Shown: piece by piece, positions 1 to 34,931 of the stretch
Position numbering within the stretch: the stretch's first letter is position 1
Layout: each line of letters begins with the position of its first letter
Origin: a virus
IMG/VR virus record: IMGVR_UViG_3300037189_021294
Coordinates: 1 to 34,931 of that record
Length of the DNA stretch: 34,931 nt
Direction: 5' to 3' (one strand)
Position numbers and translations under genes: made by a program
Notes under the pieces: generated by a model
The model's database searches: none
What the model was told of the DNA's origin: nothing
The model's input: only the letters and a program-made list of their open reading frames with translations

Positions 1-168
1 ATTACCGCCAAAATATACATTGGTCTTAAAAAAAGAATAATTAGAAAATGTTATAGTAGCATTTGTATTTACCACATTACCACTTGGATTGATGGTTATA
101 GGACTATATTGAGCATTTAATAAAAATGCCGTCATCACCAAAAAAACTGTTAAAAACCATTTTTTCAT
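1..168 (-). CDS. Secreted protein with signal peptide, 3' part cut off by window edge
   Basis: An open frame starts at an ATG (complement of 166-168) and runs 56 codons to the window edge, so only the N-terminus is visible. It begins MKKWFLTVFLVMTAFLLNAQ: two lysines, about 15 hydrophobic residues and an A-Q cleavage-type end, a standard Sec signal peptide; the NAQ ending is common in Bacteroidota proteins (established knowledge). The mature part (YSPITINPSGNVV...) is Ser/Thr/Asn rich, as in fibre-like proteins. It lies 12 bases downstream of the stop of the 615-residue fibre gene and may be cotranscribed with it. No Shine-Dalgarno is evident. The function is unknown; the export signal is unusual for a virion protein and parallels the gene at 33674-34147. 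Confidence 0.7.
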   Translation of the reverse strand, partial: MKKWFLTVFLVMTAFLLNAQYSPITINPSGNVVNTNATITFSNYSFFKTNVYFGGN

Positions 169-180
169 AATTTATTATAA

Positions 181-2028
181 CTAATTGACGCTCAATATTC
201 CATTAAAGCAAGTGATTGTGACAATCCTGCCCAAACCAGCATCATATAGCTGGAATCCACTATTAGTATAAATGCTGCCAGAAACAGAAAGTTTACTACT
301 AAAATTACCCGAACCAATTACATCTAAATCATATACTGGATTAGAATTTTGAATGCCCACTTTACCAACAGGACCTAATAATAAATTTCTATTTGGATAT
401 ATAGAAACATCTTGAGAAGCTCCAATTCCAAAAGTCGTATAAGAGTTGCCAATATTGGGCGAGTCTATATTAAAATATGTTGGAGATTGAGTGACGCCAA
501 TCCATCCTTGGGCATTTTGATAACCAGAGATGAAACCAGATGGATTACTTCTTGGATAAAAAGCCCCAGTTTGACCTGTAGTAACAAATACGCCAGTAGA
601 AGATTTTAAAACATAATTTCCCGTCAAAGTTCCACTTAATGAATTAATTTGCCCTTGTAAATTCGACCCCGTTGAAGCAATAGAAGAAGATAAAATTCCA
701 CTAATTCCTGTTGAGGTTGAAATTAAAACATAATTCCCAGTCAAAGTTCCACTTAAAGAAGATATTTGTCCTTGAAGATTTGAACCCGTTAGGATTAAAT
801 TAGCACTAGTGGCAAAAACTCCAGTTTGTCCAGTAGTAATATAGCTTGAAAGATTTACCCCCGTAATATAACCAGAAGGATTTGAATTGGCGTAAAACTG
901 CCCAGTCTGACTTGTGGTCACAAAATTACCTGTTTGACCTGTTGTCACATATCCAGATAATCCTGCCGAACCAATATATCCACTTGGATTTGAATTAGCA
1001 TAAAATTGTCCAGTCTGACTTGTAGTTATAAAGTTTCCAGTTTGTCCAGTTTGAACGTAAATGCCAGAATTAAATCCAGTAATATATCCAGATGGATTTG
1101 AATTTGGATAAAATTGGCCAGTTTGACTTGCTGTAACAAATGAACCAGTCCCATTTATAGAACCAGTCATATTTGCATAATTTAAATAATATGAACCTGA
1201 TTGTCCACCCAAAGTATTTGAGTTGCCAGTTTGATTAGCTGTTATAAAGCTGCCTGTCTGACCTGTTGTAACAAATATTCCAGTACTAGAATTTAATACG
1301 TAATTTCCTGTCAATGTACCACTCAACGAATTTATTTGCCCCTGTAAGTTTGAACCAGTTGATGCAATAGATGAGGCTAATGTGCCGCTAATTCCTGTTG
1401 CAGTATTTGTTAATACATAATTACCAGTTAAAGTTCCACTAAGGCTTGAGATTTGACCTTGTAAATTTGAACCCGTTGATATAAGATTGGCTGAAGTGGC
1501 AAAAACTCCAGTTTGTCCAGTTGTTACAAATACTCCTGTGGCGGATTTTAAAACGTAATTGCCAGTTAAGGTTCCGCTCAAAGAATTAATCTGATTTTGA
1601 AGATTAGAGCCAGTTGAAATCAAATTTGCACTTGTGGCAAAAACGCCGGTAGAAGAATTTAAAACATAATTACCAGTTAGTGTCCCACTTAAAGATGTTA
1701 TTTGATTTTGTAAATAACCGCTTATGCCCGTAACAAATCCAGTTGCAGTATATCCACTTGGATTGTTGATTGGGTAAAAGTTTCCAGTTGCGCCAGAAAT
1801 ATAAATTAAACTACTTCCAGTTGTTATAGAGATGTTGCCAAGTCCAGTAAGGTTAACATATCCCGTTAAACTATTTAAACTAATTAATTGTCCTGCAACT
1901 CCAGAAGCCCCTTGTGAACCTGCTGGTCCTTGCACTCCAGCAGTTGCAGCAGAGATAAAAACATTAGGATTGGTATTAACAGTAATGTTAAGTGGATTAT
2001 CCTGAACTGTCACGTTAATATCAGCCAT
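181..2028 (-). CDS. Repeat-rich tail fibre / adhesin protein (615 aa)
   Basis: A long low-complexity protein built of two interleaved repeat modules. One is SNLQxQIxSLSGTLTGNYVL, with six copies of the SLSGTLTGNYVL core; the other is TGQTGxFxxxSNPSGYI. The N-terminus (MADINVTVQDNPLNITVNTNP) precedes one short collagen-like stretch, GPAGSQGASG, near residue 34. The last 80 residues contain VGIQNSNPVYDLDVIGSGNF, a form of the 'GIGxxxPxxxLDVxG' motif common in phage fibres and bacterial surface proteins. This composition indicates an extended trimeric virion fibre that probably binds the host surface. It starts four bases after the stop of the 120-residue gene, so it is probably translationally coupled to it. 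The same repeat modules occur in the 1576-residue fibre. No chaperone or enzyme domain is visible. Confidence 0.85.
   Translation of the reverse strand: MADINVTVQDNPLNITVNTNPNVFISAATAGVQGPAGSQGASGVAGQLISLNSLTGYVNLTGLGNISITTGSSLIYISGATGNFYPINNPSGYTATGFVTGISGYLQNQITSLSGTLTGNYVLNSSTGVFATSANLISTGSNLQNQINSLSGTLTGNYVLKSATGVFVTTGQTGVFATSANLISTGSNLQGQISSLSGTLTGNYVLTNTATGISGTLASSIASTGSNLQGQINSLSGTLTGNYVLNSSTGIFVTTGQTGSFITANQTGNSNTLGGQSGSYYLNYANMTGSINGTGSFVTASQTGQFYPNSNPSGYITGFNSGIYVQTGQTGNFITTSQTGQFYANSNPSGYIGSAGLSGYVTTGQTGNFVTTSQTGQFYANSNPSGYITGVNLSSYITTGQTGVFATSANLILTGSNLQGQISSLSGTLTGNYVLISTSTGISGILSSSIASTGSNLQGQINSLSGTLTGNYVLKSSTGVFVTTGQTGAFYPRSNPSGFISGYQNAQGWIGVTQSPTYFNIDSPNIGNSYTTFGIGASQDVSIYPNRNLLLGPVGKVGIQNSNPVYDLDVIGSGNFSSKLSVSGSIYTNSGFQLYDAGLGRIVTITCFNGILSVN
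436..1720 (-). repeat. Degenerate in-frame repeat array coding SLSGTLTGNYVL / TGQTG modules
   Basis: Within the 615-residue fibre gene the modules SLSGTLTGNYVL (6 copies), STGSNLQ(G/N)QI and TGQTG recur. The peptide copies are nearly identical, but the DNA copies differ mostly at third codon positions (compare 1411-1445, 601-640 and 1660-1695). The repeats therefore look old and kept by selection on the protein rather than recently amplified. Confidence 0.8.
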
Positions 2029-2032
2029 AAGT

Positions 2033-2395
2033 TTAACTTGTTGTTACTTCTGGGGAAACATTGGCATATCCCTTTAGTACTTTAAAAGTATAGCCACTGG
2101 CAATTGCTCCAATTGTTCCCGTAGTATAAACTTCTATGTCATAGACTGCTTTTGTGATGGGAAGCAGAGAAGTACTGGTTGCACTAAGAGAGATATTAAT
2201 TAATCCGCTAACGTAACTGGAATCAACTGTGGGATTGATATCAAGCAAATAACCGGTAGAACCATAACCATACTTAATCTTGCCTCTGGCAGCATATCCA
2301 GAGAGATTTAAATAAGCCCCAGCCGAGTCTGTCGCTGTTAAGGTTAAGTTTAAACTGGAGCCTTGATCTATTGAAATATCATATACATTTGCCAT
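2033..2395 (-). CDS. Small beta-sandwich-like virion protein (120 aa), function unproven
   Basis: The protein begins MANVYDISIDQGSSLNLTLTATDSAG and continues with a LNLSGYAARGKIKY segment and a late VYDIEVYTTG...GYTFKVLKGYANVSPEVT segment. This layout (QG near the start, 'LsGYxxRGkIky', 'isLsAtxTslL', 'vYDIEvy', 'vlkGxvxVspEVT') is a pattern I associate with small beta-sandwich structural proteins found beside fibre genes in T4-like marine phages; that assignment is from memory, not from a search. There are no cysteines, signal peptide or membrane segment. A GTGTAATA motif ends seven bases before the ATG, and the gene heads a unit with the 615-residue fibre. A possible role is joining the fibre to the virion (inference). 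Confidence 0.7.
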   Translation of the reverse strand: MANVYDISIDQGSSLNLTLTATDSAGAYLNLSGYAARGKIKYGYGSTGYLLDINPTVDSSYVSGLINISLSATSTSLLPITKAVYDIEVYTTGTIGAIASGYTFKVLKGYANVSPEVTTS

Positions 2396-2402
2396 ATAAG
2401 TA

Positions 2403-2410
2403 TATTACAC
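2403..2410 (-). promoter_or_regulatory. GTGTAATA motif, candidate late promoter -10 box
   Basis: Minus-strand GTGTAATA ends 7 bases upstream of the ATG of the 120-residue gene, in a short intergenic gap. It is one of nine such sites in the window. No Shine-Dalgarno lies between it and the ATG. Confidence 0.55.
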
Positions 2411-2447
2411 GGCAAATGGATATTGTTTTTCTAATATTTTAAAAGAC

Positions 2448-2699
2448 TTAGGAAGCGGCTACAAGACCATATTTAGCGACCAGAAAGGCGCTCAATGATT
2501 CATCAGTCCATTGACCCAAAGAATCATATTCTTCACCAGAAATGATTACGTTTTGGGGTGGCATAGCCTCAACCAACTGAATTCTCAATGTTTTTCTCAT
2601 TGGGTCATCCATGGTCACATGAGAATCATTCAATTTAGAGAGTGAGAATGATGAGGTGACGGTTTTTGTATCTGTTACTATTTTTGGTTCAATGTTCAT
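2448..2699 (-). CDS. Small hypothetical protein (83 aa)
   Basis: I do not recognise this protein. It begins MNIEPKIVTDTKTVTSSFSLSK, continues with a DDPMRKTLRIQLVEAMPPQNVIISG segment and ends WTDESLSAFLVAKYGLVAAS. The 'GeeYdslgqWTDesl' part suggests a small mixed alpha/beta fold. It is hydrophilic, with no export signal. It stands as a separate unit, 45 bases before the 575-residue fibre's stop and 52 bases after which the 120-residue gene begins, and has its own GTGTAATA motif ten bases before the ATG. The setting among fibre genes suggests a virion or assembly role, but nothing in the sequence proves it. Correct coding is supported by the clean frame and the conserved upstream motif. Confidence 0.65.
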   Translation of the reverse strand: MNIEPKIVTDTKTVTSSFSLSKLNDSHVTMDDPMRKTLRIQLVEAMPPQNVIISGEEYDSLGQWTDESLSAFLVAKYGLVAAS

Positions 2700-2709
2700 A
2701 ATATTATTA

Positions 2710-2717
2710 TATTACAC
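2710..2717 (-). promoter_or_regulatory. GTGTAATA motif, candidate late promoter -10 box
   Basis: Minus-strand GTGTAATA ends 10 bases before the ATG of the 83-residue gene, inside the 45-base gap after the 575-residue fibre gene. Confidence 0.55.
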
Positions 2718-2744
2718 AATTTAATTTTTTAATAAATAAGATTC

Positions 2745-4472
2745 CTATTGTAATAAATTACCATTCAAGTCATAAAATTTGTCTTCGGATGCAATATAGA
2801 CTTCCATCTTTTTTGTATCTAAGTTCCAAAATTGTGCTGCCCCAGATTGTTTATCAATGGGTACTTCTGCCAAGACTCTTGTTTTGACAGATTGTCTTGT
2901 GTTTAAGTCAAATAAAACATAGGGCGGATCAACGCCGCCAACTGCAGTTATTTTTCCGTTGCAATATATATCACCATTGACATCAAGAGCATAAGATGCA
3001 GAAGGAGAAGAAGTATTTATTCCAACGGTGCTTAATAATTGAATATTGCCATTAACTGTTGATCCATCACCAGCAGAAATTACAACATTGCCACCGGCAC
3101 CATCTTCATTAACTCCACCATAAAGAACAGTGTTATAACCATGAACATCTCCAGCATATAATTCTAATCCCGCATGAGAAGTCACTTGAGTGGCTAGACT
3201 ATATAATGCAAAAGTTAAAGCTCCAGCATCACCATCGGCAGAAGAAAAAGTTATAATATCAGAACTAGCATATAAATCTATATTACTGCTAGAATAAGCA
3301 GTGATTTGTACTGGACCATTACTATTGCCAATTGTTCCATTTACATCTAAATCAAAACTTGGAGTGCTAGTATTGATGCCAACAGATCCAGCGTCATAAT
3401 AAATCGCGCTACCATATGATCCCCACTGACTTACTGCCTCTCCAACTAGTAATACTCCTGTTCCATTTACAATTGGACGTTTTGAAAAAGTTGCATCAGA
3501 TTGAACACTAAGACTCCCTCCGCCCGCAGTATTACCAAATGAAAGAATGCTGCCCGCATTATCATTTACAGTAAATACTCCTGGTAAAAAATTTGAATAA
3601 GCCCCAGCTCCATTAGAAAAAACGGCAGTTCCATTTCCAGAAAGAATAATTGAATTGGATCCCGCTGTTCCACTTAAAATAACTGCATCATTAAAAGTTT
3701 TAGCTCCTGTCACATTTTGCCTGCCAGTTAATAATACAACACTGCCGCTTAAAGAAATGGCGATTGGTTCCCCAGTTGATACAGGATTTCTATTAACATA
3801 CAATCCACTTGAAAAATTACCCATTCCACTCACATCAAGAGTATATTGAGGATTATTATTTGCTATGCCAACGTTTCCACCGCCATAAGGAATAATATTA
3901 ACATTTGGATTAGAGTAGTATGTGTGTGGATAGCTAATTACAAAAGAAGAATCAAAGTATATTCTCCAATATGACGTATTGGCAAATTCGCTACCAGTTA
4001 CTCTAGCTATTCTATTTGGCAATGTTAAATCATTTGGGAATTGAGCAATCCAACCTATTTGCGGCGCGCCAGTATAGGGATTTGGTATACTGGGCGAAAC
4101 CCCAGAAATCCAGATACCAATTATGCCAGTATTTACTCCGCTATTTGTGCCTCCAGTAACTAATAATTGAATGCCAGAAGTTGCAAAATCAAGACCGCCA
4201 TTACTGTTTCCAATTGTTCCAGAGATGTCTAATTTATAAAGTGGATTAGAATTATTTATACCAATATTGCCTGAATTATAATAAATTTTTGATCCAGTTG
4301 TGGTCCATTGAGAACCATAAATTCCAGAAGGCGCAGCTTCGCCGCTTAATAAAAGTCCAGTTCCATTTACAAATGGTCTAGCGGCAAAAGATACATTGCC
4401 ACTGGTACTATTAATAATTTGACCACTTGTATCAATGATGCCTATTTTTGCATTTTGGAATAAACTTGTCAT
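2745..4472 (-). CDS. Composite tail fibre protein (575 aa)
   Basis: A Gly/Ser/Asn-rich fibre of known phage modules. It contains two RPxVNGTGxLLxGEA segments (near residues 30-45 and 335-350) and four GI(N/A)xxxPxxxLDVxG segments (IGINNSNPLYKLDISG, VGIANNNPQYTLDVSG, VGINTSTPSFDLDVNG and a last one near residue 490). The C-terminal 60 residues change character (YVLFDLNTRQSVKTRVLAEV ... FYDLNGNLLQ), becoming charged and globular, and are probably a distal cap or trimerisation domain. There is no FDSTIR anchor, so it may attach through the neighbouring 182-residue protein, from which it is separated by only three bases (TAA, 3 nt, ATG). It is the third gene of a unit that starts with the 408-residue C1q-like fibre. 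Host binding is inferred from module type. Confidence 0.85.
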   Translation of the reverse strand: MTSLFQNAKIGIIDTSGQIINSTSGNVSFAARPFVNGTGLLLSGEAAPSGIYGSQWTTTGSKIYYNSGNIGINNSNPLYKLDISGTIGNSNGGLDFATSGIQLLVTGGTNSGVNTGIIGIWISGVSPSIPNPYTGAPQIGWIAQFPNDLTLPNRIARVTGSEFANTSYWRIYFDSSFVISYPHTYYSNPNVNIIPYGGGNVGIANNNPQYTLDVSGMGNFSSGLYVNRNPVSTGEPIAISLSGSVVLLTGRQNVTGAKTFNDAVILSGTAGSNSIILSGNGTAVFSNGAGAYSNFLPGVFTVNDNAGSILSFGNTAGGGSLSVQSDATFSKRPIVNGTGVLLVGEAVSQWGSYGSAIYYDAGSVGINTSTPSFDLDVNGTIGNSNGPVQITAYSSSNIDLYASSDIITFSSADGDAGALTFALYSLATQVTSHAGLELYAGDVHGYNTVLYGGVNEDGAGGNVVISAGDGSTVNGNIQLLSTVGINTSSPSASYALDVNGDIYCNGKITAVGGVDPPYVLFDLNTRQSVKTRVLAEVPIDKQSGAAQFWNLDTKKMEVYIASEDKFYDLNGNLLQ

Positions 4473-4475
4473 AGG

Positions 4476-5024
4476 TTATAATGTTGAAACGACATTTAAA
4501 TAATATCCATTCTGCGCAATTGGCTGGCTATAATTTATATAAAATCCATATGGTAAAATATTTCCTATAGAAGTAAAATAAATGTTAGAATCTACTGCAT
4601 TTTGAAATGAACAAACTACTTTTGGGGTATTTGAAAAAGTATATGGAGCGCCGCCAGAATAAAAAGGAATAAATTCGCTACTTGCCCCGCTTGAACATCC
4701 TGTAACAAAAGATAAAATTGCAGGAATGGTAGCGCTAGAAATATATCCGCTTGGATTTGAAACTGGATAATAATTCGCAGCAACATATGAAATTGTTTGA
4801 GAATAAAGACTATCTAAATTTGACTGGGTCATAAAGATCCCAGTTTGACCAGAAACTACAAATCCACTAGGATTACCATTTAAAGGATAAAATGCGCCAG
4901 TTAAATTTCCAGTTTGAATGCCTGTGACGCCCGATAATAAACTTTGGCAAACCAAAGAAATATATCCAGACAATTCAGAAGAATTGAGCTGCCTTAATCT
5001 AATTGTGCTATCAAATGATGACAT
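4476..5024 (-). CDS. Short fibre: FDSTIR anchor plus H-lectin-like C-terminal domain (182 aa)
   Basis: The N-terminus MSSFDSTIRLRQLNSSELSGY is shared with the 1576- and 813-residue fibres. Similarity to the 1576-residue protein extends over about 110 residues, including FYPL..NPSGFV, QTGxF.TQ..L.SLY.Q and NYYP.SNPSGYI. The last 75 residues differ (IPFYSGGAPYTFSNTPKVVC ... GFYINYSQPI), with the order 'f..tPkVv.sfqn...sni...i.ni.p.GF.i..s.......y.l..v' that resembles the H-type lectin fold; this is a judgement by eye. The protein thus looks like a short receptor-binding fibre made from the common anchor and a lectin-like head. It is the middle gene of the unit 408-182-575, with two bases between the upstream stop and its start. 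Confidence 0.8.
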   Translation of the reverse strand: MSSFDSTIRLRQLNSSELSGYISLVCQSLLSGVTGIQTGNLTGAFYPLNGNPSGFVVSGQTGIFMTQSNLDSLYSQTISYVAANYYPVSNPSGYISSATIPAILSFVTGCSSGASSEFIPFYSGGAPYTFSNTPKVVCSFQNAVDSNIYFTSIGNILPYGFYINYSQPIAQNGYYLNVVSTL

Positions 5025-5026
5025 TT

Positions 5027-6253
5027 TTAATTAATTTTAAATATATCTACTTTTGTATAACTACCAAGGGAATCTCCAATAAGTGATTGTGGATTGTTGC
5101 TGGAATAAGCACTAAAAGTTAAATAATCTGATGACCCATTCATATTAACAATTGCAAAAGTCTTTAAAAATGTATTCACGGTTGAATTATTAATTGGTTG
5201 TTGATAAATTGATACAGTATTTAAGTTTTTTAATATTTGAATATTGTTTTGGTTTCCCACACCAGTTGTGCCCTGCGCCCACGCTGCTTGATAATCCACA
5301 TGATAATATCCAGAAACATTAGGAGTAAGTCTTCTTGTGCCACTTGTCCACCAACTATTAGGATCATTCTTAATAGCAAAAGATACATTGTTATCAACAG
5401 TACCAGTTATTGATTGATTGCCAGTTAATGCAACGCTAGCATTATAATTAGTATTAGAATTTATATTGCCAACAACTCTGGTATTTCCGGAAAGAACGAT
5501 GGTTCCTTTAATCCAAGTTCCCGTAGCGTTAAAATTAGCAACTTGATCAGGATCTGTTGTGCCACCAGCATGAATTTCTACTGAAGTTCCAGAAGTTTGA
5601 GTGCCAATTGTTAAACCACCACCATTAACATATAAATATCCATCATTTCCAGTATTAGCGCCATATGCTGCTTGATTGTATCCAGGGTTATTGATTCCAA
5701 GATCAAGATAGTTAATAGAATCTGTACCATTACTTGCTGTAATAATTAAATCTGCAGAAGCATTATTTCCAGTTGCACGATTTTGAATATTAATTTGAAC
5801 ATAAGAGTTTCCGCTACCAACCACGGATAATGGATTACTTGGCAAAACATAAGGAGTTACGCCGCTTAAAGATATGCATAATTTTTGTGATCCTGTATCT
5901 GGAAGAGCTCCCATTCCAACTGCATTTCCAGTAACAACTAAATCATATCTATTATACTGCCCTAAAGTTACTGTATTATCACTAAATGCTTCTACTACTG
6001 GCAATCCAGCAATTGTATTAACGCTAAACAAGCTACCCGATAATTGGTCATCAATTAGAAAAAGTCTGCCTTGGGATCCGTCTATAGTAAATCTATTTAA
6101 ATTACCAGTTGCATAATTTGTCAAATTAATTTCGCCGCTATTAAAAGTTAAGCGTGATGCGCCGCTTAAAGAGGCATCTAATACAGACTGCCCTGCGACA
6201 CCTGTATTAAACTCCAAAATCCCTGAGCTTGGATATAAGACAATATTTGACAT
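5027..6253 (-). CDS. Tail fibre with C-terminal C1q/TNF-like domain (408 aa)
   Basis: Residues about 48-115 carry a marine-phage fibre signature: FTIDGSQGRLF, SLFSVNTIAGLPVVEAFSDN and TVTLGQYNRYDLVVTGNAVG. The middle (115-285) is a beta-rich shaft with LTIGTQ and GTIVLSGNTRVVG. Residues about 290-408 (NDPNSWWTSGTRRLTPNVSG, YYHVDYQAAW, NNIQILKN, then a SSDYLTFSAY strand and a closing KVDIFKIN strand) follow the C1q-like jelly-roll pattern: 'F.P..sGyY.v.....w', 'i.i.kN', 'd.l.f.ay', 'y..v.i.ki'. C1q-like heads are trimeric binding domains, so this is probably a receptor-binding fibre. It heads its unit and has a GTGTAATT motif eight bases before the ATG; the motif's GTG TAA is the final Val codon and stop of the upstream 85-residue gene. 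Confidence 0.85.
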   Translation of the reverse strand: MSNIVLYPSSGILEFNTGVAGQSVLDASLSGASRLTFNSGEINLTNYATGNLNRFTIDGSQGRLFLIDDQLSGSLFSVNTIAGLPVVEAFSDNTVTLGQYNRYDLVVTGNAVGMGALPDTGSQKLCISLSGVTPYVLPSNPLSVVGSGNSYVQINIQNRATGNNASADLIITASNGTDSINYLDLGINNPGYNQAAYGANTGNDGYLYVNGGGLTIGTQTSGTSVEIHAGGTTDPDQVANFNATGTWIKGTIVLSGNTRVVGNINSNTNYNASVALTGNQSITGTVDNNVSFAIKNDPNSWWTSGTRRLTPNVSGYYHVDYQAAWAQGTTGVGNQNNIQILKNLNTVSIYQQPINNSTVNTFLKTFAIVNMNGSSDYLTFSAYSSNNPQSLIGDSLGSYTKVDIFKIN

Positions 6254-6261
6254 ATAAATTT

Positions 6262-6269
6262 AATTACAC
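6262..6269 (-). promoter_or_regulatory. GTGTAATT motif overlapping the stop of the 85-aa gene
   Basis: Minus-strand GTGTAATT ends 8 bases before the ATG of the 408-residue fibre. Its first six bases are the last Val codon and TAA of the upstream small gene. Confidence 0.5.
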
Positions 6270-6521
6270 TGTATTACGGCGTGACCATTCACTGGTTGCT
6301 AAAATACTAACTATCTCATCATAAGTATATGGCCCTTCTTTTGTTAATAAAATATCTACTGAAGGGGGTATAGAGTCATCTTCAGACTCCCATTTAACAA
6401 ATGTTTTGGTCCCATCAACGCTTTTTCTTACTGTTTCGGCAGAAGACTCTAATACCTCGCTAAAATCAATTGTTTCTAGTTCAGAAACATTAAAGATCAT
6501 AAATTGTCTTTTTTGGTACAT
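6264..6521 (-). CDS. Small acidic protein (85 aa), unknown
   Basis: The sequence has MIFNVSELETIDFSEVLESS, then AETVRKSVDGTKTFVKWE and ends with KEGPYTYDEIVSILATSEWS. Two starts are possible: the ATG at 6519-6521 or an in-frame ATG seven codons later (complement of 6498-6500, giving MIFNVSEL...); the upstream stretch AAAAAAGA gives slight support to the internal one. I recall similar short proteins ('t.FVKWdg..P.sv..l.tkeGPYt..EIl.iL.t.eW') beside fibre genes in other phages, but no function is known to me. It has no signal or membrane segment. It closes the unit that starts with the 1576-residue fibre, five bases after the stop of a LamG gene. Its position suggests an assembly factor or small virion protein. 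Confidence 0.65.
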   Translation of the reverse strand: MYQKRQFMIFNVSELETIDFSEVLESSAETVRKSVDGTKTFVKWESEDDSIPPSVDILLTKEGPYTYDEIVSILATSEWSRRNTV

Positions 6522-6526
6522 ATATT

Positions 6527-7201
6527 TTATTGTAAATTAAATCTGCCCTTGGTTGCATTATAATTTTGTAAAATTTCTGATTGGGTTAATGCGCGGCTAT
6601 AAGCAAGATTGCAAGCTATTTTTCCATTCATTACATCTCCAACGCCATCTCCACCTATAGAATCAGCAGTAAATGAAGTTGTAGTAGAACCCGCGCCAGT
6701 ATATGTTTTATCTAAAACGCCATTAATATACATGTTTATAGTATAAGCAGATCCTGAATTTGTTATAGTCAAACAAATATTATACCATTTATTTAATGAT
6801 AAAATTTGATTGCCAATAATATTGAGACTTCCTACATTTGCGTAAACCGACAATCTAGTAGATGGATTAGTTTCTATCCAAAATCCATCAGCACTATTTG
6901 AATCAACTAATATTGGATCAAATGAAGTCAAAGAACTTTTCCAATACCAAGCTTGTATTGTATAGTTGCTTGGCACAGAAATAGTTGGAGAAATTAGCAC
7001 TTGGTCATCAAGCCCATCGAAAATAATTGCCCCATTATTGGCGCTGGTATAGACTGGGCCATTTGTTAAAGTTCCATTATTTGTACTTGAAGCCAAATTT
7101 CTCCATAATGTTCCAGCGTCAGGATAGCTGTTTTTATCAGCAGCATCAAGTTCAAAAATTAAACCATTGCGAACAATGTTGGGCCCAGTTCTGCCGCTCA
7201 T
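6527..7201 (-). CDS. LamG / concanavalin A-like lectin domain protein (224 aa)
   Basis: A single LamG-like jelly-roll domain. The start GPNIVRNGLIFELDAADKNSY, the central NGTLTNGPVY..NGAIIFDGLDD and IQAWYWK strands, and the end AYSRALTQSEILQNYNATKG are typical phage LamG/laminin_G_3 features; these domains bind glycans or proteins on cell surfaces. Its ATG overlaps the TGA of the upstream LamG gene (ATGA), so the two are translationally coupled. It is the third of three tandem paralogues that share both ends but differ in the middle, where the ligand-binding loops of this fold lie. It is probably a virion adhesin attached to or replacing part of a fibre; the absence of an anchor domain means partner proteins are needed (inference). 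Confidence 0.88.
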   Translation of the reverse strand: MSGRTGPNIVRNGLIFELDAADKNSYPDAGTLWRNLASSTNNGTLTNGPVYTSANNGAIIFDGLDDQVLISPTISVPSNYTIQAWYWKSSLTSFDPILVDSNSADGFWIETNPSTRLSVYANVGSLNIIGNQILSLNKWYNICLTITNSGSAYTINMYINGVLDKTYTGAGSTTTSFTADSIGGDGVGDVMNGKIACNLAYSRALTQSEILQNYNATKGRFNLQ

Positions 7202-7833
7202 AACAATTGAAATCTTCCCTTTAAAGCATTATAGGTCTGTAATATTTCAGCATCAGTCAATACCCTGTTATATGCTAATACAAATCCGCATTCACAAGTA
7301 GATATTTCTCCAGTATAAATTCCTGACCTACCAATTACTATTCCGTTTGGTCCTTGACCGCCAGTAATGCCACCTCTCACAATCAAAGCTCCATTTGAGA
7401 AAAATGCCCAAGAATTAGCAGCAGTATTGCCAGTACTTGCATAAATTCTCCAATTGAAATCAAGTCCTCCCGTAGGATTGTATAACCAGCCATTTTGAAA
7501 ACAAGCCAAAACGTTACCACTATAATGCCCAAGTAACCAATTGGTAGATTGACTACTAATAGTTCGTTGATATAGTCCTCCATTATAATATCTGACCGCT
7601 GAAATTACTGTAGATTGTCCTGAGCTTAAATTTAAACTGGCTGCAGTTGCATAACTGGTTCCACCAAAACGCATAACATTATTAACTATTGTTGGAGAAT
7701 TAGTTAATGTTGCATGATTGTTATTTCCACTTAAATCCGTCCATCTTGTTCCACTTCCAGAATAAGAACTCCTATCGGCAGCATCCAAGCATAATACCAA
7801 CCCATTTCTAACTATTGAAGGTCCATATCTCAT
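7198..7833 (-). CDS. LamG / concanavalin A-like lectin domain protein (211 aa)
   Basis: The second LamG paralogue. It begins MRYGPSIVRNGLVLCLDAAD, then WTDLSGNNNHATLTNSPTI, and ends AYNRVLTDAEILQTYNALKG. The middle (IISAVRYYNGG-type strand, NWLLGHYSGN, CFQNGWLYNP) is unlike its two neighbours. The length of about 210 residues is usual for a stand-alone LamG domain in phages. It overlaps both neighbours by ATGA junctions, at 7830-7833 and 7198-7201. The single-domain form and the chain of overlapping starts suggest that the three proteins are made in similar amounts, possibly forming a mixed complex. There is no signal peptide. Confidence 0.88.
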   Translation of the reverse strand: MRYGPSIVRNGLVLCLDAADRSSYSGSGTRWTDLSGNNNHATLTNSPTIVNNVMRFGGTSYATAASLNLSSGQSTVISAVRYYNGGLYQRTISSQSTNWLLGHYSGNVLACFQNGWLYNPTGGLDFNWRIYASTGNTAANSWAFFSNGALIVRGGITGGQGPNGIVIGRSGIYTGEISTCECGFVLAYNRVLTDAEILQTYNALKGRFQLL

Positions 7834-8540
7834 GTTAAATTGAATCTCCCTTTTAAAGCATTATAATTTTGTAAAACTTCAACGGGGCTCAATGCTTTAT
7901 TATATGCTGCAAACATAGCAAATGAACCGCTTGAATTAAATGAGGCAGGTGAACCATATTGTCCTAATAAAAAAGGACTGGAGCTTGATGCTGGATTTAT
8001 GTGAGTGCCTGCGGTAACAGTCCTATCAACACCATTTAGATAAATTCTCACGCTAGAACCTGATGAGGTGACTGATATATTATACCAAGTGCCAGTGCGT
8101 ATTGTATTATTATTTATATTTGTCTGTTGTGATGCTCCAGCTTGATATGAGTTATATATTAAATTGCCATTGGTATTTAGTGAAAAATAATAACCATTGG
8201 AATTAAAAAGGCCCTTCCAAAACAAAGGGCTATTTTGCCCAGATACCGTGCCACTTAAAGTTGTAAAATATGACCATTGATTAAATGAAAATCCCCCACC
8301 CGTAAAATTAAGAGCACTACCAAAATTGATGCAGCTACCTGAGCCATTTATCTGAATATTGCCTTTATTGTTTGAATTATAAGTTGGAAGCAATGCGGTG
8401 CCAGAAAAAACTCCATTTGAATTGTTTGGTGTTAAATCTTTCCAAAGTGTTCCAGTTGGAACATATGAATTATAGTCAGCCGCATCAACACACAACACTA
8501 ACCCATCTTTAACAATTTTCGGTCCACGAGAAATTGACAT
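7830..8540 (-). CDS. LamG / concanavalin A-like lectin domain protein (236 aa)
   Basis: The first LamG paralogue downstream of the large fibre. I place the start at the ATG complementary to 8538-8540 (MSISRGPKIVKDGLVLCVDA) because that is where the family begins and because it falls one base after the stop of the 1576-residue gene. The open frame extends 30 codons further up, but that part overlaps the upstream gene and reads as an unrelated Ile-rich tail. The end is AAYNKALSPVEVLQNYNALK. The central strands include FNQWSYFTTL, NISVTSSGSSVRIYLNGVDR and SSSPFLLGQYGSP, as expected for a LamG fold. Together with its two neighbours it forms a lectin cassette. Confidence 0.88.
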   Translation of the reverse strand: MSISRGPKIVKDGLVLCVDAADYNSYVPTGTLWKDLTPNNSNGVFSGTALLPTYNSNNKGNIQINGSGSCINFGSALNFTGGGFSFNQWSYFTTLSGTVSGQNSPLFWKGLFNSNGYYFSLNTNGNLIYNSYQAGASQQTNINNNTIRTGTWYNISVTSSGSSVRIYLNGVDRTVTAGTHINPASSSSPFLLGQYGSPASFNSSGSFAMFAAYNKALSPVEVLQNYNALKGRFNLT

Positions 8541-8541
8541 A

Positions 8542-11500
8542 TTAAATCTCAACCTCCAATTTGGGAACATCTTTTCTTTCTGCAAATATATGATAATAAT
8601 AATTGATGTCTTCAAAATAATTTTTACCAACTTTTACTCCAGAAATATTAACTTCTTCAACGAAAAGTTTTTGATAATTACCAATTGGGGTGAGGGACAC
8701 AGTTATAGAATTTTGATCTACCAATCCGCTCCAATAATTGGGGAATTGAATAAAGCTATTATTTGTTTTACCTCTCAAATAAACAGAATGTTCTGGACCC
8801 TCAAGAACGCCGTATTGTAATTTTTTCCCAACTTGTGTTGGGTGATCAATCAAGAAAGATTTTGTATTAGCAGAGAAATGACCAGTAACAGTTAAATTTC
8901 CGCTGATCGTTTGCGTAGTATTGCCAGTGGTATAGACCACATTTGAAACTGTGGCAGCAGATGCTTCACCACTTAATAATACTCCTGTGCCATTAACAGT
9001 TGGACGAGAGATAAAAGCTTTAACTCCAGAAATTGTTTGGTTACCAGTTGTATAGACAACTTGTCCACTTAAACTAGTGATTTGACTTTGTAAATTTGAA
9101 CCTGTTAAGATTAAATTTGCGCTTGTTGCAAAAGAACTTGTGGAACCCGTTAAAACTGATATGCCACTAACATACAATCCACTCCTGAAATTTCCTGAAC
9201 CATTTACATCTAGGGTATAATTTAAAGCTGCATTACCGGTAAAGTTAACACCAATTTTTCTATCATTTCCTGCGGTAGCAGCAGAAACGAATAATCCTTT
9301 TTGCGAACTATCATCAGGTTGACATCCAAAATAAATACCACCTTGAGTTCTAAAAATATCAGGCCCCGTGTCAGCCATTTCTCCAAAATATAAAGCATAG
9401 CTTTCTTGACCACCATATCTATTAAATACTAAACTATTGCCACCGTCATTAGATTTGGCATAAATTCTTGGGGTAGTGTTGCCTTCGATAAGGACTGCGC
9501 CATAGATATGTAGAGTTTGTTCTGGAGAAGCAGTTCCAATACCAACTCTTTTATTTGATGACGAACTAGTATTCAATATAATATCGCCATATCCTGCATC
9601 TTGTCCAGCATCAAAAATTATACTATTTAAAATATTAAACTTTAAAGTTGGAGTTTTCCCATATTGATCAGTAGTAGAATCATTAAAATTTAAATAACTC
9701 CCACCACCAACAAGATTTGAAGTACCAATTGCACCATTAACATCTAAAGTATAAGCTGGAGAAGTATTACCTATGCCAAGATTGCCGGCGGTATCGAGAG
9801 TTAATGAGCCTGCAACTCCAGCATCTTTGGCTGCTGTATATCCTGCTTCATCTACAGTAGTCATCTGGCTAATACGAAACTTACCATCGTTATCTGTACC
9901 TAAATAGTATCCATAAGGACCAGATTCATCTTGTGCTCTTGCAGCTAATGTTAATGAAGCTGCATTGCGACTTCCAACACTACCATCTCCATTAATATGA
10001 ATATTTGCATTCTTAGAATTACCAAGGAGAGCTATAGTAGGATAAGCTCCAAATATGCCACCAACTCCTGGAGTCTGAATATGAAGTGGATAAACTGGTG
10101 TTGCAGTACCAATACCGACACTATTATTAAAAATTCCAGTACCCGCAAAAGTTTTAATCCCCGAAATTGTTTGATTGCCAGTTATAAAAACAACTTTGCC
10201 ACTTAAACTATTAATCTGCCCCTGAAGATTAGAGCCAGTTGACGCAATGGATGTAGTTAATGTTCCGCTAATGCCAGTAGCAGTTGTTGTTAGAACATAA
10301 TTTCCTGTGAGTGTTCCACTAAGGCTTGAAATTTGACCTTGTAAATTTGATCCAGTAGAAATTAAATTGGCACTCGTTGCAAAAACTCCAGTCTGGCTTG
10401 TTGTAACGAAATTACCAGTTTGACCAGTTGTAACAAAAGATCCAGTATTAAAGTTTCCGGAAACAATTATTCCATTGGTTCCACTTATATAAACAGATAC
10501 TCCACTCACTCCTATGATTGACAAATTTCCAGTTAATGTATTTAATTGAGAAACTCCTGCGGCAGAAGAAGATGATCCCCCAGTAGAGACTGGTATTCCA
10601 TTTATATAAAGGCCCCCTGTAAAATTACCAGAGCCATAAACATTTAATCCATTAGAGTCAACAGTTAAAATATTTGATCGAGCACTGGTTCCAGTACCAT
10701 TGCCAATTATTAATAATGAAGTAATATCAGGGGTATTAAATTTTCCACCAACATGTTGGTAATTTCCAGAAGCAATTGTCGAAATGCCTTCTGCATGAGA
10801 CCCAGCTCCGATAGTTATAGTATAAATACCTTCTGCATGTGAATAAAGTCCAGAAGCAGTTGTTACAAATCCTTCTGAATGAGATTCATCTTTATATGCA
10901 TATGTAGAATACCCTTCTGAATGAGATTGTGTTCCGTTTGCTTGCGTAAAACTTCCTTCAGAATGAGAATAATCTCCATTTGCATATGTATATGAACCTT
11001 CTGCGTGAGAGGCAAATCCAACTGCGAAGTTGGAGTCGCCTTCTGCATGAGACTCCTCTCCATTTGCAAAGTTATATCCTCCTTCAGAATGAGAAGAATT
11101 TCCATTTGCAACTGTCGAAATACCTTCTGCATGAGAGCCATATCCATTTGCTTCTGTACTATCGCCCTCTGCATGAGAAACTGATCCATTTGCAGTTGTA
11201 CTAATTCCTTCTGAGTGTGAATTTTGACCAATAGCAAATGTATTATTTCCTTCTGCGTGAGAAGAAACCCCACTTGCATATGTATATGTGCCTTCTGAAT
11301 GAGAGCTTTGCCCAAATGCCGTTGTTCCTCCACCTTCAGCATGAGATGTTGCGCCCCTTGAATAATTATTTGAACCTTCTGCATGGGAAGCAAAACCAAC
11401 TGAAAATGTGCCATATCCTTCTGCATGAGAATAATCTCCGCTTGAAATTGCTAACCAGCCTTCTGCATGAGAATAGGCCCCAGAGGATATGGTAGTAAAT

Positions 11501-13272
11501 CCTTCAGCATGAGAACCATATCCAGAAGCAATTGAGTATACTCCTTCTGCGTGACTGTATGGTCCCTTGGTAATTGTTGTTCCACCTTCGGCATGAGAAT
11601 ATTGTCCACTTGCAATTGTAGCAGATCCTTCTGCGTGGGAATAAAGACCACTCGCAATATTGCCATTTCCTTGGATCAAAGACCCACTCACAATCATGCC
11701 AGTTAAAAAAGTTTTGATTCCAGAAATACTTTGGTTTCCAGTTGTATAAACTGCATTTGTAACTGTTACAGGAGGAACCCCTGTTAAAACTGCAATTCCA
11801 CTTACATACAATCCACTCCTAAAATTTCCAGAACCATTTACATCTAATAAATATTGAGGAGAATATGTATTTATACCAAATTTAGAATCTTTAAAATATA
11901 AATTTTTACTATAAAATTGAAGATTTCCAGTCGAATAATAAAGAAAACTTGGAGATACAATCATTGGGCTTTGTGATTGATAGCTTGTATTATTAAAATA
12001 ATCATAACCAGGTGGCACATAATAGCCTGGAGGATAGGAACCTGGGTCAATTGTTCCAAGATATATTGATGTATTATTAACATCTAAATAGTAATTCCCT
12101 GTTGCTCCAAAAGTTGGATCAGTAACAACTACTTTATAACCAGCTGCATTATTTACTGGATTTATTTCTATATCAAACCAACCACTTTGTTGACTAGTTC
12201 CTGGATTAATTGAAAGATTATAAGATGAAGCAGAATATACTCTTGTATTATCATTAGCGTATTTATATGCGTAAATTTTAAATAGATAATTTGCTCCAGT
12301 TGCTTTATAAGCCCATGGGGCATTACTAACTCCAGTCATGAATGTAGCGGAAGCGCTAGATACATTGTCTATTGATAATTGAGAAGCGTTTGGCCCGACA
12401 ATTCGATTTACATTTATTAAATCTAAAGTAGTATTGCCACTTCCAATTATATTTCCACCCGCAATAATATCTCCACCCGCAACAATTTCATTTAATGTAT
12501 GAAGATTTCCATAAACATCTAATTTATATTGAGGCGATGAGTTTCCAATGCCAAAATTTCCAAAGTTTGCACAAACCCAAGAATTTCCATTATTATTAGT
12601 TTGAGTTGTTCCAGCCAAGAAATAATCATAGCCAATCCAATTTTTAGCATTTGCGGGACTAGTTGCATTACCAAAATCACCATTATAATTAAAAAAATAA
12701 GATGCATCGTTATCCCAAAGATTAAAATAAATACCGCCTTCACCAGCGGAATCAGTACTAATATTTATATCATTAAATGAGCGTAAATTAAGATTTTCCC
12801 CACCATCATCTAATTGAATATAATTACTGCTATTAATGCCCCTTAAATAATTACTATTGATTGTAATATCACCATTTACATTTATTCCTGTTGCAAAAGT
12901 TTTAATTCCAGAAATTGTTTGATTTCCTGTTGTATAAACTATATTATTTAAATTACCACTAATCCCACTAATATTGGCGCTATTTATATAACCACTTGGA
13001 TTTGAATCTGGATAATAATTCTCACCAACATAATAAAGAATTTGAGTATAGAGACTATTTAAATCTGTTTGAGTTTTAAATACTCCTGTCTGCGAGCTCG
13101 TTACAAAACCGCTTGGGTTAGTAACTAATGGATAAAATACACCAGAAAGAACTCCAGTAGAGGGAATGGGCGGATTACCAGAAAGATAATTCTGGATAAT
13201 TTGAACAGTGTATCCAGAAAATTCAGGTTGGTTTGCTTGCCTTAGCCTTATCGTCGAATCAAATGCTGACAT
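8542..13272 (-). CDS. Giant tail fibre with FDSTIR anchor, YadA-head-like repeats and C-terminal fibre domain (1576 aa)
   Basis: Domain order: residues 1-20 are the anchor MSAFDSTIRLRQANQPEFSG shared with two other fibres. Residues 20-110 match the 182-residue protein. A shaft follows with YTTGNQTISGIKTF and 'GIGNSSPQYKLDV' segments. Residues about 540-840 hold 21 SH(A/S)EG repeats of 14 residues plus one decayed copy (YQHVGG), of the YadA/hemagglutinin head type. A block shared with the 615-residue fibre (SNLQGQISSLSGTLTGNYVL) comes next, then more 'GIG..SP..LDV' modules and VNGTGVLLSGEA. Residues 1470-1576 are a recognisable terminal fibre domain (SFLIDHP, LQYGVLEGPEHSVYLRGK, LTPIG, FAERKDV). 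The protein is presumably the main long host-binding fibre. It heads the unit with three LamG genes and has a GTGTAATA motif before its start. Confidence 0.92.
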   Translation of the reverse strand: MSAFDSTIRLRQANQPEFSGYTVQIIQNYLSGNPPIPSTGVLSGVFYPLVTNPSGFVTSSQTGVFKTQTDLNSLYTQILYYVGENYYPDSNPSGYINSANISGISGNLNNIVYTTGNQTISGIKTFATGINVNGDITINSNYLRGINSSNYIQLDDGGENLNLRSFNDINISTDSAGEGGIYFNLWDNDASYFFNYNGDFGNATSPANAKNWIGYDYFLAGTTQTNNNGNSWVCANFGNFGIGNSSPQYKLDVYGNLHTLNEIVAGGDIIAGGNIIGSGNTTLDLINVNRIVGPNASQLSIDNVSSASATFMTGVSNAPWAYKATGANYLFKIYAYKYANDNTRVYSASSYNLSINPGTSQQSGWFDIEINPVNNAAGYKVVVTDPTFGATGNYYLDVNNTSIYLGTIDPGSYPPGYYVPPGYDYFNNTSYQSQSPMIVSPSFLYYSTGNLQFYSKNLYFKDSKFGINTYSPQYLLDVNGSGNFRSGLYVSGIAVLTGVPPVTVTNAVYTTGNQSISGIKTFLTGMIVSGSLIQGNGNIASGLYSHAEGSATIASGQYSHAEGGTTITKGPYSHAEGVYSIASGYGSHAEGFTTISSGAYSHAEGWLAISSGDYSHAEGYGTFSVGFASHAEGSNNYSRGATSHAEGGGTTAFGQSSHSEGTYTYASGVSSHAEGNNTFAIGQNSHSEGISTTANGSVSHAEGDSTEANGYGSHAEGISTVANGNSSHSEGGYNFANGEESHAEGDSNFAVGFASHAEGSYTYANGDYSHSEGSFTQANGTQSHSEGYSTYAYKDESHSEGFVTTASGLYSHAEGIYTITIGAGSHAEGISTIASGNYQHVGGKFNTPDITSLLIIGNGTGTSARSNILTVDSNGLNVYGSGNFTGGLYINGIPVSTGGSSSSAAGVSQLNTLTGNLSIIGVSGVSVYISGTNGIIVSGNFNTGSFVTTGQTGNFVTTSQTGVFATSANLISTGSNLQGQISSLSGTLTGNYVLTTTATGISGTLTTSIASTGSNLQGQINSLSGKVVFITGNQTISGIKTFAGTGIFNNSVGIGTATPVYPLHIQTPGVGGIFGAYPTIALLGNSKNANIHINGDGSVGSRNAASLTLAARAQDESGPYGYYLGTDNDGKFRISQMTTVDEAGYTAAKDAGVAGSLTLDTAGNLGIGNTSPAYTLDVNGAIGTSNLVGGGSYLNFNDSTTDQYGKTPTLKFNILNSIIFDAGQDAGYGDIILNTSSSSNKRVGIGTASPEQTLHIYGAVLIEGNTTPRIYAKSNDGGNSLVFNRYGGQESYALYFGEMADTGPDIFRTQGGIYFGCQPDDSSQKGLFVSAATAGNDRKIGVNFTGNAALNYTLDVNGSGNFRSGLYVSGISVLTGSTSSFATSANLILTGSNLQSQITSLSGQVVYTTGNQTISGVKAFISRPTVNGTGVLLSGEASAATVSNVVYTTGNTTQTISGNLTVTGHFSANTKSFLIDHPTQVGKKLQYGVLEGPEHSVYLRGKTNNSFIQFPNYWSGLVDQNSITVSLTPIGNYQKLFVEEVNISGVKVGKNYFEDINYYYHIFAERKDVPKLEVEI
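9149..9212 (-). repeat. Direct repeat copy 1 (codes GSGNFRSGLYVSGISVLTG)
   Basis: About 64 bases, nearly identical to 11783-11846 in the same gene; both code for NGSGNFRSGLYVSGI(S/A)VLTG. The two copies are about 2.6 kb apart and in the same orientation and frame, so recombination between them would delete the YadA-like repeat region and keep the frame. Confidence 0.75.
10745..11662 (-). repeat. 42-bp in-frame tandem repeat, 22 units (SHAEG head repeat)
   Basis: Each unit codes for 14 residues of the form x-S-H-(A/S)-E-G-x5-(A/S)-x-G. I count 21 intact SH(A/S)EG units and one decayed unit. In DNA the core is CCTTC(T/A)GCATGAGA or a variant read on the plus strand. In YadA-like heads this repeat forms a left-handed parallel beta-roll with one turn per repeat (established knowledge), so about 22 turns are expected here. 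The array also creates false open frames in other frames and on the plus strand. Confidence 0.9.
11783..11846 (-). repeat. Direct repeat copy 2 (codes GSGNFRSGLYVSGIAVLTG)
   Basis: Partner of 9149-9212. The repeat pair flanks the SHAEG array and the block shared with the 615-residue fibre. Confidence 0.75.
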
Positions 13273-13279
13273 ATAGTAT

Positions 13280-13287
13280 TATTACAC
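13280..13287 (-). promoter_or_regulatory. GTGTAATA motif, candidate late promoter -10 box
   Basis: Minus-strand GTGTAATA ends 7 bases before the ATG of the 1576-residue fibre, in the 40-base gap after the 116-residue gene. Confidence 0.6.
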
Positions 13288-13312
13288 ATATCAGCAAAAA
13301 ATAATTATACAA

Positions 13313-13663
13313 TTAGCGAGCTTCATTTAAAATCTTTTGAACTTCTGGAGTAACTTTTATTCTTGAAGCAGTTGAAGGAGCAGGCTTCTTTAAAGACAAA
13401 ACATAAGCACGAAATAATTTCATCAACTCACTTCTAATTCTTGAAGAGTCTTCTACAATGATGCTGCCCAATGCGCGAGCATGATTTTCCAAATCAGAAC
13501 GGGTCATCTCTTTTAAAGAACTTTCATAAGTTGCTTCGTCAATTGTTTGATAGCGAGAATTTCTATTGTATCCCCACACTTCATCAAGAGAAGTAATCTG
13601 CTGTGTTTCTTCTTTTGCGTGAGTCTGCTTGAGTGTTTCTAATTTTTTTAATTTTTTGGGCAT
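13313..13663 (-). CDS. Small basic protein with SAP/HeH-like motif (116 aa)
   Basis: The N-terminus is basic and Lys rich (MPKKLKKLETLKQ). The middle reads RYQTIDEATYESSLKEMTRSDLENHARALG, followed by DSSRIRSELMKLFRAYVLSL. The 'M(T/S)RSDLxxHAxxxG.....sR..L...l.r.f' pattern resembles the short two-helix SAP/HeH or Rho-N-like motif that often binds nucleic acid; this is by pattern only. It follows the major capsid gene after a terminator, with a 117-base gap in front, so it probably has its own promoter; a near-match GTGATATAATA lies about 25 bases upstream of the ATG. Its placement beside the capsid gene suggests a head-associated or DNA-organising role, unproven. No cysteines are present. Confidence 0.7.
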   Translation of the reverse strand: MPKKLKKLETLKQTHAKEETQQITSLDEVWGYNRNSRYQTIDEATYESSLKEMTRSDLENHARALGSIIVEDSSRIRSELMKLFRAYVLSLKKPAPSTASRIKVTPEVQKILNEAR

Positions 13664-13733
13664 AAATATTAATTGATTTATATATTGTATTATATCACTT
13701 AAAATAAAAAATATATAATATATAAAAACAAAA

Positions 13734-13760
13734 AAACGGAAGGCTTTTGGCCTTCCGTTT
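13734..13760 (-). terminator. Rho-independent terminator after the major capsid gene
   Basis: A perfect 11-bp stem (AAACGGAAGGC / GCCTTCCGTTT) with a 5-base loop, at 13734-13744 and 13750-13760. Read on the minus strand it is followed by TTTTGTTTTTATA, a U-rich tract. It lies 20 bases beyond the stop of the capsid gene and would end that abundant transcript. This is the strongest hairpin I see in the window. Confidence 0.9.
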
Positions 13761-13780
13761 GATTTATTAGATTACAGCAA

Positions 13781-15013
13781 TTAGTTGCTGATAACGATAC
13801 CAACTGTAGAACGAGCATCCAAACAGACGCGGCCTTCTTCGAGGAACCCGTAGAATCCGACCTTCTGAACGCGTGAACCATACATATCAAACTGACCGTC
13901 TGGGAGCACAGAGAATGTGCCACCGGATTCAGCCTGCACAGACACGGGACGAACATAAGCGCCACGAGTATTGTCGATACCTACGCAAATTTGCGAAGAG
14001 GCAGAGCTAACCCATGTAGCAGTTGTTTGAGTAGAGGCATACTGAGTGGAAGAACCATTTGTGAGGTATCCAGCAGGATTGCCCTGAGTTGAGTTAGCAA
14101 AAGCGGTAAACAATGTGTTATACTTCTGACTGTTACCGAATTCGACTAATTCAACAATGTTCACTCCATAAATGCTCTGTAAACCAGCTTGTTTGAAAAC
14201 CTCATCACGGAGGTTATCGCTGAGGTACTGAGTAGCAGCCCAACCAGCATCATAGGATGGAGTAGAAGCACTAGCAGTAACCACTTGGTTAGTAGCAATT
14301 GGATTGTAAGCAAATGCACGAATGTTGGATTTCACTTCAGGAGAAACATACAAATCAGTGATACCATGTGAGTATGGCTGAATTGGGGTGTTTCCGCTGT
14401 ATGACTCATTGATTCTCTTGATGCGAACAATAAGATTGTTCAAGTCAGCAAGAGTAAATACGCCCTTGGCGGCACTGTTAATTGTATGACCGTATGTAGT
14501 CTGAGCAACCTGACCACCAGCATAAACTGGGGTATAGGCTTCAGCGAGAGCTTTGAGAATAACCGCCCAAGCATTCTTTTCTTGCTTGGTCAAAACTTCG
14601 TTAACCATACGCTCAATAGCCTTGGAAACAACGTCCAAGCGGCTCTTACGGGCATATTTCTTGTTGAAAGAAACGGCAGAGTCAAGACGGTAAGTACCAA
14701 ACTTAACTTCCTTCATGCCTTCAACTTGAGAGGTTGGAAGACCACCAGCTTGGGATTGACTCCAAACGGTGACATATCCAGCACCTTCATTGTAGAAGAG
14801 ATCCAATGGGATTGAAGGATCCGAATCTTCGTCGAATTCAACGTCACGATAAACCGTTGAAGCTGTGCCAGCAGTCAAAAGAACTTTCTTGATGACTGGG
14901 GCTAAAAAAGCCGCAATGGCTTCAGTTGCTTCACGAGCAACTTGTGAATTTTTTGAACCCATCGCCTTGATAAGCTCAACCTGTTCTGGTGTATTTTTTA
15001 ATTTAATTTCCAT
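13781..15013 (-). CDS. Major capsid protein (410 aa)
   Basis: It follows protease/scaffold and decoration-like genes in the normal head-gene order, has a usual length for an HK97-fold capsid protein and begins with a helical N-arm (MEIKLKNTPEQVELIKAMGS, EATEAIAAFLAPVIKKVL). The middle has KFGTYRLDSAVSFNKKYARK and a helix-rich VVSKAIERMVNEVLTKQEKN, then TDLYVSPEVKSNIRAF, like the spine and A-domain of phage capsid proteins. The C-terminus has FYGFLEEGRVCLDARSTVGI. The start is supported by a strong Shine-Dalgarno (AAGGAG, about ten bases before the ATG). Codons are visibly richer in G/C than in the fibre genes, as for very highly expressed genes. A strong terminator follows. HK97 fold is inferred; I cannot see a diagnostic motif. 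Confidence 0.88.
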   Translation of the reverse strand: MEIKLKNTPEQVELIKAMGSKNSQVAREATEAIAAFLAPVIKKVLLTAGTASTVYRDVEFDEDSDPSIPLDLFYNEGAGYVTVWSQSQAGGLPTSQVEGMKEVKFGTYRLDSAVSFNKKYARKSRLDVVSKAIERMVNEVLTKQEKNAWAVILKALAEAYTPVYAGGQVAQTTYGHTINSAAKGVFTLADLNNLIVRIKRINESYSGNTPIQPYSHGITDLYVSPEVKSNIRAFAYNPIATNQVVTASASTPSYDAGWAATQYLSDNLRDEVFKQAGLQSIYGVNIVELVEFGNSQKYNTLFTAFANSTQGNPAGYLTNGSSTQYASTQTTATWVSSASSQICVGIDNTRGAYVRPVSVQAESGGTFSVLPDGQFDMYGSRVQKVGFYGFLEEGRVCLDARSTVGIVISN

Positions 15014-15022
15014 AAATAATTT

Positions 15023-15042
15023 TCTCCTTTGTCTTTATAATC
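15023..15042 (-). promoter_or_regulatory. Capsid gene leader: TATAAA box and Shine-Dalgarno
   Basis: In the 35-base gap before the capsid gene the minus strand reads GGATTATAAAGACAAAGGAG. TATAAAGA resembles the T4-type late -10 box (TATAAATA), and AAGGAG is a good ribosome site. The decoration gene has a similar leader. Confidence 0.45.
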
Positions 15043-15048
15043 CTATAA

Positions 15049-15654
15049 TTAGTTCAACGTCAAGCGAATGAGTGCAGATCCGTCTACCCCAGTAGCACCA
15101 AGGGCGATACCAACTTTGGTAGAAACGATTGTTGTACCAGAAGATAAGGGTTGTGCAGTAATCGTACCATTTGCAGCGCCATAAATAGGAGCGCCACCAT
15201 TGAATGAACCAGTCAAACCGCTGTAGAGGAATGTGCCTCTCACAACAACTGGAACAGATTGTCCTGAAATACAGGCTTCCAATTCAGCAGCTTTGCGAGG
15301 ATTATACTTGAGAGGAATCAAGTTTTCATCAAGTTCACGAACATCAAACAATGTGAGTCCGAGTGGATATTCTCCAGGGAAACCACCGCTTGTCGCAGCA
15401 GCGCCAGTGCCAGTGCCGTAATAGGTCACTTGGGCTGGTGTTCCGTAACGCAACGCTTGAACGTTATTTACGGAGAAATCGCCGTAAGTTCCGATAATGT
15501 TAACGGGATCATTATCATTTCTGAAGCCCTGCCCAACAACTTGAACAAGGGTACCCCTGTTGATGATTTGGGAGGTGCTGGTCTGTCCCGAGAATGTATA
15601 GATGTTCAAAACATCTTTCTCGCTGTAATCTCTGAATGGTCTTAATAGTGGCAT
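15049..15654 (-). CDS. Probable capsid decoration / minor head protein (201 aa)
   Basis: It begins MPLLRPFRDYSEKDVLNIYT and is a beta-rich, Gly/Thr-rich protein with an ALRYGTPAQVTYYG segment, a FPGEYPLGLTLFDVRELDEN segment and NPRKAAELEACISGQSVPVV. The position between the protease/scaffold gene and the major capsid gene is the usual place for decoration or head-stabilising proteins (lambda D-type), and the composition matches that of the capsid gene (higher G/C, well-used codons). The leader has AAAGGAT five bases before the ATG and a GATTATAAACA box further up, similar to the capsid leader. Function is inferred mainly from position; it could instead be a second capsid component. Confidence 0.7.
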   Translation of the reverse strand: MPLLRPFRDYSEKDVLNIYTFSGQTSTSQIINRGTLVQVVGQGFRNDNDPVNIIGTYGDFSVNNVQALRYGTPAQVTYYGTGTGAAATSGGFPGEYPLGLTLFDVRELDENLIPLKYNPRKAAELEACISGQSVPVVVRGTFLYSGLTGSFNGGAPIYGAANGTITAQPLSSGTTIVSTKVGIALGATGVDGSALIRLTLN

Positions 15655-15674
15655 AATTTATCCTTTTTTTTTGT

Positions 15675-16355
15675 TTATAATCTAACAATAAAATTTTCTT
15701 CAGCAAAAGCTTGCTTGAACTTTTCCTTTAATCCAGGTGCACTAGCACTTGAAGAATTGGGCATACTGGCTTTTTCTTGCTTAGAATTGTCTAAGGCTTC
15801 TTCAACGATAGAAGCAATCGTCTCTTCTTTAGCAACTTCTTTAACTTCTTCAGAAGCTTTGGTCTCTTCTTGTTTAGCATCAGCCTTCTCTTCTTTAACT
15901 TCTTCAATTTTAGAAGCAGAAGCTTCAGCCATATCTTCAGCTTTGGCTTTCTTCAAGTAAGGGCGGAAAAGAGTGTCTGCCTTGGCTTGCCAAGCAGCAT
16001 ACATATTGTCATCAGCGCAAGACTTTAAATCATCTGCAACGACTTTAGCAACATCTTGTGGGAAATCATATTTGGCACAAGCGTCACTCATGCGAGCATT
16101 GAAAGTGTCCATGTCTTCGCGGTCTTTCTTTTCTTTTGAAAGAGCTTCCATGGTGGCTTTCATGTCACAAACATTTTTGTTCAACTCATCGTGTTGAGCT
16201 TGCAATTTTTGAAGCATATTTTCTTTTTCAGCTTTTTCGGCTGAGAAAGATTCGCTGGCCTTTTTGAGTTCAGAAGCAATGAAATCTGTAATAACAGAAG
16301 CATTGCACTGTTTCAAATTTTCGTCGGTAATATCTTGTATAGACGTAATTTTCAT
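15675..16355 (-). CDS. Nested in-frame scaffold protein from internal start (226 aa)
   Basis: Inside the protease/scaffold gene the ATG of codon 305 (complement of 16353-16355, MKITSIQDITDENLKQ) is preceded by a purine-rich GGAAAGAG sequence about 8-16 bases upstream (AAAAAAGGAAAGAGAATATA), a better ribosome site than the gene's own start has. It falls exactly at the border between the linker and the coiled-coil scaffold. In lambda (C/Nu3) and relatives a free scaffold is made from such a nested start, giving excess scaffold over protease (established knowledge). That this start is used here is an inference. Confidence 0.55.
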   Translation of the reverse strand: MKITSIQDITDENLKQCNASVITDFIASELKKASESFSAEKAEKENMLQKLQAQHDELNKNVCDMKATMEALSKEKKDREDMDTFNARMSDACAKYDFPQDVAKVVADDLKSCADDNMYAAWQAKADTLFRPYLKKAKAEDMAEASASKIEEVKEEKADAKQEETKASEEVKEVAKEETIASIVEEALDNSKQEKASMPNSSSASAPGLKEKFKQAFAEENFIVRL

Positions 16356-17267
16356 ATTATATTCTCTTTCCTTTTTTACATTATTTTCTTGCATTTGTGA
16401 AATGATTTCTTTACTTTCAGAAATAATTTCCACTTTTTCTTCTTTGATTGAAGCATTTTCGAGAGTTTTTTGCTCTTCTTGGGGCAAAATCTCTGGAGTT
16501 TTTTCTGGGGCTTTTTCTACATTTTCTTGCACAATTGCAACGCCTTTTACTTCTGCCGCAGGTTTTTCTGTTAAGCCAATACCCATTGGAATAACATCTT
16601 TTTTGGGCATACGGTAATAGCATTTTCCATCTTTTACCCCTGAACCACCAAGAGCTTTTAAATATTTTCTTACCCCTTCTATTTCATCAGGAGCAGTTAA
16701 TATTCTTGCTGTTATAAAATTCTTTTCTCCTTGTCCCATTTCTGCAATGTCATAATCAGAAAAACCCAATTCCCAACTGGCCGAAACAGCCATGTAATTG
16801 GTTGAGGTTGGGTCATTTGAATCTTCTACTAAATCGCACAAGTCTCCATTGACAGCCTTCCAAAGAATGCCGCCCAAAGTAATATTGAATGGTTCTTTTG
16901 TACCAATAACTTCTTGCTCTGCAAGAAGACGATTTGTTCCAAATTCGCTAAGTGAGGCAGAGAGGATTACGCCAATAACTTTTTGACGATTATGTTCTGT
17001 ATCAATAAATTTATTAACAAAGTTTTTATAAATAGCCAATGCTGTTTCAGTATCAATCATATCTCCATTTTTATTTGGACGATTGATTACGCACGCATCA
17101 AAAGCAATAGGTAACAAATCAATATGTTTTTCTGTGTCAATGTCTGGAATAAAATTTTTTAATTCTTGCAAAGAAGCGATAGCAAGTAACTTATCCTTTT
17201 CCTCTGAAACCATTGGCTTAATAACAGAAGAAAAACTACTTAAAAATGGTAATTTTTTGGTCAGCAT
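15675..17267 (-). CDS. Prohead protease fused to scaffold protein (530 aa)
   Basis: Residues about 1-250 look like a phage prohead serine protease: FDACVINRPNKNGDMID, then FIDTEHNRQKVIGVI with candidate catalytic His92, and YMAVSASWELGFSDYD with candidate Ser162 or Ser164. Residues 250-304 are a Glu/Lys/Pro linker. Residues 305-530 are an acidic, Lys/Glu-rich coiled-coil (SFSAEKAEKENMLQKLQAQH, KATMEALSKEKKDRED) ending LKEKFKQAFAEENFIVRL, as in scaffolds. In such fusions the protease cleaves scaffold and capsid arms during head maturation. Neighbours are the decoration and capsid genes downstream and a small gene upstream. GTGTAATT lies eight bases before the start and overlaps the stop of the upstream gene. 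A second internal start is annotated separately. Confidence 0.85.
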   Translation of the reverse strand: MLTKKLPFLSSFSSVIKPMVSEEKDKLLAIASLQELKNFIPDIDTEKHIDLLPIAFDACVINRPNKNGDMIDTETALAIYKNFVNKFIDTEHNRQKVIGVILSASLSEFGTNRLLAEQEVIGTKEPFNITLGGILWKAVNGDLCDLVEDSNDPTSTNYMAVSASWELGFSDYDIAEMGQGEKNFITARILTAPDEIEGVRKYLKALGGSGVKDGKCYYRMPKKDVIPMGIGLTEKPAAEVKGVAIVQENVEKAPEKTPEILPQEEQKTLENASIKEEKVEIISESKEIISQMQENNVKKEREYNMKITSIQDITDENLKQCNASVITDFIASELKKASESFSAEKAEKENMLQKLQAQHDELNKNVCDMKATMEALSKEKKDREDMDTFNARMSDACAKYDFPQDVAKVVADDLKSCADDNMYAAWQAKADTLFRPYLKKAKAEDMAEASASKIEEVKEEKADAKQEETKASEEVKEVAKEETIASIVEEALDNSKQEKASMPNSSSASAPGLKEKFKQAFAEENFIVRL

Positions 17268-17275
17268 ACCTTATT

Positions 17276-17283
17276 AATTACAC
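17276..17283 (-). promoter_or_regulatory. GTGTAATT motif overlapping the stop of the 101-aa gene
   Basis: Minus-strand GTGTAATT ends 8 bases before the ATG of the protease/scaffold gene. Its GTG TAA is the last Val codon and stop of the upstream gene. Confidence 0.5.
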
Positions 17284-17583
17284 TTTTTTGTCTTCAGTAG
17301 TTGGCAAATTATGAAATTCTTTATGCTGGTCTTCACCATGATACATTAAATAACTAAGAACTGTATTAACGTAATTCTCGGCAATAGTAATTTTGGCAAA
17401 TAACCATGGCTCATTGATTTTTTCTTCTACTCCTGGGATTTTATTCAAGGCTTCTAAAATCTTGTCTGATTTTGCAGCAATTGCAGCCAATTGAGATTTA
17501 GCCATTGTTATGGGAGTCTCAGAATCGCTCGCCGTTATTTTAAAATTACCAATTAAATCTATTTCGTTATCTGTTTTATTCAT
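17278..17583 (-). CDS. Small helical protein (101 aa), unknown head-region protein
   Basis: It begins MNKTDNEIDLIGNFKITASD; the core is MAKSQLAAIAAKSDKILEAL, then EEKINEPWLFAKITIAENYV and NTVLSYLMYHGEDQHKEFHN. The pair 'maksqL..i...a..i' and 'EPW...KIt.AenYv.tv..Yl' is a helical-hairpin pattern that I recall from short conserved proteins in T4-like marine phages, where it is generally unannotated. It directly precedes the protease/scaffold gene (ten bases) and has its own GTGTAATT motif. A core or scaffold-associated role is possible from position only. No signal peptide and no cysteines are present. Confidence 0.65.
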   Translation of the reverse strand: MNKTDNEIDLIGNFKITASDSETPITMAKSQLAAIAAKSDKILEALNKIPGVEEKINEPWLFAKITIAENYVNTVLSYLMYHGEDQHKEFHNLPTTEDKKV

Positions 17584-17589
17584 AATTAA

Positions 17590-17597
17590 AATTACAC
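17590..17597 (-). promoter_or_regulatory. GTGTAATT motif, candidate late promoter -10 box
   Basis: Minus-strand GTGTAATT ends 6 bases before the ATG of the 101-residue gene, in a 30-base AT-rich gap. Confidence 0.55.
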
Positions 17598-17613
17598 TTA
17601 AAAATTAGAAAAA

Positions 17614-19302
17614 TTAACAACCATTTGCTCCTTCACAAGGAACAGACCAACCTAATAAACTCGAAAATTTTGGATATGCACTTGCAGAAGCATTAGATAC
17701 ATAATAATAATCTTGGTTATTGCTTCCAGAAATATATGCGCTTGCAGATGGGACACCTGTAACTATTCCAGTTACAATATTTGGTATAAAAGCTGTTCCT
17801 GTTCCCGATAAAATTGAATCAAAAAATGGTATCAAAGAGTTTGGGTCAGAATCTATTGATAATGAAGAAAGATCCAATTCTTTGTAAGCAACAACTATAT
17901 TTTTTGTGTACAACGGTTTTGCACCAGCATAGCTGTCAAAAATATAAGAATAAAGAACATTTGCTCCTCTTGTTCCGGAGGTGCTAAAAGTTGGAATGGA
18001 TTGAGTTCTTGCGTCGTAATAATTACCGCTTGCATTAATAGAAATTGCTACATTTCCAGTTGATGGAGAAGTACCCGAACCTCTTCTTATATTAAAATTA
18101 TTAACATAGTTATTCCAATAACTTGTATCAAAAATAATATCTCTATTATTATTAAAGAATCCCATTAGCCCACTATTTATTGGATATATACTTGGTTTTG
18201 AATTATTCCAAGGAGCATAGTCTCCTGTATTTTTAATGGGTCCTCCCGAAGAACTAACTAAAAATTGTCTATTATCATCAGCAAGATACATTTGGGTATT
18301 TGTATTTACTGCGTTTAAATATATATTAGATGGCTCCAATCCCATTCCCAATGGAGGAATAAAAGATTCTCCATATTCGTGAAGGAAACTATATTTCTCT
18401 TCATTGTCAGCAGTGTTATATCCAGTATAATCATAGTGCTGCAATCTATCTTGATTTGTTGGGCCTTTGGAGCTTTGCGTGCCATCATTTATTAATTTAA
18501 CGCCCATTTGACAAATTCGACTATATAAATTTAAATTAGAATTCCAATTTGGGTCAACTAAATTATTTGGTCCAGATAGTGTGCTAAAATTTATACCTGT
18601 ATCAACAATTACATTTAATTGATAAGCTATATTTAAAACACTATTCTCAACAACATTAAATGGCGCATCTAATTTTACTCGTGCAAATGCCTTGTCTGCA
18701 TCACACATTTTTAATTTTTGTTTTGCCGATGGATTATTTGTTTTGTAATAATTAGATGCCCATCTATAATATTGTGGAACTGTAGAGCAATCTAATCCCG
18801 TAGCATAATTATCAAAATCTTCGCAGCCACAAAATTTTCTTCCTAATAACCCAGTGACATATGGTCTTCCTGGGCTTACCATAAATTCATAAAAAGAATC
18901 TGCTCCAGTAAAATAACTTCCTTTATTGTCTGGCAAAGTCCATTGTCTCATAAGAGTTACTCCGCTTGGATTTTCTAAAAATCCGCAGCTAGAATAATTA
19001 CTCGAAGAGGGATCAGATAAGCCTGTTCTGCTTCCAATGTATGAATATTTTGGAATTGGAATTGATAATCCAGTAGTCACTGGAATAACAAGAGGAGAAG
19101 ATGCATTAACGGAATTTTGCGTTGTTCCACTACCCACGCTCAAGAAACGAAAACAGTCGGCAAATGCAAAACTATAAGGATAAGATACTCCGCTATTTGT
19201 TATAAAATTATCAATCCAATCGGAAGACTTTATTAAATTTTTATTTAAATCATAAAGCTCAAATTTGAATTGACCATGGAGTTTTAAATTCCTTGAATAC
19301 AT
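17614..19302 (-). CDS. Large structural protein, paralogue of the 897-aa protein (562 aa)
   Basis: I place the start at the ATG complementary to 19300-19302 (MYSRNLKLHGQFKFELYDLN), one base after the upstream stop. The open frame continues 15 codons higher, but similarity to the paralogue begins only here. Residues 5-60 (FKFELYDLNKNLIKSSDWID, NSGVSYPYSFAFADCFRFLS, VGSG) parallel the N-terminus of the 897-residue protein. Further matched segments are LMRQWTLP, EFMVSPGRP and the ARVKLDAPFNVVENSVLNIAYQL stretch. Cysteines are clustered (KFCGCEDF, CSTVP, and CEGANGC at the C-terminus), which may bind metal or form bonds. There is no recognised family. Gene order near the portal suggests a virion component such as a neck, whisker or head fibre. 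It is a separate protein from its neighbour and is probably coupled to it. Confidence 0.75.
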   Translation of the reverse strand: MYSRNLKLHGQFKFELYDLNKNLIKSSDWIDNFITNSGVSYPYSFAFADCFRFLSVGSGTTQNSVNASSPLVIPVTTGLSIPIPKYSYIGSRTGLSDPSSSNYSSCGFLENPSGVTLMRQWTLPDNKGSYFTGADSFYEFMVSPGRPYVTGLLGRKFCGCEDFDNYATGLDCSTVPQYYRWASNYYKTNNPSAKQKLKMCDADKAFARVKLDAPFNVVENSVLNIAYQLNVIVDTGINFSTLSGPNNLVDPNWNSNLNLYSRICQMGVKLINDGTQSSKGPTNQDRLQHYDYTGYNTADNEEKYSFLHEYGESFIPPLGMGLEPSNIYLNAVNTNTQMYLADDNRQFLVSSSGGPIKNTGDYAPWNNSKPSIYPINSGLMGFFNNNRDIIFDTSYWNNYVNNFNIRRGSGTSPSTGNVAISINASGNYYDARTQSIPTFSTSGTRGANVLYSYIFDSYAGAKPLYTKNIVVAYKELDLSSLSIDSDPNSLIPFFDSILSGTGTAFIPNIVTGIVTGVPSASAYISGSNNQDYYYVSNASASAYPKFSSLLGWSVPCEGANGC

Positions 19303-19303
19303 A

Positions 19304-21997
19304 TCATGCTCCAGACCAAATGAAGTCAAAATAAACTTGCAATCCATTTTGCATACTCAACGCAGGATATGCCCCGCCTATAACAGGAGAATAATTATTA
19401 ACTTGATTATTGTTTGGAAGAGCATAATTTGGTAACAATCTATATCCAGTTTGCGATGAACCAATTTTAAGTGATTCAACATGATGAATTACCCCTGATG
19501 GTTTTGACCATCTAGTTGGAGAAATATTATATGATCCACTATTGAATGCAGAAATTTGTATAGCGTTTAAACCGGAGCCAGTTAATGCGGCAAAACTTGG
19601 ATAACGTAAAGCGTATCCAGTAATAGGATTACCAAGCGAAGCAATAGTTATACCTTTTGTCCCGCTTTGAAATACAGCGGAAAAAACGCTTGCCGTCCCA
19701 ATTAAAGACGCCCCATTGCTTCCGGTGACATCAAATAAATATTGTGCCCCAGATTTTATAACATAATCATCATTTGGATCGCTTAATATCGTATTAAAAT
19801 AAGGTGAATAATATTGCATTCCAGAAATAGCTAACCCAATTCCACTTTGTTTAATTGGCCAGAATAATTTTGATTGATCCCCAGTTTCATTTGGATAAGA
19901 ATTTAATCCATTGTCTCCAGAGAATCCGCTCCAGTTTCCATTTTGCCAAGGTTTTGCAGCGTAATCAATTAAACACGCATCATATAAACTTTGATAAAAT
20001 CCAGAACTTCCAACGACACCATAAACTGCGCCCCAACCAGTATAATTATTAAAAGAGTTGCTTCCGCTAACGTTTGAATTTATTACTTGACCAGGAAAAA
20101 GATAACCAGTAGGTTTTGCACCAGGAGGCACAAAACTACTATTTGTATCTAGAATACTATTACTATTAATCATTGAATTATTAATAATATCTATTCCAGA
20201 AGAATTATAATCTACTCCTGTACCCATGAAAGCATAAGCTTTAGAAAATCTATTTGCAGAATTTATTTGTTTACCATCTGATCCTGTGATAGAGAAAATT
20301 GCTTGAGCTACTCCTGTTCCGCGATTTGTTAAATATATATCAGGAATCAAACGATAGTGAGGCATATCTGCTGCTCTACCAGAAGAATCCAAGAAAAGAA
20401 AATCCACATATGGATAAATTGATGGTATAGAATTAATTTGTGGTAAACCGTATCCTAATGTTAAACTTGAAAACCTACTATTATATCCCAAAGATTGAAT
20501 GGGAGAAAATAAAGCAGATTTAGTTATTTTTTTATCTCTTTTTGGATTTGCATCAGAAGTCCCCGTATTAGCCAATACTCCTCCAACAGGAATTGGAGTT
20601 CTTCTTAACATTGAAGAGTACACTGAAATATTTCCATAATTAGGATACAACGAATCATTGAATCCGTTTTTTCCTGGCGTTGCAAAATCAATTGAGGCGC
20701 TTCTTGCATTGAGGAATGTTTTATTGTAAAACAATGCAGAACCATTTGATCCAGTGGCAACTGATCCAGAATAATTAGCTATGTCTGTTGTATTTGTTAA
20801 TCTTATATTTTTAGCAGGAAGATTTGGATAAATTTTTGCTGTCTGGGCTAAAGATTTTATATTATAATAATAATCATTTGGGGTACCAAAAACTGTTCCA
20901 GCAGTTGCATCGCTATCCAATTGTAAAGAAGCATCTTGTCCATTATTTTGAGCTGTTGATACAGATTCAAAATAATTTCCAGCAAGGCCATTTGAATTAT
21001 ATGCTTGAGATTCTCCAGTTAAATAAGTTGGATTTTGTGGACCAAATTTATTAACGGCAAATTGCGCAATGTCTGGCGACAAATAAAAACAAGTCTTTAA
21101 ACATTGTATAATATAAGGCTCTAATTCATTTCCTCTATCAGAAGAAGATTCGACTCCTCCCCAATAATTAACAAAGTTTATGCCTGGGAAAAGCATTCTA
21201 TAAAAACCAGAAAGTTTGCTCCATCCCGACAATAATGAAAGCTCCGAATTATTGATTCCAGAATAGGCATTTCCAGTATTAAAATATCCATTGGCTCCTC
21301 CATAAATTCCAGAAAAGAATGTATATGAATTTGCGTAATCTTGAAAATTTAAACTTAGATTATAAGTAATTGTTGCAGTATATCCACTTGGAATAGTAAT
21401 GCTTCTGTCCACAAGACTAAATGCATATTTTCCTGTTGCATCTGTACCACTAGAAGGAGACACCATCAATCCCTGTATAACTAATCCATTTGGATCAGCA
21501 ATAGTTTCTGCTCCTTCGGTTGGCTGCGCCCCAGTAGGAATAGTCCAACCTCTATAAAAATTAATACCACTTGGAGTAAATTTTGTTCCGCAAGTTGATT
21601 GTGCTAAACTTGTTGTTGAATTTCCGCCGTTATGAACTCCACCAATTTCATAACCTTGCCATCCAATATATTGACCGCTTTGAATATAAGTTCCAGTGGG
21701 GTAACCTGCTGGAGGAACTCCTGTATATATATTGCTAAAAACTGGAAAACCTTTGTTTGGTAAATTTAAACCTGTAGAATTTTGTCTGTTTCCATTGTTT
21801 CCACCTGCCCCAGAACCCAAAGACAAAAACATGAAACAACTTGCAAATGGATAATAATATGGGTAATTTAGCCCGACGTTGGTAATATCATTGTCAAACC
21901 ATTCGGTAGTTTCTACAAATTCTCTGTTTTTTCCAGCGCCTTTATATAAATCTACCTTATAAGCACCCTTTATTCCACAATTTAAACTTGATTTCAT
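19304..21997 (-). CDS. Very large structural protein of unknown family (897 aa)
   Basis: It begins MKSSLNCGIKGAYKVDLYKG, then EFVETTEWFDNDITNVGLNY and PYYYPFASCFMFLSLGSGAG. The rest is Gly/Ser/Asn/Tyr rich with many aromatic beta segments, for example FYRGWTIPTG, LVIQGLMVSPSSG and SITIPSGYTATITYNLSLNF, and ends LQVYFDFIWSGA. The N-terminal third matches the next gene. There are no catalytic motifs, collagen triplets or fibre anchor. The length and composition fit a large virion appendage or baseplate-like protein, but the family is not one I can name. It heads its own unit, with GTGTAATA six bases before the ATG in a 23-base gap. Confidence 0.75.
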   Translation of the reverse strand: MKSSLNCGIKGAYKVDLYKGAGKNREFVETTEWFDNDITNVGLNYPYYYPFASCFMFLSLGSGAGGNNGNRQNSTGLNLPNKGFPVFSNIYTGVPPAGYPTGTYIQSGQYIGWQGYEIGGVHNGGNSTTSLAQSTCGTKFTPSGINFYRGWTIPTGAQPTEGAETIADPNGLVIQGLMVSPSSGTDATGKYAFSLVDRSITIPSGYTATITYNLSLNFQDYANSYTFFSGIYGGANGYFNTGNAYSGINNSELSLLSGWSKLSGFYRMLFPGINFVNYWGGVESSSDRGNELEPYIIQCLKTCFYLSPDIAQFAVNKFGPQNPTYLTGESQAYNSNGLAGNYFESVSTAQNNGQDASLQLDSDATAGTVFGTPNDYYYNIKSLAQTAKIYPNLPAKNIRLTNTTDIANYSGSVATGSNGSALFYNKTFLNARSASIDFATPGKNGFNDSLYPNYGNISVYSSMLRRTPIPVGGVLANTGTSDANPKRDKKITKSALFSPIQSLGYNSRFSSLTLGYGLPQINSIPSIYPYVDFLFLDSSGRAADMPHYRLIPDIYLTNRGTGVAQAIFSITGSDGKQINSANRFSKAYAFMGTGVDYNSSGIDIINNSMINSNSILDTNSSFVPPGAKPTGYLFPGQVINSNVSGSNSFNNYTGWGAVYGVVGSSGFYQSLYDACLIDYAAKPWQNGNWSGFSGDNGLNSYPNETGDQSKLFWPIKQSGIGLAISGMQYYSPYFNTILSDPNDDYVIKSGAQYLFDVTGSNGASLIGTASVFSAVFQSGTKGITIASLGNPITGYALRYPSFAALTGSGLNAIQISAFNSGSYNISPTRWSKPSGVIHHVESLKIGSSQTGYRLLPNYALPNNNQVNNYSPVIGGAYPALSMQNGLQVYFDFIWSGA

Positions 21998-22003
21998 TAT
22001 TTT

Positions 22004-22011
22004 TATTACAC
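22004..22011 (-). promoter_or_regulatory. GTGTAATA motif, candidate late promoter -10 box
   Basis: Minus-strand GTGTAATA ends 6 bases before the ATG of the 897-residue gene, between two structural units. Confidence 0.6.
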
Positions 22012-22020
22012 TTATTATAA

Positions 22021-22770
22021 TTATCTTTGGCTAACAGTAAATCCATAAAGATTATAATAGATATTACAATCATCTTGACCAGAAAGCTGTAATAGTTCTG
22101 TATTGTATTTTACTGAAAAACTAGACAAATTATATAAAATATTAGCTTTATCTTGATTAACTGGATAAAACGAACCACTTAATGATGAAAAAATACTTGA
22201 TTGGTCAAATTGAATACCAGAAAAAGATCCTGAAACAATTGTATTTAATAAATTTGCATCTGGCTGACCACTAACAAAATCTCCAGAAAAGACAAAATAT
22301 TGATTTGGAGAATCTGGTGCCGATGAAACAATATCTCCAGAAAGAATCATGTAATTTTGGTAATTATCAAACGGAGAACCAGTTACATAACCAGAAAAAT
22401 TAATTTGAGCGGTTTGTGTTCCATCACCATTTGGCCAAAAAATTCCACGAAAATCAGAAGAAATATTTGCGTATTCGTAATCTTTATAAAAAGATCCAGA
22501 AAAGTCATTACTAATTTTTGCATATCTTAAGCCAAGATAACTATCTGAATATAATGGAATACGAGGATTGGCTTGATTAGATATGATAATTGCTGGAGTA
22601 TTGGTGAGTACATAGGGAAATGGCCAATTAAAATCAGCCACTGCCCCACCATGATTTGTACCAGCAACAATTGCGGCAATGTCTTCGTTTGTTAAACTAG
22701 TTGGTTGTGGAGTTTTTCCAGTTTTGGGTTGTTGGAAAAAGTTAAATAAACCAAAAGTTCCAAAGGACAT
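22021..22770 (-). CDS. Virion protein of unknown family (249 aa)
   Basis: It begins MSFGTFGLFNFFQQPKTGKT and carries TSLTNEDIAAIVAGTNHGGA near residue 25. From residue 85 on it has irregular repeats of a FSGSF/FRGIF/FSGDF kind: NDFSGSFYKDYEYANISSDF, INFSGYV, MILSGDI, FVFSGDFVSG, SGSFSGIQF and SSLSGSFYP. The repeats suggest a stacked beta structure. It starts three bases after the portal stop and so is coupled to the portal gene, which points to a role at the portal/neck or in an attached appendage. I do not recognise the family. There is no signal peptide, cysteine motif or enzyme motif. Confidence 0.7.
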   Translation of the reverse strand: MSFGTFGLFNFFQQPKTGKTPQPTSLTNEDIAAIVAGTNHGGAVADFNWPFPYVLTNTPAIIISNQANPRIPLYSDSYLGLRYAKISNDFSGSFYKDYEYANISSDFRGIFWPNGDGTQTAQINFSGYVTGSPFDNYQNYMILSGDIVSSAPDSPNQYFVFSGDFVSGQPDANLLNTIVSGSFSGIQFDQSSIFSSLSGSFYPVNQDKANILYNLSSFSVKYNTELLQLSGQDDCNIYYNLYGFTVSQR

Positions 22771-22773
22771 TTT

Positions 22774-24900
22774 TTATATTCTGCTAGAATATAGCAATCC
22801 AGCCATATAAGTATCAACCTGATGTTCTGCTCCAACGGCAAGAACTTTATTTACTCTTGATTGATTTTTATCAATGGGATTTTCGCAATATTCTTGCACG
22901 GTTTTTTCCCAATTTTCGGGCTCTTCATTAGCCAAAATAACATTGAGAATATCATTTGCCACAGATGCTTGAGATTCTGAAAGTTTTTTGATTTTATATT
23001 TTTTCTTTAAAAAGCTTGAAATTTCTTTTTCAATACCCTGAGAAAGAATCATATTATCTTTTAACTTCATTAAACTAAAGTTTGTCTTTGGCTTTTCTTC
23101 GCTGGCTTTTGAACCAATGGGAGAAATCTTTTTGGTTGATTGTGGAATACCTGTTGAACCTTGTGGACGACCAGCCTCTTGCTGTTTTTGTCCGCCAATT
23201 AACGGAGTATATAATCCTTGATCCCTTAATTTTTTATAATTTCTTTGTCTCTCTTCCATTTCATCTGCATCAGCTTCTGGCAGACGATTGGTTTGAATCG
23301 CTTCAATTCCTTGTTCGGGAGTAAGAATACCAATATCAATCAAATGAGAATAAATCTTGGTATAAGATACATCGTCAATGAAGTTTTGATCATCGTAATA
23401 TGGAGTAGGACAATTTTTAAAACCAAGAGATTTAGAAATTCTTTTTATCTCTGGAATTAAAAAGTTATTCAAAAACGCCATCTTTGCTTGCTCCAAACGC
23501 TTAACAAATATATCCATTTTGTTTTGTTGGTTTGCAAACTTTTCCCCGCCCATGAATACGTTATTTAATCCAATGTTAATATCTTTATCAATAATCTCAT
23601 ATTTTTTTGGATCAAGAAGTTCTGCAATTTTCGGAACAACAAATTCTGCTTTTGTAGTATAGTCTGCAACCAATACTCTTCCAACGGATTGATTTGCAAA
23701 GATACCCTTTAAAGCATCTAAGTTTTTTTGATTGATGCCACCCTTATCAGGCTCTGTTCCAGCCGTAACAAGAAGAACAATTTGTTGCATTGTTCTGGTG
23801 ATAGCCATATCAATACGACGCATTTCAATTTTTGCATTAATATCTTCTAATACTGGATAACCCATTGGCACAGCAAAAGGTTCATAGTCTTGTTTCTTGT
23901 AGAAAACAATTTTTACTTTTTTAGTATCAAGAGGAATATAAACGCTACGAACACCAGCTTTAATTTGATCTTGAGTGAATTTAGGTAAACTATTAAATAC
24001 TTCGATATCCTCTTCTGTTTGAAGATTGCGAAGTCTTGAAACTTCATACTCCGTCAAAACTTTATAATAAATACCATAAGAGAAATTTGCTGTACCCAAC
24101 ATATTAATGTCAGCAGGATTTAAGATAATATATCTTGCTGGCATCTTCATTGGCTCCACCTCCAACTTCATTGGAGTATCATCGAGTAATGGATTATTAT
24201 TGCCGCTTTGACCTTTTGGATAACCAGTTGGATATCCCATCTGGTCGCCGTTATCAAGAGCAGGATCTCCTTTAATTTTATTTTTATTAGTTAATAAAGG
24301 TTGGTTTTGATCCATAACTGGATCTCCAAATTCCTTTTTGGAAGCAACACTCTGAACAAGCTTTTTAATATCTTTTGTTTCTACATCTGCGTCAAAACGA
24401 TAAATGAATACATTTCCGCTGCGATAGTATTCTCTAAAAAATTTGTCTTGCAGGTCCCAAATATTAATTTTTGAAAATAAAGCTTGAAAAAAAGAACGAG
24501 ACTGTTTGCTTCCACCTTTGTAGTAAATATCATCTACGGAAAATTCTGTCATCAAATCAATGATGTTACGAAAAAGAGCATAGTTCCAATAGCATTTTTG
24601 ACAAAGAATAACTGCATCACGAATGTCAACAGTTGAACTAGCAGGACCATAAATCGCATTCGAATTTCTAAATGGAACAAGTCCATTATCAATATTAACA
24701 AATCTATCTGTTCTTTCTATGCTCCCAGCAATATCTCTTCTCATGCCCCCAGATGAAGAAGCAGAAGCTTCAGAAACCATTTCAGGCAAAGAGGCAGAGC
24801 TTTTATTCTTTTTTGTTGTTTTCTTTGTTTCAATAGATGATTCGCCCCCGTGAGATCCGGTCATTTGCAAATTATCTATCTTTTTATTCTTTTTTTTCAT
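22774..24900 (-). CDS. Portal protein (708 aa)
   Basis: The N-terminal 60 residues are Lys/Ser rich and disordered (MKKKNKKIDNLQ..., SSASLPEMVSEASASSSGG). The core then begins near residue 85 with VDIRDAVILCQKCYWNYALF and RNIIDLMTEFSVDD, followed by FFREYYRSGNVFIYRFDADV, PARYIILNPADINMLG and KVKIVFYKKQDYEPFAVPMG. These segments, with a long helical region (RRIDMAITRTMQQIVLLVTA), fit a portal clip-stem-wing organisation, and an initial stretch like 'yr.c..iv...' and 'G..yiyr' is usual in portals. The length is in the range of large-phage portals. It is placed upstream of the head genes and two genes after the large terminase. Residues 170-250 are a disordered insert (LDNGDQMGYPTGYPKG). The assignment rests on pattern and gene order. 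Confidence 0.82.
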   Translation of the reverse strand: MKKKNKKIDNLQMTGSHGGESSIETKKTTKKNKSSASLPEMVSEASASSSGGMRRDIAGSIERTDRFVNIDNGLVPFRNSNAIYGPASSTVDIRDAVILCQKCYWNYALFRNIIDLMTEFSVDDIYYKGGSKQSRSFFQALFSKINIWDLQDKFFREYYRSGNVFIYRFDADVETKDIKKLVQSVASKKEFGDPVMDQNQPLLTNKNKIKGDPALDNGDQMGYPTGYPKGQSGNNNPLLDDTPMKLEVEPMKMPARYIILNPADINMLGTANFSYGIYYKVLTEYEVSRLRNLQTEEDIEVFNSLPKFTQDQIKAGVRSVYIPLDTKKVKIVFYKKQDYEPFAVPMGYPVLEDINAKIEMRRIDMAITRTMQQIVLLVTAGTEPDKGGINQKNLDALKGIFANQSVGRVLVADYTTKAEFVVPKIAELLDPKKYEIIDKDINIGLNNVFMGGEKFANQQNKMDIFVKRLEQAKMAFLNNFLIPEIKRISKSLGFKNCPTPYYDDQNFIDDVSYTKIYSHLIDIGILTPEQGIEAIQTNRLPEADADEMEERQRNYKKLRDQGLYTPLIGGQKQQEAGRPQGSTGIPQSTKKISPIGSKASEEKPKTNFSLMKLKDNMILSQGIEKEISSFLKKKYKIKKLSESQASVANDILNVILANEEPENWEKTVQEYCENPIDKNQSRVNKVLAVGAEHQVDTYMAGLLYSSRI

Positions 24901-24911
24901 AAAATCTTCAA

Positions 24912-27353
24912 TTACCTATTGTAGGTATAGGGATTAGAATATGTTCCAAACAATCCCGTTACCCCGTTATCATCAGGGAATCTTATTATTGTATAGATAT
25001 ACACATATCCATTGTTAGGAAAAGAGTATTGGTCTGCTGGCCATCTGATACCTGTTGCATTACCAGTAAATGAAAATAACGGCGGATCAGCGATATCGCT
25101 ATAATTTACTCCACTATTCCTTACCTTCATTATTATAGATTTTCCAGTATAGAAATTACTAAAATCAAAATTTATTATAGGCTGGTGTGCACCTGCATTA
25201 AACTGTCCAGTAATTATCAAATTAAAAATATCCAATCCAGAAGGTTGCAAAACAACTGAATCATAATTTCCATTAAAATTTAATATATAATCACTAGTAT
25301 ATCTTAATAATGATGGTTGACCAGATGGTCCCACAGGACCTTGTGGACCAACAGGACCTGGCGCACCAGTCATTAAATTTGCCCCAAGGTTTATAGTGGC
25401 ATTACCATAATTATACCATAAAAAATAACCTCCAGAAACAGTAGTATTAACTATGCCCGTTCCACCAGATTGAACAGTAAAACTCAAAATGCCACTAGTA
25501 GAATTATATGAGTTTACTTGCCCCCAGCAATAAGTACCAGCATAGGTATTTGATGCAATAACGATATTCTGATAAGGCGTATAAGAATATCCAATTAATC
25601 CACTATTTCTAAAAGAAACAATTTGACCAGTTTGAAATCTTGCTCCAGTCCCACTTAATCCTGAACCATTTACGGTTATACCAGTTATATTGTTAGCGTA
25701 GGACCCCGTTCCCGTTGGAAAACCAGAAATTACATAAAAGCTTGAACTATATCGGTCAGCTATTCCAGAAGCTCCTGTTGCACCGATTGCACCAGATTTG
25801 GCAAGTAATTGCCAAGGTGCAGAAGGAGGATAAATTCCCAAAGCAGAAGGGCCTGTATTTATATATGTAGAACCAATATAAGATATTGTGGAGTTGACTC
25901 CATAATCAAGGGCGGGATTAAATTCTCCAGAAAAATAATTTGTTAAAGATCCTGGAGGACCTTGAGGGCCATCTACTCCAGAAGGCCCACCGCTTGGCAG
26001 AGGAACCCAATTTGTATAGTTACCGTCTGTTTTTAAAAATCTTAACTGATAAGCATTAGTACCAACTTGTTGATATTGGGAAGAATAAATTCCTACGCCA
26101 ATTCCTGTTGCACCACTTGGACCTTGTAAACCAGAGGGTCCTTGTGCCCCCGATGGACCAACTGGACCAATTGGTCCAATACCAGAAGAAACATTTACAT
26201 CTCCACAAACAATTGCATATCCAGTTGGATAAGTAACAAGATAATCTAAAGTTGTATCTCCACCAAGGGAATAAAGAGCAAAACCATATTTATAATTACT
26301 TAAGGCTGTAAAATTGGTTGTAAATGAAATCTTTGTTCTTGCAGCATTATTTTGCAAAGTACTATAATAAACTTCGCTATTAGTATTTTCTATATTGTTA
26401 AATAAAGTCGGGCTTGTAGAAGTGTCATAATAACCAGTTGCGGTTGCATTTGGAAAAAATACCATTCTCCAATATCCTGTACCATTTGTAGGATCAGTAT
26501 AATAGTTTAAATAATCTCCAACATTGAATGGTACCGCGCTTCCAGTAAAAAATAAACCAGTTAAAATATCAATATCCGATTGAGTAATTCTATGAGTACT
26601 TAATCCACTGGCATCAATTGTATACGCCATTCCCCTCATTAAAGATATAGGAGGATTAATGGTTCCAACATAATAACTATCAACAGTTACCCCACTTGGA
26701 AAATTTACTTTTGGATAAGAGGGAACATTGGATCCTGAATTAAAATATAAATTAATGGACCCTGGTGGTCCTTGTGGACCAGCAATCAGTTGGACGGGTG
26801 CACCAAGAGGTTGATAATTATCAAATTGAGGATATATATAATTACCGCTTTGATAAAATCCAGTAAGGGAAACGCCTGTTGCCCCAGTTAATGGAGGAAT
26901 ATCAAGTACGGAAGAAGTGCTATTATTAAAATAAAGAGTCAGCTGATAATTTGATGAATTGTAGGATGCCCCAGTAACGCTTGTGCCAGTTGGACCCGTT
27001 ATTCCTGTTGCTCCACTTGGCCCTTGAATACCCTGCGGCCCCTGAATTGAAATAAAGTTTCCAGAAGATGTAATCTTATATCCATCTATTTGAACAACTC
27101 CGGCCCCACCAGAACTATAAGCAGTAAGGAAAGAGCTTCCAATTTGAATTCCGCTACCAGAAGGGAGTGTAATAGCATTTGAATAAACATTTTTATAATA
27201 ATTTGTTGATGAACCTAAGCTATAAATTCCGCTACCAGATGGAGTAATATTGCCAGATAAAAGATAAGAAGAAGAGGGTACAACACCAACAACAAAACCC
27301 GAAAGTTCTGTTTGGTTTATCTGCCTTACTCTAATTGTTGAATCAAATGCCAT
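24912..27353 (-). CDS. Collagen-like tail fibre with FDSTIR anchor (813 aa)
   Basis: The N-terminus MAFDSTIRVRQINQTELSGF is the anchor shared with two other fibres. Six short collagen-like Gly-X-Y stretches follow: residues 104-123 (QGPQGIQGPSGATGITGPTG), about 192-198, 388-415, 460-470, 520-530 and 660-680 (GAPGPVGPQGPVGPSG). Between them are beta-rich modules. The last 130 residues (DYILNFNGNYDSVVLQPSGL, IRWPADQYSFPNNGYVYIYT) may be a terminal knob. Collagen triplets in phage fibres form trimeric shafts. It lies between the large terminase and the portal, away from the other fibres, and heads the unit 813-portal-249. GTGTAATT lies 12 bases before the ATG. Confidence 0.88.
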   Translation of the reverse strand: MAFDSTIRVRQINQTELSGFVVGVVPSSSYLLSGNITPSGSGIYSLGSSTNYYKNVYSNAITLPSGSGIQIGSSFLTAYSSGGAGVVQIDGYKITSSGNFISIQGPQGIQGPSGATGITGPTGTSVTGASYNSSNYQLTLYFNNSTSSVLDIPPLTGATGVSLTGFYQSGNYIYPQFDNYQPLGAPVQLIAGPQGPPGSINLYFNSGSNVPSYPKVNFPSGVTVDSYYVGTINPPISLMRGMAYTIDASGLSTHRITQSDIDILTGLFFTGSAVPFNVGDYLNYYTDPTNGTGYWRMVFFPNATATGYYDTSTSPTLFNNIENTNSEVYYSTLQNNAARTKISFTTNFTALSNYKYGFALYSLGGDTTLDYLVTYPTGYAIVCGDVNVSSGIGPIGPVGPSGAQGPSGLQGPSGATGIGVGIYSSQYQQVGTNAYQLRFLKTDGNYTNWVPLPSGGPSGVDGPQGPPGSLTNYFSGEFNPALDYGVNSTISYIGSTYINTGPSALGIYPPSAPWQLLAKSGAIGATGASGIADRYSSSFYVISGFPTGTGSYANNITGITVNGSGLSGTGARFQTGQIVSFRNSGLIGYSYTPYQNIVIASNTYAGTYCWGQVNSYNSTSGILSFTVQSGGTGIVNTTVSGGYFLWYNYGNATINLGANLMTGAPGPVGPQGPVGPSGQPSLLRYTSDYILNFNGNYDSVVLQPSGLDIFNLIITGQFNAGAHQPIINFDFSNFYTGKSIIMKVRNSGVNYSDIADPPLFSFTGNATGIRWPADQYSFPNNGYVYIYTIIRFPDDNGVTGLFGTYSNPYTYNR

Positions 27354-27365
27354 ATCCTAAAGAAT

Positions 27366-27373
27366 AATTACAC
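27366..27373 (-). promoter_or_regulatory. GTGTAATT motif, candidate late promoter -10 box
   Basis: Minus-strand GTGTAATT ends 12 bases before the ATG of the 813-residue fibre, in the 32-base gap after the terminase gene. Confidence 0.55.
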
Positions 27374-27385
27374 TTTTAATATTAA

Positions 27386-29227
27386 TTAAAGAAGCACTGG
27401 TTCAAAAGTAGAGTTATTTTCTTCTTGTGGACATCTGGTAATGTCATAATAACATTTCATTCCCCAGCAACCAAGCATAAGGGCAGTATAGGAGTCGCGC
27501 CTCATTCTTGTTGATGTATTGTCTCTTTTCATTATTTGTGGTAAATCAAAGCTTTGGGTACCCTTTGCTGTGGTTTTTACTTCAATAGAAGCGCACTCAT
27601 ATTTTGTATTTTTGAGCAAGATTTCTTGGGTATCAATCAAGTCGGAGACGCTTTCTTCATCTATTAAATTTAAATCAACATTTGCAGAAACAGCTTTTTC
27701 AAATGATGAGCCATCAGCTTTTATGCCGCCACCAAACCAAATCTTTTTATAGTCAATGCATCCTTGTAGCCATTCATTTCCTTTTCTGATAAAGTCTGAT
27801 GTAAAATATTGGGTAAAAGCAATCTTATGCATTTGTTTATTGTAGCCCTTTCTTGCTAATTTTAATTGATCTTCTAATTCTGCCCCATCTTTTTCAGCAT
27901 AAAATTCAAATACTTTAATTTCTATACCATCTTTCCTAAACAATTCACTTTCATTAGCAGATTCAATGAATTGATAACCAGCATAGTCAATAATAATTAG
28001 GTCAATATTAAAATTACTATATATGTAATAAAAATAATTAATATGATCTTTTAGGTCTTTACCAGCTTTGGCATAGTTATGAACAACCGTTCCACCAATC
28101 CTTCCTGGTTCCTCATCTAATTCTATGACGCACATACCAAAATGGTCAGCAGTGGCAGAGTTAGAGAAGTTGGGGTCAATGGCTAAGATATATTTTTTAT
28201 CTTTTTTACCTTGGAGTAAAAGCGTTGGAGTCTCTCCATCTGGGACGGTACATTCAATCATTTTCTTCATTGAAAAATAACTGTCTGACCCATCAATAAA
28301 TTGGGCACCATATTCTCTCTTGAATGTGGCAGCATTTGATTCATTGCTTTGGGCTTGTTTAATAATATTCTTGTCCACGCGGTCAAGAGGAATTGCATCC
28401 CAAGCCATTTGACTTACAAAGTATTTGGCTCCATTCTCTGATATCTCTGGAGAATAGATTTGTTTAACAAATTCATCATACTTTTTATAAAGAAATTCGC
28501 AAGTATAACTTGCTGAAGAAAGCGCAATCAGTTTAGCTTTATTAGAGAACTCCATCCTATCTTCTTCTTTTAAAACTCCTCTACGAATAAGCTCTGTTTC
28601 TTTTGCTCTGATAATTTGACGCTCTTTAATGTCTTGAGGAGCCAAAAGAAATGGCATCAATACTTTTTCGACTAAATCCTCATTCATCAAAAGGAACTCG
28701 TCAATAATTAATATGTTGGCACGGAAACCGCGAATCTTTTCTCCATTAAGCGGAATGGCAACAATCTCACCTCCATTAATTTTCCATCTAAATTCGTCAT
28801 TTCTTTTACTTTTTACTCCCATTGCTTGAAAAAGTAATTGGGCATCATGGCTGTCACATATTTTTTCAATGTGATTAAAGATAAAACGAGCAGTTCTAAA
28901 TGTTGGTCCAGCAATAAGGATATTTGATCCTGGATAAAAGATGGTTTGCAATATACAAAACATCGCCGCTGAAAATGTTTTACCAAGACCGCGCCCCCAG
29001 ACACAAAGAGTAAAATTACTCTGCATCATTCCCTTAATATTTATAATTTGGTCAGGATATAATTTAACTCCAGTCAATAATTCTGTAGTTAAACCAAGAT
29101 TGCGGTGAAGAAATCTAGCAAGAGTAATTCTTGCTTCTTTTGGCTCCAATTCGCCTTTTAAATCTAAGAAGATTTTATTTACATCTTCTACTGGAACTTT
29201 ATATTTTTCGGGAGAATGCCAGCTCAT
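27386..29227 (-). CDS. terL: Terminase large subunit (613 aa)
   Basis: DNA-packaging motor ATPase and nuclease. Walker A is at 78-84 (GRGLGKT), Walker B with the catalytic acid at 171-178 (NILIIDEF), and coupling motif III at 235-240 (ALSSAS). The RNase H-like nuclease begins near residue 346 (YILAIDPNFS, Asp351), with a second acid in IDLIIIDYAG (Asp414). The length of 613 is normal for the T4 gp17-like group. It acts at the portal vertex to pump and cut DNA. The start is supported by AGGAG five bases before the ATG and overlaps the upstream nuclease gene by ATGA. It closes the regulatory/packaging unit 32369-27386. Confidence 0.95.
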   Translation of the reverse strand: MSWHSPEKYKVPVEDVNKIFLDLKGELEPKEARITLARFLHRNLGLTTELLTGVKLYPDQIINIKGMMQSNFTLCVWGRGLGKTFSAAMFCILQTIFYPGSNILIAGPTFRTARFIFNHIEKICDSHDAQLLFQAMGVKSKRNDEFRWKINGGEIVAIPLNGEKIRGFRANILIIDEFLLMNEDLVEKVLMPFLLAPQDIKERQIIRAKETELIRRGVLKEEDRMEFSNKAKLIALSSASYTCEFLYKKYDEFVKQIYSPEISENGAKYFVSQMAWDAIPLDRVDKNIIKQAQSNESNAATFKREYGAQFIDGSDSYFSMKKMIECTVPDGETPTLLLQGKKDKKYILAIDPNFSNSATADHFGMCVIELDEEPGRIGGTVVHNYAKAGKDLKDHINYFYYIYSNFNIDLIIIDYAGYQFIESANESELFRKDGIEIKVFEFYAEKDGAELEDQLKLARKGYNKQMHKIAFTQYFTSDFIRKGNEWLQGCIDYKKIWFGGGIKADGSSFEKAVSANVDLNLIDEESVSDLIDTQEILLKNTKYECASIEVKTTAKGTQSFDLPQIMKRDNTSTRMRRDSYTALMLGCWGMKCYYDITRCPQEENNSTFEPVLL

Positions 29228-30147
29228 AATTCTCCTATATCATATAAATATTGAAGATCAACTTGTTTTACTTGCTCATCGGCAGAGAATATTTTTTGAA
29301 TGATTCTACTTGCTTCATCCCTATTTCTTACAAAGAGAAATTGAATACATTCATGCTTCTGCAATAAATCTCTAATGTTGTGATGAATAAACTCTATGGG
29401 TATTTTAATTTTACCATAAACCTGTCTTTGGGTTGGGAACTTCTCTAATGAATCAAACGAACTCTCTACTAATATGATTAAATAAGCTCCAGCCTCCTTG
29501 GCTCTAATAATTTCTCTTTCAAATCTTTCTATTCCACCAGATAATGTTCCCCATGCATCCCCAAGGCTTTTACGTTCAATATAGATATTAGAATTAGCCA
29601 TTCTATAATCTCCAAAACTCATGCCTTTTGTTCTAGTAGTATTGTCAAAGTCCAATGGATTTTGCTCTCTTGAATCGGCAAATATTACTTTTTTAGAAAT
29701 ATCTTTGAAATCTTTTTGATCTAATTCTTTTTTTGGAAAACGAACTTTAAATCCTAATTTTTCACAAAATTGATTGTAGTCACCAAATTTTTCGTTAATA
29801 TATTTAATTCCAGGAACCATTAATGTTCTCAATTCAATTTGAGTGGGTGCATAAACTAAACCTTTTTTTTCTTTTCTTTTTAAAAGGAAATTTTTGGTAT
29901 AAATTTCTCCAGTTATAGGCGCAACAGAATCTAACCATGCTTTTAAATTATTTTTAGAATTAAATTCTGCACTAAAATAAAATTCTTTATTTTTATATTT
30001 AATTAGTGATCCATTAGATCTATCTCGTCTAGGATAAAATTTTTGATAGTATTCTGCCTGAGTCATCTTATGGGTCTTCAAATGTTTATGAAGACCGCTA
30101 TCATTATCAAATTTTCTATCGCAAACTTTGCAAATAATATTATCCAT
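29224..30147 (-). CDS. C2H2 zinc finger plus ERCC4-family nuclease (307 aa)
   Basis: Residues 6-26 are a C2H2 finger (Cys6, Cys9, His22, His26; CKVCDRKF....GLHKHLKTH) followed by MTQAEYYQKFYPR. Residues 153-300 match the ERCC4/XPF nuclease fold: VIFADSREQNPLDF (Asp158, Glu161), SFGDYRMANSNIYIERKSLG with the ERKxxxD motif (Glu191-Arg192-Lys193 ... Asp197), and AYLIILVESS. The ERCC4 family cleaves branched or flapped DNA. The gene overlaps its upstream neighbour by eight bases and the large terminase by four, so it is produced with the packaging motor. A likely role is resolving replication branches before packaging, a job done by endonuclease VII in T4 (inference). Middle residues 45-150 resemble no domain I know. 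Confidence 0.85.
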   Translation of the reverse strand: MDNIICKVCDRKFDNDSGLHKHLKTHKMTQAEYYQKFYPRRDRSNGSLIKYKNKEFYFSAEFNSKNNLKAWLDSVAPITGEIYTKNFLLKRKEKKGLVYAPTQIELRTLMVPGIKYINEKFGDYNQFCEKLGFKVRFPKKELDQKDFKDISKKVIFADSREQNPLDFDNTTRTKGMSFGDYRMANSNIYIERKSLGDAWGTLSGGIERFEREIIRAKEAGAYLIILVESSFDSLEKFPTQRQVYGKIKIPIEFIHHNIRDLLQKHECIQFLFVRNRDEASRIIQKIFSADEQVKQVDLQYLYDIGEL

Positions 30148-31243
30148 ATAAAATAGAATCCCTGTCTAAACCCAAAATTCTTGCTTTGATTTCTGCCATG
30201 CTTGTGAGTTTTTCAACTTCGTTTGCTATGGCAACCTGCTCTAACTCTCCCAGTTTAAGCATTTTTAAACGCTGTTCTTCATTGCGCCAATCTTCAACAA
30301 GATTTAAAATAGAAGCATTTTCTTTTATCTGTTTGGAAAGGCGGGTACTTCTTTTTTCTTTAAGATCATCAAGAAGGTCATTGCATCGTTTCAAACATTG
30401 GTCATACTCTGTTCCAGCTTTACCAATTGCTTCTACCAATCCCATGGAAACTTTCATTGACTCTGGATCAGCAGTAGTAAATTCTTCTAGTCTTGCCTGC
30501 ATCAACTCACTTCTTCTTTTGATGCTAAAGCTACGCACAGTCTGATTTGACAATTCAATATATTGGTCAATTTCTTCTTGTGTTAAATCTGGTTTATCGT
30601 AGGTGTAACGGATAAAAGAGTCTTCGCAAAGATTCCTATCTTCTTGACTTTCAAAAGTATTCATTTGTCTAATGAATCTGTAGGTATGAAGATAATTAAT
30701 CAACATTTCTAAACCCTTTTTTTGTTTTGCATTTAACTTTTCTTTATCTAGGGTAGAATTGACATACTTATTGACTCTCCTTAAAACCTTATCAATTGTT
30801 GCAGGAGGTTGATAATTTTCAGTGGGGACATCTTCGTTTTGCGCTTGATTGTAAACTACTCTGCCATCCAAAGTTTTTGTAAATTCATTAACTACGCGAG
30901 TTTCAGCATTGAGGTTTGTTAAATTATTGTTATTGAACAATATCTTAGCCATGTCCAAAGAAGTCATTGTAGAGGCATTATTGATAATATATTGCTTATG
31001 ATCTTCTGTTAAAATAACTTCTTGAGTTTTGGGTGAATAATCGCTAGAAGCTTTTGCTTTTAAATTACATTTTGCAAGGAAAGCTTTAATAACTCTGCCC
31101 TGCCAGCTTCTGCCATCATATTCGCCGCCAAAAATTCCTTGAGTCAATTCTTTTAATCCTGGCGGACTGTTGGGGTTTTTATTCCAGAGATCTAAAACTT
31201 GTTTTTCTTGTTCTGGAGTTAATGCCTCTTGCACTGTTTCCAT
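30140..31243 (-). CDS. Candidate small terminase subunit (367 aa), helical DNA-binding-type protein
   Basis: An all-helical, charged protein. The N-terminus (EKQVLDLWNKNPNSPPGLKE, LTQGIFGGEYDGRSWQGRVI) could be a helix-turn-helix. A second short domain (LTEDHKQYIINNASTMTSLD, MAKILFNNNNLTNLNAETRV) has a similar helical layout. The C-terminal part from residue 245 on is long helix (LLDDLKEKRSTRLSKQIKEN, LKMLKLGELEQVAIANEVEK). Small terminase subunits have an N-terminal DNA-binding part and a helical oligomerisation core, and they usually lie just before the large subunit. Here the nuclease gene is in between. The protein is longer than most small subunits, so this remains a position-based proposal. 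It starts one base after the sigma factor stop. Confidence 0.45.
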   Translation of the reverse strand: METVQEALTPEQEKQVLDLWNKNPNSPPGLKELTQGIFGGEYDGRSWQGRVIKAFLAKCNLKAKASSDYSPKTQEVILTEDHKQYIINNASTMTSLDMAKILFNNNNLTNLNAETRVVNEFTKTLDGRVVYNQAQNEDVPTENYQPPATIDKVLRRVNKYVNSTLDKEKLNAKQKKGLEMLINYLHTYRFIRQMNTFESQEDRNLCEDSFIRYTYDKPDLTQEEIDQYIELSNQTVRSFSIKRRSELMQARLEEFTTADPESMKVSMGLVEAIGKAGTEYDQCLKRCNDLLDDLKEKRSTRLSKQIKENASILNLVEDWRNEEQRLKMLKLGELEQVAIANEVEKLTSMAEIKARILGLDRDSILYG

Positions 31244-31244
31244 A

Positions 31245-31925
31245 TTAATTTAGCCCCTCTTCTTTCATATATTTTTTAGCCTTATTAATAATAGACTTTT
31301 GAATATTTTTTAGTTGCCTGTATCCTGGGGCGCGACCTTTTTCATTGGAAATGAAGCCAAGCTTTTTAGCAACATCAGATTCTTCTTTATGGTCAATATA
31401 CAAACCTTTGTAAACTTGATATTCTACAGCTTTTAGAATCTTTTTCATTATGATGTGCAATTTATTTTCATCATCTCGTGAATAACTTGATTGCTCGGAG
31501 ATTTCTTGTATTTCGTGAGAATGATTTTCTATTGAGAGTGGCAGTTTAACAAAATTTGCAGGTTGTTTATTCTTTTTCCAATGAGCATAGAGTGGGCAGG
31601 ATTCACATTGTTCTTTATAAATTTTACAACCATCTGTATCTATTGCGGCGTCACATCTTAAACAAGGGCGAGCATAATTTGTATAATGATTTCTGACTAA
31701 GTTTCTGATTTGATTGGTTATAATCATTCCAATCCAAGGCTGCAATGGTTTTTCTGGATTGTATTGTTTCCATTTTTGATGAATATGTATTCTTATTATC
31801 TGGGATACATCGTCATAGTCCATCCAAGCAATTGATGACAAACTCCATTTAGATTTTCTCTTTGCTATTTCCTGATTGATTAAAGGAAGGCTATCCTCAA
31901 ACCTGGGCCTTTTAATTTTTGTCAT
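31245..31925 (-). CDS. Phage late-type sigma factor (gp55-like, sigma-70 family) with zinc cluster (226 aa)
   Basis: Residues about 25-83 match sigma-70 region 2 as found in T4 gp55-like phage factors: MDYDDVSQIIRIHIHQKWKQ, YNPEKPLQPWIGMIITNQIR, NLVRNHY. An inserted cysteine cluster follows (Cys88, Cys91, Cys100, Cys107, Cys110: RPCLRC...GC..YKEQCESCPLY), probably binding zinc. Residues 165-222 look like a region-4-type helix-turn-helix (EESDVAKKLGF, RAPGYRQLKNIQKSI). Such factors redirect host RNA polymerase to late promoters that have only a -10-like box. The likely target is the GTGTAATW motif in this window (inference). It is encoded between a zinc-ribbon protein and the small-terminase candidate, with short junctions. 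Confidence 0.8.
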   Translation of the reverse strand: MTKIKRPRFEDSLPLINQEIAKRKSKWSLSSIAWMDYDDVSQIIRIHIHQKWKQYNPEKPLQPWIGMIITNQIRNLVRNHYTNYARPCLRCDAAIDTDGCKIYKEQCESCPLYAHWKKNKQPANFVKLPLSIENHSHEIQEISEQSSYSRDDENKLHIIMKKILKAVEYQVYKGLYIDHKEESDVAKKLGFISNEKGRAPGYRQLKNIQKSIINKAKKYMKEEGLN

Positions 31926-31928
31926 GGA

Positions 31929-32369
31929 TTATTTATTTCTTAAAGTACCAGCCTCTTGCTGAAACTGTTTTAGAAATGCTTGTTGATCAATTGGACCTGT
32001 ATCAACCACCTGCCTGATAAATGAATCTGCGTGCTGACCCATTTGAGCTCCATGAGACATTACTCCAGCAAATGTTTCTTTTATTGGTTTGCCTTGCGGA
32101 CCCAAATCAACATCCAATGAAGATATTGATATATTTAAATGGTCAATATGGTCAATGTAACTATCATCATCATCGTCATCATCGCTGTTGCCATTACGAC
32201 GAGCAACAAATGGTTCAAATGATTGATTTTGCTTTTTCTGTGGTGGCTTGGCGGGTTCAGGTGGTTTTGAAGCCAAAGATGCCTGAGAAGTTCCGCATTC
32301 TCCACAAAACTTTGCGGTGGGTATCAATTTTACTCCGCAGTTGTGGCAAAATTTATTAATGATATTCAT
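31929..32369 (-). CDS. Zinc-ribbon protein with acidic linker (146 aa)
   Basis: Residues 8-25 form a double CxxC zinc ribbon (Cys8, Cys11, Cys22, Cys25: FCHNCG...AKFCGECG). A Pro/Lys-rich linker follows (PPEPAKPPQKK), then a run of seven aspartates (62-68), and a helical C-terminus (ETFAGVMSHGAQMGQHADSF, QQAFLKQFQQEAGTLRNK). It is the first gene of the unit zinc ribbon-sigma-small terminase candidate-nuclease-large terminase, three bases from the sigma gene. Zinc ribbon plus acidic and helical tail would suit a partner of RNA polymerase or of the sigma factor (for example a gp33-like coactivator), but no direct similarity supports that. No GTGTAAT motif precedes it, so it may be transcribed earlier than the virion genes. 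Confidence 0.75.
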   Translation of the reverse strand: MNIINKFCHNCGVKLIPTAKFCGECGTSQASLASKPPEPAKPPQKKQNQSFEPFVARRNGNSDDDDDDDSYIDHIDHLNISISSLDVDLGPQGKPIKETFAGVMSHGAQMGQHADSFIRQVVDTGPIDQQAFLKQFQQEAGTLRNK

Positions 32370-32400
32370 ATTGAAATGTTTAATATATTGTATAGTAAAT

Positions 32401-32414
32401 AATTAAATTTAATT
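32401..32414. promoter_or_regulatory. Perfect 14-bp palindrome in the divergent gap
   Basis: AATTAAATTTAATT lies in the middle of the 67-base gap between the divergent zinc-ribbon gene and the plus-strand gene. A dimeric regulator could use it as an operator for both promoters, but in such AT-rich DNA it may be chance. Confidence 0.25.
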
Positions 32415-32436
32415 ATATTTTTTAATACACATACAT

Positions 32437-32892
32437 ATGCCGCAACTATTTCTATCACTAACGCCAGAACAAAAGGTGGACTTCTTTGTTAAATGCCAAG
32501 AATTGCTTATTAAATATCACCCAGACAGTGAATTTTTAGCAAGGGAAAATAACTTTAATGAAATATTAGATAGGGTATATGAGAATATAGGCAAATACAA
32601 GGGCTATTATTATATGAATGACAATATGTGCGTCTTATGGAATCATGTATATATTTCGGATAAAGAGGATGTTAATAAATCATTAAAAGATAATGCTTAT
32701 AAACCGCCGCATCCAGATTACAATGGGGTGAGCTTTGACTTTGTTGCTTTAAGACAAAAGACTGACATGTTTGAGTTTATCAAAGAGAACAAAGAGGATA
32801 GAATCAAGTACATTCTTTCTGTTAAAAGAGGAGTGCCCAGATTCTACCCAATTGAAAGTTGGCTCAAGTCGATAGGTTTTTTATCTTCTTGA
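32437..32892 (+). CDS. Unknown protein, the only plus-strand gene (151 aa)
   Basis: It begins MPQLFLSLTPEQKVDFFVKC and contains HPDSEFLARENNFNEILDRV, KYKGYYYMNDNMCVLWNHVY, NAYKPPHPDYNGVSFDFVAL and ends RFYPIESWLKSIGFLSS. It has a normal soluble, mixed composition and clear charged and aromatic pattern, and no competing frame exists on the minus strand for most of its length, so I take it as real. I do not recognise the family. No Shine-Dalgarno is visible. Its end overlaps the end of the PhoH gene by 29 bases (tail to tail, 32864-32892). Being alone on this strand, it is likely to be regulated differently from the virion genes, for example as an early gene. Confidence 0.7.
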   Translation: MPQLFLSLTPEQKVDFFVKCQELLIKYHPDSEFLARENNFNEILDRVYENIGKYKGYYYMNDNMCVLWNHVYISDKEDVNKSLKDNAYKPPHPDYNGVSFDFVALRQKTDMFEFIKENKEDRIKYILSVKRGVPRFYPIESWLKSIGFLSS

Positions 32893-33607
32893 TAATAAAC
32901 TTAACAAGACCGCTTCTAACAATATCTTCTTCTGTAAATCTAAATGTAAAGATGCCATTTTTGCGGCTATCTTCATCATCAAAGATGTTCATTAGTTTTA
33001 TGAAACCACTCTTTGAGCCAATATCACTTTGCTCAGGGTCACCCAAGATAAATACTTTACTAAACTCACCAGTTCTGGTTATAAGAGTGACCAGTTCTTT
33101 TTGGGTGCAGTTCTGCGCTTCATCAGCAATGATGCATTTGGCGTTCCAACTGAGACCTCTTAAAAAACCAATTGGAACACTGTCTATTCTGCCAGACTTT
33201 TTGAGGTCTTCAATTTCTGCTTTGCTAAGAAATTCTCCCAATTTGTCAAGCAGGGGTTGCATGTAGGGAGCAAGTTTATCGGCGGTCTCTCCAGGCAAGT
33301 ATCCTAATTTTGCATCGCTGCTCTCAACTGCGCTGCGCAGATAAATGATGTCGCTCATTTTTCTTTGATTTAAAAGCTTTAATGAGGCAAGGACAGCAAG
33401 GAATGTTTTTGATGTTCCGGCGGGGCCAGAAATAAAAATCATTTTAGTTTCTTTATTGAGGGCAATTTCTAAAAATTGTTTTTGTTTTTCATTTAATTGT
33501 CGTTCAGAAATGTGCAACTCGCTTTTAATTTTGGAGTTTTGTGGCACAACTGGGCTAAGGTCTTTTTGAGGAATGTTTTTGTTTTTGTTTTTGTGTTTTT
33601 TACTCAT
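32864..33607 (-). CDS. phoH: PhoH-like ATPase (247 aa)
   Basis: A P-loop ATPase of the PhoH family. Residues 61-68 are Walker A (GPAGTSKT), 158-166 Walker B (CIIADEAQN), and RSAVESSDAKLGYLPGETAD (91-110) and FILGDPEQSD are further family motifs. I place the start at ATG 33605-33607 (MSKKHKNKNK); an upstream TTG in frame would add five residues and has no support. The Lys/Asn-rich first 15 residues are a disordered tail. PhoH-like genes are widespread in marine and large phages as host-derived auxiliary genes; the role is debated (RNA-related ATPase or helicase). It is separated from the upstream gene by a terminator and converges with the plus-strand gene. Confidence 0.93.
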   Translation of the reverse strand: MSKKHKNKNKNIPQKDLSPVVPQNSKIKSELHISERQLNEKQKQFLEIALNKETKMIFISGPAGTSKTFLAVLASLKLLNQRKMSDIIYLRSAVESSDAKLGYLPGETADKLAPYMQPLLDKLGEFLSKAEIEDLKKSGRIDSVPIGFLRGLSWNAKCIIADEAQNCTQKELVTLITRTGEFSKVFILGDPEQSDIGSKSGFIKLMNIFDDEDSRKNGIFTFRFTEEDIVRSGLVKFIIKKIKNLST

Positions 33608-33610
33608 AAA

Positions 33611-33653
33611 AAAGAAAGCCAAGCTTCATCCTTAACTCAGGGTGAGACTTGGC
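33611..33653 (-). terminator. Rho-independent terminator after the secreted 157-aa gene
   Basis: A 14-pair imperfect hairpin: GCCAAGCTTCATCC at 33618-33631 pairs with GGGTGAGACTTGGC at 33640-33653 (one mismatch, two G-U pairs), with an 8-base loop. On the minus strand it is followed by TTTCTTTTTTATG. The U tract runs into the start codon of the PhoH gene, so terminator and PhoH leader overlap. Confidence 0.75.
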
Positions 33654-33673
33654 ATTTAGATAGCATAAAGTAT

Positions 33674-34147
33674 TTATTGAATTCTGATATAGGCTCCTGA
33701 AGCATTTTGAGCTTGGTAACCAATTGTTTGACCTGCAGTTAATGATGTAACTGCGGAATCTGCAAATGAAGTGCCAGTGACGCTCAAAGTTGTAACTGCA
33801 GCTTTAGAATGTATGCGAAAAATTTGTCCAATTATTGTTGTTGTGGGCAAAGCAATTGTAATTGATGAAATTGTTGAACTATTAGAGAGATAAATGGTTT
33901 CGCTTTGATAATTTGTTACGGCAGTAACTGTTCCGCTTGTGGCGGTGGAAGTCGTTAAATGACAACTAAATATTGCCAATTGACTGGCCATGTTGGTGGC
34001 AACAATCAATTGATTATTTGTTGCTGTACCAAATAAAAATGTTTCTGTGCCAGCTAAAGTTGTAGCAACAGGATAATTGGTCCATTGACCTGCATTGCAA
34101 AACAAAGTGGTAACCAACAATACATATAAGATAAAGATTTTTTTCAT
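33674..34147 (-). CDS. Secreted fibre-like protein with signal peptide (157 aa)
   Basis: It begins MKKIFILYVLLVTTLFCNAG, a clear Sec signal with likely cleavage after CNA; the Cys does not sit in a good lipobox. The mature part reads QWTNYPVATTLAGTETFLFG, then LIVATNMASQLAIFS, and ends with a beta domain (ITIALPTTTIIGQIFRIHSK, AAVTTLSVTGTSF, LTAGQTIGYQAQNASGAYIR) of the kind that ends many phage fibres. A fibre-tip-like domain behind a signal peptide would be exported to the host envelope rather than built into virions in the cytoplasm. It is followed by a strong terminator and preceded by the 93-residue gene (eight bases). Function unknown. Confidence 0.75.
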   Translation of the reverse strand: MKKIFILYVLLVTTLFCNAGQWTNYPVATTLAGTETFLFGTATNNQLIVATNMASQLAIFSCHLTTSTATSGTVTAVTNYQSETIYLSNSSTISSITIALPTTTIIGQIFRIHSKAAVTTLSVTGTSFADSAVTSLTAGQTIGYQAQNASGAYIRIQ

Positions 34148-34155
34148 GTTATTTA

Positions 34156-34437
34156 TTATATGATGATTCCCGTGGAAAGTAAAGATCTTGCTAAAAGGGC
34201 GCCATCACCACTGAGTCTATAGTAGGATAATCTGGCTTCGCGCTCCCATTTGTATCCCATTCCTGTAATCATGGTTCCAGAAAACCCAGTATACCCTGCC
34301 GCCAAATACCCTGAACCTTCAATTATAAATTGATTGAAACCACTAAACGCCTGAACTCCAGTTTCTCCTGAACCTGGGGTAGAAGCAAATTGATGCAACC
34401 TGTTCTCATAATCCTGAAATGTTCCTGTAAAATACAT
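34156..34437 (-). CDS. Small hypothetical protein (93 aa)
   Basis: It begins MYFTGTFQDYENRLHQFAST, has a Gly-rich middle (PGSGETGVQAFSGFNQFIIE, GSGYLAAGYTGFSG) and ends WEREARLSYYRLSGDGALLA. The Gly/Ser/Tyr composition matches the fibre and virion proteins of this phage, and GTGTAATA lies 17 bases before the ATG, so it is probably a late structural or adhesin-associated protein. I do not recognise the family. It is the first gene after the 494-base gene-free leader and is followed closely by the secreted 157-residue gene. Confidence 0.65.
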   Translation of the reverse strand: MYFTGTFQDYENRLHQFASTPGSGETGVQAFSGFNQFIIEGSGYLAAGYTGFSGTMITGMGYKWEREARLSYYRLSGDGALLARSLLSTGIII

Positions 34438-34454
34438 AATTTTATCTTATCTTA

Positions 34455-34462
34455 TATTACAC
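34455..34462 (-). promoter_or_regulatory. GTGTAATA motif, candidate late promoter -10 box
   Basis: Minus-strand GTGTAATA ends 17 bases before the ATG of the 93-residue gene, the largest spacing of the nine sites. It is followed by AAGATAAGATAAAA, a purine-rich stretch that might serve as a ribosome site. Confidence 0.5.
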
Positions 34463-34479
34463 CAGGGAAAATACTTTAG

Positions 34480-34547
34480 AAAATAAAAGCCCCCGTGGAT
34501 TTTTTTACCCGAATGATTTTGATTTTTTTTGATTTTGCTTTTATTTT
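34480..34547. repeat. 11-bp inverted repeat around a 46-base loop
   Basis: AAAATAAAAGC (34480-34490) and GCTTTTATTTT (34537-34547) are perfect complements. The loop holds the first 31-base G-rich element. Confidence 0.5.
34490..34520 (-). repeat. 31-bp element, copy A
   Basis: Minus strand: AAAATCATTCGGGTAAAAAA then ATCCACGGGGG. It matches copy B (34736-34766) at 23 of 31 positions, including AAAATCAT, GGG, AAAAAATC and GGGG blocks at identical spacing. Confidence 0.5.
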
Positions 34548-34735
34548 TTAAAAATGGGGGGGGTCGTGCCTATACATCAGATACAAATATTAATATATTA
34601 TTATTTATTTATATTTTATTAAAGACTAGATGAAGAGAGATGGTTTGTAATTTAATATGATGATATACAGTATAAGAATAATATAGTATCTTTAATATAA
34701 TTTAATATAATTAGAATTTACTTTGGAAATATGGA

Positions 34736-34766
34736 CCCCTTCTGATTTTTTCTCCCAGATGATTTT
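34736..34766 (-). repeat. 31-bp element, copy B
   Basis: Minus strand: AAAATCATCTGGGAGAAAAA then ATCAGAAGGGG. Same orientation as copy A, 246 bases apart. Confidence 0.5.
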
Positions 34767-34931
34767 AAGTGATATTAGAAACAATAGGGGATTTTAAGAT
34801 TTTAATATGATGTAATTATAATTATAATTTAATATAATTAGATTTGACCGAAACTCAAGGGGAGATCTATAAAAGACCCCCCGCGCCGTGCCGCTGGTCT
34901 CCAATCCAAAAATTTTTTCATAAATTCGGGG

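Follow-up and report, generated by a model that had tools for sequence, protein, structure and literature searches.

The 34,931-base virus record IMGVR_UViG_3300037189_021294 from IMG/VR, hereafter the window, encodes on its minus strand a protein that joins a C2H2 zinc finger to an XPF/Mus81-type (ERCC4) nuclease domain, directly upstream of the gene for the large terminase (terL). The nuclease is of a known kind and stands in an unusual and informative place. The arrangement is real and strongly conserved, and the fixed position before the packaging motor suggests that a cutter of eukaryotic and archaeal style serves DNA packaging, a mechanism that is plausible and for which we regard the case as about evenly balanced.

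Organization of the terminase locus

The initial annotation had described the open reading frame of the nuclease as overlapping the large terminase gene, and both its position and the overlap hold: the stop codon of the nuclease gene and the start codon of terL share 4 nt, and at its other end the nuclease gene overlaps the upstream gene, here termed up367, by 8 nt (Table 1). That the nuclease gene is real is confirmed by dN/dS values of 0.048 and 0.069 against two relatives, indicating purifying selection, and by the at least 520 relatives recovered in an ERCC4-centred scan of IMG/VR. The corresponding values are lower for terL (0.018 and 0.034) and for up367 (0.016 and 0.021). An overlap of the terL start with the end of the nuclease gene, counted where the start lies about 10 bases or less before the end of the stop codon, recurs in 113 of 158 relatives.

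Table 1. Features of the terminase locus, with positions in the window
Feature	Position	Strand	Remarks
C2H2-ERCC4 nuclease gene	29224..30147	-	307 aa, ATG start; open reading frame, profile matches, AlphaFold model
C2H2 zinc finger, residues 6-26 (C6-x2-C9-x12-H22-x3-H26)	30070..30132	-	Conserved in the family
Helical middle, residues 100-134	29746..29850	-	Faint resemblance to PF18780, the homing-endonuclease-associated repeat with a putative DNA-binding role; suggestive only
ERCC4 (XPF/Mus81-type) nuclease domain, residues 152-292	29272..29694	-	VIA-align and Foldseek matches
Catalytic motif GDY-x(9)-ERK-x3-D, residues 179-197	29557..29613	-	Invariant in the 45-member alignment
ATGA overlap of nuclease stop and terL start	29224..29227	-	GGAG precedes the terL start
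terL, large terminase	27386..29227	-	613 aa; PF03237 (1.7e-8), phrog_2 (9.3e-29)
up367	30140..31243	-	Helical, HTH-like N-terminus, long coiled coil; candidate TerS, a guess from its place and shape
Sigma-70 region 2-like protein	31245..31925	-	PF04542 (7.7e-6); member of the conserved block

The order of genes on the minus strand is PhoH, a Zn-ribbon protein, a sigma-70 region 2-like protein, up367, the nuclease, terL, an 813-aa collagen-like protein and a 708-aa protein which, by its size and place, is probably the portal; a 151-aa open reading frame lies on the plus strand between the PhoH and Zn-ribbon genes. TerL possesses the ATPase motifs, and the acidic residues D351 and D414 of its nuclease region are conserved across 87 TerL sequences. 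The model of up367 (pLDDT 78.8) has no significant fold match, and its sequence has no significant match among the PHROGs profiles, to the genes upstream of terL in SPbeta, MaeS and AR1086-1, or to the annotated TerS of Mosig; its place and its HTH and coiled-coil shape nevertheless permit the guess that it is the small terminase (TerS).

Several other genes of the window merit comment in their own right. The sigma-70 region 2-like gene, two genes upstream of the nuclease, is a candidate late-gene sigma factor and is found in the relatives of the first scan except L008, in which the contig is cut at this point. The collagen-like protein (24912-27353, minus strand), with GPQG and GPSG repeats, is a structural protein occupying an unusual place between terL and the portal-like gene that is kept in relatives. 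Further along the same strand, a 1576-aa tail-fibre-like protein (8542-13272) carries many SHAEG-type, YadA-like repeats and a C-terminus that by eye resembles an intramolecular chaperone, and three tandem paralogues of 224, 211 and 266 aa (6527-8630) share the pattern IV.(N/D)GL...(L/V)DAAD..SY and are possibly lectin-like domains.

The ERCC4 domain and its active site

The window protein matches the Pfam ERCC4 model PF02732 over residues 170-285 with 26.6 bits against a cut-off of 24, and the PHROGs family of ERCC4-type nucleases (phrog_3490) with E = 3.8e-10. Within an alignment of 45 family members, in which identity to the window protein falls as low as about 40%, 43 match PF02732 at E of 0.1 or better (best 1.6e-16) and all 45 match phrog_3490. 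The full XPF/Mus81 catalytic set is present, comprising D158-x-RE, GDY at 179-181, ERK at 191-193 (in the form ERK-SLG-D) and D197, and its residues (D158, R160, E161, G179, D180, Y181, E191, R192, K193 and D197) are invariant over the 45 aligned members; one small subgroup (L158/L169/L195) has ADY in place of GDY.

An AlphaFold2 model built on the 45 family members (pLDDT 94.6, pTM 0.88) places residues 152-292 closest to the archaeal enzymes, with VIA-align yielding Z 13.2 and an rmsd of 2.3 over 125 residues for A. pernix XPF (2bgw_B) and Z 12.7 for P. furiosus Hef (1j24; Foldseek E 1.9e-6), followed by Mus81-Eme1, FANCM and human XPF. Both domains, the C2H2 finger and the XPF/Mus81-type nuclease, are supported together with the ERKxxxD signature, as first noticed from the sequence. 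The description of this combination as eukaryote-like was overstated: structurally the nuclease domain is closest to archaeal XPF and Hef, and many haloviruses are annotated with ERCC4 nucleases. The C-terminal tandem helix-hairpin-helix, (HhH)2, is absent, as the chain stops at residue 307, about 15 residues past the ERCC4 domain.

The zinc finger and the helical middle

The first 27 residues form the C2H2 finger, which by itself scores 18.8-19.1 bits in Pfam, under the curated cut-offs, although the zf-C2H2_4 model is matched by 40 of the 45 family members. C6, C9, H22 and H26, as well as H20, are identical in all 56 full-length members of the first set; the finger also has a hydrophobic core pattern, with a helix at residues 16-26 in the AlphaFold model, and may bind metal. 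The resemblance of the helical middle to PF18780 is weak in the window protein (E 0.021, 15.6 bits against a cut-off of 26) and in the 5 of 45 members that match at all (best E 1.7e-4).

Finger and full catalytic pattern are retained jointly in 83 of the 87 members of the larger set. The finger is degenerate in L163 and in the L158/L169/L195 group and missing in L048, L049 and L055, all of which keep the nuclease core. Since these few members drop or degrade the finger and yet retain the nuclease, the comparison of sequences points to the nuclease as the fixed core of the protein and to the finger as a usual yet dispensable aid.

Conservation of the linkage with terL

The three overlapping genes form a cassette that runs from up367, the possible TerS, through the nuclease to terL. 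All 13 relatives in a first scan of IMG/VR (94-52% identity) have terL downstream of the nuclease and up367 upstream. The set was widened by TerL-centred, ERCC4-centred and divergent-TerL scans of IMG/VR, with the best 80 matches taken per scan. Linkage to terL in relatives had been set beforehand as a point on which the idea could fail, and the outcome is strongly positive: seen from the nuclease, terL lies downstream at all 90 testable loci in IMG/VR and up367 upstream at 88 of 88. Seen from terL, and counting each distinct gene among the matches listed that is preceded by 400 nt or more of sequence, the nuclease lies upstream in 158 of 159. In the lone exception, L234, an unrelated reading frame, by eye a 2-oxoglutarate oxygenase, is directly upstream of terL, after which the contig ends. 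As the scans cover the best 80 matches each, the nuclease may be lacking from TerL lineages that are more remote.

Pairwise distances across 87 cassettes are strongly correlated between nuclease and terL (r = 0.81), nuclease and up367 (0.875) and terL and up367 (0.86), which fits vertical inheritance of the nuclease with the cassette. Mean identity is 50% for the nuclease and 64.5% for terL, the nuclease being the faster to evolve.

Every contig comes from a metagenome; the large ones carry a linear classification and could be fragments. When one genome per GTDB species was searched, a lone match appeared on a contig of a Flavobacteriales MAG, which is too little for a host assignment. The full nuclease protein was found in no cultured phage of INPHARED, where tblastn with two members recovered matches to the ERCC4 domain alone, nearly all of them in haloviruses. 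TerL relatives in INPHARED are about 20-31% identical, and those of SPbeta, MaeS, Slash-like and Clostridioides phages (about 25% identity) have a different, non-ERCC4 gene directly upstream of terL. The open-access literature that we searched contains no description of an ERCC4 nuclease in such an arrangement with a phage terminase.

Insertions around the cassette are a separate feature of a few relatives. HNH or endonuclease VII-like genes, recognized by eye, separate the ERCC4 gene from terL in some (L125:4912-5865, L128:5043-6005, L149:4967-5515 and L049:2809-3543), marking a homing hot spot. Intein-like, in-frame insertions interrupt TerL at the Walker A motif in L128:6013-8934, L149:5490-8618 and L190:4991-6646, where similarity to TerL stops at residues 84-87 and the reading frame remains open. 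A few relatives carry, between up367 and the nuclease, genes that by eye are glycosyltransferase-like or sulfotransferase-like (L135:1713-2986 and L139:3406-3990).

Functional implications

The best single reading of these observations, though an unproven one, is that of a branch resolvase coupled to packaging. On the sequence evidence we consider it an even call that the protein is an active, structure-selective endonuclease of the XPF/Mus81 type belonging to the packaging module, where it would most likely clear branches, flaps or junctions at the terminase. Concatemeric DNA generated by recombination would bring such structures to the motor, and the ERCC4 nuclease would cut them there, with the C2H2 finger and helical middle supplying DNA binding in place of the (HhH)2 of cellular XPF and Mus81. 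A relative of 170 kb encodes a UvsX-like recombinase, a primase, a clamp-loader-like ATPase and a phage exonuclease; the recombinase, primase and exonuclease make recombination-dependent, branched replication likely, and branched concatemers would be expected. The Holliday-junction resolvase gp49 of T4 is bound to the portal and allows packaging halted at Y-junctions to resume (PMC9958956; PMC3485210), and the role proposed here for this phage clade would equal that of gp49 in T4.

A serious rival, although we judge it unlikely, is that the protein is a cleavage partner of the terminase, its finger and middle binding a sequence at the packaging start site and its ERCC4 domain nicking there or stimulating TerL. 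The HNH protein gp74 of HK97, encoded beside the terminase, stimulates TerL in vitro to cleave cos (PMC9410871), and the nuclease shares with gp74 the position directly upstream of terL. The linkage would fit this role and that of a resolvase equally well. The finger together with the homing-endonuclease-like helical repeat further suggests sequence-specific binding; against this, a few relatives keep the nuclease with a degenerate finger or none, and TerL itself keeps the conserved acidic D351 and D414. ERCC4 enzymes, moreover, are known for selecting structure rather than sequence. The nuclease could in principle do the work of gp49 or that of gp74, with its fold favouring branched DNA.

It is also possible, if quite unlikely, that the protein is a general junction nuclease of recombination, replication or repair that lies in the late block beside terL and makes no direct contact with the motor. 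Neither in haloviruses nor in magroviruses is the ERCC4 nuclease described as a packaging protein: that of magroviruses is listed among replication genes (PMC10160649), and in HRTV-27 no terminase gene is annotated within 6 kb of the ERCC4 gene gp75. Against such a role, terL and up367 accompany the gene almost without exception on numerous divergent contigs, and in the relative G006 the replication genes are located elsewhere.

That the gene is a selfish homing endonuclease aimed at the neighbourhood of terL appears very improbable. Regions adjacent to terL are hot spots of homing genes (PMC10448857), as the HNH genes and the intein-like TerL insertions described above also illustrate, and the weak similarity to the HNH_repeat points the same way. 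The ERCC4 gene, however, is fixed in 158 of 159 cassettes among the matches listed rather than patchy or mobile, with overlapping reading frames, co-divergence with terL and strong purifying selection, and the patchy HNH-like insertions highlight this difference. The homing explanation is disfavoured, if not refuted, because no close relative among the matches listed has an empty but otherwise intact site. To our knowledge there is no homing enzyme of the ERCC4 type. Least of all does the nuclease seem directed against host or competitor phage DNA, an alternative raised in the initial annotation that has gained no specific support and that we regard as hardly credible, since the gene is conserved in a strict, co-diverging packaging cassette and not in a variable accessory region.

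As to other resolvases in the clade, the Pfam models for endonuclease VII, RuvC, RusA, RecU, NinG and DUF3882 found no match in 7-10 records, with the endonuclease VII model also missing a T4-like control phage, and a search with the Pfam T7 endonuclease I model found no match anywhere. Genes of the PHROGs family "endonuclease VII" (phrog_1035) are present in 5 of 9 contigs and distributed patchily among relatives; they are scattered in multiple copies, and the one that was read has an HNH-like sequence, so they resemble homing HNH genes more than a core resolvase. We therefore dropped a vacant resolvase niche as proof, given the failure of the endonuclease VII model on the control and the presence of phrog_1035 genes, and the replacement of endonuclease VII by the ERCC4 nuclease, which the first reading had entertained, is not established in view of these patchy genes.

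If the protein does clear branches for the terminase, phages would have independently recruited a junction nuclease of archaeal and eukaryotic style into genome packaging, and a single-chain, finger-guided relative of XPF would offer a compact model for substrate choice by these nucleases. The nuclease would also point to a third packaging gene that has been overlooked in a clade with hundreds of members from metagenomes, of which INPHARED contains no cultured isolate. With confidence a little short of even, we propose that it typifies a hitherto undescribed class of nuclease in the packaging module, of XPF/Mus81 type with a C2H2 finger of its own, that forms a constant third part of the terminase cassette and could be the first packaging resolvase in tailed phages to be based on ERCC4.

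Comparison with known systems

The proposed resolvase resembles T4 endonuclease VII (gp49) in its putative role of clearing branches for the packaging motor, whereas the folds are unrelated and no homology is claimed. To the gp74-type HNH proteins of HK97 it is comparable in the location of a nuclease gene directly upstream of terL, the catalytic domain being HNH there and ERCC4 here. The ERCC4-type nucleases of haloviruses and phages (phrog_3490; HRTV-27 gp75, HSTV-2) share the ERCC4 domain, but HRTV-27 gp75, at about 145 aa, is without the 150-residue N-terminus. With XPF, Mus81 and Hef (PF02732; 2bgw, 1j24) the window protein has in common the fold of residues 152-292 and all the catalytic residues, while it lacks a helicase as well as the (HhH)2, and no pseudo-nuclease partner was found; the missing (HhH)2 and partner subunit imply that its junction preference may differ. 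What the window protein has instead is an N-terminal C2H2 finger and a helical region.
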